64,000 nucleotides of DNA from NCBI RefSeq assembly GCF_026616195.1, contig NZ_JANHDH010000002.1:868001-932000 (forward strand), given 5' to 3'. Below are positions 1 through 64,000 of this stretch, in pieces (the stretch's first letter is position 1; the number at the start of each line of letters is the position of its first letter). The notes under the pieces were generated by a model, which saw nothing but the letters and a program-made list of their open reading frames with translations, was not told the DNA's origin and ran no database searches. The DNA is from Haloarchaeobius amylolyticus (lineage in GTDB: Archaea > Halobacteriota > Halobacteria > Halobacteriales > Natrialbaceae). Made by a program: the position numbers and the translations under genes.

Positions 1-1415
1 GTGAAGTACGCGATGGTGAGGATGGCACCGGCGAGCGCCAGTGCGACCCCCGCGCCGGAGCCGGCGTTGACCGCCGCGTCGAACACGAGGAACTTCCCGA
101 AGAACCCGAGCAGCGGCGGGATGCCGACCAGCCCGAGCCCGGCGATGAAGAACGCCGCCGAGAGGTACGGCAGCCGGTTCGCCATGCCACCGAGCCGGTC
201 GAACTCGATGGAGCCGACGGCCGAGTTGATGGCGCCGCTGACGAGGAACAGCGCGCCCTTGGCCAGCGCGTGGTTCAGCGAGTAGACCAGCGCGGCCGCG
301 ATACCGAGCACCGCGAGGTCACCGTACGGCTCGGGGGCCGTGAGTGGCTGGCCCGCGGACCCGCCGGCGATGGCCGTCGCGGCGAACGCGAGGCCGAGCA
401 CGATGAACCCGACCTGGCCGATGCTGGAGTACGCGAGCAGGTCGTCGACGTTGTCGCGGTTGACCGCGCCGAGCCCGCCGACGAGGATGCTCGCGCCGGC
501 CATCACGAACAGGACCGGCCCGAAGAACGCGAGCATCGAGTCGCCCGCGAGGCCGGGCAGGCCGAGGTCGAGCGCGCTCGTGTCCGCGTTCGCGAAGATG
601 GTGAAGTACAGCCGGATGATGGCGTAGACGCCGACCTTCTTCACGACGCCGGCGAGCACCGCCGCGACCGGGGCGGGGGCGGCGCGGTACGCCGCGGGCA
701 CCCACCACTGGAACGGGACGATGCCGGCCTTGAGCGCGAAGACGACGAACAGGACCGCCGAGAGGCCGAGCACCGGCGCGATGCTGGCGATGTCGAACGC
801 GGCCGGGTCCGCCAGTCGGCGCGCCAGGTCGGCCATGTTGAGCGTCCCGGTCGTCGCGTAGAGGCCGCCGATGGCGACCAGCATCAGCGCGCTCCCGACG
901 AGGTTCAGCGTGACGTACTGGAGTGCGGCCTTGGTGTGTTGCGGGCCGGAGTAGAACACGACCAGCACGTAACTCGACATGAGCATCACCTCGAACCAGA
1001 CGAACAGGTTGAAGATGTCGCCGGTGAGGAACGACCCGCTCACGCCCACCAGCATGAAGTGGAACAGCGGGTGGTAGGAGACGCGCTCTGCGGCCCCGTC
1101 GATGTACAGTATCGAGAACGCCAGCGCGGCGATGGAGACCACCGCGGCCAGCGCGAGCATGAACACCGCGAGGTCGTCGGCGACCAGCGAGATGCCGAAG
1201 GGCGCGTCCCAGTTCGACACCTGGTAGGTGATGATGGCGTCGGAGTCGGCCTGGACCTGCTGGAACAGGTACGCCACCGCGGCGACGTAGCCGACGCCGC
1301 CGCCGAGGCTGATGGCCTGCTGGGGGCGCTTCGTCCGGTGGGCGACCAGCGCGAGGATGGCGGTCACCAGCGGGACGAGGACCGGTGCGATGACGGCGAC
1401 CGGGTATTCAGACAT
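1..1415 (-). CDS. mnhD: Mrp/Mnh Na+/H+ antiporter subunit D (partial, C-terminus beyond window)
   Basis: Membrane subunit of the multi-subunit cation/proton antiporter, homologous to the NuoM/NuoN proton-channel subunits of complex I; it helps a halophile expel Na+ using the proton gradient. The reading frame starts at an ATG at 1415 and runs off the left edge with no stop, so about 471 residues are visible. The translation shows many hydrophobic helices, a FNLFVWFEVM segment carrying the conserved Glu, and a KAGIVPFQWWVPAAY segment with the conserved Lys, both typical of the Proton_antipo_M family. The start overlaps the end of mnhC by 8 bases, as expected in a tight operon. Assignment is firm; only the C-terminus is missing. 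Confidence 0.93.
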   Translation of the reverse strand, partial: MSEYPVAVIAPVLVPLVTAILALVAHRTKRPQQAISLGGGVGYVAAVAYLFQQVQADSDAIITYQVSNWDAPFGISLVADDLAVFMLALAAVVSIAALAFSILYIDGAAERVSYHPLFHFMLVGVSGSFLTGDIFNLFVWFEVMLMSSYVLVVFYSGPQHTKAALQYVTLNLVGSALMLVAIGGLYATTGTLNMADLARRLADPAAFDIASIAPVLGLSAVLFVVFALKAGIVPFQWWVPAAYRAAPAPVAAVLAGVVKKVGVYAIIRLYFTIFANADTSALDLGLPGLAGDSMLAFFGPVLFVMAGASILVGGLGAVNRDNVDDLLAYSSIGQVGFIVLGLAFAATAIAGGSAGQPLTAPEPYGDLAVLGIAAALVYSLNHALAKGALFLVSGAINSAVGSIEFDRLGGMANRLPYLSAAFFIAGLGLVGIPPLLGFFGKFLVFDAAVNAGSGAGVALALAGAILTIAYF

Positions 1416-1764
1416 CGTCTGGCTCACCTCCGTTGCCGAGTTCGACGAGGTCGATGGTCCCGTTCTCCTGATAGACGCGGTAGGTCAGCACGAGCGCGAA
1501 CGCGGTCGTCCCGAACCCGATGACGATGGCGGTCAGGACGAGCGCCTGCACCAGCGGGTCCGTGACCTGGGCCGCGCCCTCGCCGTGGTGGCCGAGGACC
1601 GGCACGGCTCCCTCCATCACGCCCATCGTGACGAGGTACATGTTCGCGGCCTGGGAGATGATGCTCACGCCCCAGACGACGCGGACGATGTCGCGCCGGA
1701 GCACGAGGAACGTCCCGAGCGCGAACAGGAGGCCGAGCACGGTCGCGAGGACGAACTCCGTCAT
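1408..1764 (-). CDS. mnhC: Mrp/Mnh antiporter subunit C (NuoK-like)
   Basis: Small membrane subunit of the Mrp antiporter, related to complex I NuoK. The protein has 118 residues and three predicted membrane helices, with the family segment SIISQAANMYLVTMG near residues 34-48 and a second conserved helix around VLTAIVIGFGTTAFAL. A much longer reading frame is open upstream, but ATG at 1764 is chosen because it gives the usual MnhC length and overlaps the end of mnhB by 4 bases. It lies between mnhB and mnhD in the same operon. Confidence 0.93.
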   Translation of the reverse strand: MTEFVLATVLGLLFALGTFLVLRRDIVRVVWGVSIISQAANMYLVTMGVMEGAVPVLGHHGEGAAQVTDPLVQALVLTAIVIGFGTTAFALVLTYRVYQENGTIDLVELGNGGEPDDV

Positions 1765-2270
1765 TCGCCACCCACCACCGAGAGGATCGTGAGGAGGCCA
1801 CCGACGACCACGAGGTACACCCCGAGGTCGAACGCGAAGGCGGTCGCCCAGTGTATCTGGAAGAGCGTGTCGAAGACGAAGTCCCCGACGACGCCGAGGC
1901 CCGCACCGTAGTAGGTGTCGTCGACCTGGTTGAGGAAGGCGTCGCCGAAGGCGATGGCCGCCAGGCCACTCATCGAGGCGATGAGCAGCCCGATGCCGAA
2001 CATGCTCCGGAAGTCGGTCACGATGGCCGGGCGGTCGATGCCCAGCGAGGCCTCCACGTCGCGGTCGAACAACGTCTCCTGCAGGTAGTCGAGCCCGAAG
2101 ATGACGTAGACGAGGGCGAACGCGGCGGCCGTGAGGACGCCCGCGATGAAGCCCCCGCCGGGGAGGTTGTGACCCTGGAACAGCAGGGCGACGGCCGTCA
2201 CCAGGATGAGGGGCACGACGATGCGCGCCACCGTCCGGGCGATGACCGTCGTGTCGTCGCTGTAGCTCAT
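1761..2270 (-). CDS. mnhB: Mrp/Mnh antiporter subunit B
   Basis: Membrane subunit B of the Mrp antiporter. The 169-residue protein contains the family-typical stretch FQGHNLPGGGFIAGVLTAAA near residues 28-47 and four hydrophobic helices. The ATG at 2270 overlaps the mnhA stop by 4 bases, which supports this start over the longer open frame. The visible order is A-B-C-D; subunits E, F and G are not in the window and may lie further along past the left edge or elsewhere. Confidence 0.93.
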   Translation of the reverse strand: MSYSDDTTVIARTVARIVVPLILVTAVALLFQGHNLPGGGFIAGVLTAAAFALVYVIFGLDYLQETLFDRDVEASLGIDRPAIVTDFRSMFGIGLLIASMSGLAAIAFGDAFLNQVDDTYYGAGLGVVGDFVFDTLFQIHWATAFAFDLGVYLVVVGGLLTILSVVGGE

Positions 2271-4843
2271 TCGGTCCCACCTCGTTCGCGCAGGGCGACC
2301 AGTGTCACGACCGACAGCGCTGCCATCGCGACGACCGCTATCTCTCCCATCGTATCGAATGCCCGGAAGTCGACCAAGATGACGTTGACGATGTTCGTCC
2401 CACCGGCCTCGGGGTAGGAGGCCGCCGCCAGCGTGGTCGCGATGGTGTCCGGCTTGTCCGCGGTCGTCAGCAGGACGGTGACGAACACCGTCGCGCCGAC
2501 GACCAGCGAGAGCGCCCCGTCGCGGAGCACCCGCATCCGGTCCCACCGGCCGTAGAACGCCGGCAACTTGTCGAGGACGAGCAGGAAGATGACCAGCACG
2601 AGCGTCTCGACGACCAGTTGCGTGAGCGCGAGGTCGGGCGCGTTGGCGAGGATGAAGAATATCGCCACCATGAACCCGAGGATGGAGAGCGTGAGCACGC
2701 CCGCGATGTGCGAGGGTGCCCGGCTCACCGCGAGCGCGGCCACGACGGCCAGCGAGAGCACGAGCACGACCGGCACCGAGGTCGTCAGGCTCACGTCCTG
2801 GAGCAACACCGCCCAGGCGAAGACGGCCACGACGGCCGCGACGAGGACGCCCGCGACGCCGGTCGCGGTCTCCAGCGAGGCGTTGCTGAACAGGACCGCC
2901 GTCACCACGAGGACGGTCCCGACCAGCACGAGCGGGAGTGCCGACCCGAGAGAGGTCGGGAGGTCGGGCGAGACGCCGGCGGTGACGTAGCCGAGGATGG
3001 TCAGCGTGGCGAACGCCGCGACGGTCCAGGTCGCGTACGTGCGAAGCAGGCCGTTCTGGACCAGCCCGCGGAGGCGGTCACTGCCGGGGTTGAGCGCCTC
3101 GGTCCCGTTGTCGTACCACCAGTTCGCCCGGACCGGCCCGCGCAGGAGCGACCGGATACCGTCGTGGAGCCGGTCGTACTGCGGGTAGGCCGCGACGCCC
3201 AGGACGATGGTGAGCGCGCTCATGCCGGCCCACGGCTTGGGCGAGGTCGGCAGGTAGTAGCTGAAGGCCTCGCCCTCGGCGCCGACCGGTTCGACCGCGT
3301 GGATGACCTCACCGACGAAGTGGTTGAGCGGGCCGAGGTGGACGCCGAACGTCGAGGTGATGCCGACGACGCCGACGACGCCAGCGAGGGTCGCCAGCAC
3401 CGCGGGCGGGGCGAGCATCGGCAGCGGCGGGGAGTGGACGTGCCCCAGTTCGTCCGGTTTCTCCCCGAAGAACAGCATCAGGAAGCGGATGGAGTAGAGG
3501 AACGTGAAGACGCTCCCGAAGACTGCGACGGCCGGGATGAGCCAGTAGATACCGCCCGAGGCCGCACCCGTCTCCCACGCCGCGTGGAACAGGAACTCCT
3601 TGGAGTAGAAGCCGTTGAACGGCGGGACGCCGGCCATCCCGAGCGCGGCGACCGCGGCGATGACCGCCGTGACGGGCAGGTCCTCGCGCAGGCCGCCCAG
3701 TTCGGCTATCTTCCGGGTGCCTGCCTCGTGCGCGATGATACCCGCGACGAGGAACAGGGTCGCCTTGAACAGCGCGTGGTTCAGGATGTGGAACGCGCCC
3801 GTCTCCGCGCCGAGGTGGCCCGCGAAGCCGAAGCCGGCGACGATGAGGCCGAGGTGGGAGGCGGTCGAGTACGCGAGCAGCTCCTTGATGTCGGTCGCCG
3901 ACACCGCGAGGATGGCCGTGACGGTCATCGTCAGCAGGCCGAGGCTCGCGAACGCGAGCGTCCACAGTTCGAGGCTCCCGGGGTGTGCCCCCTCCGGCAG
4001 GAACAGCGGACGCACGCGGCCGACGAGGTAGACGCCGGCCTTGACCATCGTCGCGGAGTGCAGGAACGCCGAGACCGGCGTCGGTGCCTCCATCGCGTTC
4101 GGCAGCCAGATGTGCAGCGGGACCTGTGCGGACTTCGCGGCCGCGCCGACCCCGACGAGCGCGAGGACGAGCCAGAAGACGCCCTGCTCCTCCATCGCGG
4201 CGCGCATCGCTTCGGCGTTCTCCGCGCTGCCGAGCATGGCGTTCTCGCCACCGAACAGCGCCCACGTCGCCTGGCCGAGCGCGTCCGCGCTGACGGTGTG
4301 CAGGATGACGAAGCCGACCAGCATGAACAGCCCACCCGCGACCGTGATGAGCATGGACTTGCGCGCGGCGTACTGCGAGGAGTCCTGGTCGGTGTAGTGC
4401 CCGATGAGCAGGAACGAGGTCAGGCTCGTCAGCTCCCAGAACAGGAACAGGGTGATGAGGTCGGCCGCGAGCGCGACCCCCAGCATCGACCCCATGAACG
4501 CCAGCAGCGTGGCGTAGTACTTCGGCTGCCCCGGCTCGCCGTGCATGTACCCACCCGAGTAGGTGAGGATGGCGACGCCGACCCCGGTGGCCAGCGTGGC
4601 GATGAGCAGCGACAGTCCGTCGACGTAGAACCGCAGCGAGACGTCGAGTGTCGGTATCCATTCTACCCCGGCGGCGCCGTGTGTCCCGTAGAGCTGGGAG
4701 ACGAGTCCCAGACAGACGAGCGCGACCGCGGCGGCGAAGTACGCCGTCCGCTCCCCGAGGCCACGATAGACCACGGGGACGGCAGCCGCGCCCAGGAACG
4801 GCAGGCCAACGAGGGCGAGGAGGACCGCAAGGTCCGGTGTCAT
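2267..4843 (-). CDS. mnhA: Mrp/Mnh antiporter subunit A, with C-terminal MnhB-like domain
   Basis: Largest subunit of the Mrp antiporter, homologous to NuoL. The protein has 858 residues. The first half holds the proton-antiporter core: FWELTS with the conserved Glu at 137, AAAKSAQ with Lys237, and HSATMVKAG with His262 and Lys268. The last third (about 610-858) is a separate hydrophobic block resembling the MrpB N-terminal region that is normally fused to MrpA. It is the first gene of the operon. TATA-like stretches on the minus strand near 4871-4888 lie about 30-45 bases upstream of the ATG, suggesting a very short leader. Confidence 0.95.
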   Translation of the reverse strand: MTPDLAVLLALVGLPFLGAAAVPVVYRGLGERTAYFAAAVALVCLGLVSQLYGTHGAAGVEWIPTLDVSLRFYVDGLSLLIATLATGVGVAILTYSGGYMHGEPGQPKYYATLLAFMGSMLGVALAADLITLFLFWELTSLTSFLLIGHYTDQDSSQYAARKSMLITVAGGLFMLVGFVILHTVSADALGQATWALFGGENAMLGSAENAEAMRAAMEEQGVFWLVLALVGVGAAAKSAQVPLHIWLPNAMEAPTPVSAFLHSATMVKAGVYLVGRVRPLFLPEGAHPGSLELWTLAFASLGLLTMTVTAILAVSATDIKELLAYSTASHLGLIVAGFGFAGHLGAETGAFHILNHALFKATLFLVAGIIAHEAGTRKIAELGGLREDLPVTAVIAAVAALGMAGVPPFNGFYSKEFLFHAAWETGAASGGIYWLIPAVAVFGSVFTFLYSIRFLMLFFGEKPDELGHVHSPPLPMLAPPAVLATLAGVVGVVGITSTFGVHLGPLNHFVGEVIHAVEPVGAEGEAFSYYLPTSPKPWAGMSALTIVLGVAAYPQYDRLHDGIRSLLRGPVRANWWYDNGTEALNPGSDRLRGLVQNGLLRTYATWTVAAFATLTILGYVTAGVSPDLPTSLGSALPLVLVGTVLVVTAVLFSNASLETATGVAGVLVAAVVAVFAWAVLLQDVSLTTSVPVVLVLSLAVVAALAVSRAPSHIAGVLTLSILGFMVAIFFILANAPDLALTQLVVETLVLVIFLLVLDKLPAFYGRWDRMRVLRDGALSLVVGATVFVTVLLTTADKPDTIATTLAAASYPEAGGTNIVNVILVDFRAFDTMGEIAVVAMAALSVVTLVALRERGGTE

Positions 4844-5009
4844 TGCTACTCGAAACGTGCGAGGACCCGGACTTATGTCTTCTTAAAGCGGACGTGTCGG
4901 CATCCGACAGTACGAAACGTTATGTACGACCCCGATGCACGATAGGGTACGATGCACCGCGGCTGTGATTACAGATGGGCAAGCGCGACTCCGGTGTGTC
5001 GAGGTGGCC

Positions 5010-5576
5010 ATGAGTAGCCAGACGACTGTCGTCGATGGCAAGCTCTCGAAAGGTGAGATATTCGACGTCCTCCGCAACCAGCGACGCCGGTTCGTCCTCC
5101 AGTACCTGAAACGGGTCGGCGAACCCGTCGAGCTGGGCGAACTCGCGACCCAGGTCGCCGCCTGGGAGTACCGGACACCATGCGACGAGGTCACCTCCGA
5201 ACAGCGAAAGCGCGTGTACACGACCCTCCAGCAGACCCACCTCCCCCGGATGGCCGAGGCCAACATCATCGAGTACGACTCCGACGACGGCCTCATCCAG
5301 CCGACGACGCGTACCAAGGACCTCTCCATCTACCTGGAGATCGTCCCGGGGAGCGAACTCCCCTGGCGCGAGTACTACCTCTCGCTCGGCGCGGTCAGCT
5401 GTGCGCTCTGTGCGGCCGTCTGGGGCAACGTCTACCCCTTCACCGTCCTCCCCGACGTGGCCTGGGCGATGCTCATCTCGGTGTCGTTCACCGTCTCCGC
5501 GGCGATCCACATCTACTACGAGCAGAACATGCGTCTGGGCGACCTCGAGATTCCGCCGGAACTGGAGCTCGAGTGA
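5010..5576 (+). CDS. membrane-anchored HTH protein (DUF7344-like)
   Basis: A 188-residue haloarchaeal protein. Residues 15-110 look like a winged-helix domain, opening with the segment KGEIFDVLRNQRRRFVLQYL, followed by two membrane helices at about 128-147 and 150-170 and a short acidic tail. This layout suits the haloarchaeal DUF7344 group; the regulatory target is unknown. An upstream in-frame ATG exists at 4935, but its 25-residue extension is not DUF7344-like, so ATG 5010 is preferred. It is transcribed divergently from mnhA across 166 bases. A role in regulating the Mrp operon is possible from position only. Confidence 0.75.
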   Translation: MSSQTTVVDGKLSKGEIFDVLRNQRRRFVLQYLKRVGEPVELGELATQVAAWEYRTPCDEVTSEQRKRVYTTLQQTHLPRMAEANIIEYDSDDGLIQPTTRTKDLSIYLEIVPGSELPWREYYLSLGAVSCALCAAVWGNVYPFTVLPDVAWAMLISVSFTVSAAIHIYYEQNMRLGDLEIPPELELE

Positions 5577-5650
5577 GCCGCCTCGACCGGGTCTCCCGAA
5601 TACACGAGTCGCACGCACTCGCGCGCCTCGCCCACCCACTTGGCCGTTCT

Positions 5651-5658
5651 ATTTATAC
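5651..5658 (+). promoter_or_regulatory. TATA box of the pilin-like gene
   Basis: The sequence atttatac lies 25-32 bases before the ATG at 5683. In archaea this spacing puts transcription start at or next to the start codon, so the mRNA is likely leaderless. It also supports the 5683 start over upstream in-frame codons. Confidence 0.7.
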
Positions 5659-5682
5659 AAGCGTACCCCCAACTCGCACCAG

Positions 5683-6147
5683 ATGCAACTCCGGGCCCTC
5701 GTAACCGACGACGACGCGCTCTCGCCGGTCATCGGTGTCGTACTCATGGTGGCCGTGACGGTCGTGCTCTCCGCCGCCGTCGGGGCGTTCGTCCTCGACA
5801 TCGGGTCGCAGGTGACCCAGAAGTCCCCGAACGTCGTCGTCGGATACGACTTCGCCGTCGACGGGGCCGGTGACGAGTACGTGAACCTCACCCACGGCGG
5901 CGGCGACGATGTCGAGTCCGGGAACGTCGAGGTGTTCATCAACGGGACGGTGGCGTGGAACGAAGGCGCCCAGAACTCGTGGGCGGTCGAAGGCTCCGAC
6001 GGGTGGAACGACGGTGGCGAGATACGTGGCGGCAACCGGGTCGCGCTGAATGGCTCGACCAGCCTGGTCTCCTCGGGCGACACGGTCCAGGTCGTCTGGC
6101 GCAAGGGCGACAGTTCCTCGATACTCGGGACGAAGACCGTCCCGTGA
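5683..6147 (+). CDS. type IV pilin-like protein (archaeal Pilin_N domain)
   Basis: Secreted or surface protein with an archaeal class III signal peptide. The 154-residue product begins with a short charged stretch ending in DDDALSPVIGVVLMVAVTVV, the hallmark of haloarchaeal pilins cut by prepilin peptidase PibD, followed by one hydrophobic helix (about 13-35). The rest (40-154) is a beta-rich soluble domain ending in a VVWR segment. No pilus assembly ATPase or membrane platform (PilB/PilC) is nearby, so it is an orphan pilin that would need assembly genes elsewhere. The upstream TATA box gives a leaderless transcript. Confidence 0.85.
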   Translation: MQLRALVTDDDALSPVIGVVLMVAVTVVLSAAVGAFVLDIGSQVTQKSPNVVVGYDFAVDGAGDEYVNLTHGGGDDVESGNVEVFINGTVAWNEGAQNSWAVEGSDGWNDGGEIRGGNRVALNGSTSLVSSGDTVQVVWRKGDSSSILGTKTVP

Positions 6148-6168
6148 CCCCGGCGGCACAATCGTCAG

Positions 6169-6176
6169 TTTTTAAC
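6169..6176 (+). promoter_or_regulatory. TATA box of the phosphoribosyltransferase gene
   Basis: The sequence tttttaac ends 23 bases before ATG 6199, the usual archaeal spacing for a leaderless transcript. Confidence 0.65.
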
Positions 6177-6198
6177 GCTGCTTCGCCCGACCTACGAC

Positions 6199-6768
6199 AT
6201 GGACCAACTCAAGGAGTCCCTCCTCGACGCGCCGATCATCGAGAAGAACGGGTACCACTACTTCGTCCATCCCATCAGCGACGGGGTCCCGCAGCTCGAC
6301 CCCGGACTCCTCCGGGAGATCGTCATCCGCATCATCCGCAAGGCCGACCTCGAAGAGGTCGACAAAATCGTCACACCGGCCGCGATGGGCATCCACATCT
6401 CGACGGCCGTCTCCCTGATGACCGACATCCCCCTGACGGTCATCCGCAAGCGCGAGTACGGCCTGGAGGGTGAGGTCTCGCTCGCCCAGCAGACCGGCTA
6501 CTCCGAGAACGAGATGTTCATCAACGACGTCCACGAGGGCGACCGCGTGCTCGTCCTCGACGACGTGCTCTCGACCGGCGGCACGCTCGCGGCGGTCCTC
6601 GGCGCACTCGACGACATCGGGGCCGACGTGGTCGACTGCGTCGCGGTCATCAAGAAGGTCGGCGGCGAGAACAAGATCGACGACTCGCCCTACGACGTGA
6701 AGACGCTCATCAACGTCGACGTGATCGACGGCGAGGTCGTCATCGTCGACGAGGACGGCGACGACTGA
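6199..6768 (+). CDS. hpt: hypoxanthine/guanine phosphoribosyltransferase-like purine salvage enzyme
   Basis: Type I phosphoribosyltransferase predicted to join a purine base to PRPP to give the nucleotide plus pyrophosphate. The 189-residue protein carries the PRPP-binding loop [13 protein letters not shown] at 117-129, preceded by a KREYGL segment near 84-89 in the flexible hood region. The archaeal family was first annotated as adenine phosphoribosyltransferase; family members are now usually called HGPRTase-like. Base preference cannot be read from sequence. It stands alone with its own TATA box. Confidence 0.88.
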
Positions 6769-6807
6769 CCGGGCCTCCGGACCTCGTTCTTCGCGGCGCA
6801 ATCGCAC

Positions 6808-7698
6808 CTAGCGCTGGCGCCAGCTCCACCCGGGTTCCCAGCCGAGGAGTTCCGTTGCTTTCGTGGTATCGACCAGCGGTGCGTAGTCGCCGTCCCCGAG
6901 CCCTCGGAGTTCCGCGTCCGGGAACAACTCGGCGGCGATCTCGCGGGTGGGCGTCTCGGCGCTCGTGTCCGGGGCCGACACCCAGACCGGTTCGTGGCCG
7001 TCGAAGTCGGCCTCGACGGCGCGCCGGACGAGGTCGACCGCGTCCGAGACGTGGACGTAGGTGAACAGCGTGTTGCGCTGGGTGTGGAAGTTCTCCGAGT
7101 CGCGCAGGCCGGACAGCGTCCGGTCGGCCTCGACGAACGTCTCCCGGGCCATCTCGTCGTCGACGACCCAGGGGAACCGGACCGAGGTGATGGTCCGGGG
7201 GCGGTCCGCGGGGCGACGCGCGAACCCGTCGGCGATGACCTCCAGCGTCTGCTTCCCGAGGGCGTATGGGTTCGAGGGGGTGAGGCGGTGGGCCTCGTCG
7301 ACGGGCAGGTAGTCCACGGTGATGGGGTGTGGTTCGAAGCCGCCGCCGATGGCGCTGAAGCTCGACGCCAGGACCGCCGTCTCGAGGCCGAGTTCGCCGG
7401 CGGCCTCCAGCACGTGGTAGCTGGACATCGCGTTGCTCTCGAAGGTCCGGTACCCCGGCGTCACGTCGGGCGTCGGGAGCATCCCGAGGTGGACGACGGC
7501 GTCGGCGTCGGCCTTCGCGAGCGACCCGTAGACCTCGCCCGCGTCGAGCAGGTCCGTCGTGAGGTAGGCGTCCGAGTGCTCCTCGTCGCGTTTCCCCCGC
7601 GAGAGGTCGACGGTCCGGTACCCTGCCTCGTTCAGGTGCCGGAGGATGTTGCGTCCGACCCGGCCGTTGCCACCGGTGACTGCGACGGTCTCGGTCAT
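6808..7698 (-). CDS. NAD-dependent epimerase/dehydratase family protein
   Basis: Short-chain dehydrogenase of the extended (epimerase) type, 296 residues. The N-terminus holds the Rossmann nucleotide-binding turn VTGGNGRVG (residues 7-15), followed by the expected V-V-HLGM strand near 70 and the catalytic-type SNPYALGKQ segment (Tyr and Lys) near 142. The substrate is probably a nucleotide sugar or a related carbonyl compound, but no sugar genes adjoin it. A TATA-like stretch near 7723-7733 on the minus strand suits a leaderless start at ATG 7698. Family firm, substrate unknown. Confidence 0.85.
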   Translation of the reverse strand: MTETVAVTGGNGRVGRNILRHLNEAGYRTVDLSRGKRDEEHSDAYLTTDLLDAGEVYGSLAKADADAVVHLGMLPTPDVTPGYRTFESNAMSSYHVLEAAGELGLETAVLASSFSAIGGGFEPHPITVDYLPVDEAHRLTPSNPYALGKQTLEVIADGFARRPADRPRTITSVRFPWVVDDEMARETFVEADRTLSGLRDSENFHTQRNTLFTYVHVSDAVDLVRRAVEADFDGHEPVWVSAPDTSAETPTREIAAELFPDAELRGLGDGDYAPLVDTTKATELLGWEPGWSWRQR

Positions 7699-7775
7699 GG
7701 GTCACACGTCCGCGCCGGGACGGATAAGGAGCGGTGTCATCGGCGAGACGACCCGAGGGATGGGGCGGGACGGGG

Positions 7776-8795
7776 TCAGTCCGCGTCGTTTCCGACGCGC
7801 GGGTCCAGCACCGTGTAGGCGAGGTCCTGGACGAAGTTGCCCGCGATGCCGACGAACGCGACGACCATCGTCACGCCGAGGATGAGTGGCATGTCGCGGG
7901 CGCTCACCGCCTCGAGCATGAGGGCGGCGAGGCCGTCGATGTTGAACACCGATTCGATGACGAAGACGCTGAGGACGAGGACGCTGAGCATGTCCGTGAA
8001 GAACAGCGAGACCAGCGGGATGGCCGCGTTCCGGAGGACGTGCCTGGCGACGCGGATGGGGCCGGCGCCCTTGGCGCGGGCGATCTTCACGAACTCGGTG
8101 TCGATGTACTCCAGCGACTCCGCGCGGGCGTAGCGCAACTGCCCGGCGAACAGGGCGGTCGTCAGGGTCGCGATGGGGAGCAGGAAGTACGCCTGCGTGG
8201 TCGTGACCTCGGGACCGGGGAGCAGTCCCCAGTGCATCGTGAACCCGAGGTGGAACAGTTCGCTGGTCTGTATCGGGTAGGGGAAGCCGATGACGCTGTG
8301 CTGGTTGACGATGGCGTCGACGAGGATGTACGCCAGCCAGAAGTTCGGTACCCCCAGCCCGAGGTAGGCGACCGTGGTGACGAGCCTGTCGCTGAAGGTG
8401 TGCTGGCGGAACGCGGCGAACAGGCCGAAACTGATGCCGAAGAAGGCGGCGAGGACGATGGAGGGGACGAGGTACGCCAGTGTCATGCCCGCCCGGTCAC
8501 CGATGACGTCGAGGACCGGTTCGCCGGTGGTGTAGGAGATCCCCCAGTCGCCGGTCGAGATGCCGACGATCCAGTTCGCCCATCGCTGGACGAGGGGGTC
8601 GTTCAGGTTCCTCGCCTCGCGGTAGGCCTCGATGGCCTCGTTGACGTCTCCCCCGGTCGTCATCGCGCCGTAGGCGACCGACCCGACGTTCGGGTCGTTG
8701 GTGAGGGCGATGACGCCGAAGGCGACGCTGATGACGAGGTACACCGAGAAGATGGCGAACAGCCCCCGGCGGAGGAGCTTCCGGCGCATGCTCAC
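7776..8795 (-). CDS. dppB: ABC transporter permease, Dpp/Opp type (DppB-like)
   Basis: Inner-membrane permease of a peptide/nickel-type ABC importer, 339 residues with about six membrane helices. The EAA-type coupling loop is visible as EFVKIARAKGAGPIRVARHV (about 234-253), which docks on the ATPase. The start is taken as GTG 8795 because a GGAGGTG ribosome-binding sequence sits seven bases upstream; an ATG two codons later (8789) is possible. It is transcribed away from permease C and the two ATPases, an unusual split for a system whose genes are normally in one operon. No solute-binding protein gene is visible here. Confidence 0.9.
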   Translation of the reverse strand: MSMRRKLLRRGLFAIFSVYLVISVAFGVIALTNDPNVGSVAYGAMTTGGDVNEAIEAYREARNLNDPLVQRWANWIVGISTGDWGISYTTGEPVLDVIGDRAGMTLAYLVPSIVLAAFFGISFGLFAAFRQHTFSDRLVTTVAYLGLGVPNFWLAYILVDAIVNQHSVIGFPYPIQTSELFHLGFTMHWGLLPGPEVTTTQAYFLLPIATLTTALFAGQLRYARAESLEYIDTEFVKIARAKGAGPIRVARHVLRNAAIPLVSLFFTDMLSVLVLSVFVIESVFNIDGLAALMLEAVSARDMPLILGVTMVVAFVGIAGNFVQDLAYTVLDPRVGNDAD

Positions 8796-8942
8796 GGCCG
8801 GACACCTCCTGTCGGGGTGGGGCCCGTCGCGTATCGTGTAGATCTGGAGCGCATCTGTTGTCTCTCGTCACCCAGCGAACCCTTAAATGGGGGTGCCGTT
8901 CCGGCCCGGATGGCCCGAAACCGACCGACGGGGGCGGGGTCG

Positions 8943-8966
8943 AATGTCAAAAGCTCGTTTGACATT
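8943..8966. promoter_or_regulatory. palindromic operator candidate between divergent permease genes
   Basis: A perfect 9-base inverted repeat (aatgtcaaa, six-base spacer, tttgacatt) lies in the 256-base gap between the divergent permease genes. A TATA-like ttattta follows at about 8974-8980 for the rightward operon, and a minus-strand TATA candidate (8881-8888) serves permease B. The position just upstream of a core promoter suits a dimeric regulator that controls both halves. No regulator gene is adjacent. Confidence 0.6.
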
Positions 8967-9051
8967 TTGGTAGTTATTTACGATGAGGGACTGACGTATG
9001 GCCCAAGAATGACCTTCCGTCCTCTCGTTGCGACCCTGGAGGTGCCCACGG

Positions 9052-10664
9052 ATGGCGACACGTAGCAGTTCCGACCGCGCCCGGTTCGAGACCATCGACT
9101 GGGACGCAGTCGAGTCGTCCGGTGGGCTGGTGACCCGCCGGACGGCGCTGTTCCTGCTGAGCGTGACCGCGGTCTTCGCTCTCCTGCTCTACGACGCCTT
9201 CGTCGTCGCGCCCGAACCCCTGTTCCACAACGTCGGGCTGCAGGAGGGCCTGCAGGACCCCTTCACGTGGGACGTCCGCGGCATCGACTGGCTGTTCGTC
9301 CTGTCGTTGCTGGTGTTCGGGTTCTACGTCCTCCTGCCCCTCGCGACCGACCTCGACCGGGCGAAACGGTACGCGGCCGAACTGCGCAAGAACAAGTCGG
9401 CGACGTTCGCGCTCGGCTATCTCGTCTTCTTCTTCGTGTTCGGTGTCGTCGGGACGATAATCGTCGGGCGCCCGTCCACGCGCGTCTCGAAGACCTCGCA
9501 ACCGCCGGTCTCGTTCGCCACGCCGCTGGGCCGCATCGACCTGTTCACGCTGCTCGTCCTCGCGAGCGTGTCCCTGCTGGCGGCCTGGGTGTTGCTGGCG
9601 AAGTTCGACCGCGACCGCGAGCTGGCGGCCATCGCACCCATCACCGGTGCCATCGCCCGGTTCGGCCTCGTCGCGCTCCTCGTGGCGACCCCGCTGGCGG
9701 TGCTGTTCTCGGTCTTCCCGGTCGCCTCGCCCACGGTCGCGGCCGGTGCCGGCGTCCTCGCGGGCGTCCTCGCCGTCGGCCGGTGGGCCGCCTCTACCGA
9801 CCTCGGCCTCGGCGGCGAGACCCTCCGTGGCCTCGGCGTGGTCGGGGCGGCCGTCGCGGTGCTGTTCCTCGCCGGGTTCGGCCTCGTCCAGACCGTCCTC
9901 TACGGCTTCCTCGGGTTCGACCCGCTGGCGACCGGCGTGGTCGCCACCACCTGCAAGGGCGCGGCGGCCGTCTCCGGGGGCTGCTACGGCTCGTGGGCCG
10001 AACCCCTCGGCACGAACCGCTGGGGCAAGAGCATGCTCAAGTTGGTGTTCGACGGGATGCGCATCGCCCTGCAGGTCGCGCTCATCTCGTCGGTCCTCAT
10101 CGTCCCCATCGCGACCCTCACCGGCACGGTCGCGGGCTACGTCGGGGGCGTCGTCGACGACCTCCTGATGAGCTACGTCGACATCCAGCAGACGGTGCCC
10201 GCCATCGTGGTCTACATGATCACCGTCCACGTGTTCGGGCGCAGCCTGTTCGTCCTCGTCCTCGTCTTCGGTCTGCTCTCGTGGGGCGGGGCGGCCCGCC
10301 TCGTGCGCTCGGAGGTACTCCAGCGACGCGAGGAGGACTACATCACCGCGGCAGAGAGCGCCGGTGCCGGTACCTTCCGAATCATGTTCCATCACATCCT
10401 CCCCAACGTCTCGAACACCGTCCTCACGTCGGTGACGCGCCAGATCCCCCAGCTCATCCTCGCGGAGGCGGCCATCGCCTTCCTGAACCTGAACAACATC
10501 ATGCTCATCTCCTGGGGTGAGACCATCAACATCGCGCTGAAGTTCCTCCCCGACGGCTGGTGGATGTCGACCATCCCGGTCGTCTTCCTCGCCGTGACGG
10601 TGCTCTCGTTCAGCGTGCTGGGAGACGCACTTCGCGACGTGCTGGACCCGCGAGGTGGTGCCTG

Positions 10665-10665
<1 letters not shown>
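9052..10665 (+). CDS. dppC: ABC transporter permease, DppC-like, with a large extra N-terminal membrane region
   Basis: Second permease of the peptide-type importer. The C-terminal part (about 315-537) is an ordinary DppC: an EPLGTNRWGKSMLKL entry motif at 317-331, core helices, and the coupling loop with AAESAGAGTFRIMFHH near 433-448. The N-terminal 300 residues are unusual, with about six or seven further hydrophobic helices (around 30-50, 78-98, 118-138, 163-182, 203-222, 228-245 and 262-285); typical DppC proteins have about 300 residues in all. ATG 9052 is chosen because GGAGGTG lies seven bases upstream. Its TGA overlaps the next ATG. Confidence 0.88.
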
Positions 10666-11803
<1,138 letters not shown>

Positions 11804-11807
<4 letters not shown>

Positions 11808-13222
11808 GCGACGACACGCCATCCACGCCCGAGGACCGCGAGCCCCTGCTCACCGTCCGCGGGCTGAAGAAGCACTACCCCATCACGAAGGGGCTGCTGC
11901 GTCGCGAGGTGGGCCGCGTGAAGGCCGTCGACGGCATCGACTTCACGCTCTACCGCGGCGAGACCCTCGGGCTGGTCGGCGAGTCCGGCTGCGGGAAGTC
12001 CACCGCCGCCACCTCCCTGCTCCGGCTGGAGGAGCCGATCGACGGCGAGGTGCTCTACCACGGCGACGTGCCGGCGGCCGGTGGCGACCGGTCCTCGCTG
12101 GGCGGCCTGCTCGGCGGCGGCAAGAGCGACGCCGACCGCGACGAGCGCGACGTGCTCGGCTTCTCGGACACCCAGCTCAAGCGGTTCCGGCGCTCCGCCC
12201 AGATGATCTTCCAGGACCCGACGAGCTCGTTCGACCCGCGGATGTCCGTCGGCGAGTCCGTCGCCGAACCGCTCATCGTCCACGGCATGGACGACGCAGA
12301 GCGCCGCCGTGACATCGTCGAGGACCTGCTCGACCGCGTCGGGCTCGACGCGGTCGACTACGACCGCTACCCACACGAGTTCTCCGGCGGGCAGAAACAG
12401 CGCATCGCTCTCGCCCGCGCGCTCGTGGTCAACCCCGAGGTCGTCGTCGCCGACGAACCCGTCTCTGCGCTCGACGTGTCCATCCAGGCCGAGATCCTCT
12501 CGCTCATGCGCGACCTGCAGGACCGCTTCGGCCTGTCGATGCTGTTCATCAGCCACGACATGGGCGTCATCCGGGAGATCTGCGACCGCGTCGCCGTGAT
12601 GTACCTCGGCGAGATCGTCGAGGTCGCCCCCACCGAGGAGCTGTTCCAGAACCCACAGCACCCCTACACGAAGGCCCTGCTCGGCTCGATTCCGGAACCC
12701 GACCCGCGCAAGCGCGGCCTCGGGATGGAACTCACCGGCGACGTGCCCAGCCCGGAGAACCCGCCCTCCGGCTGCCGGTTCCACACCCGCTGCCCCGTCG
12801 TCATCCAGCCCGACGACGTGGACCTCCCCCAGGAGCAGTGGCGCCGCGTCCTCGACTTCCGCCAGCAGGTCGAGAGCGGCGGCATCGACCGCGAGGGCGT
12901 GGTCGAACTGGCCGTCGCCCGCACCGGCGCAGACTCCGAGGACGGCCTCTCGCAGGCCGAACTCCAGGACGCGCTGCGAAACGAGTTCGACCTCCCCGAC
13001 GAACTCGGCGACGGCGAGGCCGAAGCGACGGTCTCTGAGGCTATCGACCTCGTGCTCGCGGAGGACACCGACGCTGCGACCGACCTTCTGGCCGATGAGT
13101 TCTGGACGCCCTGCGAGGAGGACTCGCCGGCGACCGAACGCGTCGGCGCGGCTCACACCGCGGCCTGCCACCTCGTCGAGGGCGAGCGGACGGTCGAGAA
13201 CGAGGTCTCGGCGGACGACTGA
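11804..13222 (+). CDS. dppF: ABC transporter ATPase, DppF-like
   Basis: Second nucleotide-binding subunit, 472 residues. It has Walker [10 protein letters not shown] (59-67), signature FSGGQKQR (193-200) and Walker B VVVADEP (213-219). Between Walker A and the signature is a roughly 30-residue Gly/Asp-rich insertion (about 88-118). The oligopeptide C-terminal domain begins at the PYTKALLGS segment, but only two of the four DppD-type cysteines are in place (GCRFHTRCP). A further 120 acidic residues follow and end with two more cysteine sites (TPCEEDS, TAACHL). It overlaps dppD by four bases and ends the operon. Confidence 0.92.
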
Positions 13223-13236
13223 CCGAGGCCGGGAAA

Positions 13237-13278
13237 GTAGCGGGAGAGATTTGGACCTCGCTCGCTGGTTCAAACTAC
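13237..13278. repeat. tRNA-derived palindrome downstream of initiator tRNA copy 1
   Basis: This stretch copies the 3' end of the neighbouring tRNA (gtagcgggag...agattt) and then folds back on itself: tttggacc (13250-13257), spacer tcgctcgct, ggttcaaa (13267-13274), with one mismatch that would be a wobble pair in RNA. It lies about 62 bases downstream of the 3' end of tRNA copy 1. It is not a complete tRNA, since it has no anticodon or D arm. Confidence 0.7.
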
Positions 13279-13340
13279 GGTGACGACTTCACGACTCACG
13301 GACTCGTCGCTTCGCTCCTCGTCGTTGTTCGTCGTAGAAG

Positions 13341-13415
13341 TAGCGGGAGGTAGATTTGAACTACCGATCTGCGGGTTATGAGCCCGCCGGAATCTCCTGG
13401 CTATCCCATCCCGCT
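13341..13415 (-). tRNA. initiator tRNA-Met (CAT), copy 1
   Basis: A 75-base cloverleaf on the minus strand. The acceptor stem pairs AGCGGGA with TCCCGCT with discriminator A; the anticodon loop is CTCATAA on a GCGGG/CCCGC stem; the T arm is GGTAG-TTCAAAT-CTACC. The A1-U72 pair and the three G-C pairs next to the anticodon loop are features of initiator tRNA, and there is no intron, which haloarchaeal elongator tRNA-Met usually has. CCA is not encoded. A minus-strand TATA-like AACCCTTA lies 27-34 bases upstream (13442-13449). Confidence 0.95.
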
Positions 13416-13537
13416 ACCTCTTCGTACCGCCGTCCCACTGATAAGGGTTATGAGTTCGAAGTCCGTTCCATCAGCGACATTCGTGAGGGACTGGCCCGAC
13501 ACCCGGATTTATGTCTCTCGAGAGACCAATCTCGAGT

Positions 13538-13741
13538 ATGCAAGCCAGCGTCACGAGTACGGTCCGGGCGGTCGCCGGCTGGCTGCGCGTCGCCGTGATA
13601 CTCGGGCTGAGTCTCGCCCTGATCGCCCACGGCCTCGCCCTCTGGAGCGGTGTCGTGGACTGGACCTTGCCGGCAGGCGTCGACTTCGCCATCGCCCTCG
13701 TCTTCATCGCGTACGCCGTGTCGATGCTGGGCGAGGAGTGA
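13538..13741 (+). CDS. small membrane protein between the two tRNA copies
   Basis: A 67-residue protein with two hydrophobic helices (about 10-34 and 43-62) and nothing recognisable as a domain. A TATA-like sequence around 13506-13513 lies 25-32 bases before ATG 13538, so a leaderless transcript is plausible and this start is preferred over an in-frame ATG at 13511. It sits alone between two identical tRNA genes, on the opposite strand to them. Function unknown. Confidence 0.6.
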   Translation: MQASVTSTVRAVAGWLRVAVILGLSLALIAHGLALWSGVVDWTLPAGVDFAIALVFIAYAVSMLGEE

Positions 13742-13864
13742 CCGGCTCTGTGGACTGGTCAGCATCGGGAAAAATTGGTGTGAGAACTGAACCTCTCCAG
13801 CTGAACAGAATGCCTGCTCGGCAGTCGCCGCACTCCTCTGTTGCAGCTCGATGGAAGGAAAGGA

Positions 13865-13919
13865 GGTAGATTTGAACCTCGCTCGCGCCACGTAGCGGCG
13901 CTCGCTGGTTCAAACTACC
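13865..13919. repeat. tRNA-derived palindrome downstream of initiator tRNA copy 2
   Basis: Arms ggtag-a-tttgaacc and ggttcaaactacc match each other apart from one unpaired base, and an inner hairpin (gcgcc/ggcgc) sits in the loop. The outer left arm, from ggaggtagatttgaac onward, is identical over 16 bases to the 3' part of the initiator tRNA. It lies about 68 bases downstream of the second tRNA gene, the same arrangement as the element at 13237. A further 9-base inverted repeat (13930-13938 with 13977-13985) fills the space up to the tRNA 3' end. Confidence 0.7.
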
Positions 13920-13987
13920 ACAGTTCTACTTTCAGAATGCAGGGTTCGCTCGACGTACGTCTCGCTCACCGTTTGAATTCTGAAAAG

Positions 13988-14062
13988 TAGCGGGAGGTAG
14001 ATTTGAACTACCGATCTGCGGGTTATGAGCCCGCCGGAATCTCCTGGCTATCCCATCCCGCT
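13988..14062 (-). tRNA. initiator tRNA-Met (CAT), copy 2
   Basis: Identical over all 75 bases to the copy at 13341, 647 bases away. The promoter is also partly duplicated: a minus-strand AACCCTTAA lies at 14088-14096, 26-34 bases upstream, in a similar context to copy 1. The segment between the copies is not itself duplicated. Confidence 0.95.
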
Positions 14063-14178
14063 ACCAACACGTAGCCCGGTGCACTAGTTAAGGGTTGTGA
14101 TTACAGCGCCGTGTGTGAGTTTCTCCCTGCCGCTCTGCGGTGATTTCCGGGCGTTCGACACCGAAAAATACGGCCGGT

Positions 14179-14655
14179 TCAGTCGTGCTGAACCCGCCAG
14201 GTGAACAGGCTCTCGGCGACGTAGTTCACGAGCATCCCGACGCCGATGCCGGTGACCTTCGCGAAGACGAACCAGAGGTCGAGCCCGAGGAGGTCGACGT
14301 CCAGTGCGACGACCCGGAAGACGACCCAGAAGGTACCGAGCTGGACGAGGATACCGCCGGCCCGGACGACGTTCGAGCGCGCGAGTCGCTTCAGGGTCGG
14401 GACCACCCCGGCCGCACCCTGCTCGGCGAACGTCCAGTTGTCGTTGAGCAGGAACATGACGACGACGGCGACCTCGATGCCGATGAAGACGGCGAGTTCG
14501 GGGAAGACGTTCAACTCGTTGAGGACGGTCGCGGTCGTCACGTCGAACATGGCCCCGATGACGCCGACGGAGGCGAACTTGCCGAAGCGGACGCCCGAGG
14601 TCAGCGAGTCGACGTGGTCGTCGACGGTGTCCCGGAGGTCGGCGTCGTCACTCAT
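14179..14655 (-). CDS. GtrA family membrane protein
   Basis: A 158-residue integral membrane protein of the GtrA family. It has four hydrophobic helices, an FGKFASVGVIGAMFDVTT first helix region and the family-typical FLLNDNWTF loop near residues 68-76. GtrA proteins are thought to help move or present polyprenyl-phosphate sugars across the membrane. It overlaps the upstream glycosyltransferase gene by eight bases, so the two are co-translated and probably act on the same lipid-linked sugar. Confidence 0.88.
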   Translation of the reverse strand: MSDDADLRDTVDDHVDSLTSGVRFGKFASVGVIGAMFDVTTATVLNELNVFPELAVFIGIEVAVVVMFLLNDNWTFAEQGAAGVVPTLKRLARSNVVRAGGILVQLGTFWVVFRVVALDVDLLGLDLWFVFAKVTGIGVGMLVNYVAESLFTWRVQHD

Positions 14656-15430
14656 CGGACTCCGTGGCGAGGCGCTCCACCAGCGGGTGGGTGTTCGAGC
14701 GACGGTTCGAGATGAACGAGTGGATGGGGTTCCCCGTGAGCCGTTTCGCGCGGTGGCGCGACTTCACGAGCGAGACCGCGAGTTCGATGGTCGTCCCGAC
14801 CGGCGAGACCGTCGATTCTGGCTGGTCCTCCCAGGTGACCGGGACCTCCGCGATGCGGAAGCCGCGGGCGTTCGTCATCGCGACGAGTTCGAGGTCCCAC
14901 GCGAAGCCGGCCTCGTAGAGGTGGCCGCGGACCTGCTGCCAGGCCTCGCGGTCGATGGCCTTCGCACCGCACTGGAAGTCGTAGAGGTCGACGTCGAGGA
15001 GGGTGCGGGCGAGGAAGGCGAACCCGTCGCCGAGGTAGCGACGGGCGACCGTCTGGTGGGACCGGACGTCCGCGTCGGGGTGGCGTCGCGAGCCGACCGC
15101 GAGGGCGGCGCGCTCGGCCACCACCGGGTCGACCACGTCCACGATGGAGGCGGCGGGCGTGGCCCCGTCGGCGTCGGCGAACGCGAGCACGTCGGTATCG
15201 AGGTGCTCGAAGCCGCAGGTGATGGCCGCGCCCTTGCCACGTCGCGCGTCGACCGCGTGGACGGTGCAGGGGGCGTCCTCGAGGGCGGCGAGCGTCGCGT
15301 CGTCGGGCGAGTCGAGTTCGACGAGGAGGGCGTCGGGGTCCAGTCGGTCCTGGAGGGCATGGAGGTAGTCGACGAGTCTGTCGACAACGGGGTCGTAGGC
15401 GGGGACGACGACTCCGACTGACCGTTGCAT
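14648..15430 (-). CDS. family 2 glycosyltransferase (dolichol-phosphate sugar synthase-like)
   Basis: A 260-residue GT-A fold enzyme without membrane helices, predicted to move a sugar from a nucleotide donor to dolichol phosphate. It shows a VVVPAYD start, a RGKGAAI loop (64-70) and a DADG metal site (86-89), followed by the acceptor-side CGAKAIDRE segment. The similarity is to DPM1/AglJ-type enzymes. The start at 15430 is chosen because a minus-strand TATA box (15455-15464) sits 25-34 bases upstream; the 16-residue longer frame would start upstream of that box. It is divergent from the DUF2298 gene. Confidence 0.87.
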   Translation of the reverse strand: MQRSVGVVVPAYDPVVDRLVDYLHALQDRLDPDALLVELDSPDDATLAALEDAPCTVHAVDARRGKGAAITCGFEHLDTDVLAFADADGATPAASIVDVVDPVVAERAALAVGSRRHPDADVRSHQTVARRYLGDGFAFLARTLLDVDLYDFQCGAKAIDREAWQQVRGHLYEAGFAWDLELVAMTNARGFRIAEVPVTWEDQPESTVSPVGTTIELAVSLVKSRHRAKRLTGNPIHSFISNRRSNTHPLVERLATESDE

Positions 15431-15527
15431 TACTTCGTGAAGGGTCGCCGGGGGGAGTAAAAGGGTTCGCTTCGCCACAGCGACCGAAGGGAAAAGTCCT
15501 TAGCCGGCGCACCCGCGACTCACCGGT

Positions 15528-18239
15528 ATGGAAATTGGGCTGGTCGTCCTCTGGCTCGCGGCGATGGCGGGCCTGACAGTCGTCGCCGCCCCGTTCTCCG
15601 CGCTCCTCCTCTCGCCACTCTCGGACCGCGGCGGAACTCTCGCCCTCCCGGTCGCGCTCGCGGTGCTCGGGGTCACGAGCTACTGGGTCGGGCAGGTGGC
15701 GTTCGGCTGGCCCGGCGTCGTCGCGACCCTGGTCGTCCTCGGCGGCGGCTCGGCGGTCGCGCTCTCGCGCGGGTTCGAGCCCGACTGGCGCCGGGTCGCG
15801 ACCGGCCTCGCCGTCTTCACGGTCGGCTTCGGCCTCGTCGTGCTCGTCCGGAACGCCCAGCCGGCGGTGGTCGCCGGCGGCGGCGAGAAGTACCTCGACT
15901 TCGGCCTGCTGAAGACGCTCGTCCGGTCGACCGAACTCCCGCCGGAGGACTTCTGGTACGCGGGCGACCGCGTCCAGTACTACTACGGCGGGCACCTCGT
16001 CAGCGCCCAGCTGGCGACCCTGACCGGTATCGCGGCACGGTACGCGTACAACCTCGCGCTCGCGACGTTCTACGGTGCGCTCGTCACGGCGGCCTTCGGG
16101 CTGGCGTGGAACGTCGCGGCCGAGCGCGACCTGCCCCGGCTCGCGGCCGGGACACTGGCCCTGTTCTTCGTCGGCTTCGCGAGCAACCTCACCCCCCTCG
16201 CCCGGCTCGTGGTCTGGCTGCTCCCCGAGAGCATGAAGACCCCCGTCGACACGAACCCGGACCGGCCCGGGATGGAGGGCATCGAGGCGCTGGGTGCGAC
16301 CTGGAGCAAGTTCAGCCTCGCCTCGGGTCCGGACAGTTTCAACTACTGGCCGGCCTCGCGGGTCATCCCGAACACCATCAACGAGTTCCCGCTGTTCTCG
16401 TTCCTCAACGGCGACCTCCACGCGCACATGACGAGTACGCACCTGCTCATGCTCGCGGCCGCCGTCGCCTTCGCCTACTGGCTCACGCCGGCGGCGCAGG
16501 TCTGGCGCCGACGCGTGTACCTCTTCGTGTGCGCGCCCGTCCTCGCGGGCTGGCTCGCCATCGTGAACACCTGGAGCTATCCCTCGGTCGCGGGCGTCAC
16601 GACGCTCGCGGTCATCTTCGCCGCCCCGCACCCGGCGAGCGTCTACCCGGCCCGCGTCTGGGACCGGGTCGAGGCGGCCGTCGAGGGGTCGTCCGTCGCG
16701 GCCGAGGCGACCCGGCTGCTGGCCGCGGGGACCGTCGGCATCGCGGTCGGGGTCGGCGGCTTCCTGTTCGCGCTCCCGTTCTTCACCGGCGCGACGAGCG
16801 GCCAGTCGCTCGCGCTGTTCCCCGAGCGCAGTGGGCTCGCCGGCCTGTTGCTCGTCCACGGCGCGTTCCTGCTCGTGACGGTCTCGTACCTCGCGCCGCG
16901 CATCAGGCCGGGCCGGTCGCTGGACCTCGGCTTCGGCGCGCCGGTCGCCCTGCTCGCGCTGGCGGCGGTCGCCAACGCCCTCGTCGGCTGGGTCCCGGTG
17001 CCGACGGTGGCCGTCGCCCTCGTCGGCGTCGCCGCCCTCACGCAACTCCGCGACGGCGACCTGCTGCCGGGTGGCGTCCTGTTCGGGCTCGCGGTCGTCC
17101 TCGCCTTCGCCGCGGGCGACGCCGCCATGCGACTCGGCGTCTACGGGGCGACCCTGTTCGTCGCGGTCGGGGCGGTCGTCGCCGACCTCGACGAGGAGAC
17201 CCGGATGGTCGCACTCACCGCGGTCGGCTTCGCGGTCTTCGCCGGCATCGCGTGGCTGCTCGACGCCGTGGTGCTCGCCGCGGTCACCCCGGCACTGGTG
17301 CTGGGCTGGATACTGCTCCGGCTCGACCGCGACCTCGGCTACGAGACGGTGCTCGTCGTCGCGGCCATCGGGCTGGTCACGATGGTCGAGTTCGTCTACG
17401 TCTCCGAGCGCGCCGGGAGCGGCCGGTTCAACACCGTGTTCAAGTTCTACATGCAGGTGTGGATCCTGTGGGGGACCGCGGTCGGCGTCATGCTGACCGA
17501 CGTGGTCGCCCGGCAGTGGCCCGAGTGGAGCATCGGCGACCGCCTCGCGGCACGACGGGGTTCGGACAAGGCACGGCTCCTCCGGGCCGGCGCGGTCCTC
17601 TTCGCCGTCGTCCTCGTGGTCTCGACGAGTCTCTACGGGGGGCTCGCGCTCGCCTCGCACTTCGACCGCCACGACGCGAACACGCTCGACGCCAAGCAGT
17701 GGACCCAGGAGAACTACCCGGACCAGTACGCCGCCATCGAGTGGCTGGACGAGAAGGAGGGTCGGCCGGTCGTCGTCGAGCGCCCGACCACGGTCCACAT
17801 CTACAGCATCAACTCGCCCGCGACGCCGCTCGTGAGTGGCGTGTCGAGCCTGACCGGGCTCCCGACCATCGCGGGCTGGGGCCACGCCTCGAACTACCAC
17901 ACCGAGGCGGGGTGGCAGCTCCGGATGGCCGAGGTCGAGGCGGTGTACGAGGGGCAGGTCGAGTACCAGGGTGAGACCATCACCCGCGCTGCGGTGCTGG
18001 CGAAGTACGACGCCCAGTACGTCTACGTCGGCCCGCACGAGCGCCAGCACTACGACGTGTCGGGGCTGTCAGAGGCGCAGGGACTCACGCTCGTGCAGAC
18101 GTTCGACGACGTGCGCATCTACGCGGTCGACCAGTCGGCGCTGGACAGGTCGGCACAGAAGCAATCGGCACAGCAACAGTCGGCACTGAACCGGTCGTCG
18201 CTGGCGGTCGGCGCAGAAGAATCGCGGCTGCGTCGCTGA
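15528..18239 (+). CDS. DUF2298 (YYY) polytopic membrane protein, candidate membrane glycosyltransferase
   Basis: A 903-residue protein with many membrane helices and the family signature YYYGGH at 151-156, preceded by EKYLDF and followed by the NEFPLFSFLNGDLHAH segment near 290-306, which is rich in acidic and His residues facing outside. DUF2298 proteins are predicted GT-C-like membrane enzymes without a settled reaction. The soluble C-terminal part (about 700-860) is probably extracellular, and the tail carries repeated QSA units. A TATA box at 15497-15504 gives a leaderless start. It is divergent from the GT2/GtrA pair, so it may use the lipid-linked sugar they make. That function is inference. 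Confidence 0.8.
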   Translation: MEIGLVVLWLAAMAGLTVVAAPFSALLLSPLSDRGGTLALPVALAVLGVTSYWVGQVAFGWPGVVATLVVLGGGSAVALSRGFEPDWRRVATGLAVFTVGFGLVVLVRNAQPAVVAGGGEKYLDFGLLKTLVRSTELPPEDFWYAGDRVQYYYGGHLVSAQLATLTGIAARYAYNLALATFYGALVTAAFGLAWNVAAERDLPRLAAGTLALFFVGFASNLTPLARLVVWLLPESMKTPVDTNPDRPGMEGIEALGATWSKFSLASGPDSFNYWPASRVIPNTINEFPLFSFLNGDLHAHMTSTHLLMLAAAVAFAYWLTPAAQVWRRRVYLFVCAPVLAGWLAIVNTWSYPSVAGVTTLAVIFAAPHPASVYPARVWDRVEAAVEGSSVAAEATRLLAAGTVGIAVGVGGFLFALPFFTGATSGQSLALFPERSGLAGLLLVHGAFLLVTVSYLAPRIRPGRSLDLGFGAPVALLALAAVANALVGWVPVPTVAVALVGVAALTQLRDGDLLPGGVLFGLAVVLAFAAGDAAMRLGVYGATLFVAVGAVVADLDEETRMVALTAVGFAVFAGIAWLLDAVVLAAVTPALVLGWILLRLDRDLGYETVLVVAAIGLVTMVEFVYVSERAGSGRFNTVFKFYMQVWILWGTAVGVMLTDVVARQWPEWSIGDRLAARRGSDKARLLRAGAVLFAVVLVVSTSLYGGLALASHFDRHDANTLDAKQWTQENYPDQYAAIEWLDEKEGRPVVVERPTTVHIYSINSPATPLVSGVSSLTGLPTIAGWGHASNYHTEAGWQLRMAEVEAVYEGQVEYQGETITRAAVLAKYDAQYVYVGPHERQHYDVSGLSEAQGLTLVQTFDDVRIYAVDQSALDRSAQKQSAQQQSALNRSSLAVGAEESRLRR

Positions 18240-18240
18240 T

Positions 18241-18510
18241 TCAGACGGAGAGCTTGCCCTTCGCCTTGATGACGTCGACCGTCTCGGCGTCGACGCGGTC
18301 GACCTCGAGGTGGTGCGGGATGTAGTTCTGCTCGTCGAAGTCCTGTCTCTCGGATTCGTCGCCGACGATGCACCACAGCTGGACCTCGTCCGGGCCGTGC
18401 CATTCGCCGTTGCGGCTGATGGAGAAACAACGGACCTCCTCCCCACCGTCGTAGCTGATGATGGCGTCCTTCCGGATGCCGGGGTCCCCGTGGATGATGA
18501 GGCGCTTCAT
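18241..18510 (-). CDS. small conserved haloarchaeal protein (HAH_0734-like)
   Basis: An 89-residue soluble protein with a compact mixed fold, containing RLIIHGDPGIRKDA, a CFSISRNGEWHGPDEV centre and a KAKGKLSV end. It resembles the small haloarchaeal family named after HAH_0734; that name is from memory and unconfirmed. ATG 18510 is chosen over the longer open frame (to 18588) because the extra residues look like translated upstream DNA. Its stop lies just beyond the stop of the DUF2298 gene, converging with it. Role unknown. Confidence 0.7.
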   Translation of the reverse strand: MKRLIIHGDPGIRKDAIISYDGGEEVRCFSISRNGEWHGPDEVQLWCIVGDESERQDFDEQNYIPHHLEVDRVDAETVDVIKAKGKLSV

Positions 18511-18657
18511 GCTCGGGCGTTTGCACACCGTCCAATTAAGCGTATCGAAGCCGCCGATGCGGGCCCTCGGGCGGTTCCCGGCAGACATGTTGACGTTCCA
18601 ACCGTAGTGAAATTAAAGTGGGTCCGCGTCGAATCGACGCCAACCACGGGGTTGGGA

Positions 18658-19920
18658 ATGACGCACACAGATGGGCTGAGCAACACCACGACGGCTGTAC
18701 AGGACGGGATCGAGGTCGAGAAGGGCATCGAACCGGGGGACGAGACGATGACGGTGCGATACCGCGTCACGTCGACGCGCGAGGGGGCGGCCGCGGTCCG
18801 GCTGGTCGAGTCGCTCGGGCCGGGGTTCCCGCTGGAGTCCCTGAACCTCGACGGGGCGGGCCACGGCGACTGGCTACTGGAGGAGGGCGGCAGGCGGGTC
18901 GCCCTCGTCGACATCGTCCAGGGGGGCGAGAGCGTGACGACGAGCTACGTCGTCACCACCGCGGACCCGCGGTCGGTCGAGTCCGTGTTCGAACCGCCGG
19001 TCATCGACATGGTCGACCCGGTCGAACCGACGGGGTCGCACGACGCTGCGGCCGAGGCGGCGGCCTCGCGGCCCGGTCCGGTTCGCCCGACAGATGCCGA
19101 CGAGGAGGCCGTCGTCGACGCGCTCGTGACCGCTCTGGAGTCGGGCGCGGTCGACGCCGAGCAGCTCGAGACGCTCCGGGACCACATCGCGCCGGCCATC
19201 GCGCGGAGCGACGAGGTCCGGTTTCGCCACCTGCAGTCCCGACTCGAGGACTTCGCCGCGTACGCGGACGGACTGGAGGCGCTCATCGACGAGCACGGGA
19301 CCGCCAGCGACGTGGTGGTCGAACTCAAGGCGGACATCAGCCGGGTGCGCGACGACCTCGCGGCGGCCTCGGACGAACTGGCCGAGACCGCGGACCGGCT
19401 GGACCGGACGGCGGGCCGCGTCCGCGACGCGGAAGAGCGACTCGACGACACGGCGGACAGGGTCGACGACGTGGAGGGAGAACTCGACCACGCCAGCGGC
19501 GGCCACGCCGACGTGGCGGCGCGCTTCGACGCACTGGAGGACCAGTTCGCGACCGTCACGAGCCGGCTGGACGCCGTCGAGGAGCGGCTTCAGACCGTCG
19601 ACGGGCGGCTGAGTACGGTCGACGACCGGCTGGGTTCGATGGAGGACCAGCTGGTGGGCGTCGCCGGCGACCTCGAACGGGTGCAGGGACGCCTCGACGC
19701 CGTGGACGACGACGTCGAGGAGACGGCCACCGCGCTCGCCGAGGAGATCGACGCCCTGGACGAGCGCCTCGACGACCTCGCGGCGGGGCTCGAAGAGACG
19801 AAGGCCTGGCGCGCACAGCTCGGCGAGGCGTTCCAGGGCCGGGCGTCGGCGTCGGCCGGCCAGACGGACGATACCGACGGCGAGTCACCCGACGGCGACG
19901 CGGCCGGGTCGGCCGAGTGA
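18658..19920 (+). CDS. long coiled-coil protein with N-terminal beta domain
   Basis: A 420-residue acidic protein not recognised as a named family. Residues 1-105 look like a beta-sandwich domain (alternating strands, TMTVRYRVTST and ESVTTSYVVTT). A short helical domain follows (about 140-215), and residues 220-395 form a long coiled coil with near-perfect heptads such as VEERLQT, VDGRLST and VDDRLGS. The tail is disordered and acidic. No membrane segment or signal peptide is seen. A structural or scaffold role is possible, but nothing in the neighbourhood decides it. ATG 18658 follows a TATA-like attaaagt near 18612. Confidence 0.7.
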   Translation: MTHTDGLSNTTTAVQDGIEVEKGIEPGDETMTVRYRVTSTREGAAAVRLVESLGPGFPLESLNLDGAGHGDWLLEEGGRRVALVDIVQGGESVTTSYVVTTADPRSVESVFEPPVIDMVDPVEPTGSHDAAAEAAASRPGPVRPTDADEEAVVDALVTALESGAVDAEQLETLRDHIAPAIARSDEVRFRHLQSRLEDFAAYADGLEALIDEHGTASDVVVELKADISRVRDDLAAASDELAETADRLDRTAGRVRDAEERLDDTADRVDDVEGELDHASGGHADVAARFDALEDQFATVTSRLDAVEERLQTVDGRLSTVDDRLGSMEDQLVGVAGDLERVQGRLDAVDDDVEETATALAEEIDALDERLDDLAAGLEETKAWRAQLGEAFQGRASASAGQTDDTDGESPDGDAAGSAE

Positions 19921-19957
19921 GACCCATCCACGGCTCCGACCGGCCCGAACCAAATGC

Positions 19958-19967
19958 GTTTTAAAGG
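19958..19967 (+). promoter_or_regulatory. TATA box of the translation gene cluster
   Basis: The sequence gttttaaagg lies 34-43 bases before ATG 20001. It is the only clear core promoter ahead of the five tightly spaced genes from L44e to the PAC2 protein. Confidence 0.6.
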
Positions 19968-20000
19968 ACCGTGGCCAAATCGACCGTAAGGCCGATATCT

Positions 20001-20282
20001 ATGCAGATGCCACGACGCTTCAACACGTACTGCCCACATTGTAACGAGCACCACGAACACGAGGTCGAGAAGGTCCGTACCGGTCGCACCACCGGTATGA
20101 AGCGGGACCAGCGCAAGCAGCGCGAGGGGAAGAAGACCATCGGTAACGCCGGTCGCTTCTCGAAGGTCCCCGGTGGCGACAAGCCCACCAAGAAGACGGA
20201 CCTGAAGTACCGCTGCGGCGAGTGCGGCAAGGCGCACCTCCGCGAGGGATGGCGCACCGGTCGACTGGAGTTCCAGGAGTAG
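20001..20282 (+). CDS. rpl44e: 50S ribosomal protein L44e
   Basis: Zinc-binding large-subunit ribosomal protein near the E site. The 93-residue product shows CPHC near the N-terminus and CGEC near the C-terminus as the two halves of the zinc site, with a basic middle. The start MQMPRRF matches the known haloarchaeal L44e N-terminus, so ATG 20001 is preferred over an in-frame ATG at 19971. It leads the conserved archaeal cluster L44e, S27e, aIF2-alpha and Nop10, four bases before S27e. Confidence 0.97.
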
Positions 20283-20286
20283 AACC

Positions 20287-20460
20287 ATGGCAGGAAGCTT
20301 CTACAAGGTCAAGTGCAGCGATTGTGAGAACGAACAGGTCGTGTTCGGGAAGGCCTCGACCGACGTCAACTGTGCGGTCTGTGGCACGACGCTGGCCACG
20401 CCCACGGGCGGCAAGGCCGACATCCCGCACGACGTCATCGAGACGGTCGAAGCACGATGA
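20287..20460 (+). CDS. rps27e: 30S ribosomal protein S27e
   Basis: Small zinc-ribbon ribosomal protein of 57 residues, beginning [10 protein letters not shown]. It shows the C-x2-C pair in KCSDC and the second pair in CAVCG that make the zinc ribbon. It starts four bases after the L44e stop, and its end overlaps the aIF2-alpha start by four bases (ATGA), so translation is coupled. Confidence 0.95.
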
Positions 20461-21257
20461 AGTACAGCGGCTGGCCCGACTCCGGTGAACTCGTCGTCGG
20501 CAAGGTCGACGAGATAGAGGACTTCGGCGTCTTCGTCGACCTCGAGGAGTACGAGGACAAGCGTGGCCTCGTCCACATCAGCGAGGTCGCCAGCGGATGG
20601 ATCAAGAACGTCCGCGACCACGTCCGCGAGGGCCAGACCGTCGTCTGCAAGGTACTCGACGTCGACGAGGGGTCCCAGCAGATCGACCTCTCCATCAAGG
20701 ACGTCAACAACCACCAGCGCTCCGACAAGATCCAGGAGTGGAAGAACGAGCAGAAGGCCGACAACTGGATGCTGCTGGCGTTCGGCGAGGACGTGAGCGA
20801 CGAGCAGTACGCCTCCGTCGCGAACGAACTCCTGAGCGAGTACGGCAGCCTCTACGAGGGCTTCGAGCAGGCGGCCATCCACGGCCCGAACGCGCTGGCG
20901 GACGCCGACCTGACCGACGAGGAGATCGAGAAGGTCGTCGAGACGGCCCGCGAGAACGTCTCCGTGCCCTACGTCAACGTCACCGGCTACATCGACCTGC
21001 GCTGTCCGAACCCGGACGGGGTCGACGACGTGAAGGAGGCCCTGCAGGCCGCCGAGGGCAACGGCGAGGTCCCCGACGAGGTCGAACTCGACGTGACCTA
21101 CGTCGGCTCGCCGGAGTACCGCATCAAGGTCAAGGCGCCGAACTACAAGACGGCCGAATCCGAACTCGAGGAGGCCGCAGCACGCGCCAGAGCGGAGATC
21201 GAGAGTCGCGGCGGCACGGGCGAGTACCACCGCGAGCGACGGTCCGACGACGAATGA
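20457..21257 (+). CDS. eif2a: translation initiation factor aIF2, alpha subunit
   Basis: Alpha subunit of the heterotrimeric factor that brings initiator tRNA-Met to the small ribosomal subunit. The 266-residue protein has an N-terminal S1/OB domain (about 8-84, with [20 protein letters not shown] and GLVHISEV), a central helical domain and a C-terminal alpha/beta domain that binds the gamma subunit. It overlaps both neighbours by four bases. Its presence about 6 kb from two initiator tRNA genes is probably chance. Confidence 0.97.
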
Positions 21258-21436
21258 AATCGGACATCCGGGTGTGTGCGGCGTGGCGCGACAGCCACGA
21301 ACGCCCGGTGTACACGCTTTCTGACACCTGTCCCGACTGCGGAGCCGACGCCGTCAACAGCGCGCCGGCCCCGTTCGACCCCGCGGACCCATACGGCGAG
21401 TACCGACGCGCTCTTAAGCGCGCCGCCCGCGAGTAG
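21254..21436 (+). CDS. nop10: H/ACA ribonucleoprotein subunit Nop10
   Basis: Small core protein of the box H/ACA RNP that guides pseudouridylation of rRNA. The 60-residue protein has a [11 protein letters not shown] ribbon followed by the family-typical [17 protein letters not shown] tail that contacts the Cbf5 enzyme. The second pair of the zinc ribbon is reduced: the first half ends VCAAW, with only one Cys. It overlaps aIF2-alpha by four bases. Confidence 0.93.
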
Positions 21437-21441
21437 GCCGT

Positions 21442-22203
21442 ATGGAGCCACTCGACATCGAGCACGTCGCTGAAGCGGAGCTTTCGGACCCGGTGTTCGT
21501 CGAGGGACTGCCCGGCGTCGGCCACGTCGGCAAGCTCGCGGCCGAGCACATCCTCGACCAGCACGACGGCGAACTCGTCCGCCGCGTCTACTCGCACGAC
21601 CTGCCGCCGCAGGTCGACGTCGACGAGGAGGGCATCGCCGAACTCACCCACCTGGAGTTCCACGCGGTCGAGACGGACGGGCGCGACCTGCTCGTCCTGA
21701 CCGGCGACCACCAGGCCCAGAGCAACGACGGCCACTACCGGCTCGCCTCGGCCGTCCTTGACCTCGCCGAGGAGTTCGGCTGCGAGTCGGCGTACGCCCT
21801 CGGCGGCGTCCCGACCGGCGAACTCATCGAGGAGTACGCGGTGCTCGGCGCCGCGACGGACGAGTCGCTGAAGGGCGACCTCGAGGACCTCGGCGTCGAG
21901 TTCCGCGAGGACGAACCCGCCGGCGGCATCGTCGGCGTCTCCGGGCTCGTCCTCGGGCTGGGCCGCCGCCGCGACCTCGATGCAGCCTGCCTGATGGGCG
22001 AGACCTCGGGCTACCTCGTCGACCCCAAGAGCGCGCAGGCGGTCCTCGAGATCCTCGAGGAGCGCTTCGAGATGGACCTCGACTACGCCTCGCTGGAGGA
22101 GCGCGCCGACGAGATGGAGGAGGTCATCGGGAAGATACAGGAGATGGAGCAACAACAGCAGGCGAGCGTGCCGAGCGACGACGACCTGCGCTACATCGGG
22201 TAG
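21442..22203 (+). CDS. PAC2-family proteasome assembly chaperone-like protein
   Basis: A 253-residue protein of the archaeal PAC2 family (relatives of eukaryotic proteasome assembly chaperone 2). It opens with a VFVEGLPGVGHVGKLAAEHI loop, shows the GD-HQAQSNDGHYRLA segment near 92-108, and ends in a helical Glu/Gln-rich tail with predicted coiled coil. It follows Nop10 by five bases in a conserved archaeal gene order. The function in archaea is not established. Confidence 0.88.
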   Translation: MEPLDIEHVAEAELSDPVFVEGLPGVGHVGKLAAEHILDQHDGELVRRVYSHDLPPQVDVDEEGIAELTHLEFHAVETDGRDLLVLTGDHQAQSNDGHYRLASAVLDLAEEFGCESAYALGGVPTGELIEEYAVLGAATDESLKGDLEDLGVEFREDEPAGGIVGVSGLVLGLGRRRDLDAACLMGETSGYLVDPKSAQAVLEILEERFEMDLDYASLEERADEMEEVIGKIQEMEQQQQASVPSDDDLRYIG

Positions 22204-22257
22204 CGTCGGCCCGGCTCGCGAACCGCGCACACAGCGACGGCCCAGTCACTTTGTTAC

Positions 22258-22569
22258 TCAGTCGGCGGCGGGGTCCGACTCGCCCTCGGGTGCCGCCTCG
22301 AGCGCCGGTGGGGCCGCGGTCGCGGCCTCCCGGCTGTTCCGGATGTACAGCGCCAGCAGCGCCAGCCCTGCCGAGACGAGGACCGCCTGGAGCAACAGCC
22401 CGTCGACCAGTTCGGTCGCGGCGAAGGCGGTCCAGAGGACGGTGCCAACGAGGCCGACGCGGATGTCGGTCCAGGCCCAGCTGCCCCGCTGGTAGGCGAA
22501 CAGGCCGTACAGGGCGAACGCGAGCCAGGCCACCAGCAGGAGCGAGTAGAGCTGTTCGGCGAGCGTCAT
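22258..22569 (-). CDS. small membrane protein, unknown function
   Basis: A 103-residue protein with three predicted helices (about 5-25, 37-56 and 58-76) and an Ala/Glu/Pro-rich cytoplasmic tail. No domain is recognised. The reading frame is open far upstream because of base composition; ATG 22569 gives a membrane protein with a normal N-terminus. It follows the alpha/beta hydrolase by 53 bases on the same strand and could share its transcript. Confidence 0.65.
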   Translation of the reverse strand: MTLAEQLYSLLLVAWLAFALYGLFAYQRGSWAWTDIRVGLVGTVLWTAFAATELVDGLLLQAVLVSAGLALLALYIRNSREAATAAPPALEAAPEGESDPAAD

Positions 22570-22622
22570 CAGTGAGGGTACGGTCGCGACGACGATAACG
22601 GCGGGAGTAACCGGGGACTCGG

Positions 22623-23564
22623 TTACCCGAGGAAGGCCCGGACCCGGTCCGCGAACGACTCGGGTCGCTCCCGGGGCGGCATGTGGCCACAGCCGGGGAG
22701 GACGAACAGCTCCGCATCGGGGAGCATGGCGTGGGCGCGGATGGCCCAGTCGACCGGCACGAGGGGGTCGCGCTCGCCGTGGACGACCAGCGTCGGCACG
22801 TCGAGGTCGGGGAGTCGGTCGAGGAAGGCGGTCCGCAGCCCGGTCGGCGTCACCTCGTGGCGCTGGAAGGCGTGCCAGGCCTCGCCCACGTCGGGGCGCT
22901 GGAGGGCGGCCAGGGCGTCGGCCTCGAGGTCGTCGTCGCCCTCGACGACCATGCTCCGGATGGAGCGCCGGCCCAGACGGTCGCTGTGGCTGAAGAGCCA
23001 CCAGAGGGCCCGGTTCAGCCGCTCGGCGCGGGTGAACCAGTAGGCGAGCCGGCCACCCGGGACGCTCGTCCCGAGGCCGTAGCTGTCGACGAGGACCAGT
23101 CTCTCGACGCGGTCGGTGTGGTCGGTCGCGAACTGGAGGGCGATGCCGCCCCCCATCGAGATGCCGACCAGCGAGACGCGCTCCAGCCCGAGTTCGTCGC
23201 AGAACTCGGCGAGCACGTCGGCGTAGTACCGGAGCGACGGCTGCCGGCTGGCGGGGCCGCTCGACCCGTAGCCCGGCCAGTCGGGGGCGAGGACGTGGTG
23301 CTCGTCGGCGAGGGCGGGCAGGAGGTGACGCCACGAGAGGCGCGCCTCGTCGAGGCCGCCGCCGTGGAGGAGGACGACGGGCGGGTCGGTCTCCTCGCCG
23401 GCCGCGAGGTAGTGCAGGCGGACGTGTGCGAGGTCGAGGTACCGCGACCGGGGACGCGTCTCGGTGGCTGTTCCGGTGGCCCGGTCGGTCGACGCGGTGC
23501 CGTGTTCGGTCGTGGTGGTCGGTTCGTCGGCGGTCGTGGCGGCGTCGGGGGCGGCTGAATCCAT
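22623..23564 (-). CDS. alpha/beta hydrolase
   Basis: Soluble hydrolase of 313 residues. After a Thr/Ala-rich disordered start (1-40), the fold begins with YLDLAHVRLHYLAAG. The oxyanion-hole motif VVLLHGGG and the nucleophile elbow GISMGGG (Ser in G-x-S-x-G) are clear; the acid is likely the Asp in VHGERDPLVP and the base the His in LPGCGHMPP. It resembles meta-cleavage or esterase-type hydrolases, but the substrate cannot be inferred. ATG 23564 is chosen over a longer open frame because the upstream residues lack a sensible fold. Confidence 0.88.
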   Translation of the reverse strand: MDSAAPDAATTADEPTTTTEHGTASTDRATGTATETRPRSRYLDLAHVRLHYLAAGEETDPPVVLLHGGGLDEARLSWRHLLPALADEHHVLAPDWPGYGSSGPASRQPSLRYYADVLAEFCDELGLERVSLVGISMGGGIALQFATDHTDRVERLVLVDSYGLGTSVPGGRLAYWFTRAERLNRALWWLFSHSDRLGRRSIRSMVVEGDDDLEADALAALQRPDVGEAWHAFQRHEVTPTGLRTAFLDRLPDLDVPTLVVHGERDPLVPVDWAIRAHAMLPDAELFVLPGCGHMPPRERPESFADRVRAFLG

Positions 23565-23640
23565 ATCTAGCTGATAGGTCGCCGGTGAAGAAGTCGCTTG
23601 CTCCAACGAACTCTTTACCGACCACGACATACTCTGGCCC

Positions 23641-24273
23641 GTGGCACTGCCAGTGGTAGACGCCGGGTTCGGCTGGGTGACGACGCTCCCGTCGTGGTTG
23701 CTCGCCGGCCTGTCGCTCGGGGCGCTGTTCGCGGTGCTCTCGGCGACGATGTTCGTCGCGGGCGAGTACCTCTTCCCCGAGCCAGCCGAGACCGCGCGCG
23801 AGGCCGGCCGGCGCGTCTCGAGCGAGACGCGTCGCCGCCAGGAGATCCGCTGGTACCTCGACGCCATCGGCGAGCAGTACGCCGAGGACCACCCCGTCGC
23901 CGGCGACACCGTCGCCTTCTACCTGCCGTCGCGGGACGTGGCCGTGACCTTCGACGCCCACGCCTTCTTCCGCATCCAGCAGACCGACACCTACGCCGTG
24001 CTCTGCGAGCACGAGATGCACGGCCACCACCTCGGCGCGCGCCTCCCCTTCGAGGTACCCGAACTCGACTGGGAGGTCGAGGCGGACGAGGACGACGTCA
24101 TCGAGCAGGCGTTCCGGGCGCTGGGCCTGCCACCGTCGGCGTCGAGCGACGAGGTCCGGTCGGCCTACCGCGAGCAGGTCATGGAGGTCCACCCGGACCA
24201 CGGCGGGAGCGAGGAGTCGTTCAGGCGCGTCCGCGAGGCGTACACGACGGCCAAAGAGCACGCCGCCGATTGA
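23641..24273 (+). CDS. membrane-anchored J-domain protein
   Basis: A 210-residue protein with one N-terminal membrane helix (about 19-40), a middle domain (65-145) of beta character, and a C-terminal J domain (153-208) with the diagnostic HPD at 184-186 and the flanking AFRALGLPPSASSDEVRSAY helix. J domains stimulate the ATPase of DnaK-type Hsp70. The reversed order, with J domain last behind a membrane anchor, is not that of chaperone DnaJ. The start is GTG. No dnaK is nearby. Confidence 0.82.
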   Translation: MALPVVDAGFGWVTTLPSWLLAGLSLGALFAVLSATMFVAGEYLFPEPAETAREAGRRVSSETRRRQEIRWYLDAIGEQYAEDHPVAGDTVAFYLPSRDVAVTFDAHAFFRIQQTDTYAVLCEHEMHGHHLGARLPFEVPELDWEVEADEDDVIEQAFRALGLPPSASSDEVRSAYREQVMEVHPDHGGSEESFRRVREAYTTAKEHAAD

Positions 24274-24352
24274 CGACGAACCGGTGAAGACTGCCGAGAA
24301 ACGACCGTAGCGACGGTAACGCACCGGTAACTGCGCGACAGGATGGCAACAA

Positions 24353-24360
24353 GATTTTAT
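24353..24360 (+). promoter_or_regulatory. TATA box of the archaeosortase gene
   Basis: The sequence gattttat ends 24 bases before ATG 24384, giving a leaderless transcript and supporting that start over the in-frame ATG 13 codons later. Confidence 0.65.
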
Positions 24361-24383
24361 GCGTTCTCTCCGTTCTCCCGGAC

Positions 24384-25331
24384 ATGTTCCCCCATCTCGC
24401 CGCACTCCCGACCGTGTTCGGGATGTCCACGCCGGACCTGCTCGCGTGGGTCGTCATCGCGGCGTTCCTCGTCGGTGCGGTCGCAGACCGGTTCGACCGT
24501 CGGGTCGCCACGTACTGGCTCGCCGGGACGTGGGTCCTCTTCGGCGTGTTCTGGCTCGCCGTCTTCCCCCACTTCGCGTTCGAGGTGCGCAGTTTCGTCG
24601 AGGGCGGTCTCGCGCTGTTCGCGGTCCCCGCGTCGATCTACACCGGCTACCTGCTCCTCCAGGGCCGCGAACGGCTCGTGACCCTCTCGAAGGCCGTCGG
24701 CGTCATGGGCCTCATCTACCACCCGACGCAGGCCATCCCGTTCGTCCGGCGCGCCCTCATCGAGGAGGTCGCGCGGGAGACGCTGTGGGGTATCCAGCTC
24801 CTGGGTTACAACCCCGAGTTCACCACCGGGCCGGAGTACGGCTACCTCAACATGTTCGTCTTCTCGGAGTTCTCGACGTACATCGTCTACGCCTGCACCG
24901 GCATCGGTTCGATGGCCATCTTCGCGGGCCTCATCGTCGCGGTCGAGGCACCGCTCCGGCGCAAGCTCCAGTCCTTCGCGCTGGCCATCGGCGTCATCTG
25001 GGTGCTCAACTTCGTCCGGAACGTGTTCGTCGCCATCGCCGCCGGGAAGGGCTGGTTCACCCAGGGGCCCATCCTCTGGCTGGCGACGACGGCCGGCGTC
25101 CCCGAGAACCACACCTCGTTCTGGTTCGCCCACAGCGTGCTCTCCCAGACGCTCTCGGTGTTCGCTCTCGTCGGCATCACGTGGGCCGTCGTCCACGTCC
25201 TGCCGGAACTCCTCGGCGTGCTGGAGGAGGTGCTGTTCGTCGCGACCGGCGAGGAGTACGACCTCGCCGACGCCCTCGACCTGAACGACCCGGTCCGCGC
25301 CGACGGCGGGCAGGTCGATGGCGGCGACTGA
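24384..25331 (+). CDS. artA: archaeosortase A
   Basis: Membrane transpeptidase-like enzyme that cuts PGF-CTERM surface proteins, including the S-layer glycoprotein, so they can be attached to a lipid. The 315-residue protein has about eight helices. The expected catalytic residues are visible: Cys171 in YACTGIGS, Arg212 in NFVRNVF and His250 in FAHSVL. The soluble end is acidic. In Haloferax the third reported residue is an Arg; here the candidate is a His, as in exosortases, though this needs an alignment. It overlaps the downstream phosphoesterase by 14 bases. Confidence 0.92.
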   Translation: MFPHLAALPTVFGMSTPDLLAWVVIAAFLVGAVADRFDRRVATYWLAGTWVLFGVFWLAVFPHFAFEVRSFVEGGLALFAVPASIYTGYLLLQGRERLVTLSKAVGVMGLIYHPTQAIPFVRRALIEEVARETLWGIQLLGYNPEFTTGPEYGYLNMFVFSEFSTYIVYACTGIGSMAIFAGLIVAVEAPLRRKLQSFALAIGVIWVLNFVRNVFVAIAAGKGWFTQGPILWLATTAGVPENHTSFWFAHSVLSQTLSVFALVGITWAVVHVLPELLGVLEEVLFVATGEEYDLADALDLNDPVRADGGQVDGGD

Positions 25332-26025
25332 CTGCTCGTTCGCCGACCGGGCGGCGTACCTCCCCGCCGCCGACGCCCTCGTCCTCGCGGACCTCCACCT
25401 CGGCAAGGCTCACGCCTCCAGCGTCGAGTTCCCCCTGAACGAGGGCGCCGGGATGGCCGACCGGCTCGGTGGCCTGCTCGACCGGTTCGACCCCGCGACG
25501 GTCGTCTTCGCCGGCGACGTGCTCCACTCGTTCACCACGGTCCCGGTCCCGGCACGCGAGGCGCTCGCCGACCTCGCCGACCGCGTGACGGCACAGGCCG
25601 ACCTCCGGCTGGTGTCTGGGAACCACGACACGCAACTCGAACGCGTCGCGGAGCGGGTCGCCGACCTGCCGGTCGCGGACGCCGTCGAACTCGACGACGG
25701 GACCGTGGTGTGTCACGGCCACGAGGAACCTCAGCCGGGTGCGGACCGGTACGTCGTCGGCCACGACCACCCGACCATCGACATCGAGGGGCGGACCCAC
25801 CCCTGCTTCCTGTACGGGCCGGGCGCCTACCGGGGGAGCGACGTGCTCGTCCTCCCCGCCTTCACCACCCTCGCCGCGGGGATGACGGTCAACCGGATGC
25901 GCGGCTCGGACTTCCAGACGCCACTGGTCACGGACCCGGACCGGTTCCACCCCATCGTCCGCGACGAGTCGGGCGACGAGACCCTGCGGTTCCCGCCGCT
26001 GGGCGAGTTCAGGCGACTGCTGTAG
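25318..26025 (+). CDS. metallophosphoesterase (calcineurin-like)
   Basis: A 235-residue metal-dependent phosphoesterase. All five family motifs are seen: DLH (25-27), GD in VVFAGDVLHS (66-67), GNHD (101-104), CHGHE and GHDHP. The size and layout match the archaeal COG1407-type group, whose members lack a proven substrate. The start overlaps artA, so the two are translationally coupled. The pairing may be only operonic; no shared pathway is established. Confidence 0.88.
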   Translation: MAATDCSFADRAAYLPAADALVLADLHLGKAHASSVEFPLNEGAGMADRLGGLLDRFDPATVVFAGDVLHSFTTVPVPAREALADLADRVTAQADLRLVSGNHDTQLERVAERVADLPVADAVELDDGTVVCHGHEEPQPGADRYVVGHDHPTIDIEGRTHPCFLYGPGAYRGSDVLVLPAFTTLAAGMTVNRMRGSDFQTPLVTDPDRFHPIVRDESGDETLRFPPLGEFRRLL

Positions 26026-26041
26026 AACGGTATTCGAGGAA

Positions 26042-27316
26042 TCAGCCGAGGTCCGCCCGGACCGCGTCGGCCGCGTCAGTCCCGCTCTCCATGGCACCCT
26101 GGATCGACGACCAGCGGGTGTAGTCGCCAGCGAGGTAGACGGGCCCGGCAGGGTCGCGCACGTCCGGCAGCGTCTCGGAGAAGCCCGGTGGCTGCTGGAA
26201 CTGCGCGAACGGGATGCGGTCGGTGTGGCGCAACTCGAAGCCGCCGAACTGGCGCTCGGGGTACCACGAGGCCAGCGTCTCGTGGGCGATGCGGGCGAGT
26301 TCCTCGTCGGACTCCTCGCGCTCGCCGAGGAAGGTCCCACTCAGGAGCCGGGTGCCGTCGGGCGCGTACTCCGGAGCGACGATGGTGTGGTCGACCAGCT
26401 GGTTCGGTCCCTCGGGTTCGGCGTTGAGCATCAGGCGCTTGCCGGCGTCGAGGTCACCGGTATCCTCGATGGCGTACCACTGCGTGACGCAGCTGTGGGC
26501 GTCGGTCGGGATGGCCTCGACGCCGGTGAGCGACCGGGCCTCGGCGGGGTCGGTGGCGACGACGACGGCGTCGGCCGAGACGGTCTCGCCGCCGAGGTCG
26601 ACGGTCGCGCCCTCCCCGTCGTGCTGGACGGTCTCGACCTGCTGTCCCGTCTGGACGGTCGCGCCGGCCGCCGTCGCGTGCTCGGCCAGCTGGGCCGTTA
26701 TCTCGCCCATCCCGCTGGCCGGGACGGCGGTCTTGCCGGCCGAGAGCATCTTGAACGTGTACTCGAAGACCCGCTTCGAGGTCGATAGCGAGCGGTCGAG
26801 CGTGATGCCGCCGTAGAAGGGGGCGGCGAAGTTGTCGAGGTACTTCCGGGAGAACCCGCGGGACTGCAGGTACTCCCGGATGGACATGTCCGGGCCCTGG
26901 AAGAGGGCCTCGGTCGGACGGTTCGTCAGCTCGCGCTTGAGTCGCAGGGTGTTGACCTTGTCCGTGACCGTCACGTCGCGGTTGAAGATGGACTCGGTGA
27001 GCGACCCGGGGTCGCGGAACGGGTCCGAGAGGATGGAGCGGTGGCCGGGCCGGCAGATGCAGGCCCCGGCGGTGAACGCCCGGAGGTCGAGGGCGTCGTA
27101 GTCGAGTTCCCGGCGAGCCGCCGGGTAGGCGGTGAACATGACCTGGAACCCCCGGTCGTAGATGAACCCCTCCTCGTGCGTGGACCGGACCCGGCCACCC
27201 ACCGAGTCGGCTCGCTCGAACAGCCGAACTGACGCGCCGGCGTCGGCCAGGTGACGGGCCGCCACCAGTCCGGCGAGGCCCCCACCGACCACGATAACCT
27301 CGTCGTCGTCTTCCAT
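26042..27316 (-). CDS. FAD-dependent amine/phytoene-desaturase-like oxidoreductase
   Basis: A 424-residue flavoprotein. The N-terminus has the dinucleotide-binding GGGLAGL (11-17) and the ERADSVGGR motif of the amine oxidase/phytoene desaturase superfamily; the C-terminus ends with the FAD-contact segment GPVYLAGDYTRWSSIQGAMES. The middle contains a conserved YGGITLDRSL stretch. No carotenoid genes adjoin it, so the substrate stays open. It is divergent from threonine synthase across 109 bases. Confidence 0.87.
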   Translation of the reverse strand: MEDDDEVIVVGGGLAGLVAARHLADAGASVRLFERADSVGGRVRSTHEEGFIYDRGFQVMFTAYPAARRELDYDALDLRAFTAGACICRPGHRSILSDPFRDPGSLTESIFNRDVTVTDKVNTLRLKRELTNRPTEALFQGPDMSIREYLQSRGFSRKYLDNFAAPFYGGITLDRSLSTSKRVFEYTFKMLSAGKTAVPASGMGEITAQLAEHATAAGATVQTGQQVETVQHDGEGATVDLGGETVSADAVVVATDPAEARSLTGVEAIPTDAHSCVTQWYAIEDTGDLDAGKRLMLNAEPEGPNQLVDHTIVAPEYAPDGTRLLSGTFLGEREESDEELARIAHETLASWYPERQFGGFELRHTDRIPFAQFQQPPGFSETLPDVRDPAGPVYLAGDYTRWSSIQGAMESGTDAADAVRADLG

Positions 27317-27425
27317 ACGCGTTCCTAGGGGGGTGGGGGGTCAAAACCCCCGGGGACTCAGTATTTTGGCTCGCCGTCGGCGGGCGATGGACAGCGATTA
27401 GTCACCCGCCCCCCAAGCCGGGCGT

Positions 27426-28625
27426 ATGGAGACGACCGACGCCTTCGTCGGGCTGGACTGTGTGTCGTGTGGCGAGCGCTTCGACGCCGAGACCGCCACC
27501 CACCGGTGCCCCGACTGCGGCGGCATCCTCGACCCGGCCTACGACTACGACTCGCTCGAACTCTGGCGGGACGACCTCGACTCCCGCCGGTTCGACTCGC
27601 TGTGGCGCTACGAGGAACTGCTCCCGTTCCCGCGCTCGGCGGCCGTCTCGATGGACGAGGGCGCGACCCCGCTCGTCGAGTGTCCTGACCTCGCGGACGA
27701 ACTCGGCGTCGGCATGGTCTACATCAAGGACGAGGGCCGCAACCCCACGGGGACGTTCAAGGACCGCGGCCAGACGGTCGCGGTCACCGCGGCCGCCCAG
27801 CACGGGGCGACCGACGTGGCACTCGCCTCCGCGGGGAACGCCGGGCAGGCCGCCTCGGCCTACGCGGCCCGGGCGGACATGGACTCGCACGTCTTCCTCC
27901 CGGCCCGCGCCGGCTTCACGAACAAGGCGATGGTGAACGTCCACGGCGGCGACATGACGGTCGTCGGCGGGCGCATCTCCGACGCCGGTGAGGCCTTCGA
28001 GGCCGCCATGGACGACGAGGAGAACGACCACTGGTACTCCCTGCAGACGTTCGAGACGCCCTACCGCCACGAGGGCAAGAAGACGATGTACTACGAACTC
28101 GTCGAGCAACTCGACTGGGACGTGCCGGACGCGGTGGTCTACCCGACCGGCGGCGGCGTCGGCCTCGTCGGGATGTACAAGGCCGCGACGGAGTTCCACG
28201 ACCTCGAGCTGACCGACGAGGTGCCCGGCTTCTACGCCGCCCAGGCCGAGGGCTGTGCGCCCATCGTCACCGCCTACGAGGACGGCCGGGACGAACACGA
28301 GCCGTGGGAGCACCCGGACACCATCTGTGGCGGCATCGAGATCCCGAACCCGGGCGCGAGCCCGTGGATCCTGGAGGCCATCCGCGAGTCCGACGGTGGG
28401 GCGGTCGCCACGAGCGACCCGGACATCCTCGACTCGGCCATCACGGTCGCCCAGAACGAGGGCCTCGAGATGGGCGCGACGTGTGCCGCCGCGGCCTCGG
28501 GCGCCTGGGAACTCTCCCGGCGCGGCGAGTTCGGCGAGGACGACACCATCGTCCTGATGAACACGGGCACCGGGAACAAGGACGACGACGTGCTGCGCTC
28601 GCACCTGATGGGCAAGGGCATCTGA
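27426..28625 (+). CDS. thrC: threonine synthase
   Basis: PLP enzyme that converts O-phosphohomoserine to threonine. The 399-residue protein has an N-terminal zinc-ribbon-like region (Cys12, Cys15, Cys28, Cys31), then the PLP-lysine motif NPTGTFKDRG with Lys112, an SAGNAGQAASAYAARA segment that grips the cofactor phosphate, and a PTGGGVGLVGM loop. Threonine dehydratase and cysteine synthase share the fold, but the zinc region and overall pattern favour ThrC. A TATA-like cgattagtc at 27395-27403 gives a leaderless start. Confidence 0.9.
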   Translation: METTDAFVGLDCVSCGERFDAETATHRCPDCGGILDPAYDYDSLELWRDDLDSRRFDSLWRYEELLPFPRSAAVSMDEGATPLVECPDLADELGVGMVYIKDEGRNPTGTFKDRGQTVAVTAAAQHGATDVALASAGNAGQAASAYAARADMDSHVFLPARAGFTNKAMVNVHGGDMTVVGGRISDAGEAFEAAMDDEENDHWYSLQTFETPYRHEGKKTMYYELVEQLDWDVPDAVVYPTGGGVGLVGMYKAATEFHDLELTDEVPGFYAAQAEGCAPIVTAYEDGRDEHEPWEHPDTICGGIEIPNPGASPWILEAIRESDGGAVATSDPDILDSAITVAQNEGLEMGATCAAAASGAWELSRRGEFGEDDTIVLMNTGTGNKDDDVLRSHLMGKGI

Positions 28626-28650
28626 GGCGACGAACCCCTTCTCTGCAGAA

Positions 28651-29013
28651 TCAGTCCGCAGCAGCCGGCTCGACCGCGACCCCGTCCTCGTCGTCGAAGC
28701 CGACCGAGAGGGTGAGGTTCTCGAACCGGGGTTCGTACTCCTTGGCGTGGGCACCGTCGGCCCGGATGCGCGTCTGCTCACGGAGGATGGCCCCGTCGGT
28801 CATGAGTTCGAGCTTGCGGTACGTCGTCGAGAGCGGCAGGTCACACGACTCCGACAGTTCGCTGGCCGACAGCGGCTCCTCGCGAACCGCCTTGAGGATG
28901 GCGCGGCAGTCGGCGTCGTTGAGCGCCGACAGGAGCGAGTCGGCGTCGACGTTCATCGGGTCTGCGCTACCGGCGGCACGGGCATCTTCGAACGTGGAAG
29001 TCTCGACGGACAT
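28651..29013 (-). CDS. winged-helix regulator (ArsR/HTH_20-like)
   Basis: A 120-residue haloarchaeal DNA-binding protein. Residues 22-95 form the winged helix, with SALNDADCRAILKAV, then ELSESCDLPLSTTYRKLELM as the recognition helix region; the tail is acidic. ATG 29013 is preferred, since an upstream in-frame ATG at 29067 would sit within the promoter region that contains the likely TATA (29078-29087, minus strand). It is divergent from the HTH-10 gene, suggesting that they regulate each other or work as a pair. Confidence 0.8.
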   Translation of the reverse strand: MSVETSTFEDARAAGSADPMNVDADSLLSALNDADCRAILKAVREEPLSASELSESCDLPLSTTYRKLELMTDGAILREQTRIRADGAHAKEYEPRFENLTLSVGFDDEDGVAVEPAAAD

Positions 29014-29052
29014 GGGGTGTCTCTCTACCAGTGTATACCTGCTGGAGGGGTA

Positions 29053-29102
29053 CGGATAGCTACCCACGATATGAGGGGTGGTTTAAGTACCCTCGGATAG
29101 CT
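29053..29102. promoter_or_regulatory. repeated operator candidate between the two HTH genes
   Basis: The nonamer cggatagct occurs at 29053-29061 and again at 29094-29102, 41 bases apart (about four helical turns), on either side of a minus-strand TATA (tttaagta region, 29078-29087). The first copy is also inside a small palindrome (gggta, eight bases, taccc). This suits cooperative binding by one of the two flanking regulators. Confidence 0.5.
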
Positions 29103-29170
29103 GGAATCCGACCCGCGACCCGAATCAGTGGGACATAGACATTAAGAGGGCCCCCACCCAGAGGGAATGC

Positions 29171-29827
29171 ATGGGTGAAGGCATCCGTGCGGAGGTCCGA
29201 ATCGAGTCACCCGATGGGTGCCCCGTCGCGGGTGCGACCGAGGCGACTGGCAGCGCCAGTTACTCGGTCTCGAAGTCGGTGAACCCGGTCGACGGTGGGG
29301 GGGTCACCGAGGAGTTCATGCTCGACGACGAGGCGACACTCGACGACGTGGCCCTCACGGACGAGGTGACCGAGGTGTTCGCGTACGGATCCAAGAGTGC
29401 GTACCGGTTCCAGCGCGAGCTCGGACGGTTCTGTCCGTGCGAGTGCATCGAGCGCTTCGACTGTCCGGTCGTCGACGTGCACGCACGCGAGGAATCACTG
29501 TTCGTCACGTTCCACGCGCCGGACATGGAGACGCTACAGGACGTCGTCGGCGACCTGCGCGGGACCTACCCGAGCCTCGACGTCCAGCGACTGCTCCGGT
29601 CGGAGGGGGACGCCTCGGACGAGAACCTGATCTTCGTCGACCGCGGCGAGTTGACGGCGCGCCAGCAGGAGGTGCTGGAGACGGCCCACGAGATGGGCTA
29701 CTTCGAGCACCCGAAACGAGCCAACGGCGGCGAGGTCGCCGACGAACTCGGGATCTCCCGGTCGACGCTGTCGGAACACCTCTCGGCCGCACAGTCGAAG
29801 CTCCTCGGCACCATCCTGGCGAACTGA
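29171..29827 (+). CDS. HTH-10 (Bat-like) regulator with cysteine cluster
   Basis: A 218-residue regulator. The C-terminus (about 160-212) is the bacterioopsin-activator-type HTH_10 domain: TARQQEVLETAHEMGYFE, then ADELGISRSTLSEHL. The N-terminal sensor half is unlike GAF or PAS domains. It holds Cys17 in DGCPVAG and the cluster C88-x-C90-x-C92-x5-C98, which looks able to bind a metal or react to redox state. A TATA-like acattaagag at 29137-29146 gives a leaderless start. It forms a divergent pair with the winged-helix gene. Confidence 0.85.
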   Translation: MGEGIRAEVRIESPDGCPVAGATEATGSASYSVSKSVNPVDGGGVTEEFMLDDEATLDDVALTDEVTEVFAYGSKSAYRFQRELGRFCPCECIERFDCPVVDVHAREESLFVTFHAPDMETLQDVVGDLRGTYPSLDVQRLLRSEGDASDENLIFVDRGELTARQQEVLETAHEMGYFEHPKRANGGEVADELGISRSTLSEHLSAAQSKLLGTILAN

Positions 29828-29888
29828 CCGCAGGCGCCGCAGTCCCGCACATTTACGTAGTCGTCTCCCCGAGTTAGCGACGAGAGCG

Positions 29889-30338
29889 ATGGCAGACAAA
29901 CGTACCGTCGATATGACGCGCGACGAGATGGACGCCTTCCTCGGGCCCGAGGGAACGGGCGTCCTCTCCGTCGCTGACGATGACGTCCCGTACTCATTTC
30001 CTGTCTCGTACGGCTACGACGCCGAGGCGTGCGAGTTCTATCTCAGGCTCGGGTTCCGCGAGGGCAGCACCAAGACCGACTACCTCGACGAGCCGTGTCC
30101 GGCACGGCTGGTCGTCTACGACGAGGACGGCGAGCGCTCGGAGAGCGTCATCGCCACGGGTGACCTCGTCGAGATCCCCCGTGCGGACCTGACGCCAGAG
30201 GTCGTCGAGCAGCTGGGCGAGTCCCGGACGCCGGAGTTCGACATCTGGGACGAATCGAAGGAGGAACTGGAGTTCCACATCAATCGGTTGGAGTCGATAC
30301 GGCTCACCGGGAAGCGGACGCGAACGGTCGAGGGCTAA
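29889..30338 (+). CDS. pyridoxamine 5'-phosphate oxidase-like flavin-binding protein
   Basis: A 149-residue FMN-binding split-barrel protein. The conserved start EMDAFLGPEGTGVLSVADDD and the PYSFPVSYGYD strand that lines the flavin site are clear. Most small members of this family are reductases or haem or flavin chaperones, not true PNPOx enzymes. The role here is unknown. It is transcribed toward the zinc-ribbon gene 20 bases away and convergent with it. Confidence 0.83.
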   Translation: MADKRTVDMTRDEMDAFLGPEGTGVLSVADDDVPYSFPVSYGYDAEACEFYLRLGFREGSTKTDYLDEPCPARLVVYDEDGERSESVIATGDLVEIPRADLTPEVVEQLGESRTPEFDIWDESKEELEFHINRLESIRLTGKRTRTVEG

Positions 30339-30357
30339 AGAGCGACGGCTCGGCGGC

Positions 30358-30501
30358 TTACTGGTCGAACTCCTGGTCGGAGACCGAGGTCCCACAGATG
30401 ATGCAGCCGCTGGCCTGGATGGCCTCCTTCATGGACTCGTTGACCTCGATGTTCTCGGCGCACTCCGGACACTCGAACCGGTAGTTGCCGGTGCTACTCA
30501 T
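30358..30501 (-). CDS. small zinc-ribbon protein (DUF7560-like)
   Basis: A 47-residue protein starting MSSTGNYRFECPEC. Two C-x2-C pairs (FECPEC and CIICGT) form a rubredoxin-type zinc ribbon, with an acidic linker. It resembles the small haloarchaeal DUF7560 group; that label is from memory. ATG 30501 is preferred over an open frame that begins at 30546 within the likely promoter. The role of such tiny ribbons is not known. Confidence 0.72.
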   Translation of the reverse strand: MSSTGNYRFECPECAENIEVNESMKEAIQASGCIICGTSVSDQEFDQ

Positions 30502-30666
30502 TACCTGTACGTTGGCGACCGGCCCCCAATAAAAGGTACCCATCATATCGAGGGTATAGGAACGCTCCGGCCACCCGGCGAAAACGACGAGGAGAGCCCC
30601 GTGAACCTCGTTTCTCGCGCTCTCGATGGTGGCTTCCTACCAGTAGCCTACCGCAGAACTTTAGGT

Positions 30667-30680
30667 TTAGACGCTTCTAA
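30667..30680. promoter_or_regulatory. inverted-repeat operator candidate before dtxR-type gene
   Basis: A 5-base inverted repeat, ttaga-cgct-tctaa, sits 12 bases before the ATG at 30693 and directly after a TATA-like ctttaggttta. A repressor bound here would block transcription start. The position suits autoregulation by the metal-dependent regulator itself; no consensus could be checked. Confidence 0.5.
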
Positions 30681-30692
30681 TCCCGGGTAGGA

Positions 30693-31382
30693 ATGCTCAG
30701 CGACGTCATGGAGGACTACCTGAAGGCCATCTATCACCTCCAGGAACACGAGGGGACGCCCGTCACGACCTCGCAGATCGCGGAGTACCTCGGCGTGACG
30801 TCGCCGACGGTCACGAGCATGATCGAGAAGCTCGACGACCGTGGGCTCGTCGACCGCGAGAAGTACAAGGGCGTCGAACTCACCGAGGAGGGCGAGACCG
30901 TCGCCCTCGAGGTCCTCCGGCACCACCGCCTGCTCGAGGCCTACCTCACCGAGCACCTCGACTACGACTGGTCCGAGGTCCACGAGGAGGCGGACGTGCT
31001 CGAACACCACATCTCCGAGGAGTTCGAGCGCCGGGTCGCCGAGGTGCTCGGCAACCCGTCCGTCGACCCCCACGGCGACCCCATCCCCGGCGCCGACCTC
31101 TCGCCGCCCGAGGAGGGGACCCTGACCGCACTCTCGGAACACGAGGAGGGGGCCCGAGTCGAGATCGCCCGCGTCAGCGACCGCGACGAGGAGGAACTGC
31201 GGTACCTCAAGGAGGCCGGCATCGTGCCGGGGACCGTCGTCGAGGTCGTCGACGTGGCGCCCTTCGGTATGGTGACCGTCGCGGTCGAGGGCCACGAGCA
31301 GAGCCTGCCCGACGCCGTCGCGAGTTCTATCCGGGTCAAACCGGTCGGGCAGGAGCCGGAACGCGCCACCGGCGGCGCCTGA
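30693..31382 (+). CDS. DtxR-family metal-dependent transcription regulator with FeoA domain
   Basis: A 229-residue iron or manganese sensor. Residues 5-60 form the winged helix (SDVMEDYLKAIYHLQE, then YLGVTSPTVTSMIEKL), residues 65-135 the metal-binding dimerisation domain with LEHHISEEFE and a PHGDPIPG segment, and residues 150-222 a FeoA/SH3-like domain. Such proteins bind operators when loaded with Fe2+ or Mn2+. It starts a run of three same-strand genes, the next being a GDT1-type transporter only 40 bases on, suggesting that the regulator controls metal traffic through it. Confidence 0.9.
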   Translation: MLSDVMEDYLKAIYHLQEHEGTPVTTSQIAEYLGVTSPTVTSMIEKLDDRGLVDREKYKGVELTEEGETVALEVLRHHRLLEAYLTEHLDYDWSEVHEEADVLEHHISEEFERRVAEVLGNPSVDPHGDPIPGADLSPPEEGTLTALSEHEEGARVEIARVSDRDEEELRYLKEAGIVPGTVVEVVDVAPFGMVTVAVEGHEQSLPDAVASSIRVKPVGQEPERATGGA

Positions 31383-31421
31383 GCACCGACACGGAGAGGC
31401 CCACCAGAGTCATCGATACAG

Positions 31422-32162
31422 ATGGAATACCTCGAGATCGTCGCCATCGCGTTCGTCGCACAGCTCGCCGTCCTGCCGGGTGAGAAGGTCCAGTTCATCA
31501 TCGCCGGGCTCTCGACGCGCTATCACCCCGCCGTCGTCGTCTCGGCGGCCGGGACCGCCTTCGCGGGCTGGACAGCCCTGGAGATCGCGTTCGGGAACGC
31601 GGTGAAGCAGGCGCTCCCGCCGGTCGTGTTGACCGTCATCAGCGGCCTGCTGTTCTGCCTGTTCGCCGTGTTGCTCTACCGGTCGATGCCGGCCAGCGAC
31701 GAGGCCGCCGGGTCGCCGGCGGACCCCGAGAGCGTCGAGACCGACGGCGGCTTCGCCGGCATGGACGATGACGAGACGTTCGACGTCTTCGGCCACGAGG
31801 TGCCCCAGTACTTCGGCGGCTGGCTCCCCATCTTCGGGATGATGGCCGTCGGCGAGTTCGGCGACAAGACCCAGCTCGTCACCATCGGGCTGGCCATCGA
31901 GTACGGCGCCACCTCGGCCATCTGGGTCGGCGAGATGCTCGCCATCATCCCGGTCAGCATCGCCAACGCCCTGCTGTTCTACCGGTTCTCGAACGCCTTC
32001 GACGCGCGCCTGGCCCACCTGTTCTCGGCCGGGCTGTTCGCGTTCTTCGGCATCGACACGCTCCAGAGCGTCGTGACCGGCTTCTCCGTCTGGGAGACGC
32101 TGGTCGAGATGGTCGCGAGCCAGCTCACGGCGGTCCTCGACGCCGTCCTGGCACTGGTGTGA
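31422..32162 (+). CDS. TMEM165/GDT1 family membrane transporter (UPF0016)
   Basis: A 246-residue protein with six or seven helices. The family repeats E-x-G-D-(KR)-(ST) are visible: a full EFGDKTQL near 145-152 and a changed first copy, LPGEKVQF near 19-26, in which the Glu is replaced by Pro and the Asp by Glu. Relatives move Mn2+ or Ca2+ against protons. The close spacing with the DtxR-type regulator supports a metal, perhaps Mn2+, as cargo. An acidic loop (85-115) joins the halves. Substrate is inferred. Confidence 0.82.
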   Translation: MEYLEIVAIAFVAQLAVLPGEKVQFIIAGLSTRYHPAVVVSAAGTAFAGWTALEIAFGNAVKQALPPVVLTVISGLLFCLFAVLLYRSMPASDEAAGSPADPESVETDGGFAGMDDDETFDVFGHEVPQYFGGWLPIFGMMAVGEFGDKTQLVTIGLAIEYGATSAIWVGEMLAIIPVSIANALLFYRFSNAFDARLAHLFSAGLFAFFGIDTLQSVVTGFSVWETLVEMVASQLTAVLDAVLALV

Positions 32163-32229
32163 CCGCACGAAGGCTGCAGGGGACGCCGCAGACGGTGTGT
32201 TTTTGTGTCGGCCTGACGGATGGAACCGC

Positions 32230-32919
32230 ATGTCCCTCCTCACGACCGGGCTCATCGGCCTCGTGTTCGGGTTCGCCCTCGCGTCCCCGCCGGGACCGAT
32301 GAACGCCATCATCGCCGAAGAGAGCGTCGTGCGTGGCTGGGTCGCCGGCGTCCGCGCGGGCCTCGGCGCGTTCACGGCCGACGCCTGTTTCTTCGTCCTG
32401 GCGTACCTCGGCGTCGTCGCGGTCGTCGACCGGTCGGCGCTGCTGCGGGGCCTGATGGTCGCGGCCGGCGGCGTCCTCATGCTCTACTTCGCCTACGGCG
32501 CCTTCGAGGACGCTCGCTCCGCGAGCGCGTTCGTCGAGACGGACACCGCCGACGACCAGAAGGGCTTCCAGAAGGCGTTCGTGCTCGCGCTCACGAACCC
32601 GTACCAAATCGTCTTCTGGCTCACCGTCGGCGTCCACATGCTCGACGACGAGGCCATCGACGTGTTCGCGAACGTCCCCTACGTCGGCCAGGAGCTGGCG
32701 GGGGCCCTGGTCGTGCAGGCGGGGAGCCCGACGCTCATCGTCGGCTTCTTCCTCGGCATCCTCGTCTGGGTCGCCGGGTTCCCGGCGACGCTCGTCTCCA
32801 TCGGGCGCCGGGTCGACCGCTTCGCCCCCGTGGTGGCCGGCGGCAGCGCTCTCGTCCTGGCCGGCTTCGGTCTCTACTTCCTCGCCGACGCGAGCGGGAC
32901 GCTGGTCGCACTGCTGTGA
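32230..32919 (+). CDS. LysE-family amino acid/metabolite exporter
   Basis: A 229-residue protein with six helices. The N-terminal family motif ASPPGPMNAIIAEESVVRG, a glycine-rich second helix, and an ALTNPYQIVFWLTVG segment mark it as LysE-type. Substrates of this family include basic amino acids, threonine and homoserine-related compounds; none can be chosen here. ATG 32230 is preferred to the in-frame ATG at 32197, which adds a non-hydrophobic stretch. It follows the GDT1 gene by 67 bases. Confidence 0.85.
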   Translation: MSLLTTGLIGLVFGFALASPPGPMNAIIAEESVVRGWVAGVRAGLGAFTADACFFVLAYLGVVAVVDRSALLRGLMVAAGGVLMLYFAYGAFEDARSASAFVETDTADDQKGFQKAFVLALTNPYQIVFWLTVGVHMLDDEAIDVFANVPYVGQELAGALVVQAGSPTLIVGFFLGILVWVAGFPATLVSIGRRVDRFAPVVAGGSALVLAGFGLYFLADASGTLVALL

Positions 32920-32941
32920 CCCGGGCGAGAAGGAACCGCCC

Positions 32942-33637
32942 TCAGATGTCGAAGTCGTGCTCGTCGCGCTCCATCTCCGAGACCTCCTCCTCCAGCCACT
33001 CGCGGAACCACTTCACCCGCTTGAGGCGCTGGTGGGCGATGCTCTCGGCGGCGTCCGACTCGATGCGCTTGGCGGCGTCCTTGCCGCGTTCGAGCACGCG
33101 CTCGACCATCTCGGCGGCGTCCATGTGCGTCCGGGCCTCGTAGCCCATCCGGAGGAGCATCAGCGCGGTTCCGTTGGCGCCGACCTTGTCGAGGATGTCG
33201 GCCTCGATGAGACACTGCGTCTCCAGTGGCAGGTCCGAGAGGTCGCCCTGGTAGGAATGCTGCTCGACGGAGCGACACACCTGGTCGATGAACGACGCCG
33301 GGAACTCGCCCTGGGATTCGAGGTAGGTCCGGGCGACCCGGGCACCCTCCTCGGCGTGGACGTCCTGGTCGGCGTCGAGTTTGGCGATGTCGTGAAACAG
33401 GGCAGCGACGCGGGTCACGTCGACGTCCGCGCCCTCCCGGCGGGCGATCTTGGTCGCGAGGTCGACGACGTTCAGGATGTGGTTGTGGCGGTATTCAGCA
33501 GAGTGCCACGGGTACCAGCGCATCCGGCCGCCCTCGTCCTCGTTCTCGACGCTGGCGAGGAGGTAGTCGTAGACGAACTCTTTCATCGCCTCGAACTCCT
33601 GGTCGGTGACGCGGGATTCCTTTATCTCGACACCCAT
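32942..33637 (-). CDS. HD-domain metal-dependent phosphohydrolase
   Basis: A 231-residue helical protein with the HD signature: RHNHILNVV (His51, His53), then LFHDIAK with His82 and Asp83, and the later IEADILDKVGANG segment. HD proteins hydrolyse nucleotides or cyclic nucleotides; the substrate cannot be read. It is convergent with LysE and divergent from alaX. Confidence 0.87.
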   Translation of the reverse strand: MGVEIKESRVTDQEFEAMKEFVYDYLLASVENEDEGGRMRWYPWHSAEYRHNHILNVVDLATKIARREGADVDVTRVAALFHDIAKLDADQDVHAEEGARVARTYLESQGEFPASFIDQVCRSVEQHSYQGDLSDLPLETQCLIEADILDKVGANGTALMLLRMGYEARTHMDAAEMVERVLERGKDAAKRIESDAAESIAHQRLKRVKWFREWLEEEVSEMERDEHDFDI

Positions 33638-33753
33638 AGAGAATCACCCCGCGAAAAGCGTTCCGTAGTCATTGTTACCCGTACAAAGGTCTGTTCGACT
33701 CTTAGGCGTTACGACACCGTAGATTAAGTCTCTCGGGTGCTTCGGACCGCACG

Positions 33754-34482
33754 ATGACGGAACCGCTCCATCTCGACGATTCGTCTATCCGACAGTTCGA
33801 GGCGACGGTCGAGCGCACCCTCGACGACCGGGTCGTCCTCGACCGGACCGCGTTCTACCCGACAGGTGGCGGCCAGCCACACGACACCGGCACGCTCGCC
33901 GCCGACGGCGAGACCTGGGCGGTCACGGACGTCCAGAAGAAGGACACCATCTACCACACCGTGGCCGACACCCCGCCGGAAGCAGGCACGACCGTCACCG
34001 GCGAACTCGACTGGGACCGCCGGTTCGCCCACATGCGCTACCACACGGCCCAGCACCTCCTCTCGGCGCTCCTGCTCGAGGAGTTCGACGCCGCGACGAC
34101 AGGCAACCAGGTGTACGCCGACCGGGCGCGACTCGACTGCGCCTACGACCGCTTCGACGAGGCCGACCTCGCGGACATCGAGACACGGCTGAACGAACTG
34201 GTCGACGACGACCGCGAGGTCACGTGGTACGAACTCGACCGCGAGGTGGCCGAAGAGCGTCTGGACACCCAGCGGACCCGCATCGACCTGCTGCCCGACT
34301 CCATCACCGAGTTGCGCATCGTGGAGATCGCCGGCGAGACCCCGGCGGACGAGCCCTTCGACCGGACGGCCTGTGCCGGCACCCACGTCCCGACCACCGG
34401 CGACATCGGGACCGTCACCGTGACCGGGCGCGAGACGCGCGGGAGCGAGGAAGAGCGTATCTACTTCGAACTCTCGGACTGA
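33754..34482 (+). CDS. alaX: alanyl-tRNA editing protein AlaX-M type
   Basis: Free-standing editing domain that removes serine or glycine wrongly attached to tRNA-Ala. The 242-residue protein has FYPTGGGQP with the Gly motif near 35-42, then the zinc ligands His97 and His101 in HTAQH and Cys207 and His211 in CAGTH. The length fits the AlaX-M class. It starts about 20 bases after a TATA-like attaagtc at 33723. Confidence 0.93.
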   Translation: MTEPLHLDDSSIRQFEATVERTLDDRVVLDRTAFYPTGGGQPHDTGTLAADGETWAVTDVQKKDTIYHTVADTPPEAGTTVTGELDWDRRFAHMRYHTAQHLLSALLLEEFDAATTGNQVYADRARLDCAYDRFDEADLADIETRLNELVDDDREVTWYELDREVAEERLDTQRTRIDLLPDSITELRIVEIAGETPADEPFDRTACAGTHVPTTGDIGTVTVTGRETRGSEEERIYFELSD

Positions 34483-34574
34483 GGCTGGCCGACTGGCCGC
34501 GCCAGCGACCGCACTGACGCCCCGCCCGCACGCGCCCGGTGTGCTTTTGCAACCTGCCTGCGCACCCTCCCCGT

Positions 34575-35534
34575 ATGAACGTCAGACAGGTCCTCCCGCC
34601 CGACGCCATCCCGAGCGTCGACGACCCGGAGTTCCGCCCCGCCAGCGAGTACGACGGTGACCCCGACGACGAGGTCGTGGTCGTCGACGGCGACACGCCC
34701 CGGGCGTACCCAATCCGGTACCTGCACTACCACGAGATCGTCAACACGGACCGCGACGGCGACCCCATCGCCGTCACCTGGTGCCCGCTCTGTGGCAGCG
34801 CCGTGGTGTACGACCGGGTCGTCGACGGCCAGCGGCTGACCTTCGGCGTCTCCGGCAAGCTCGCGGACGACGACCTCGTGATGTACGACCGCGAGACCGA
34901 ATCGGAGTGGAAGCAGAGCCTCGGCACCGCCATCGCCGGCGAGTACGAGGGCACCGACCTCACGGTCCTCCCGGCGGCGATGGTCCCCGTGCGTCGCTTC
35001 CGGGAGTCCCACCCCGACGGCGAGGTGCTGGCGCGTCCCGGCGGGGAGACCGAGGCCGGGCAGAAGGGCGGCGAGGCCGCGGAACCGGAGTACGACGCCG
35101 ACCCATACGACCACTACTTCGAGATGGACGGCTTCGGCCTCGGCGCCCACCGCGGGACCGGCGGCCGGGAGTGGGACCGCGACGACGACATCGACCCGAA
35201 GACGGTCGTCCTCGGCGTCGAGGACGGTGACGACGCCCTCGGGTTCCCCCTCCACCGTATCGAGGAGTCGGGCGGTGTGGCACAGGCGACCGTCGGCGAG
35301 ACCGACGCGGTCGTCTTCGTCACACCCGAGGGAATCCACGCCTTCGCGGACCCCGGCTACGCCTTCGAGCCGGCCGACGACGGCGCGTTCGCCGCCGACG
35401 GGACGACCTGGGACGGCGCGACCGGCGAGAGCGACGACGGCAGAAGCCTCGACAGACTGCCAGCCCGGCGGCTCTTTGCGTTCGCCTGGCAGGACGACCA
35501 CGGCCCGGACAGTTTCTACCAACCCCAGCAGTAG
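34575..35534 (+). CDS. DUF3179 domain protein
   Basis: A 319-residue cytoplasmic-looking protein of the DUF3179 family. The conserved TWCPLCGSAVVYDR segment carries Cys70 and Cys73, and a later ARRLFAFAWQDDHGPDSFY segment matches the family end. The Cys pair suggests a metal or redox site. An acidic loop around 150-180 looks disordered. No pathway partner is visible, and no function is known for the family. ATG 34575 is preferred to an in-frame ATG at 34539. Confidence 0.83.
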   Translation: MNVRQVLPPDAIPSVDDPEFRPASEYDGDPDDEVVVVDGDTPRAYPIRYLHYHEIVNTDRDGDPIAVTWCPLCGSAVVYDRVVDGQRLTFGVSGKLADDDLVMYDRETESEWKQSLGTAIAGEYEGTDLTVLPAAMVPVRRFRESHPDGEVLARPGGETEAGQKGGEAAEPEYDADPYDHYFEMDGFGLGAHRGTGGREWDRDDDIDPKTVVLGVEDGDDALGFPLHRIEESGGVAQATVGETDAVVFVTPEGIHAFADPGYAFEPADDGAFAADGTTWDGATGESDDGRSLDRLPARRLFAFAWQDDHGPDSFYQPQQ

Positions 35535-35639
35535 CCCCTACCGTCGTCTCGCGGTCGAGAACAGAGATGGCACCGGAATCAGCGCGTCCCCGGAATCACG
35601 ACCCGCCCGGCACTCGTCGTCCGGGGAACGGGTGGCCAG

Positions 35640-35828
35640 TCAGTCGTCGTCGTCGTCGCCGTCGCCCTTCATGTGCTGGAGCTGGTCCACCAGCTCCTCG
35701 TTCGACATGTTCGGCTCGAACTCGACCGACCCGTCGTGGTCGTGCTCGTGGACGGTGACCGCGTCGTCCTCGTCGATGTCGTTGTCCTGGTCCTGTTGCT
35801 CGGACTCGTCGTAGCTGCCGAATCCCAT
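35640..35828 (-). CDS. small acidic haloarchaeal protein (DUF5786-like)
   Basis: A 62-residue, strongly acidic protein. It begins MGFGSYDESEQQDQ and ends with the helix SNEELVDQLQHMKGD and an Asp run, the pattern of the haloarchaeal DUF5786 family (label from memory). The role is unknown. ATG 35828 is chosen because a TATA-like ctttttca lies about 30 bases upstream and the longer frame is only an open extension. Confidence 0.75.
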   Translation of the reverse strand: MGFGSYDESEQQDQDNDIDEDDAVTVHEHDHDGSVEFEPNMSNEELVDQLQHMKGDGDDDDD

Positions 35829-36128
35829 TGGATTCGAAGAGACGGGAAGCAGCCATGAAAAAGGACCGTTATCGACTTCGCTGGCGTGCGAATTCGTGCC
35901 ACGAGACGGGGTCCCGTCATCACGGTGGTGCCCCCGATTCGCGGCCGACCAGAGCGCCACAGGCGGAGTCTCCCGACGATGGACAGTATCGGGCCCAGTT
36001 TCGCGAACAGGGACGGTGAGGTGCCAGAACAGCGAAGAGTAGACTTCCGAGTGGTTAGCGTCAGAGACTAGGTAGCGTCCCCACTTGACGGAGCGGGGAG
36101 GTGGGAATAAGTGTAAAATTTGTTATTA
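35829..36128. other. 300-base region without a gene
   Basis: The left part holds the minus-strand promoter of the small acidic protein. The right part (about 36104-36128) is AT-rich and, read on the minus strand, has a T-run after the tRNA-Gln 3' end, which would end transcription. In between I see no supported gene, tRNA or repeat. Confidence 0.5.
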
Positions 36129-36231
36129 TAGTCCCGGGCGGATTCGAACCGCCGTCAATGGCTCGCTTCAGCGATGGGAATATCCAGACGCTTCCAAAGG
36201 CCATTATGATTGGCCACTACACCACGGGACT
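36129..36231 (-). tRNA. tRNA-Gln (TTG) with 30-base intron
   Basis: Minus-strand cloverleaf of 103 bases, 73 after splicing. The acceptor stem pairs AGTCCCG with CGGGACT with discriminator A; the T arm is GGCGG-TTCGAAT-CCGCC; the anticodon stem is ATGGC/GCCAT. The loop reads CTTTGG then A, with a 30-base intron (36164-36193) between positions 37 and 38, the standard archaeal site cut by the splicing endonuclease. Haloarchaeal tRNA-Gln genes are known to carry such an intron. The exact intron edges could shift by a base. Confidence 0.93.
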
Positions 36232-36271
36232 GCGACTGCGCTCGTGAGTTGGAAATCAGCGTACAATAAGA

Positions 36272-37024
36272 TTACTTTTCGTCGGACGGACCGGGGACGG
36301 CTACCACACCGTCTTCGACGCGTCGATGGCAGGGCCGACAGAGCGTGACCACGTTCTCGAGCGAATGAGCATCGGTCGGGTCGTCGAACGAACGGACCGG
36401 GTCGATGTGGTGAACGTCCGGATTCTGTCCGAGGTCGTCGGCATCGGTCCCGCATCGCTGGCAGGTGTACTCGTCGCGTTCGAGCGCCTGCTGTCTGACC
36501 CGCCACCAGCCAGCCCCGTACACGAGCGCCCCACCTTCCCACTGGTGGTGTGCCTCCCCGGCGACGTTCTCGGAGAGCCAGTCGCCGTAGCAGGCTACCG
36601 AGCAGAAGGTGCCGTAGGACTTCCCGGTGGTACGTGACGGGGGGACCCGGACCGAATCGTCGCAGCGTTCACAGGACACGACGGTAGGCTCTACGTCGTC
36701 CATCGGGTTCTCCGGGAGCAGCCCCGGTGCCTCCGCGACACACTCGCTACAGTACACGCCCTCCTTCTCCGAGGGGTAGTACTCGAACGTCGTCCCACAG
36801 AGGACACACGCTGCTTCCTCCCTCGCGTCTCGCCAGTTCCCGTTGTGCGCGCCCAGATTCGGGTTGCAGTCGTCACAGAACTCGCGGCGTGATTTCGGGT
36901 CGTAGAACCGTTCGCCACAGCCCGAACAGTCGCGGTTCGGGAGGGGGTCGCCGTGGACCTTGGTGTGGTGCTGGCGCATACCGGCCTCGGTGGCGAGGGA
37001 TCTCCCGCAGGTGGGGCAGTCCAT
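36272..37024 (-). CDS. HNH endonuclease with an array of zinc fingers
   Basis: A 250-residue protein. The C-terminal HNH nuclease has Cys188-x2-Cys191, HH at 205-206, Asn224, and Cys229-x2-Cys232 with His233. Ahead of it are four zinc-binding sites: a C2H2 finger (Cys3, Cys6, His19 or 20, His24), then paired cysteines at 33/36 with 50/53, at 73/76 with 92/95, and at 118/121 with 141/145. Such proteins are often phage, mobile or defence nucleases. It sits directly upstream of the tRNA-Gln gene on the same strand, with no integrase. Confidence 0.85.
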   Translation of the reverse strand: MDCPTCGRSLATEAGMRQHHTKVHGDPLPNRDCSGCGERFYDPKSRREFCDDCNPNLGAHNGNWRDAREEAACVLCGTTFEYYPSEKEGVYCSECVAEAPGLLPENPMDDVEPTVVSCERCDDSVRVPPSRTTGKSYGTFCSVACYGDWLSENVAGEAHHQWEGGALVYGAGWWRVRQQALERDEYTCQRCGTDADDLGQNPDVHHIDPVRSFDDPTDAHSLENVVTLCRPCHRRVEDGVVAVPGPSDEK

Positions 37025-37072
37025 GCCGGCCCTGGGGCGATATCGGATAAGAAGGGTGAGACGGCGAGGGGG

Positions 37073-39496
37073 TCAGTCGTCGTCCGAGGGGTCAGGCCGG
37101 GCTTCGTCGGCGGAGGAGTCGTCCTGACCGTCCCCGGTGGGTTCCGCGAAGACGAACTCTTCGCCCGAATCGAGGGACTCGGCCTCGGGTGGGGTCGCGT
37201 CGGGGACGTCGGTGTCGAAGCGGTCGAGGGCCTCGCTCAGGCGGGAGGCCTGTTCGCTGAGGGAACTGGCGCTGCCACTGACCTCGGTGAGGGCGGTCGT
37301 CTGTTCCTCGGCGGCGGCAGCGACGTTCTCGGCCTCGGCGGTGGTCTCCTCGGAGATGGTGGCGGCCTCGTCGACCATCCCGACGACCTCCTCGGTGGAG
37401 GCGGCCTGCTGTTCGGTGGCGGCGGATATCTCCTGGATGCCGGTGTTGGTCTCGGTCGCGTAGCCGGCGATCTCGTCGAGGGCCGCGACGGCGTTGTCGA
37501 CGGCCTCGGTGGTCTCGACGATGCGGCTCCGGGTGGCCTCGACCCCGTCGACGGTGCGGCTGGTCTGGGTCTGGATGCGGTCGAGACGCTCCTCGATGTC
37601 CTCGGCGGCCTCCTTCGTGTCGGCGGCGAGTTCCTTGACCTGCTGGGCGACGACCGCGAAGCCGTCACCGGACTCCTCGCCGCCGCGGGAGGCCTCGATG
37701 TTGGCGTTGAGGGCCAGCATGTTCGTCTCCTTGGCGAGGCTGGAGATGAACTCGGCGAGCTCGTCGATCTCGTCCATCTCGTCGGCGAGGGCGGCGATGT
37801 CGTCGACGGCCTCGGCGGACTGGGACTCGATGTCGTGCATGCCGGAGATGGCGGCCTGGGCGGCCTCGCGGCCGTCGCGGCCGGTCTCGGCGGTGCGCTC
37901 GGCGAGGTCGGCGACCTCGTTGGAGGAGGCGGCGATCTCCTCGGTGGTCGTCGACAGCGAGTCCATCTCGTGGGAGACCGCCTGGAACTCCTCGTTCTGG
38001 CGCTCGGCGCCGTCTGAGATCTCCTGGATGGACTCGGTCACCTGTTCGCTGGCGCCGCGGACCTCCTCGGCGCTGGCGGTGACCTCCTCGGAGGCGGTCG
38101 CGACCTCCTGGGCGAAGGTCTTGACCTCGGCGGTGGTCGACTCGATCTCGGCGACCATCTCGTTGAAGGCGACGGCGATGTCGGTCATCGCCTCGTTCTG
38201 GCTCTCGGGGTCCATCCGGGCGGTGAGGTCGCCGGCGGCACAGCTCGCCATGACGGCGCTGTACGCGTCGGCCTTGCGCTCTAGGTGGGTGTTCATGCGC
38301 TCGGCTTCGGCCTGGGCGGTCTCGGCGGCCTCCCGGGCGGCGTTGGCTTCGGCGATCTGCTCGCGCAGGGCGTCTCGCATCTCGGCGAACCCGTCGTAGA
38401 GGCGACCGATGTTGTCGATGCGACCGGTCTCGAAGTCGACGTCGAGGTCACCGTTCTCCATCTGTTCGGCCTTCGCGCGGAGGCGGTCGACGGACTTCGC
38501 GGTGTTGCGGCCGAGGACCGCGCCGACGAGGCCGATGAGGACGACGCCGAAGACGGTCGCGTACTTCCCGTACCGGGAGACGGTGCCGACGAAGCCGTAG
38601 GCCTCCTCGGTCGGCGTGTGGACGAGCACGACCCAGTCGGTCTTGGCGACCGGCGAGTAGCCGACCACGTACTCGGTCCCGTCGACGCCGGAGGCGGTGC
38701 CGTCGGTCAGGACGCTCCCGGTCGGTGGCCCGGCGGTGAGTGCATCGCTCTGGCCGGGGTCGAGCGCGAGGCCGTTCTGGAGCGCGTCCGTGTCCTCGCC
38801 GTAGGGCGTGAGCAGGTGCGAGCCGGTCTCCTCGAAGACGACCGACCCGGAGCGGTCGACGACGAGGGTCGTGCCGCTCCCGTCGCTCCCCTGCAGGTTG
38901 CCGACGTACTCCTGGAGCGGGACGGCGTACACCAGCGCCATGTCCTCGGGCAGGTCCTTCGTCGTGACGAAGGCGTACCGGGGGACGTTCGACCCGTAGG
39001 TGCTCTCGCTGGAGTAGGCGCCGGTCATGACGGTCTCGCTCCCGCCGGAGAGCCGTTCGGTCCACGAGCCGTTGAGTTCGGAGACGGGGGTTCCCGCGAG
39101 GCCGAACTTCGTGCTCGCGACGACCTCGCCGGACGCGCGGTCGACGTAGTGGAGGTTCGCGGAGTCACCGGCGCCGGAGCCCGTGAATCCCTCCTTCTCG
39201 ACCTCGAGGTAGTCGGTGACGTTGGCGGTCGACTCGTCTGTCGGCGTCCCGCGGGCGACCGACTCGACGATCTGTCGTTGCTGCTGGTTCCACGCGTACA
39301 GGGCGCGTGCTTCCTGTTCTGCGAGCGTCGCGTACTCTTCGTTCGCGTCGGCCTGTATCTGTTCGCTCATCTGGTCGGTGGCCGCGATGCCCACGCCGCC
39401 CACGGAGACGCCGAGCACCACCAGCGCGATTGCGAACTTCAGCGCGTAGTTCCGACGGACGAACCGCGGAATGACACGTCGCAACATCCCAAGCAT
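37073..39496 (-). CDS. methyl-accepting chemotaxis transducer (Htr type)
   Basis: Membrane signal transducer of 807 residues. A first helix (about 14-36) and a second (about 302-324) bracket an extracellular dCACHE-like sensor domain. HAMP regions follow (about 325-450), then the cytoplasmic coiled coil (470-760) with the hairpin-tip sequence GGEESGDGFAVVAQQVKELA, which contacts CheA/CheW. No che genes are close, so it feeds a distant chemotaxis system. An AT-rich TATA element lies at 39522-39532. The ligand is unknown. Confidence 0.93.
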   Translation of the reverse strand: MLGMLRRVIPRFVRRNYALKFAIALVVLGVSVGGVGIAATDQMSEQIQADANEEYATLAEQEARALYAWNQQQRQIVESVARGTPTDESTANVTDYLEVEKEGFTGSGAGDSANLHYVDRASGEVVASTKFGLAGTPVSELNGSWTERLSGGSETVMTGAYSSESTYGSNVPRYAFVTTKDLPEDMALVYAVPLQEYVGNLQGSDGSGTTLVVDRSGSVVFEETGSHLLTPYGEDTDALQNGLALDPGQSDALTAGPPTGSVLTDGTASGVDGTEYVVGYSPVAKTDWVVLVHTPTEEAYGFVGTVSRYGKYATVFGVVLIGLVGAVLGRNTAKSVDRLRAKAEQMENGDLDVDFETGRIDNIGRLYDGFAEMRDALREQIAEANAAREAAETAQAEAERMNTHLERKADAYSAVMASCAAGDLTARMDPESQNEAMTDIAVAFNEMVAEIESTTAEVKTFAQEVATASEEVTASAEEVRGASEQVTESIQEISDGAERQNEEFQAVSHEMDSLSTTTEEIAASSNEVADLAERTAETGRDGREAAQAAISGMHDIESQSAEAVDDIAALADEMDEIDELAEFISSLAKETNMLALNANIEASRGGEESGDGFAVVAQQVKELAADTKEAAEDIEERLDRIQTQTSRTVDGVEATRSRIVETTEAVDNAVAALDEIAGYATETNTGIQEISAATEQQAASTEEVVGMVDEAATISEETTAEAENVAAAAEEQTTALTEVSGSASSLSEQASRLSEALDRFDTDVPDATPPEAESLDSGEEFVFAEPTGDGQDDSSADEARPDPSDDD

Positions 39497-39730
39497 ACCG
39501 ATGACGATATAGCTGTTAGTACAAAAATATAGTGTAATACTTCATCACGATTTTAGCGAATCGAACCTGTCGTCGCTCCTGACAGTAGCGACGGCCTCGC
39601 GACGACCCCCCGGTTCACGACCTGTCCGCTGGCGAAACGTTCCACGTTCCGCGACGTTCAGAACTGCTGAAACCTCGTCTCACGGGCGTCTGACGGGTTT
39701 TGAAGTGAGCGCGGAGTCAACGGAAAAGAG

Positions 39731-40138
39731 ATGGCAACACGTTCTGATGGCCCCCGATACCTGGACGATGGAGACCTGTTCACCGGACTGTACGGTCCGG
39801 TCAACAGACTCCTCCTGCTGGTCGGGGCGCTGCTGCTCAAGATAAGCGTGCAGCTGACGTTCTTCGGCGACTCGATGGCCGGCGCGGCGGTGTACTACCT
39901 GGTCACGACCGCCCTGGTCGCGCTGGCGGTCGTGGGTCGCGACCACCTGGGAACGACGGGGCGAGAAGGAGACGGCGGCCGCCGGGGTTCGCCGGGTCTG
40001 TCGTCGTCGAAGCGGTCGGCGGTCGGCGGGTCGTCACTGGGGGACTCCTCCGCGTCGCTCTCGGCTCGCGTCCGTCGGGGACTCGTGGCGCTCCGCGCGG
40101 CAGTCCCCGGCGGCGCCGACGACATGGACAGGCTCTGA
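39731..40138 (+). CDS. small membrane protein with Ser/Gly-rich tail
   Basis: A 135-residue protein with two helices (about 24-45 and 54-73), then a Ser/Gly/Arg-rich disordered end (75-135). No family is recognised, though short haloarchaeal membrane proteins of this kind are common. It is divergent from the transducer across 234 bases and convergent with the DtxR-type gene, from which it is separated by 12 bases. Function unknown. Confidence 0.6.
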   Translation: MATRSDGPRYLDDGDLFTGLYGPVNRLLLLVGALLLKISVQLTFFGDSMAGAAVYYLVTTALVALAVVGRDHLGTTGREGDGGRRGSPGLSSSKRSAVGGSSLGDSSASLSARVRRGLVALRAAVPGGADDMDRL

Positions 40139-40150
40139 AAAGCGCGGGTC

Positions 40151-40585
40151 TCAGTCCGCGGTCTCGCTGACGCCGAGTTCGAGGTGACAGCACTTGTCCG
40201 CCTCGGCGTCGAAGCAGTCGGGACACTCCGAGCGACGGTCGATGATGGTGTCGAGGCGCTCTGCGACGGTGTCGTCGATGACGGCTTCCAGCGCGTGGGC
40301 CTCCTCGCGGAAGTTCTCGACCTCGAGGACGTTCGCGAGGAAGCGCTCGATGATGCAGTACGTCTGCAGGGCCTCCTCGGCGCGCCGGATGCCCTCGTCG
40401 GTGAGCGTCGCCCCCTTGTACTTCTCGTGGTCGACGAGTTCGCGCTCCTCGAGTTTCCCGATCATCTCGTTGACGCTGGCGGGCGAGACGTCGAGCATGT
40501 CGGCGAGCGCGCCGGTCGCTGCCGGGCCGTCTTTCATCCGTTGCACCAGGTAGATCGCCTTGAGATATTGGTCTGCAGTGTTCAT
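40151..40585 (-). CDS. short DtxR/SirR-family metal regulator with cysteine tail
   Basis: A 144-residue regulator. Residues 1-60 form the winged helix (NTADQYLKAIYLVQRM, then MLDVSPASVNEMIGKLEE); the metal-binding dimer domain has Cys77, Glu80 and His98. It lacks the FeoA domain of the relative at 30693. The C-terminus has a striking C121-x2-C124-x7-C132-C133-H134 cluster that could be an extra metal site. It follows the ferritin-like gene by 37 bases on the same strand, an iron-themed pair. Confidence 0.88.
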   Translation of the reverse strand: MNTADQYLKAIYLVQRMKDGPAATGALADMLDVSPASVNEMIGKLEERELVDHEKYKGATLTDEGIRRAEEALQTYCIIERFLANVLEVENFREEAHALEAVIDDTVAERLDTIIDRRSECPDCFDAEADKCCHLELGVSETAD

Positions 40586-40622
40586 CGGTCAGCCCCCGTC
40601 GTTCGCTGTCCGCTGCTGGCGG

Positions 40623-41129
40623 TCATTCGCGCTCCTCCATGATGGTCGCGACCTCCTCGACGCCCTCGGCCTCCTCCTCGCGGATGCTCCGGAGCGTGTC
40701 GAGGACGCGGTCGCGGTCGATGCTGAAGTCGCTGTCGCTCGCCTCGATGGCCTCGATGAGGTCGTCGTAGAACTTGTACGCCGTCTCCTCGTTACAGAGC
40801 TGGTCGTACAGCAGGCCGTCGAAGTCCTCGGGCTTCGTCTGTGCGTACTTCGCCTCGACGAGGGTGTTGATCTCCTCGTACGGGACTGTCTCGGCCTCGA
40901 GTTCCTCGATGAGTGCTTCGAGGCGGTCACGGTGCTCTGCTGACTCCTCGGCGGCGTGTTCGAGCAGGTCTCTGATCTCCTCGTCGACCTGGTCGGACTC
41001 GTCCCCGAAGGAGTCGAGATGGTGGTAGGCACGCGACTCGACGACCTCCTCCAGTACCGCGCCGATCTGCAGGAGGCGCGCTAGCTGGTGGTCCGTCGAG
41101 ACACGCTGACCCAGACTCATACCCGACAT
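40623..41129 (-). CDS. ferritin-like/rubrerythrin-type protein
   Basis: A 168-residue all-helical protein with the spacing of a four-helix diiron bundle: acidic residues in EEVVESRAYHHL, an EESAEHRDRLEALI helix, CNEETAYKFYDDLI and a terminal REEEAEGVEEV. It could store iron or destroy peroxide, but the ligand set is not textbook and no rubredoxin domain is present. A promoter-side ggctacctaac (41140-41150) resembles a DtxR-type half-site, consistent with iron control by the regulator next door. Start may be 41129 or 41120. Confidence 0.72.
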   Translation of the reverse strand: MSGMSLGQRVSTDHQLARLLQIGAVLEEVVESRAYHHLDSFGDESDQVDEEIRDLLEHAAEESAEHRDRLEALIEELEAETVPYEEINTLVEAKYAQTKPEDFDGLLYDQLCNEETAYKFYDDLIEAIEASDSDFSIDRDRVLDTLRSIREEEAEGVEEVATIMEERE

Positions 41130-41269
41130 GCGGGGGCGTGGCTACCTAACTCTTGCTGACTCTCGAAACGTGTCCCGACGGCCGCCCGGACCGGCGGTGT
41201 GTGGCCTGTGAGAGAGCCACACTGTCGCGAGCGTAACGCTCAACCCGCAGGCTCCGGTCAGTACGGACA

Positions 41270-42910
41270 ATGACTGGAACAGGACAGGACTGGTACGAGG
41301 ACGCGGTCGTCTACACGCTCGACGTGAAGACGTTCAACGACTCGAACGGCGACGGCTGGGGCGACTTCCGGGGTCTCATCGAGAAACTGGACTACATCGA
41401 CGACCTCGGCGTCGACTGCATCTGGCTGCGCCCGTTCTACCCGAGTCCGCTCCGTGACAACGGCTACGACGTGGCCGACTACCGCGACGTCGACGACCGA
41501 CTCGGCTCGCTCTCGGACTTCGAGGAGTTCACCGACCGGGCCCACGAGCGCGGTATCAGGGTGCTCACCGACGTCGTCTTCAACCACACCTCCATGGACC
41601 ACGGCTGGTTCCAGGCGGCCCGGGAGGACCCCGAATCGGAGTACCACGACTACTACCTCTGGACGAGCCACGTCGAGGACGCCTACGACACCATCAACAT
41701 CTTCCCCGAGTACGAGGACGGCGTCTGGTCCTACGACGAGGTCGCCGGCAAGCACTACTTCCACCAGTTCTACCACCACCAGCCGGACCTGAACGTCGCG
41801 AACCCGAAGGTCCGCGACGAGATGCACGACATCCTGCGGTTCTGGCTCGACAAAGGTGCGGACGGCTTCCGGATCGACGCCGCCCACCCGATGCTGATGC
41901 AGAAGGGCCACAACGGGACCGAGGAGGGTATCTGGCTGTTCAAGGAGATGCGCGACGTCGTCAAGGCCGAGAAGGACCACGCCATCCTGCTCGCGGAGGC
42001 CGACGACCAGCCCGAACACCTCGACCACTACTTCGGCGACGGCGACACCTTCGACCTCCTGTTCAACTTCGTCCTCAACGCCCACATGACCTACGCGGCC
42101 GGCGTGAAGGACACCTGGCCGCTGCACCGCGCGGACGAGATCCTCCCGGACATCTCCGACGTGGGCCACTGGGCGAACTTCCTGCGCAACCACGACGAGT
42201 GGAACCTGCTCAAACTCCCCGACGACGCGCTCCAGCACGCCCGCGAGTACTTCGGCCCCGACGACGACTCCTCGTGGATCTTCGGCCGCGGCCACCGCCT
42301 CCGCCTCGCGGACCTCTACGACGGCGACCACGACCGCATCGCGATGGCCCACAGCCTTCTCTTCTCGTACCCCGGTACGCCCGTCATCCTCTCGGGCGAC
42401 GAGATCGGTATGGGGTCGGACCTCTGGCTCGACGAGCGCGAGTCCGTCCGCACCCCGATGCAGTGGGACGACAGCGAGAACGGCGGGTTCTCCGAGGCCG
42501 ACCGCGAGGACTGCTACAACCCGCCCATCGCCCACGGCCGCTTCAGCTACGAGCACATCAACGTCGCCGACCAGCGCGAGCACCCCGAATCGCTGCTCTC
42601 GCGCATCCAGCGCATCGTCGCGACCCGCCAGGACAACCTCGAGCTGGTCGACGGCTCGTTCCACATCGCCGACTCCGGCCACAGGGACGTGTTCGTCCAC
42701 CGCCTCGACACCGACGACACCGCGTTCATCTTCGCGCACAACTTCGCGGACGAGTCCCGCGAGTCGGTGCTCCAGTGGGAGGTGCCCGACGCCGACACCA
42801 CGCAGGAGCTCGGCCCCGGTGACTACCACGTCGAGGACGGCGGTGTGACGTTCCTCCTCGACGCCTGCGACTACGTCTGGCTGCGCGGCGACAAGAGCCA
42901 CTGGGACTGA
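41270..42910 (+). CDS. GH13 glucosyl enzyme, trehalose synthase (TreS)-like
   Basis: A 546-residue alpha-amylase superfamily enzyme. It opens DWYEDAVVYTLDVKTF and shows the region LRPFYPSPLRDNGYDVADY, both typical of TreS. The catalytic set is visible: nucleophile Asp203 in GFRIDAAHP, acid/base Glu243 in LLAEADDQ and stabiliser Asp309 in RNHDEWN. TreS turns maltose into trehalose, a compatible solute; oligo-alpha-glucosidase is the alternative. No partner gene (maltokinase, TreY/Z) is near. It has its own promoter region, divergent from ferritin. Confidence 0.83.
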   Translation: MTGTGQDWYEDAVVYTLDVKTFNDSNGDGWGDFRGLIEKLDYIDDLGVDCIWLRPFYPSPLRDNGYDVADYRDVDDRLGSLSDFEEFTDRAHERGIRVLTDVVFNHTSMDHGWFQAAREDPESEYHDYYLWTSHVEDAYDTINIFPEYEDGVWSYDEVAGKHYFHQFYHHQPDLNVANPKVRDEMHDILRFWLDKGADGFRIDAAHPMLMQKGHNGTEEGIWLFKEMRDVVKAEKDHAILLAEADDQPEHLDHYFGDGDTFDLLFNFVLNAHMTYAAGVKDTWPLHRADEILPDISDVGHWANFLRNHDEWNLLKLPDDALQHAREYFGPDDDSSWIFGRGHRLRLADLYDGDHDRIAMAHSLLFSYPGTPVILSGDEIGMGSDLWLDERESVRTPMQWDDSENGGFSEADREDCYNPPIAHGRFSYEHINVADQREHPESLLSRIQRIVATRQDNLELVDGSFHIADSGHRDVFVHRLDTDDTAFIFAHNFADESRESVLQWEVPDADTTQELGPGDYHVEDGGVTFLLDACDYVWLRGDKSHWD

Positions 42911-42916
42911 ACTGCG

Positions 42917-43168
42917 CTACCAGCCCCAGAGCCAGACCGTGTCGACGGTCGTCCTGACCAGCCAGAACCGTTTCTTCGCGCCTCGATACTTCACGTAGCT
43001 CACGAGGCCGAACAGGAGGAGGACCACGAGGGTCACGACCACCGCCATCGCACCCGCCCGCGTGGCTCCCAGTGATGACTGCCCGCCGAGGTACGTCACG
43101 GCCCCGAGCAACAGGGCGAACGGGGCGGCGTCGACGAAGACGGCGAGCCCGGTCACGAGTCGACCCAT
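42917..43168 (-). CDS. small two-to-three-helix membrane protein
   Basis: An 83-residue protein with helices at about 5-28 and 36-60, then a basic loop (YVKYRGAKKRFW). No domain is known. It starts GRLVTGLAVFV at ATG 43168 and converges with the GH13 gene, with six bases between the stops. Its promoter would be shared with nothing obvious; the sufD gene ends 102 bases upstream on the same strand, so it could be read-through from the suf operon. Confidence 0.6.
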   Translation of the reverse strand: MGRLVTGLAVFVDAAPFALLLGAVTYLGGQSSLGATRAGAMAVVVTLVVLLLFGLVSYVKYRGAKKRFWLVRTTVDTVWLWGW

Positions 43169-43270
43169 GACAGTACCTGTGTCTCTGCCGATGTGAAAAG
43201 CGTTCGGCCGGGCAGCGTCGTCACTGTCTGACCGGAGACGAGAGAGAAAAACCGCAGAACGAAGACCGTC

Positions 43271-44482
43271 TTACCCGCGCAGGCGCTCGGAGATGAGCTC
43301 CTCGAGGTCGTCGCGGAGTTCGTCCACGGCGACCTCCTCGAGGACCGGCACGAAGAAGCCCTCGACGAGCATGTTCTTGGCGGACTTCGGGTCGACACCG
43401 CGGGAGGTCATGTAGAACATGTCCTGTTCGTCGACCTGCCCGACCGTGGCCGAGTGGGACGCTTCGGTGTCGTGGTTGTTGATGATGAGCTTCGGCGAGG
43501 CGTCGGCCTCGGACTCGTCGGAGAGCATCAGCGTGTTCTCGCGCTGGTAGCTCGACGTGTCCCAGGCGTCGCGGCCGACGTCCTGGACGCCCTCGTACAC
43601 CGAGCGGGCGGTGTCGTCGAGGACGCCACGGGTGACGAGGTCGGCGGTCGTGTGCTCGGCCCGGTGCCAGACCCGACTGTTCACGTCGAAGTGCTGGTCG
43701 TCGTGGCCGAAGAACGCGCCGACGATGTGGGTCTCGGAGCTGTCACCGTCGAGCGTCGTCTCGACGCTGGACTTGGTGAGTCGCGAGCCGATGTTGCCCT
43801 CGATCCAGTTGACCGTGGCGTACGTGTCGGCGGTGCCGCGCTTGAGCGTGTAGTTGTACGTCTCCTCGTCGAGGTTCTGGAGGCTCCCGTACTGGACGTG
43901 GGAGTTCTCGCCGGCGGCGACCTCGACCAGCCCGCTGTAGTAGCGCTCGCCCTCGAGTTCCTCGCCCGTGGACTGGCGCTCGAGGATGGTGACGGAGGCG
44001 TTCTGCTCCGTGACGACGAGCGTGTAGTTGAACAGCGACTGGCTGTTCATGTGCGTCCGGATCTTCACGTCCTCGGCGTCGACGTTCTCGGGGACGTAGA
44101 CGACGGTCCCGTCGGTGAAGAGCGCGGTCGACAGCGCGGTGAGGTAGTTCTCCTGCGGGTCGATGACGCTGCCGAAGTGCTCCTCGACGAGTTCCTCGTG
44201 CTGGTCGACGGCCTCGGACCACTCGAGGACCTCGATGCCCTCGGCGCTGACGCGCTCCTTGTCCTGGGCGGCGTTCAGCGGGTCGACGAAGCCCTCGAAG
44301 TCGAGGTTCGCGAGGTTCGTCCAGTCGCGGCCGGGCGTCCGGATGACGCTCGGCATGTCGAGGTCCTCGAGCGCCGCGAGCGCCTCGAGACGGGTCTCGA
44401 GGAGCCACTCGGGCTCGTCCAGCTCGGTCGAAATCTGCTCCACCTGGTCTCGTGTGAGGTTGGCGTGTACCTGTGTGCTCAT
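43271..44482 (-). CDS. sufD: Fe-S cluster assembly protein SufD
   Basis: A 403-residue scaffold partner. It shows the beta-helix SufB/SufD core, with ILERQSTGEELEGERYYSGL and HVQYGSLQNLDEETYNYTL, and the C-terminal SHSATVGQVDEQDMFYMTSR segment with conserved His and Gln. SufD forms a complex with SufB and SufC that builds Fe-S clusters. It follows sufB by 14 bases and ends the sufC-sufB-sufD operon. Confidence 0.95.
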   Translation of the reverse strand: MSTQVHANLTRDQVEQISTELDEPEWLLETRLEALAALEDLDMPSVIRTPGRDWTNLANLDFEGFVDPLNAAQDKERVSAEGIEVLEWSEAVDQHEELVEEHFGSVIDPQENYLTALSTALFTDGTVVYVPENVDAEDVKIRTHMNSQSLFNYTLVVTEQNASVTILERQSTGEELEGERYYSGLVEVAAGENSHVQYGSLQNLDEETYNYTLKRGTADTYATVNWIEGNIGSRLTKSSVETTLDGDSSETHIVGAFFGHDDQHFDVNSRVWHRAEHTTADLVTRGVLDDTARSVYEGVQDVGRDAWDTSSYQRENTLMLSDESEADASPKLIINNHDTEASHSATVGQVDEQDMFYMTSRGVDPKSAKNMLVEGFFVPVLEEVAVDELRDDLEELISERLRG

Positions 44483-44496
44483 GTCAATTCTCGGGA

Positions 44497-45927
44497 TTAC
44501 CCGAGGCTACCCTCCATCTCAAGTTCGATGAGGCGGTTGAGTTCGACCGCGTACTCGATGGGCAGTTCCTCCGTGATGGGCTCGATGAAGCCGGCGACGA
44601 TCATCTGCTTGGCGTCGTCGTCGTCCAGTCCGCGGGACTGGAGGTAGAAGACGTCCTCGTCGCCGATCTTGCCGACGGTCGCCTCGTGGGCGACGTCCAC
44701 CTTGGACTCCTGGATCTCCATGTACGGCATGGTGTCGGAGGTGGACTCGTTGTCGAACATCAGCGCGTCACACTCGACCGACGTCGAGGAGTTCTCGGCG
44801 CCGTTGGCGATGTGGACGAGGCCGCGGTAGTTGGTGCGGCCGCCGTCCTTCGAGATGGACTTGGACTCGATGGTCGACTTCGTGTCGGGCGCGTTGTGGT
44901 AGACCTTCGCGCCGGTGTCGATGTTCTGGCCCTTGCCGGCGAACGCGATGGTGATGTGGTTGTCCGTCGCGCCGCGGCCCTTCAGGATGGTCGCCGGGTA
45001 GAGCATGGTCGCCTTCGAGCCCATGCTGCCGGAGACCCACTCCATCGTGCCGTTCTCCTCGACGATGGCACGCTTCGTGTTGAGGTTGAAGGTGTTCTTC
45101 GACCAGTTCTGGACGGTCGAGTACTGGACGTGGGCGTCCTCGCCGACGAAGACCTCCACACAGCCGGAGTGGAGGTTGTGGCTGCCGTACTTCGGGGCGG
45201 AACAGCCCTCGATGTAGTGGACCTCCGAGCCCTCCTCGGCGATGATGAGGGTGTGCTCGAACTGGCCCATCCCCTCGCTGTTCATGCGGAAGTACGCCTG
45301 CACCGGCATGTTGACCGTGACGTCCTCGGGGACGTACACGAACGAGCCGCCGGACCAGACGGCGCCGTGGAGTGCGGCGAACTTGTTGTCTGACGGGGGG
45401 ACGCACTTCGTCATGAAGTACTCCTTGACGAGGTCTTCGTGCTCCTGGACGGCCTTGTCCATGTCACAGAAGATGACGCCCTTCTCCTCCCACTGCTCCT
45501 GCATGTTCTGGTAGACGATCTCGGACTCGTACTGGGCACCGACGCCGGAGAGCGCCTTGCGCTCGGCCTCCGGGATGCCCAACTTCTCGAACGTGTCCTT
45601 GATGTCGTCCGGGAGGTCGTCCCAGTTGTCCGCGCCGCCACGCGTCTCCACGTCGGGGCGGATGTAGGGGACGATCTCGCCGATGTCGAGCTCGGACAGG
45701 TCCGGCTGGCCGGGCCAGTCCGTCGGCATCGGCATCTTCTGGTACTGCTTCAGTGCGCGAACGCGGCGCTCGCGCATCCACTCGGGCTCGTCCTTGTCCT
45801 CGGAGATGAGCCGGATGGTCTCCTCCGTGAGGCCCTTCTCCGTCTGGAACGCCGACTTCTGCTCCTTCTTGAACTCGAAGCGAGCCTCGGTGTCTGTCTC
45901 TTTGAGGTGGTCTTGATCTGAACTCAT
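44497..45927 (-). CDS. sufB: Fe-S cluster assembly protein SufB
   Basis: The scaffold subunit on which the cluster is assembled, 476 residues. It has the SufB N-terminal region, a VHYIEGCSAPKYGSHNLHSG segment with a conserved Cys in the core, and ESKVDVAHEATVGKIGDEDV near the C-terminus, closely matching family pattern. It lies between sufC and sufD in one transcript. Start at ATG 45927. Confidence 0.96.
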   Translation of the reverse strand: MSSDQDHLKETDTEARFEFKKEQKSAFQTEKGLTEETIRLISEDKDEPEWMRERRVRALKQYQKMPMPTDWPGQPDLSELDIGEIVPYIRPDVETRGGADNWDDLPDDIKDTFEKLGIPEAERKALSGVGAQYESEIVYQNMQEQWEEKGVIFCDMDKAVQEHEDLVKEYFMTKCVPPSDNKFAALHGAVWSGGSFVYVPEDVTVNMPVQAYFRMNSEGMGQFEHTLIIAEEGSEVHYIEGCSAPKYGSHNLHSGCVEVFVGEDAHVQYSTVQNWSKNTFNLNTKRAIVEENGTMEWVSGSMGSKATMLYPATILKGRGATDNHITIAFAGKGQNIDTGAKVYHNAPDTKSTIESKSISKDGGRTNYRGLVHIANGAENSSTSVECDALMFDNESTSDTMPYMEIQESKVDVAHEATVGKIGDEDVFYLQSRGLDDDDAKQMIVAGFIEPITEELPIEYAVELNRLIELEMEGSLG

Positions 45928-45986
45928 GGTTTGATGGTTGTTGATTACGGTTGGGTACGTATCTACCCTGTGCTAGCCAGTACCGG

Positions 45987-46901
45987 TTACGCGGTCTCGT
46001 AGACCTCCTCGCGGACCCAGTCGTACCCCTTGTCCTCGAGCTTCTCGGCGAGCTCGGGACCCTCGCTCATGACGACCTGCCCGTCCAGCATGATGTGGAC
46101 GTGGTCGGGCTCGACGTAGCCGAGGATACGCTGGTAGTGGGTGATCTGCAGGATGCCCGTGCCGACCTCGTCGCGCAGGGCGTTGATGCCGTGGGAGACG
46201 TCCTGCAGGCGGTCGATGTCCAGCCCGGAGTCGATCTCGTCGAGCACGGCGATGCTCGGCTCGAGGATGGCGGCCTGGAGGACCTCGTTCTGCTTCTTCT
46301 CACCGCCGGAGAAGCCGGCGTTGAGGTAGCGCTGGGCGAACTTCTCGTCCATGTCCAGCTGCTCCATCTTCTCCTGGAGGAGCTGCTGGAACTCGGCGAC
46401 GCCGATGTCGCCCTCGTCGGCGGGACCCTCCATCGGGGAGGTGTCGTAGCCCGCCTCCTCCTCTGCTTCGTCGTCGGCCTCGTCGTCGTCCTCGAAGAGC
46501 TCCTCGCGCTCCTCGAGCTTGGCGTTGAGGGCCGTGCGGAGGAAGTTCGTCATCGTGACGCCCTCGATCTCTGCGGGGTACTGGAAGCCGAGGAAGATGC
46601 CGAGTGCGGCACGCTCGTTCGGCTCCAGGTCGAGCAGGTTCCAGGTACGCTTGTCCTCGGGGATCTCGAAGTCCTCGCCGAAGTCGCCCTCCTCGAGGTG
46701 GAGGAGGACCTCACCGTCGGTCACCTCGTAGGCCGGGTGGCCGGCGATTACCTTGGCGGTCGTGGACTTCCCGGAGCCGTTGGGACCCATCAGGGCGTGG
46801 ATCTCGCCCGAACGGACCTCCAGGTCGACACCATCGAGAATCTTCTCACCGTCGTCTTCTGCAACCTTCGCGTGAAGGTTTGTAAGTTCGAGTCGTGCCA
46901 T
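45987..46901 (-). CDS. sufC: Fe-S assembly ATPase SufC with acidic insertion
   Basis: ABC-type ATPase that drives the SufBCD complex, 304 residues. Walker A GPNGSGKST (39-47), signature FSGGEKK (197-203) and Walker B VLDEIDSG (219-226) are clear. Residues about 130-167 are an acidic, partly disordered insertion that ordinary SufC proteins (about 250 residues) lack. It is first in the operon. A minus-strand TATA-like AAGTATTATGG (about 46946-46956) and GAGGT eight bases before the ATG support the start. Confidence 0.96.
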   Translation of the reverse strand: MARLELTNLHAKVAEDDGEKILDGVDLEVRSGEIHALMGPNGSGKSTTAKVIAGHPAYEVTDGEVLLHLEEGDFGEDFEIPEDKRTWNLLDLEPNERAALGIFLGFQYPAEIEGVTMTNFLRTALNAKLEEREELFEDDDEADDEAEEEAGYDTSPMEGPADEGDIGVAEFQQLLQEKMEQLDMDEKFAQRYLNAGFSGGEKKQNEVLQAAILEPSIAVLDEIDSGLDIDRLQDVSHGINALRDEVGTGILQITHYQRILGYVEPDHVHIMLDGQVVMSEGPELAEKLEDKGYDWVREEVYETA

Positions 46902-47007
46902 TCTGAGCTACCTCTTATCGTCCTAGCGAAAGGGGGTCGGCCCCATAATACTTGCGTAATACCCTGATTTGGATTCTCGAATGCAGAAATAATTTTCTCG
47001 TTTGGTA

Positions 47008-47038
47008 AACTGTGGCACAGTTTTCGGTCGGCCGAAAA
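47008..47038. terminator. double hairpin after polB
   Basis: Two perfect inverted repeats sit next to one another: aactgtg-g-cacagtt (47008-47022) and ttttcgg-tcgg-ccgaaaa (47021-47038). They lie about 18 bases after the polB stop, between polB and sufC on the same strand. They may stop polB transcription or mark the sufC promoter region; the arms contain T-runs as archaeal terminators do. Confidence 0.5.
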
Positions 47039-47055
47039 ACAGGCGAGCCTTGCCC

Positions 47056-49836
47056 CTACATGAAGTTCCCGAGACCGGTCTGCTGCTGGCCGGACTTGAC
47101 CTCGTCCCAGGAGATGCCGAGCGCCTCGATGACGCGGGCGATGGGGCCCTTCAGCGTCTTCTCCAGCATCTTGTCGTAGTCGACCTCGAACGCCTCGGGT
47201 ACCTGGTCGTCGTACTCGAAGCAGATGACGTCCGGGTCGCGCTTGAACTCGCCGTAGAGGTGGTCGCGCTGCGGGTCGAACTCGCCGGCGTCCTCGAGCT
47301 GACGGAAGTACTCGGGGTGGACCTTCTGCAGGTAGAGCCGTTTCGGCTTCGAGCCGCGGTCGAAGTTCGTCCCGAGCAGCATGTTCGCGTACTTCGCGCC
47401 GCGGACGTGGGCGGTGTCGGTGTCGTAGTCGTCGAGGCGCTTGCCGATACCGCCCGGGATGGCGATGTCGTCGTAGCTGACGTTCCCGCTCTGGAAGTCC
47501 TCGATGATGCCGTGGAGGTACTCCGTGATGTCGTCCTCGCTGGCACCGCGGACGATCTGGTCGATGACGTGGTGCTGGACCTCCTTCGTGATGGCCGCGA
47601 TGTCCGAGCGCTTGTACTCGAAGCCCGTGATGTCGATGTCGTCGACGTCCTTGCCCTCCTTCCAGACGATGTGGCCGGCGTAGCGCTTCTTCTTGCCCGC
47701 CTGGAAGAATCTGCGGTAGAGCTTCTCGAACTCGATCTGGAAGCGGTGTTCCTCGCCGCCCGCGATGTCGACGTTCAGCTCCTCGGCGGCGAAGTCGTCG
47801 TACGAGGCGTTGATGTGCTCCTCTATCTCGAAGGACTGCTCGATGGCCTCCTCGACGGAGATGTCGCTGCCGAGTTCCAGCATGACGGAGTCGGTGTCAC
47901 CGTACGCGACCTGGTAGTCTATCTCGTTGGCTGCCTTCTCGGTGTGGCGGATGACCTCGCGCCCTGTTGCGGTCACGGCCGCGCCCATCTCCTTGTCGTA
48001 GAGGCGGAACCGGTCCCAGCCCAGGACCCCATAGAGGGAGTTCATGATGACCTTGACTGCGGCCTGCTGCTGGTCGTAGCGCTCGTAGTCCTGGCTACCC
48101 GGCTCGTGCTCGTTACGCAGCGATTTCTTCTGCTCGCGCTCCGTGAGCAGTTCGTCGACCATCTCCCGGATCATCCCGTCCTCGTCCTTCCGGAAGTGGG
48201 TCCCGTTGGGGGCGCGGTAGGTCGGGCCGTCGAAGGCCTCGGGGTCGACCTTCGTCTCGGGGCTCGCGTTGATGGTCACCATGCACATCGGGTAGAGCGA
48301 CTTCAGGTCGAGCACCGTCACCATCTCCTTGACGCCGGTGATGGGGTCGAAGACGGCCCCGCCCTCGTAGTCCTCGGACTCCTGCTTGCCCTTCGAGGGG
48401 AGCGCCCAGTCCCCGTGGACCTTGTGCAGCACGTACATGTCGACCGCGTCGCCCGCCGTGGGGGCGTCCTCCAGTTTACAGCCGACGAAGGTGCGGACCT
48501 CGTCCCAGAAGGCGACGATGTCCTGCTTGCGGTCGAGTTCGACGCAGATCTCCACGTCGCGCAGGTTGTACTCAAGGAGCTTCTCGGGGTCCTGCTCCCA
48601 GAGGTCGCCGATGTCGCCGGTGTAGCGTTCCTTGCCCACGTCGAGTTCGAGTTCGCCGACGGCGTCCAGCCGGTAGGACTCCAGTTCGGAGAACTGGCGG
48701 CTCTTGTAGGCGTACAGCAGGTCGAAGACGACGCGACCCTTGATGTCCGGGCCGCCCCAGCCCGAGCGCCAGACCTCGTTCACGCGCGAGAGGCGGTCCG
48801 GGTCGAGGTCGTGGTCGTGCATCGCGGAGTCGAGCACCTCGAGGCGGTCGAGGAAGTACGGCGCGTCGAAGTCCTCGAAGTTCCATCCCGTCAGCACGTC
48901 CGGGTCGGTCGCCTCGATGTAGTCGACGAACGCCGCCAGCATGGCCATCTCGGCCTCGCGCTGGCTCTCGCCGTCGAAGGTCTCCACGCGCACGTCCAAC
49001 TCGCCCTCGATGGGCTCGTAGTTCGGCAGGTCTTCGGGGACCGCGGCATCGCCCTCGTGGGCGACGTTGAGCCAGACGACGTACTCGTCGTCCACGGAGT
49101 CGTGCGAGGTGAGGCAGACGATGGGCTCCTCCCCGTCCTCGGGGAAGCCGTTGCGGTCGTCGACCTCGATGTCGAAGGTGTTCACGCGCGGGTCCGCGTC
49201 GACCGCGGTCGCCTCGACCTCCTGGTGGGGGACCCGGAGGGCGCCACTGCGGCCGCGGCGCTCGGGGATGCGGATACCGCTCTGGACGTCCTTGTCGATG
49301 AGGAAGCGGTTCGGGAACAGGATGTCGGCCTCGTAGTGGTCGAAGCGGTCGCGGATGTTCCCGACGTCGCGGGGCGTGCGCCCGAAGATCTTCGTCAGGT
49401 GCTCGCCGCGGATGCTCTCGTAGGGCTCGCCGTCCTCGTCGGTCTCTTCCCAGCCCGTGATGACCTCCTCGGACTCGAGTTCCTCCTCGTCGAGCGAGTC
49501 CGTAGGGGCGTAGAAGTACGGCTGGAACCCGAGTACCATCACGTGCTCGGCGGTGCCGTCGGGTCGCCGCCCGAAGACGTGGATGACGGGTTCCTCGTGG
49601 TCGCCCGACCCCTCGACGGTGTAGTCCACCTGCATCACGGCGAGTTCGACCGTTCCCTCGGGGTCGGGGAACAGGGCCTCGTCGCTCTCGACGATGTCGG
49701 AGTTCTCCAGTCCCGGTGTCGTGACGGCCTCCGCCTCCGCGACGAGGTCGTACGCGTCGTCGCCACCGTCGGCCTGCGCGTCCGCGTCCCCGGACGACTC
49801 CCCGAAGTCGTCGAAGGACGCCTGTTGTCGGGTCAT
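47056..49836 (-). CDS. polB: DNA polymerase, family B (replicative)
   Basis: The family B replicative polymerase of 926 residues, without an intein. Exonuclease motifs are FDIEVDD (221-227), NFEDFD (319-324) and YNLRD (423-427). Polymerase motifs are DLKSLYP (510-516), KVIMNSLYG (595-603) and YGDTDS (645-650). The C-terminus ends in QTGLGNFM, a PCNA-interacting (PIP) box. A TATA at 49860-49868 lies 24-32 bases before ATG 49836, so that start is preferred over an in-frame ATG at 49857. Residues 4-11, QQASFDDF, look like a second PIP-type motif. Confidence 0.97.
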   Translation of the reverse strand: MTRQQASFDDFGESSGDADAQADGGDDAYDLVAEAEAVTTPGLENSDIVESDEALFPDPEGTVELAVMQVDYTVEGSGDHEEPVIHVFGRRPDGTAEHVMVLGFQPYFYAPTDSLDEEELESEEVITGWEETDEDGEPYESIRGEHLTKIFGRTPRDVGNIRDRFDHYEADILFPNRFLIDKDVQSGIRIPERRGRSGALRVPHQEVEATAVDADPRVNTFDIEVDDRNGFPEDGEEPIVCLTSHDSVDDEYVVWLNVAHEGDAAVPEDLPNYEPIEGELDVRVETFDGESQREAEMAMLAAFVDYIEATDPDVLTGWNFEDFDAPYFLDRLEVLDSAMHDHDLDPDRLSRVNEVWRSGWGGPDIKGRVVFDLLYAYKSRQFSELESYRLDAVGELELDVGKERYTGDIGDLWEQDPEKLLEYNLRDVEICVELDRKQDIVAFWDEVRTFVGCKLEDAPTAGDAVDMYVLHKVHGDWALPSKGKQESEDYEGGAVFDPITGVKEMVTVLDLKSLYPMCMVTINASPETKVDPEAFDGPTYRAPNGTHFRKDEDGMIREMVDELLTEREQKKSLRNEHEPGSQDYERYDQQQAAVKVIMNSLYGVLGWDRFRLYDKEMGAAVTATGREVIRHTEKAANEIDYQVAYGDTDSVMLELGSDISVEEAIEQSFEIEEHINASYDDFAAEELNVDIAGGEEHRFQIEFEKLYRRFFQAGKKKRYAGHIVWKEGKDVDDIDITGFEYKRSDIAAITKEVQHHVIDQIVRGASEDDITEYLHGIIEDFQSGNVSYDDIAIPGGIGKRLDDYDTDTAHVRGAKYANMLLGTNFDRGSKPKRLYLQKVHPEYFRQLEDAGEFDPQRDHLYGEFKRDPDVICFEYDDQVPEAFEVDYDKMLEKTLKGPIARVIEALGISWDEVKSGQQQTGLGNFM

Positions 49837-49859
49837 TGCAGGGGCGTTAGCGGCCACCG

Positions 49860-49868
49860 ATTAAAAGG
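49860..49868 (-). promoter_or_regulatory. TATA box of polB
   Basis: Minus-strand CCTTTTAAT lies 24-32 bases upstream of ATG 49836, so the transcript is likely leaderless. It also rules against the in-frame start at 49857, which would put the box at the start codon. Confidence 0.7.
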
Positions 49869-50002
49869 ATGGTTCATCGTGGCCGGCGCTCGGTCGACCG
49901 AACGTGCGAGTCCAATCCCACCGCCGTCTCCGGATGATGTCGTTGCCACGGCAAAAAGACCTTTACAGTGGTACGACTTAGCAAGGGGCGAGGTGACTGG
50001 GC

Positions 50003-50176
50003 TTGTCCGACCACGCAACCGACGGTGACGGATCGATGCCCGACCAGAGCGCGGCAGATGGAACGGAATCCATCGAGACATACGAGACGGACGGTGGGGT
50101 CGTATTCTACGACGCCGAGAACCCGCTCGCGTGGCTCGAAGCAAGCAAGACGTTCGCGCTCCGAGACGTGGCGTAG
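50003..50176 (+). CDS. small haloarchaeal protein (DUF7331-like)
   Basis: A 57-residue acidic protein with the conserved centre YETDGGVVFYDAENPLAWLE. It resembles DUF7331 (from memory). The start is taken as TTG 50003, since GAGGTGA ends six bases before it and a TATA-like ctttacag lies at 49961-49968; the next start codon would be ATG 50036, which drops the SDHATDG beginning. It is divergent from polB. Function unknown. Confidence 0.65.
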   Translation: MSDHATDGDGSMPDQSAADGTESIETYETDGGVVFYDAENPLAWLEASKTFALRDVA

Positions 50177-50212
50177 GGAGACGAGAGTCCCCGAGTAGGG
50201 ACGAGAGTCTCC
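50177..50212. terminator. symmetric hairpin right after the small gene's stop
   Basis: Pairs ggagac/gtctcc and gtccc/gggac are perfect; between them are equal internal loops of gaga on both sides, and the end loop is cgagta. It starts one base after the stop at 50176. As RNA, the gaga/gaga region could form tandem sheared G-A pairs. It may be a terminator or a stability element. Confidence 0.5.
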
Positions 50213-50290
50213 AGAGACCAGAGGGCTGCTATCGCTCTCCTCGACCGTATCGCAGAACCCTTTTCATCCGAGCCGACCTATCTGGACGTA

Positions 50291-50746
50291 GTGTTCAACG
50301 AGCGTAGCGAGCACGAACCGGAGGAGTACGACCCCGAGGAGGACCTCCGGGACTACGAGGGCGAGTTCACGCCGTCGGTCCGTGTCCCCAGGGCGCCCGA
50401 GGCACCATCCGTCCCCGACGAATCCGACGCGCCCAGCGAGCTGAAGTACGAGTTCTGGACGATGGTGCTCGTGTTCAACGCCGCCATCCTCGGCGTGAGC
50501 CTCGGCGGGATGTACATCCTCTTCCGGGGGAACTGGGACCTCGGCGGCCGCATCTTCCTCGGCGGCGTCGTGTTCTTCCTCTACGGCCTCTATCGCTACC
50601 AGACGCGGACGTTCGGCCGCGACGACGACGATGGGACCGACGAGGACGGTACTGCTGGTGACGACGTGGACGACGGCACCGAGGTCACCGCCGACGCTGC
50701 CACCACCGAAACCGAGCCCGACGGCTCCGCAGCCGACAACGACTAA
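50291..50746 (+). CDS. small membrane protein (DUF7322-like)
   Basis: A 151-residue protein with an acidic, disordered start (1-50), two helices (about 55-75 and 83-100), and a long Asp/Thr-rich tail. It resembles the haloarchaeal DUF7322 group (from memory). The start is GTG 50291, 27-34 bases after a TATA-like accctttt. It is in a run with two other small genes of unknown role before rad50. Confidence 0.62.
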   Translation: MFNERSEHEPEEYDPEEDLRDYEGEFTPSVRVPRAPEAPSVPDESDAPSELKYEFWTMVLVFNAAILGVSLGGMYILFRGNWDLGGRIFLGGVVFFLYGLYRYQTRTFGRDDDDGTDEDGTAGDDVDDGTEVTADAATTETEPDGSAADND

Positions 50747-50770
50747 CTTCTCCTTCGCCAACGCGCAGCC

Positions 50771-51202
50771 ATGCGAACAGTCCGCGACGACTCCGGCGAC
50801 CGCTACCTCCTCGTGAAGGAGTCGGGGGACGCCAGCCTCGTGCGCGACCCGGCGACCGGCGAGGAACGGTACGTCGAGAACGACCGGCTCGAACCCGCCG
50901 AGGGCGAGACGCCACTGGAGACCGCCGCGAGTGCCGTCTCGCCGGCGGTCCGGCGCATCGTCTCCGCGACCCACGACGACCGCTCGCTCGGACTGCTGGT
51001 CGAACTGGCCGACGACGGGCCCGTCCCGGTCCGGGACCTGCTCGGGCGCTACGACCTCTGCGAGAGCGACCTGCTCGGCCTGCTCACGGAGTTCCGGGCT
51101 GCGGGGCTGGTCGAGGAGGCCCGGCTCGCGGGCGAACGCGGTTACGACGCGACCGACCTCGCGCGTGAGGGAGTCGATATCCTGCGCGAGGCCGGCGACT
51201 AG
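50771..51202 (+). CDS. winged-helix-like protein next to rad50 (DUF7346-like)
   Basis: A 143-residue protein. The N-terminal 40 residues are a beta strand region ([19 protein letters not shown]); residues 60-140 form a helical, winged-helix-like domain, with [39 protein letters not shown] and [17 protein letters not shown]. It resembles DUF7346 (label from memory). Its stop codon shares the palindrome ctag with the stop of rad50, so the two genes converge and overlap. A role in controlling DNA repair is a guess from position. Confidence 0.7.
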
Positions 51203-53871
51203 TACAGTTCCGCCAGCGGTTGCTCGCCGCGGCTGACCGTCGACCGGTTGGTCGTCGGGTCCTTCTCGACGTGGACCAGCGAGTCGGCCGCGCCGACGAG
51301 TTCCTCGTCGTGGCTGACGACGACGATCTGCTCGACGCCGTACTCGGTGCGCATCGTCTCGACCAGCGTCAGCAGTTGCGTGACGTGCCCCGAGTCGAGG
51401 AACACCGTCGGCTCGTCGAGGATGAGCGGGGGCATCGGCGCCGCGCCCTCGACGCCCTCGGAGAGCAGCCGGTAGATGGCACACCGCAGGCTCAGGTTGA
51501 ACAGGGCGCGCTCCCCGCCGGAGAGCTGTTCGGGGTCCAGCGTCTCGCCGTCCTTCTGGTACACCGTGAGTTCGTACTCGCCCGAGAGCTCGATGTGCGA
51601 GTAGGAGTCGTTCTGGTACACCAGGTCGAACGTCTCGTTGAGCATGCGTTCCAGCGTCTCGACGTTGCGCTGGCGCAGGTCAGCCCGGAGGTCCTTGTAC
51701 ATCTGCTGGAGGTCCTGCGCCTCGGCGTAGAGGGATTCGAGGGCGTCGAGGCGCTCGCCGAGGTCGTCGCGCCGCTCGCGTAACTCCTCCAGTTCGGATA
51801 TCTCGCCGCGGACCCTGCCGGCGCGGTCCTGCAGGTCGTCGCGCGTCTCGGCGAGGTCCTCGAGCTTCGCTTCGACCTTCTCGATGTAGCCGGCGGCCCG
51901 CTTCTTCTCCGTCCGGGCGTTCTCGACCTGCGAGTCGTCGACGGCCGCCTCGAGTTCGGCCTTGCGCTCGCGCTTGTCCGCGAGGGTGTCGCGGCGTTCG
52001 TCGTTCTGCTCGCCGAGCAGGTCGCGCTTCTCCCCGAGGCGTTCGATATCGGCTTCGAGTTCGGCGACCTGGTCGAGGGTGTCAGCGAGCGAGTCGAGAG
52101 TCTCCTTGCGCTGGGCGACGGTGGCCTTCTCGGCGTTCGCCTCGCCCAGGGCCTCGCGGCTGTCCTCCAGCGCGTCGCGTTCCTCGGCCGCCTGCTCGCG
52201 CTTCGCCTCGGCCTCGGCCTCGAACTCGTCGGCCTCGTCGTGCAGGCGCTGGCGGCGCTCGCGCTTGTCTTCGAGGGCGGACTCCTTCTGGTCGAGGAGC
52301 TGCTCCATGTTCGATATCTGGTCGCGCAGTCGCTCGACCTCGTCCTCGGCGTCGACGAGTTCCTCGGCCCGGTCGATGCGCTCGTCGAGGGCCTCGATGT
52401 CGGCCTCCACCGATTCGAGCTCGGTCTGCTTCGTCTCGAGTTCTTCGCGGTCCTCGTCGATGGTGTCGACGTGGGGCGAGTCCTCGACGGGCTGGCCACA
52501 CTCGGGGCACTTGCCCTCGGCGAGCAGCTCCTCGGCCTCCTCGATGCTGCTGCGAAGCAGCTCCACCGCGGTCTGGAGGTCGGCCCGTTCCTCGCGCAGG
52601 TCCTCGCGTTCACCTTCGAGTTCTTCCTGCAGGGCCTCGGCCTCGCCGAAGTCGACCGGCGCGTCGTCGAAGGTCGCCTTCGCGGCCTCGACCTCGTCCT
52701 CGAGACTGTCGACCTTCTCGCGGCGGTCCGCGATGGCCGCCTCGTCGGACTCGATCTCGTCGGCGAGCGCCTCGGCCTCCTCGCGCTTCCCCTCGGCCTT
52801 CGATTCGAGGTCGTCGGCCTCCTCCTCGAGCCGGTCGGCACGCTCGCGGTGGTTCGAGAGTTCGTTCCCGAGGTCGTTCACGCGCTCTTTGAGGTCGTCG
52901 AGGTCCGATTCGACCTCGGCCAGGCGCCCCTCGACCGCCTCGGCGTCCACGTCGGCCGCGAGGTCGGTGTCGGCGACCAGGTCGTCTCGCGTCTCCCGCG
53001 CCGCGGACAGCTCCTCGCGCAGGTCGCGACGGTCCGCCTTCAGCTCCTCGCGTTCGCGCTCGGTCTCGGCGATGCTCTCTTGCAGGTCCTCGATGTCGTC
53101 CTCGACCGTCGCGAGCTTCTCGCGTTTCTCCTCGTACTCCTCGAGGATGTCCTCGGCCTCCTGTCTCGTCTCCTTCGCCGTCTCGAGTTGCTGCTCGAAG
53201 TTCTCGATGTTCGCTTTCGTCTCCGCGAGGTCGGACTCGATGTCGTTCAGGGTCGCGTGGAGGTCCTTCGCCTCCTTCTCGGCGATCTGGTCCGCCAGCC
53301 CCTCGTAGCGCCCGCGGACGTTGTCGAGCACGTCGTTGACGCCGAGGCGGGCCTCGCTGGCGCGCTCGCGGTAGTCCTCAAGTTTGCCCAGCTGCAGGAG
53401 GTCGTCGATCATGTCCTGGCGCTCGGATGGGGTGGCGTGGATGAGCTTGTTGACCTCTCCCTGGCGGACGTACGCGCAGTTGACGAACGCGTCGGCGTCC
53501 ATCCGGAGAAGTTCCGTCACCTTTCCGCGGACCGACCGGGCCCCCTCGAAGGTGCCCTCGGGCGCTTCGAGGATGCACTTCGCGGTCTGGGCGCGGTCGC
53601 TGGTGTACCGGATACGGCGCTCGATGTGGTAGTCCTCCCCGGCGTGGGAGAACCAGAGTTCGACCTCGGCGTCGTCCGCGCCGGTCCGGACCACGTCGTC
53701 GAGGGTGCCCGAGAGCGCCTTCGACCCGTAGAGCGCGAAGAAGCAGGCCTCGAGCAGGCTCGACTTCCCGCTCCCGTTGACGCCGTGGACGACGGTGACC
53801 CCGCGGTCGAGCGTGAGGTCGGCGTCGCCGTAGCACTTGAAGTTCGAGAGGCGGACGCGGTCGACCCTCAT
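51199..53871 (-). CDS. rad50: DNA double-strand break repair ATPase Rad50
   Basis: SMC-like ATPase that acts with Mre11 on DNA ends. The 890-residue protein has Walker A GVNGSGKS (30-37), a long antiparallel coiled coil, the zinc hook CPECGQP near 455-461, the signature LSGGERALF near 782 and Walker [14 protein letters not shown] near 815. The length is normal for archaeal Rad50. Its ATG overlaps the mre11 stop by four bases. Confidence 0.97.
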
Positions 53872-55232
53872 TCGAAATCACCCATGGAGGTCTGCCCGGC
53901 GTCGTCCCCGGTCGCGGCGGCCTCGGCAGCGGCCTCGGTGTCGGCTGGTTCCGCGTCGTTGCCGGTTGACTCCGCACCGGCGTCGGCTGGTTCCGCGTCG
54001 CCATCGGCTGGCTCTGCGCCGGTCTCGGCCGTTGTCTCCTCGGACTCGGTGGTGGCGTCGGTCGCCTCGGCTCCGTCGTCGTCACCCGCGTCGTTCCCGG
54101 CCGCGTCGCCATCGTTGACCGCCTCGAACGCGCCGAGGTCCTCGTCGTCGACCAGCGACTGCACGCGGTCTTTCACCTCGTCGCGGACGTTCGCGTCGGC
54201 GACCTTGCTCGCGCGGACCGTCTCGTCCACGTCGCGGGCGGCCTGGCTCAGGCCGAGTTCACGCACGCGCTCGCGAACCGCCTCGTCTGGGTCGGCGAAG
54301 GACACCTCGACGCTGCTGTCCTCCTCGAACTCGCGGCGGTCTTTCACGCGGGCGACCAGCGCGCCGCGGTCGATGGCGAACTCCTCGATGGCGGCCGGCG
54401 AGACCGGCTCGCCGTCCCCGGTCACGGAGACGATGACGACCGCGTCCTCGCAGTCGTACTCGCGGACCGCCTCGCGCACGCGCTCGACGCCCTCGCCGGG
54501 CGCGAGGTCCACGTCCACGAACCGGAAGGGGCGGTTGTCCGGGATGCCGCGACGGGTGATGGTCACCTCGTCGTCGGTCGTGACGATGTTGTAGCCGCGG
54601 TCGTCGCGCTCGCTCGCGCTCACGCGCTCGGTCGAGCCGCAGTACGTGACCCAGGTGTCGCTGGCCTCCTCGACGCCGGGCGCGTGGTTGTCGCCGAGCA
54701 GGAGCGCGTCGAAGTCGACGGACGATTCCTCGAGCAGCCGCTCGGTGTCCCAGTCGGCGTGCGCGAAGGGCTCGAACAGGCCGTGGGTGACGAGCATCGC
54801 GTACTCGGCGTCGTGGGGCGCGAAGTCGTATTCGAGGTCGTCGCGCCGCGAGCGCGGCACGAAGTCGAGGCCGTAGAAGGCGGTGTCACCGAGGACGTGG
54901 GGTTCGCGCCCCAGGCGGGTCGCGAGGCCGATGTCGGCGAAGAGGTCGAGCCACTGGCCGTCGCGCTTGCCCTCGTGGTTCCCCACCACGGCGAGGAAGG
55001 GGATGTCGGCGTCGGCGAGGTCACGCAGTGCGGCGACCGTCCCCTGGAGGTCCTGGAGGCCGGGGCGGCGGTCGTGGAAGAGGTCGCCCGCGTGGACCAC
55101 GGCGTCGACGTCGTCGTCGATAGCGTCGGCCACGACCCGTCGGAACGCGTCGAGGAAATCCTGCCGACGGGCCGGGGAGTGGTACTGGCGATACCCGAGG
55201 TGGGTGTCCCCAGTGTGGATCACTCGTGTCAT
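53868..55232 (-). CDS. mre11: DNA repair nuclease Mre11
   Basis: Manganese-dependent exo/endonuclease of the Mre11-Rad50 complex, 454 residues. The phosphoesterase motifs are Asp9 and His11 in GDTHLG, Asp50 in [15 protein letters not shown] (84-87 region) and the later LVTHG and LLGDNHAPG. After the capping domain comes a low-complexity acidic tail (about 375-446) that ends QTSMGDFE, a PIP-box-like end. A TATA-like TCTTTAGGG (minus, 55254-55262) gives a leaderless start. Confidence 0.96.
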
Positions 55233-55346
55233 GGCTGGGACTATCGCCCCATGCCCTAAAGACGTTCCGCGAGTGCGGTGAAAGTGAAACCGGCGACGGC
55301 GCTCGCCGGGAGCACTCGAAGCAGGAGAGCGAGAAGGATTCGCAAT

Positions 55347-55397
55347 GGAACGGCAGTTCCGCGGCGCGGCGGATGGGTAGACGGTGCCGCGCCGCGG
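55347..55397. repeat. GC-rich inverted repeats between mre11 and the small HTH gene
   Basis: A 12-base perfect inverted repeat, ccgcggcgcggc (55359-55370) with gccgcgccgcgg (55386-55397), flanks a 15-base loop. A second hairpin, ggaac-ggca-gttcc (55347-55360), touches it. The region (55233-55440) has no gene. It lies downstream of the HTH gene and just upstream of the mre11 promoter on the same strand, so it may insulate the two transcripts or form a structured RNA. Confidence 0.55.
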
Positions 55398-55440
55398 TCG
55401 GTGCCGACGATGCGGGGGTGTCGCCGGCGCGTCGGTCGGC

Positions 55441-55713
55441 TTACTCGATGTTCAGGGTGTAGAGTCGCTTGCGGGCGTCGGAGAACGAGAACCGCGAGTT
55501 GACCACGTCCGCCTCCTCCAGACGGTTGAGTGCGTAGCGGACGGTCCGCGGCGGCAGGAGCGTCTCCTCGGCGAGCTGACTCTGGGTCAGCGTGTCGTTG
55601 TACTCCAGCACCTTGGCCACGAGCTTCGCACTCGGCGGGAGGTCGCGGACGTCGTCCCAGCTCCCGGCCGTCTGTTCGGTCCCTTCCAGTTCGGTTGCGC
55701 TCATCGTATCCAT
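55441..55713 (-). CDS. small winged-helix regulator (MarR/TrmB-like)
   Basis: A 90-residue protein that is essentially one winged-helix domain: LPPSAKLVAKVLEYND, then the LTQSQLAEETLLPPRTVRYALNRL helix-turn-helix and a wing with FSFSDARKRLYTLN. There is no sensor domain. The start is ATG 55713 or the ATG three codons on (55704). It is divergent from pan, with two strong inverted repeats in the gap. It may control pan or itself; the target is inference. Confidence 0.8.
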   Translation of the reverse strand: MDTMSATELEGTEQTAGSWDDVRDLPPSAKLVAKVLEYNDTLTQSQLAEETLLPPRTVRYALNRLEEADVVNSRFSFSDARKRLYTLNIE

Positions 55714-55777
55714 CCCTTCTGGATACTCTCTAATAATACTTGCTGTATCAAATTATTCCTATCGGTAATTCTGTGTG

Positions 55778-55852
55778 CCGGTGATTCGCGACGACCGACC
55801 GGCCAGAATCACCGGACACGAGGCCTACCGACAGGTTCTTCACCCTGTCGGT
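55778..55852. promoter_or_regulatory. two inverted repeats upstream of pan
   Basis: The first, ccggtgattc (55778-55787) with gaatcaccgg (55806-55815), is a perfect 10-base pair with an 18-base spacer. The second, accgacag (55827-55834) with ctgtcggt (55845-55852), is 8 bases with a 10-base spacer, about 15 bases before the pan TATA (cttaaga, 55868-55874). They look like paired operators or hairpins in a divergent promoter. Confidence 0.6.
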
Positions 55853-55897
55853 GAGCCACCCGAAGCCTCTTAAGAATCAGAACCTAATGCCACTGTG

Positions 55898-57115
55898 ATG
55901 ACCGACACTGTGGACGACGTCGACCTTCCCTATGACGAGGAGGAGGCGTCCCAGCAGGAGAAAATAGAAGCTCTCCAGGAGCGGCTTGACGTGCTCGAGT
56001 CCCAGAACGACGAGATGCGCGACAAGCTCCTCGACGCCAACGCAGAGAACAACAAGTACCAGCAGAAACTGGAGCGTCTCACCCACGAGAACAAGAAGCT
56101 CAAGCAATCGCCGCTGTTCGTCGCCACCGTCCAGGAACTCACGGACGAGGGCGTCATCATCAAGCAACACGGCAACAACCAGGAGGCGCTCACCGAGGTC
56201 ACCGAGGAGATGCGTGACGAACTCGAACCCGACATGCGGGTCGCGGTCAACAACTCGCTCTCCATCGTCAAGACCCTCAGCAACGAGACCGACGTGCGGG
56301 CCCGCGTGATGGAGGTAACGAAGAGCCCCGAGGTGACCTACGAGGACATCGGTGGGCTCGAAGAGCAGATGCAGGAGGTCCGCGAGACCGTCGAGATGCC
56401 CCTCGAGAAGCCCGAGGCGTTCAAGGAGGTCGGCATCGACCCGCCGTCCGGCGTCCTGCTCTACGGCCCGCCGGGTACCGGGAAGACGATGCTGGCCAAG
56501 GCCGTCGCGAACCAGACCGACGCGACGTTCATCAAGATGGCCGGCTCCGAGCTCGTGCACAAGTTCATCGGCGAGGGCGCAAAGCTCGTGCGGGACCTGT
56601 TCCAGGTCGCTCGCGACCACGAGCCCGCCGTCATCTTCATCGACGAGATCGACGCCATCGCGAGCAAGCGCACCGAGTCCAAGACCTCCGGCGACGCCGA
56701 GGTCCAGCGCACGATGATGCAGCTGCTCTCCGAGATGGACGGCTTCGAGGACCGCGGCGAGATCCGCATCATCGCGGCGACGAACCGCTTCGACATGCTC
56801 GACCGCGCCATCCTCCGGCCGGGCCGGTTCGACCGCCTCATCGAGGTCCCCAAGCCCGACGCCGAGGGCCGCGAGATCATCTTCCAGATCCACACCCGCG
56901 ACATGAACGTCTCCGACGACGTCGACTTCGGGGCACTGGCCGGGATGGCCGAGAACGCCTCCGGTGCCGACGTCAAGGCGGTCTGCACCGAGGCCGGGAT
57001 GTTCGCCATCCGCGACGACCGTCGCACCATCACGATGGCCGACTTCGAGGCCGCGTGGGAGAAGATCCAGGCCGAAGAAGAGGACGACCCGGACGTCTCC
57101 AAGACGTTCGCCTGA
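55898..57115 (+). CDS. pan: proteasome-activating nucleotidase (PAN)
   Basis: Hexameric AAA ATPase that unfolds proteins and feeds them to the 20S proteasome, 405 residues. An N-terminal coiled coil (about 15-70) is followed by the OB region, Walker A GPPGTGKT (190-197), Walker B FIDEID (247-252) and the second region of homology (ATNRFDMLDRAILRPGRFDR). The C-terminus ends KTFA, in place of the textbook hydrophobic-Tyr-any end that opens the 20S gate. ATG 55898 is used rather than the GTG three bases earlier. Confidence 0.95.
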   Translation: MTDTVDDVDLPYDEEEASQQEKIEALQERLDVLESQNDEMRDKLLDANAENNKYQQKLERLTHENKKLKQSPLFVATVQELTDEGVIIKQHGNNQEALTEVTEEMRDELEPDMRVAVNNSLSIVKTLSNETDVRARVMEVTKSPEVTYEDIGGLEEQMQEVRETVEMPLEKPEAFKEVGIDPPSGVLLYGPPGTGKTMLAKAVANQTDATFIKMAGSELVHKFIGEGAKLVRDLFQVARDHEPAVIFIDEIDAIASKRTESKTSGDAEVQRTMMQLLSEMDGFEDRGEIRIIAATNRFDMLDRAILRPGRFDRLIEVPKPDAEGREIIFQIHTRDMNVSDDVDFGALAGMAENASGADVKAVCTEAGMFAIRDDRRTITMADFEAAWEKIQAEEEDDPDVSKTFA

Positions 57116-57223
57116 CGCCGCAGCCTCCTCGTCACAGACTTCCTCTCTCCGTTCTCACGACCGCAGAGCGACCGCCACGGCGCGACGGTAGTTTGAATAT
57201 CGCGCCCCTACCAGCCGAGAACG

Positions 57224-57412
57224 ATGCCGCCCTCACAGTGTCCCGACTGCGACGGAGACCTCGTCGACGGACGAGCCGGAACCGGCACGAAAGAACTGGT
57301 CGTCAAGCCCGAGGACGCCGACGGTGGGTTCCTCGGTGTCGGCGGCTGGGAGACCGTCTCGGCGAAGATCTGCACCGAGTGCGGCCGCGTGCTGCTGTAC
57401 GCCGAGGACTGA
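57224..57412 (+). CDS. small zinc-ribbon protein
   Basis: A 62-residue protein with CPDC near the N-terminus and CTEC near the C-terminus, separated by 44 residues, a treble-clef or ribbon layout. A glycine-rich GGFLGVGGW loop lies between. ATG 57224 follows a TATA-like tttgaata at 57192-57199. No family name is sure. It may be a general nucleic-acid or protein-binding ribbon. Confidence 0.65.
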   Translation: MPPSQCPDCDGDLVDGRAGTGTKELVVKPEDADGGFLGVGGWETVSAKICTECGRVLLYAED

Positions 57413-57568
57413 GTCGTCCGAGCACCGGACAGGCGACCCTTCTTGTGCGAAGCCGCGGCCACCCCCGGTATCACCTGAACAGCGCCGGCCGCCGTCCCGC
57501 GGGTGTGTGGCACCGCGGCGGCCGACCCGACCAACGACCGCGACCGGTGCCACCTGTTCGCCCCCAGC

Positions 57569-59242
57569 TCACGGGTTCAGGCCCTTCAGCGCCGACCGGA
57601 AGAACACCAGCACGGGGATGATCTCCAGCCGTCCGACCCACATGTTCAGCAGGAACATCGCCTCCGCGACCACCGGCATGTCGGGACCGGTGATGCCCGT
57701 CGAGAGGCCGACGTTCCCCTGGGCGCTCGCGACCTCGAACAGCGCGTCAGCGTAGCTGAAGTCGGGGCCCGCGACGTTGACCATGACGAGGCTCGTCGCG
57801 AGCAACAGGATGAGCCAGAGCATGCTGACGATCGCCGCCTCGGAGAACTCCCGGTCCATCTCCTCGCGGCCGAGCGTCCGGTCGCCGATGTCCACGTTGA
57901 CCACCGCGTTCGCCGGCAGGAACACCCGGGAGAACTGCCACTGGATACCCTTCGAGACGGTGTAGCCGCGGATGATCTTGATGCCGCCGACTGTCGACCC
58001 GGCAGCACCGCCCATCGTCATCGCCGCCGAGACGAGCAACTTCCCCCCGTCGGACCACCGGCCGATGGGCGAGGACTGGAACCCGGTACACGAGAGCGCG
58101 CTCACCCACTGGAAGGTCCCGTCTCGGATGGCGTCGAACTGGGCCGTCGAGAGCCCCGACACCGGAGAGGGGACGGTCGCACCGTAGCCCGCCGACGCCA
58201 GCCCGACGAGCACGTTCTGCGCACTGAGCGCGACGATGCCGCCCCCGAGTAGCAGGAACAGCCAGCGCGTCTGGAGGTCCTCGTACAGTTTGCGCCAGCG
58301 CCCGTCCGAGAGGATGGCGTAGTGGATGGGGAAGGCGATGGCGCCGAGTGTCATCACCGGCAGGAGCACGGTCTCGATGAGCGGCGAGTTGTACGTCTCC
58401 ATCGAGTTGTCCGTCACGGAGAACCCGCCGGTCGAGAGGCCGGTCATCGCGTGGTTCAGCGCGTGCCAGAGCGCCTCGCCGACCGGGTAGCCCTCGGCCA
58501 GCCAGATGACGAGGAACAGCGCGGCGACGGCCAGCAGGGTGTACCCGACGAAGATCTTCCAGACGGTCCTGACGGTCGAGACCACGCTCGGGTGGATCTT
58601 CTCCTCGCGCGCCTCCGACCGGTAGAGCGCGTAGCTCCCGCTCCCCGGTCGCGAGAGGATGGAGACGGTGAGGACGATGACGCCCACGCCGCCGACGTAC
58701 TGGATGAGCGAGCGCCACCACTGGACGGAGCGGGGCAGCGACGGCTCGTGGATTGCCATCGTGAGTCCGCTCCCGGTCCAGCCGCTCATCGACTCGAACA
58801 TGGCGTGCAGCGGGTTCCGGAAGTAGCCGAGGCTCGACTTCGTCGCGAGGCCGCCGGCCGTGACGACCGACCAGTCGCTCGTGTCCGTCCCGCCCGGGAC
58901 GAAGCCGTTCATGACGCTCTCCGGAGTCATCCAGGCGACCAGGAAGAACGCGAGCGCGCCGAAGACGGCCGTCGCGAACCAGCCCCCGGCGGCGATGACC
59001 ATCCCGTGTTTCATCTTCGGCTCGGGTGCGTCGGCGAACGCCCGGCGGGCGAGCTCGCCGAGCAGTGCCGTGATACCGCCCGCGGTGAGGAACCCGAGCG
59101 CCGGGTAGAACTCGCCGAAGACGAGGGCGACCCCGACGGTGAGGGTCATCAGCCCCGCCTGCATCAACAGCAGGGTCCCCACGTCGCGGGCGATGATGGC
59201 GAGGTCGGTCGGGACGCCGCCGACGGTTCGACTACGGGGCAT
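57569..59242 (-). CDS. trkH: TrkH-family potassium uptake channel subunit
   Basis: Membrane pore for K+ uptake, 557 residues with about ten helices. The four imperfect selectivity-filter loops are visible in segments such as SGWTGSGLT, TGLSTGGFSV, SCTGFQSS and GNVGLSTGI. High internal potassium is the main salt strategy of these archaea, so this is a key gene. It starts immediately after the trkA stop (no spacer), so they form one operon and the cytoplasmic TrkA gates it. Confidence 0.93.
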   Translation of the reverse strand: MPRSRTVGGVPTDLAIIARDVGTLLLMQAGLMTLTVGVALVFGEFYPALGFLTAGGITALLGELARRAFADAPEPKMKHGMVIAAGGWFATAVFGALAFFLVAWMTPESVMNGFVPGGTDTSDWSVVTAGGLATKSSLGYFRNPLHAMFESMSGWTGSGLTMAIHEPSLPRSVQWWRSLIQYVGGVGVIVLTVSILSRPGSGSYALYRSEAREEKIHPSVVSTVRTVWKIFVGYTLLAVAALFLVIWLAEGYPVGEALWHALNHAMTGLSTGGFSVTDNSMETYNSPLIETVLLPVMTLGAIAFPIHYAILSDGRWRKLYEDLQTRWLFLLLGGGIVALSAQNVLVGLASAGYGATVPSPVSGLSTAQFDAIRDGTFQWVSALSCTGFQSSPIGRWSDGGKLLVSAAMTMGGAAGSTVGGIKIIRGYTVSKGIQWQFSRVFLPANAVVNVDIGDRTLGREEMDREFSEAAIVSMLWLILLLATSLVMVNVAGPDFSYADALFEVASAQGNVGLSTGITGPDMPVVAEAMFLLNMWVGRLEIIPVLVFFRSALKGLNP

Positions 59243-59932
59243 CTATCTGAGCTCGTGGTCCTCGTAGTGCCCGAACACGTCGGTCACGTCGGGTGCAGCC
59301 CCACGCTGGGAGTACACCGTGAGGAGGTCACCCGGCTGGACGACGGTGTCGCCGCGGGGGGTGAGCGGGTCACCCTCGCCGTTCCGCTCGATGGCCACGA
59401 TGAGGATGCCGTGCCCGATGACGCCCTCCTGGTTCGCCTCCTCGAGCGTGTAGCCCGCGATGGGCGCACCCTCGTCGACGGTGATCTCGAACACCTCGGC
59501 GGTGTCCCCGACCTTCATGTAGTCCTTGATGGAGGGGCGCTTGACCGCGCGGTAGAGGTACTCCGAGATGAGTCGCTGCGGGTTCTCCATCGTCGACACC
59601 CCGACACGTTCGAAGAGGTTCATGTGGTCGGGGTTGTGGACGACGCTGACGACCGCGGGGACCTCGCGCTCTTTCGCCAGCAGGCAGACCATGATGTTGG
59701 TGGCGTCCTGGTCTGTCGTCGAGATGATGGCATCGGCGCGGTCGATGCCGGCCTCGTCGAGCGTCTCGGCGACCGTCGCGTCGGCGTTGATGACGAGACA
59801 GTCGAACTGGCGGGCGGCGGCGTCCGCCTTCGCCTCGTTCTGCTCGATGACCACGACCTCGTTCTCGTCGCGGGTCGCGATCTCGATGAGGGGCGTCCCG
59901 ATGTTGCCCGCCCCGACGATGATGATGTACAT
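59243..59932 (-). CDS. trkA: TrkA-family potassium channel regulator
   Basis: Cytoplasmic regulator of TrkH, 229 residues. The RCK_N part has the Rossmann motif GAGNIGTPLIE (7-17) with a VVVIEQNEA acidic end of strand two; the RCK_C part starts near 140 (DTAEVFEITVDEGAPIAG). It senses nucleotides and opens the channel. It is upstream of trkH in the same operon. A short hairpin (gcgggt/acccgc) lies at 59938-59954, just before the start. Confidence 0.94.
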   Translation of the reverse strand: MYIIIVGAGNIGTPLIEIATRDENEVVVIEQNEAKADAAARQFDCLVINADATVAETLDEAGIDRADAIISTTDQDATNIMVCLLAKEREVPAVVSVVHNPDHMNLFERVGVSTMENPQRLISEYLYRAVKRPSIKDYMKVGDTAEVFEITVDEGAPIAGYTLEEANQEGVIGHGILIVAIERNGEGDPLTPRGDTVVQPGDLLTVYSQRGAAPDVTDVFGHYEDHELR

Positions 59933-59977
59933 CAGGCGCGGGTTCAGGACCCGCCGTCGAAAAGGTACCGTTCTCGA

Positions 59978-60526
59978 TTATTCGGGCGTGTCGTAGTCGC
60001 CGCCGTACTTGAGGAAGACGAAGGCGAGCGAGAGGACCGACAGCATCGCACCGAGGGTCGCCACGCCGATCGCCTTCGCGGAGTCCGGCAGGACCGGACC
60101 GCCGCCACCGCCGCTGGAGGGGGCCTGGCCGCTCTCGTTCACGATGATGGTCCCCTTCATGCCGAGTCCGGCGTGGGGGTCACACTGGTACTCGTAGGTC
60201 CCCATCGTCTCGAACGTGGACTCGAACGAGAAGCCGTTGTTCTCGATGGGCTTGTGGCCCTCCCAGGACGCGCCCTCGGGGACGCTCGTGGGGTTCACGT
60301 TGTGGTTGTCGGACTTCCAGACGAACTCGACGGTCGTCCCTGGAGCGACGTACAGCGGGTCCTCGGTACCCGGGGTGTAGACGTAGTTGCCGCCCGGTCC
60401 GACCTCCACCGTCTTGGTCGACTGTGCACTGGCCGAGTCGGCCGTCGCTGCGACGGCTGCTGCCCCTGCGACGCCCTGCAGAAACTGCCGGCGAGAGACG
60501 GGCGCGTCCTCTGTGTCGCGGCTCAT
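59978..60526 (-). CDS. halocyanin-like blue copper protein, Tat exported, membrane anchored
   Basis: Electron-transfer protein of the plastocyanin family, 182 residues. A Tat signal, SRRQFLQGVAG (11-21), is followed by the copper domain (38-130) with ligands His75, Cys115, His118 and Met123. A Gly/Ser linker and a C-terminal helix (about 152-172) then anchor it. No lipobox cysteine is seen, unlike classic halocyanin. It probably serves the respiratory chain on the outer face. ATG 60526 is used because the Tat twin-arginine then sits normally. Confidence 0.88.
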   Translation of the reverse strand: MSRDTEDAPVSRRQFLQGVAGAAAVAATADSASAQSTKTVEVGPGGNYVYTPGTEDPLYVAPGTTVEFVWKSDNHNVNPTSVPEGASWEGHKPIENNGFSFESTFETMGTYEYQCDPHAGLGMKGTIIVNESGQAPSSGGGGGPVLPDSAKAIGVATLGAMLSVLSLAFVFLKYGGDYDTPE

Positions 60527-60570
60527 ACTGGGCGCTTGGGAGTGGGTTGTAGTGAAATCTTCGATACGGC

Positions 60571-61623
60571 TCACAGCGTGTAGTCGTGCGAACCGTCCTC
60601 CGTCTCGAGGAAGGCCGCCGTGAGGTCGATGCAGGCGGCGATGTCGTCGCCGTGGGCGACCTCTGTCGGCGTGTGGAGGTAGCGAGTGGGGATGGAGACC
60701 GCGCCGACCGGGAGCGCGCCGTGGGAGTACTGGAGGCCGCCGGTGTCGGTCCCGCCCGAGGGCAGCACCTCGAACTGGTGGGGGATGTCCTCGTCCTCGG
60801 CGATGGCGCGGAGCCGGCGGTGGACCTTCGGGTTCGTGATGACCGAGGAGTCCTTGAGCTTGATACCCGCGCCCTCACCCAGTTCGGTGATGTAGTCCCA
60901 CTTCTCGAAGCCGGTGATGTCGTTCGCGACGGTCGTGTCGAGCGCGATGGCGAGGTCGGGGTCCACGTCGACGCCGAGTGCCTCTGCCCCGCGGAGGCCG
61001 ACCTCCTCCTGGACCGTCGCGGCGAAGTGGACCGTCACGTCGGGGTCCTCGATGCGCCGGGCGAGTTCGAGCATGATGAACACCGAGACGCGGTTGTCGA
61101 TGGCCTTCCCCGAGACGCACTCGCCGAGGGCCTCGGTTCGCTGGGCCATCGTCACGAGGTCGCCGACGGAGACGCGCTCCTCGACGACGGCCGCGGGGAG
61201 GCCGAGGTCGACCTTCACGTCGTGGACCGTGCGCTCCTCGTCGTCGTCCTCGCCGCCGGTGTGGGGCGGGACCGAGCCGATGACGCCGGGGAGGTCGCCG
61301 TCGTCGGTCCGGACGTTGACGCGCTCCGCCCGGAGGATCTGCGGGTCCCAGCCGCCGAGCGCGTCGATGGTGACGAAGCCGTTCTCGTCGACGTGGCGGA
61401 CCATGAAGCCGATCTCGTCCATGTGGGCCGCGACGAGGACGCTGTAGTCGCTGTCACCCTCGACGGTCCCGACGAGGTTGCCCATGCCGTCGCTCTCGAT
61501 GCTGTCTACCTCGGGCTCGAGTTCCCGTCGGACGATGTCGCGGACGGTGTCCTCGTACCCCGGGGCGCCGTGGGTCTCCGTGAGTTCGACGAGCAGGTCG
61601 TAGTCGAAGTCGAACGAGGTCAT
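60571..61623 (-). CDS. M42 family metallo-aminopeptidase
   Basis: A 350-residue peptidase of the TET/M42 family, which makes large tetrahedral complexes and trims peptides left by the proteasome. Metal and catalytic residues are visible: His67 and Asp69 in AAHMDEIG, Asp176 in AIDNRVS, Glu206 and Glu207 in TVQEEVGL, Asp229 in ALDTT and a His in YLHTPTEVAH. It sits 44 bases upstream of the halocyanin gene on the same strand. ATG 61623 is preferred over an in-frame start at 61647. Confidence 0.9.
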   Translation of the reverse strand: MTSFDFDYDLLVELTETHGAPGYEDTVRDIVRRELEPEVDSIESDGMGNLVGTVEGDSDYSVLVAAHMDEIGFMVRHVDENGFVTIDALGGWDPQILRAERVNVRTDDGDLPGVIGSVPPHTGGEDDDEERTVHDVKVDLGLPAAVVEERVSVGDLVTMAQRTEALGECVSGKAIDNRVSVFIMLELARRIEDPDVTVHFAATVQEEVGLRGAEALGVDVDPDLAIALDTTVANDITGFEKWDYITELGEGAGIKLKDSSVITNPKVHRRLRAIAEDEDIPHQFEVLPSGGTDTGGLQYSHGALPVGAVSIPTRYLHTPTEVAHGDDIAACIDLTAAFLETEDGSHDYTL

Positions 61624-61727
61624 GGGAGAGACTCCCGGACCGGACACGTAAAAACAGGCCGAAACGCGCGCGTTCCGCCGCAGAGAGCCACTACCGGTAG
61701 GTATCGGCGATTGCCGGTGTGTCGCCG

Positions 61728-62672
61728 TCAGAACCGGCGGCCGACCGGCACCCGGTCACGGAGGAACCCGGAGAGCGCGTGACGCTTGATGAGAGCGAAG
61801 CCGGCGAAGATGACGGCGAACCCGAACAGGGTCGTGCTGTCGACGAGGTCGCCGAAGAGGAGCCAGGTCACGGCGGTCGCCACGACGGGTTCGAGGTAGC
61901 CGACGAGGTTGATCTCGGTCGGGCCGAGCCGGTCGAGCAGCTCGAAGTAGAGCAGGAAGGCGACGACGCCCGAGACGAGGGTGAGGTACGCCAGCGAGAC
62001 GACCGCGGTCCCGGTCCACTCGATGGCGGCGAACGACTCGCCGCGCCCGAGGCTGACGACGTGGAGCAGCCCGGCGCCGAGGAGCATCGACCAGCCCTCC
62101 ATCGTCTGGACGGGGAGGCCGGTGTGCAGGGGGCGGGTGAGGACGCTCCCCAGCGCGAAACTGGTCCCCGCGATGAAGACGAGGAGGACGCCGATGAGAC
62201 TGCTCGAGAGCGCGGTACCCGGTTCCGGCTGGACGACGACCACGACGCCCGCGATGCCACAGAGGAACCCGATGGCCCCGAGTGGCTGGAGCGGGTCGTC
62301 GACCTTGAGGACGCTCCCGAAGCCCGCGGTCAGGATGGGCGAGAGGCTGATGACGACCGCGGCGACCGCCCCGGAGATGTGCTGTTCGCCGATGTAGAGC
62401 AGGGCGTGGTACGCCGCGAAGACGAAGACCGCGGTGACGGCCGTCTGGAGCCACTCCTGGCGGGTCCGGGGACGCCAGCGGTCCGTCGAGTACAGGGCGT
62501 ACCCGAGGACGATGAGCCCCGCCACGTCGTACCGCAACGCGGCGAAGAGGATGGGTGGGAAGTGGTGCAGACCGACCTCGATGGCGACGAACGAGGTCCC
62601 CCAGAGGATTGCGAGAATCAGGAACATTCCGCTCGTATCTGAAAGTCTTCTCCAAAGGTTCGCGTGAATCAT
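61728..62672 (-). CDS. EamA/DMT superfamily transporter
   Basis: A 314-residue protein with ten helices in two EamA repeats: the first begins FLILAILWGTSFVAIEVGL, the second near 155 with a FVAIAGTSFALGSVL-like helix. The family exports drugs, amino acids or metabolites. The substrate is unknown. It is divergent from the Lrp-type regulator across an AT-rich gap, and such pairing often means that the regulator controls the exporter. Confidence 0.88.
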   Translation of the reverse strand: MIHANLWRRLSDTSGMFLILAILWGTSFVAIEVGLHHFPPILFAALRYDVAGLIVLGYALYSTDRWRPRTRQEWLQTAVTAVFVFAAYHALLYIGEQHISGAVAAVVISLSPILTAGFGSVLKVDDPLQPLGAIGFLCGIAGVVVVVQPEPGTALSSSLIGVLLVFIAGTSFALGSVLTRPLHTGLPVQTMEGWSMLLGAGLLHVVSLGRGESFAAIEWTGTAVVSLAYLTLVSGVVAFLLYFELLDRLGPTEINLVGYLEPVVATAVTWLLFGDLVDSTTLFGFAVIFAGFALIKRHALSGFLRDRVPVGRRF

Positions 62673-62861
62673 GTTCGTATCTGCAACTACGGACGATTGC
62701 CGATATTAAAGAGTTGCGCAAGGGGAACAGAATTAGTGGTCTGAATAGTGAGAATATTCGGGTTTGTAAACAGTATCTACGAGAATCTAGATTATATTCG
62801 AATCTGGTTCGAAACAGAATGTGCCGAACGTTCATTACGGTGGCTACCGACCCCTCACGCA
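62673..62861. promoter_or_regulatory. AT-rich divergent promoter region, exporter and Lrp regulator
   Basis: This 189-base gap is markedly richer in A and T than its surroundings. It holds several half-sites of the type gaatct and attcgaat, including gatt-atattcg-aatc (about 62789-62803), consistent with a site for the Lrp-type protein encoded to the right. TATA-like stretches occur for both directions. Confidence 0.5.
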
Positions 62862-63347
62862 ATGGACGAACGCGACGTGCGCTTGCTCAAGGCCATCGCC
62901 GAACTGGGGACGGGCAGTCCCGAGAAACTCCACGAGGAGACGGGTATCCCGGTGTCGACCATCCACTACCGACTGAACAACCTCAAGGAGGCCGGCGTGG
63001 TCGAGAACGACCTCTACGACATCGACAAGGAGGCGTTCGGCCTGAGCGTCACCGTCATCGTCGAGGTGCTGGCCGACTACAGCGGCCCCCACGAGGTCGT
63101 CTCCGACCAGTTGCGCGACATCGAGGGCGTCACGCAGGTGTTCTCGACGATGGGCGAGACGGACTTCATCGCCATCGCGCGCCTGCGCGACAGCGACATG
63201 GTCGGCCGCATCATCCGGGACTTCGAGGAGGTCCCCGAGGTCCAGCGCACGAACTCCACCTACGTCATCGACACGCTGTGGGACGACCCGCGCGGGCTCC
63301 AGAGCTACAGTCTGGAGACGCTGCTGGATGAGTTCACCGAGGACTGA
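62862..63347 (+). CDS. Lrp/AsnC-family transcription regulator
   Basis: A 161-residue regulator. Residues 1-55 carry the HTH, MDERDVRLLKAIAELG, then KLHEETGIPVSTIHYRLNNL; residues 65-140 form the ligand-binding RAM domain (VTVIVEVLADYSGPHEVV and GVTQVFSTMGETDFIAIARL). Ligands are usually amino acids. ATG 62862 gives the usual family start; the longer frame reaches into the AT-rich promoter gap. It is the likely controller of the divergent EamA gene. Confidence 0.9.
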   Translation: MDERDVRLLKAIAELGTGSPEKLHEETGIPVSTIHYRLNNLKEAGVVENDLYDIDKEAFGLSVTVIVEVLADYSGPHEVVSDQLRDIEGVTQVFSTMGETDFIAIARLRDSDMVGRIIRDFEEVPEVQRTNSTYVIDTLWDDPRGLQSYSLETLLDEFTED

Positions 63348-63403
63348 CCCCCCAGTTCGGCACGCGGGGAACGTTTTTGCGCCCCCACGCCCGACCCGCA
63401 GGT

Positions 63404-63667
63404 ATGGACGACGACGCGGTCGAGCGCGAACTCCGGGCCCAGCTCACGGCCGCGCTGGAATCCGCGGAGTACCCCGTCGCGGACCCCTTCGACCTCGTAC
63501 CGGCGATTCCCGGCGGGCCACAGACGCGGTTCGAGGTGGGCGAGGAGCGCTACAGCGCGATGGAGCTGGCGGTCCGGCTCGCCGACTACCAGTCGTTCCC
63601 GTACGAGTCGGTTGACGAGGTCGTCGACGACGTGATCGCGGCGATGCGAGAAGAAGGGCTGCTCTGA
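63404..63667 (+). CDS. MTH865-family protein
   Basis: An 87-residue helical protein that matches the archaeal MTH865 pattern, with LRAQLTAALESAEYPVADPFDLVPA and a GEERYSAMELAVRL helix. Structures of the family show an EF-hand-like fold, but no function is set. ATG 63404 follows a TATA-like acgttttt near 63370. It is monocistronic and converges on the E1-alpha gene. Confidence 0.82.
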   Translation: MDDDAVERELRAQLTAALESAEYPVADPFDLVPAIPGGPQTRFEVGEERYSAMELAVRLADYQSFPYESVDEVVDDVIAAMREEGLL

Positions 63668-63689
63668 CTCGCGGTCGGAACGGCGCCGG

Positions 63690-64000
63690 TCAGTGGTCGA
63701 CGCGCGGTTCGTCGACCATCTCGCGGCGCTGGCGCCGCAGGTGGTCCGGCATCTCGGCGTAGGCGTGCTCGAACATCTCCTCGGGCTCGTACCCGGTGTG
63801 CTCCTCGGCCGCGCTGACGGCCGCGGCGACCTCCTCTTTCGCCCACTGGTGGACAGCCTCCTCGTCCTCTGCGGACCAGTCGAACTCCTCCTCGAGGTAG
63901 GTGCGCGACCGGTCGAGAGGGTCCTCCTGCAGCCAGTCGGCGGCGTCGTCCTCGTCGCGGTATTTCGAGGGGTCGTCGGTCGTGGTGTGGGCGCCGCGGC
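63690..64000 (-). CDS. 2-oxoacid dehydrogenase E1 component, alpha subunit (3' end only)
   Basis: Only the last 102 residues are in the window. The visible start GAHTTTDDPSKYRDEDDAADW is the known C-terminal segment of the alpha subunit of pyruvate or branched-chain 2-oxoacid dehydrogenase E1, including the GAHTTxDDPS phosphorylation-loop-like motif. The rest is acidic and helical. The gene runs off the right edge. Which 2-oxoacid is used cannot be told here. Confidence 0.85.
   Translation of the reverse strand, partial: RGAHTTTDDPSKYRDEDDAADWLQEDPLDRSRTYLEEEFDWSAEDEEAVHQWAKEEVAAAVSAAEEHTGYEPEEMFEHAYAEMPDHLRRQRREMVDEPRVDH

Follow-up and report, generated by a model that had tools for sequence, protein, structure and literature searches.

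A probable PIP box at the C-terminus of haloarchaeal Mre11 in codons that also carry the rad50 Shine-Dalgarno site

The last eight residues of the Mre11 nuclease encoded in the window (the whole analysed stretch of Haloarchaeobius amylolyticus DNA, 64 000 nt) most likely form a PIP box able to tether Mre11-Rad50 to PCNA. We favor this reading because the motif is conserved beside a variable linker and because five PCNA clients of the same genome end alike. The conservation of the tail has in part a second cause, since the middle codons of the motif are also the Shine-Dalgarno (SD) site of rad50.

The Mre11 tail and its likeness to PCNA client tails

The product of mre11 (Table 1) scores 645 bits against the profile NF041030 (Mre11_Halo, cut-off 550) and has a Rad50_Halo gene as its neighbor, which places it among the haloarchaeal Mre11 proteins. 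The profile model stops at residue 361, so that the C-terminal tail lies outside it. Read from the minus-strand open reading frame at 53868–55232, the protein ends in QTSMGDFE, as the earlier note had stated; the span given there for the motif (53868–53892) marks the right site but lacks two bases, the codons of the motif filling 53871–53894 and the stop codon 53868–53870. In an AlphaFold2 single-chain prediction made with an alignment of 61 orthologues, we obtained a confident core and a stretch of low confidence (pLDDT <50) over residues 382–448, in agreement with the disordered tail that had been proposed to precede the motif. A short helix was predicted at residues 450–453, and the pLDDT of the last block climbs to 59. 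The motif forms the last eight residues of a predicted flexible terminus.

Table 1. Features of the mre11–rad50 locus and the PolB tail used as a yardstick (positions within the window)
Feature	Position	Strand	Description
rad50	51199..53871	minus	890 aa; start overlaps mre11 stop by 4 bases (ATGA); NF041035 Rad50_Halo, 1309 bits
rad50 Shine-Dalgarno site GGTGAT	53877..53882	minus	within the codons of the PIP-like motif; five bases before the rad50 ATG
mre11	53868..55232	minus	454 aa, haloarchaeal Mre11 nuclease; NF041030 above cut-off, Metallophos match
PIP-like C-terminal peptide QTSMGDFE	53871..53894	minus	Mre11 residues 447–454; conserved; short helix predicted
Acidic linker	53895..54089	minus	Mre11 residues 382–446; predicted disordered (pLDDT); varies among orthologues
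PolB C-terminal PIP QTGLGNFM	47059..47082	minus	yardstick; from sequence

PolB, Fen1, NreA, RNase HII and PolD DP2 are PCNA clients known in archaea. In the genome under study their tails read QTGLGNFM (PolB), QTGLDNWT (Fen1), QASLSDF (NreA), QAGLGDF (RNase HII) and QSGIADFM (PolD DP2). The likeness to PolB that had been pointed out before holds for the whole protein end, as PolB (47056–49857, minus strand) terminates in QQQTGLGNFM. Excerpts from two papers give the PIP-box consensus as Q-x-x-[LIM]-x-x-aromatic(-aromatic) (PMC4929162, PMC3950489), and QTSMGDFE agrees with it up to the first aromatic, while the second is missing, likewise in the five clients. Mre11 and these clients share a Q-x-x-h-x-x-aromatic motif that stops at most one residue short of the C-terminus and has a single aromatic; Mre11 differs from them in that h is mostly M, in that the x-x pair is mostly ED, EE, GE or GD, and in that the Q has been lost in several lineages. 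Among 312 genes called in a 364-kb sample of the genome, only PolB and Mre11 have tails fitting the full pattern (the gene caller, also used for the overlapping-pair controls below, was home-made). From the composition of the sampled genome about 1 in 1000 random tails (∼1e-3) would be expected to fit it at their end, and a single match therefore proves little.

Among solved structures, the best match of the canonical PCNA of the genome (L298) is Haloferax volcanii PCNA (3hi8, E 3.4e-111), and the match extends along the entire protein. It is one of three PCNA homologues, the others being L299, on the same contig (G000:C1), and L297 (G000:C4). The latter comprises 368 aa and carries an extra N-terminal region of ∼120 residues that looks helix-hairpin-helix-like by eye.

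Conservation of the tail among Mre11 proteins

Our first set of tails, drawn from 102 genomes of which two (G209 and G021, each with only a 38%-identical homologue) were left out, comprises 100 haloarchaeal Mre11 orthologues from 73 genera; three of the 76 genera sampled (g25, g33 and g43) yielded no orthologue, and one of the 292 genomes searched for Mre11 (G230) gave no match. All 100 orthologues end in h-[EG]-[DE]-x followed by none or one further residue. The h-x-x-aromatic core stands at the very C-terminus in 93 of them (68 of the 73 genera), and the full Q-x-x-h-x-x-aromatic motif in 60 (46 genera). Position h is taken by M (64), L (32), W (2), V (1) or I (1), so that L, M, I and V together account for 98, and the aromatic position by F (58), Y (35) or another residue (7). 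A Q three residues before h is present in 67 orthologues (51 genera) and absent from 33 (22 genera); it is gone in 15 of the 23 genera of the family to which the window belongs (f1) and in all 8 named Haloferax. The motif columns (Q, S/T, h, the two x and the aromatic) have 0.9–1.8 bits per column, compared to 2.4–3.1 bits in the linker columns upstream. In a second set of 80 named loci, which partly overlaps the first, we found the full motif in 44 and the h-x-x-aromatic core in 79; the one exception (L283) suffers from a frame break, and another of its frames ends in GTLEEYL. Further haloarchaeal loci gave 9 of 15 and 14 of 15, respectively, the failing row (L175) being again frame-broken, with the other frame running on to DGQV at the end of the printed stretch.

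Given that 93 of 100 orthologues keep the core and 60 the full motif, the Mre11 tail stands above chance. A chance resemblance without function would draw on the roughly 1 in 1000 random tails that fit, and we consider it extremely improbable, as the motif recurs across the genera counted above beside a variable linker; it was rejected on the conservation among the 100 orthologues. The earlier note had let its PCNA reading depend on haloarchaeal Mre11 tails keeping Q-x-x-(L/M)-x-x-F, and the tail is indeed kept across 73 haloarchaeal genera. The reading itself is partly supported by this conservation, by a Methanosarcinaceae-like family and by the five client tails, and is qualified by the 22 genera without Q and by the use of the middle codons as the rad50 SD. 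Two oddities were seen among the tails. In L125 (G017) the beginning of the motif occurs a second time, farther upstream in the tail (SQASMEADD...DDQASMEEFR), and at the end of mre11 in L190 a tandem repeat (∼38 bases, by eye) duplicates the PIP/SD segment before rad50.

Outside the haloarchaea, a family that we name Methanosarcinaceae-like by inference (f13) has the full motif at 14 of 15 loci and the h-x-x-aromatic core at all 15, its tails being mostly [KR]QYNLGDYL. At 25 more distant Mre11-like loci of Halobacteriota the core was never found at the very end (0/25), although two of them have a PIP-like stretch near the end by eye (L193, RRTLFDFVEG; L208, SRTLDQFWSG). The terminal motif was likewise absent from all seven distinct low-identity Mre11 homologues. 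It is also missing from an eighth (L140), in which a stretch NQASFADI lies inside the protein. Five of the 25 distant loci, from several Halobacteriota families (L204, L205, L209, L214 and L215), carry WDW[RK] near the C-terminus, possibly another Mre11 tail motif.

Several of these counts speak against a PIP box: the Q missing from 33 of 100 tails, including those of 15 of 23 f1 genera and of the 8 Haloferax, the single aromatic in place of the textbook pair, M rather than L at h in 64 tails, the 7 tails lacking an aromatic, and the 25 distant loci without a terminal motif. In another reading, the tail would be a conserved short linear motif recognized by some partner apart from the canonical PCNA, e.g. 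another PCNA homologue, RPA or Rad50 itself. It is sequence resemblance only that points to PCNA, the Q is dispensable in many lineages, three PCNA homologues are encoded in the genome and a different tail motif (WDW) occurs in other families. We nevertheless judge another partner unlikely, in view of the match to five client tails of the same genome, of the association of PCNA with Mre11/Rad50 in Pyrococcus abyssi (excerpts from PMC3820547) and of H. volcanii NreA, whose loss is phenocopied by removal of its C-terminal PIP (excerpts from PMC4929162). The NreA case also indicates that C-terminal PIP tails matter in vivo.

Codons shared with the rad50 Shine-Dalgarno site

In the Mre11 motif, the x-x pair that separates h from the aromatic is encoded by GGT-GAT or GAG-GA., which produces GGTGA or GGAGG. 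Both sequences pair with the 16S rRNA 3' tail. One of them lies in the last 24 nt of mre11 in all 100 orthologues, at normal spacing to the rad50 start, and the two genes overlap by 4 nt in 87 of the 100; Fisher tests made in this survey count related genomes as independent and are descriptive only. The Gly codon within the motif is GGT in 50 of 50 cases, whereas in the sampled genome GGT makes up 11% of Gly codons (and GAT 4% of Asp codons). Since GGTGA or GGAGG occurs in 100/100 and GGT in 50/50, we conclude that the DNA is under Shine-Dalgarno selection. According to passages of PMC6728339, re-initiation at overlapping gene pairs of haloarchaea makes use of SD motifs, and for other such pairs of H. 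volcanii translation of the downstream gene was shown to depend on the upstream gene. The mre11–rad50 pair has the features of an SD-coupled pair, with the SD-like GGTGAT, five bases and then ATGA. It resembles the H. volcanii termination-reinitiation pairs described in those passages in that the first gene holds the SD in its 3' end and stop and start overlap as NTGA; unlike them, its SD codons sit inside a conserved putative protein interaction motif.

Such data might suggest that the 3' end of mre11 is kept only for the SD and start codon of rad50 and that its PIP look is accidental, and the universal GGTGA or GGAGG, the frequent overlap, the codon bias and the haloarchaeal re-initiation mode all fit this explanation. 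However, the rad50 SD accounts for the GD/EE pair and leaves Q, M/L and F/Y unexplained, as the Q, h and aromatic positions lie beyond the core of the SD. The aromatic position alternates between F and Y (58 and 35 per 100), and non-aromatics are rare there (7/100). For comparison we used 55 control gene pairs with a −4 overlap: an aromatic was found at the matching place in 1, a Q in 1 and the h-x-x-aromatic core in none, compared to 59 of 64 Mre11-Rad50 pairs found with the same caller. The genome also holds a second Mre11 homologue (L002/L152, G000:C2:215483-216625), which is 35–36% identical and has its own rad50-like neighbor. In L002, as in L141, another of the seven low-identity homologues, the 4-base overlap with the rad50-like gene is the same as in mre11–rad50. 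L002 has an SD as well (GGAGGTG), yet it ends in TEEVAE, without a PIP-like tail.

Loci at which rad50 is set apart from mre11 bear on the same point. In 11 named loci (nine from Haloarcula) the start of rad50 lies 10–43 bases downstream, and the gene often has its own GGAGG (in this survey of spacing no rad50 start was found for locus L278), and the core is kept in 11/11 and the full motif in 9/11. Five of these Haloarcula loci keep QASVEEFL despite an internal GGAGG broken by a GTC codon; there mre11 stops with TAA and rad50, starting 13 nt on, has its own TGGAGG. This Haloarcula case already weakens the explanation by translation signals, which we hold to be very unlikely and which was rejected as the sole cause on the control pairs, the Mre11 paralogues and the Haloarcula loci.

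Proposed function and relation to known systems

For the PIP-box reading we propose the following course. The last eight residues of Mre11 would serve as a PIP peptide borne by an acidic, flexible tether ∼65 residues long. M450 (h) and F453 (aromatic), arranged in a short helical turn, would enter the hydrophobic pocket of PCNA, and Q447, where a Q is kept, would occupy the Q pocket. Mre11-Rad50 would thereby be held on PCNA-bearing DNA, whether at forks or, with equal likelihood, at break ends. PCNA binding, the site of action and an effect on the nuclease are our inferences. At the level of the mRNA the x-x codons would double as the SD, so that ribosomes finishing mre11 re-start on rad50.

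We further think it somewhat probable that the eight codons do two jobs, as a clamp hook of Mre11 and as a re-start signal for rad50, and that the two hooks of the dimer leave one site to PolB. Selection may have settled on x-x pairs (GD, ED, EE and GE) that fit both codes, and the same 24 bases would then specify both how the complex is recruited to the clamp and how much of the partner subunit is made. An Mre11 dimer would place two hooks on the three-site clamp, and PolB could use the remaining site to take over after resection. If true, this would be a clear case of a putative protein interaction motif and a translation signal sharing codons.

Binding of this kind has precedents. Hogrel et al. 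reportedly found in 2018 that P. furiosus Mre11 meets PCNA via a short PIP-variant motif in its C-terminal part. In P. abyssi a PCNA-Mre11/Rad50 complex was seen by pull-down (passages of PMC3820547), so that such binding is already known in Pyrococcus and haloarchaeal Mre11 would be a further putative case. In contrast to Thermococcales, the Mre11 proteins of Halobacteria and the Methanosarcinaceae-like family end in a near-canonical putative PIP that follows an acidic linker, and in haloarchaea its codons double as the rad50 Shine-Dalgarno site. Passages of a review on replication and repair in H. volcanii (2020) count PolB1, PolD, RFC-B, Fen1 and RNase H2 among the PIP proteins and do not mention Mre11. 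We found no report of a PIP in haloarchaeal Mre11 in titles, abstracts and passages of the open-access literature, and the text of PMC2700283 contains neither 'PCNA' nor 'sliding clamp'. If the PIP-box reading is true, clamp tethering of Mre11-Rad50 extends well past hyperthermophiles, to haloarchaea and Methanosarcinaceae, and becomes open to genetics in halophiles; it would also open a way to ask why Mre11-Rad50 of H. volcanii holds recombination back and how it gets to damage.

A separate observation concerns the other end of PolB. Right after the likely start codon of PolB (49798–49836 of the window, minus strand) we noticed a PIP-like motif, MTRQQASFDDFGE. Other PolB proteins begin with MTEAGQTGLTDF, MTQTGLTDF or MTQSGLGDF, and with F allowed at h the Q-x-x-h-x-x-aromatic pattern lies near the start of 45 of 61 PolB, several others having Q-less forms such as MPNASLTDF. 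Haloarchaeal PolB may thus grip the clamp at both ends.
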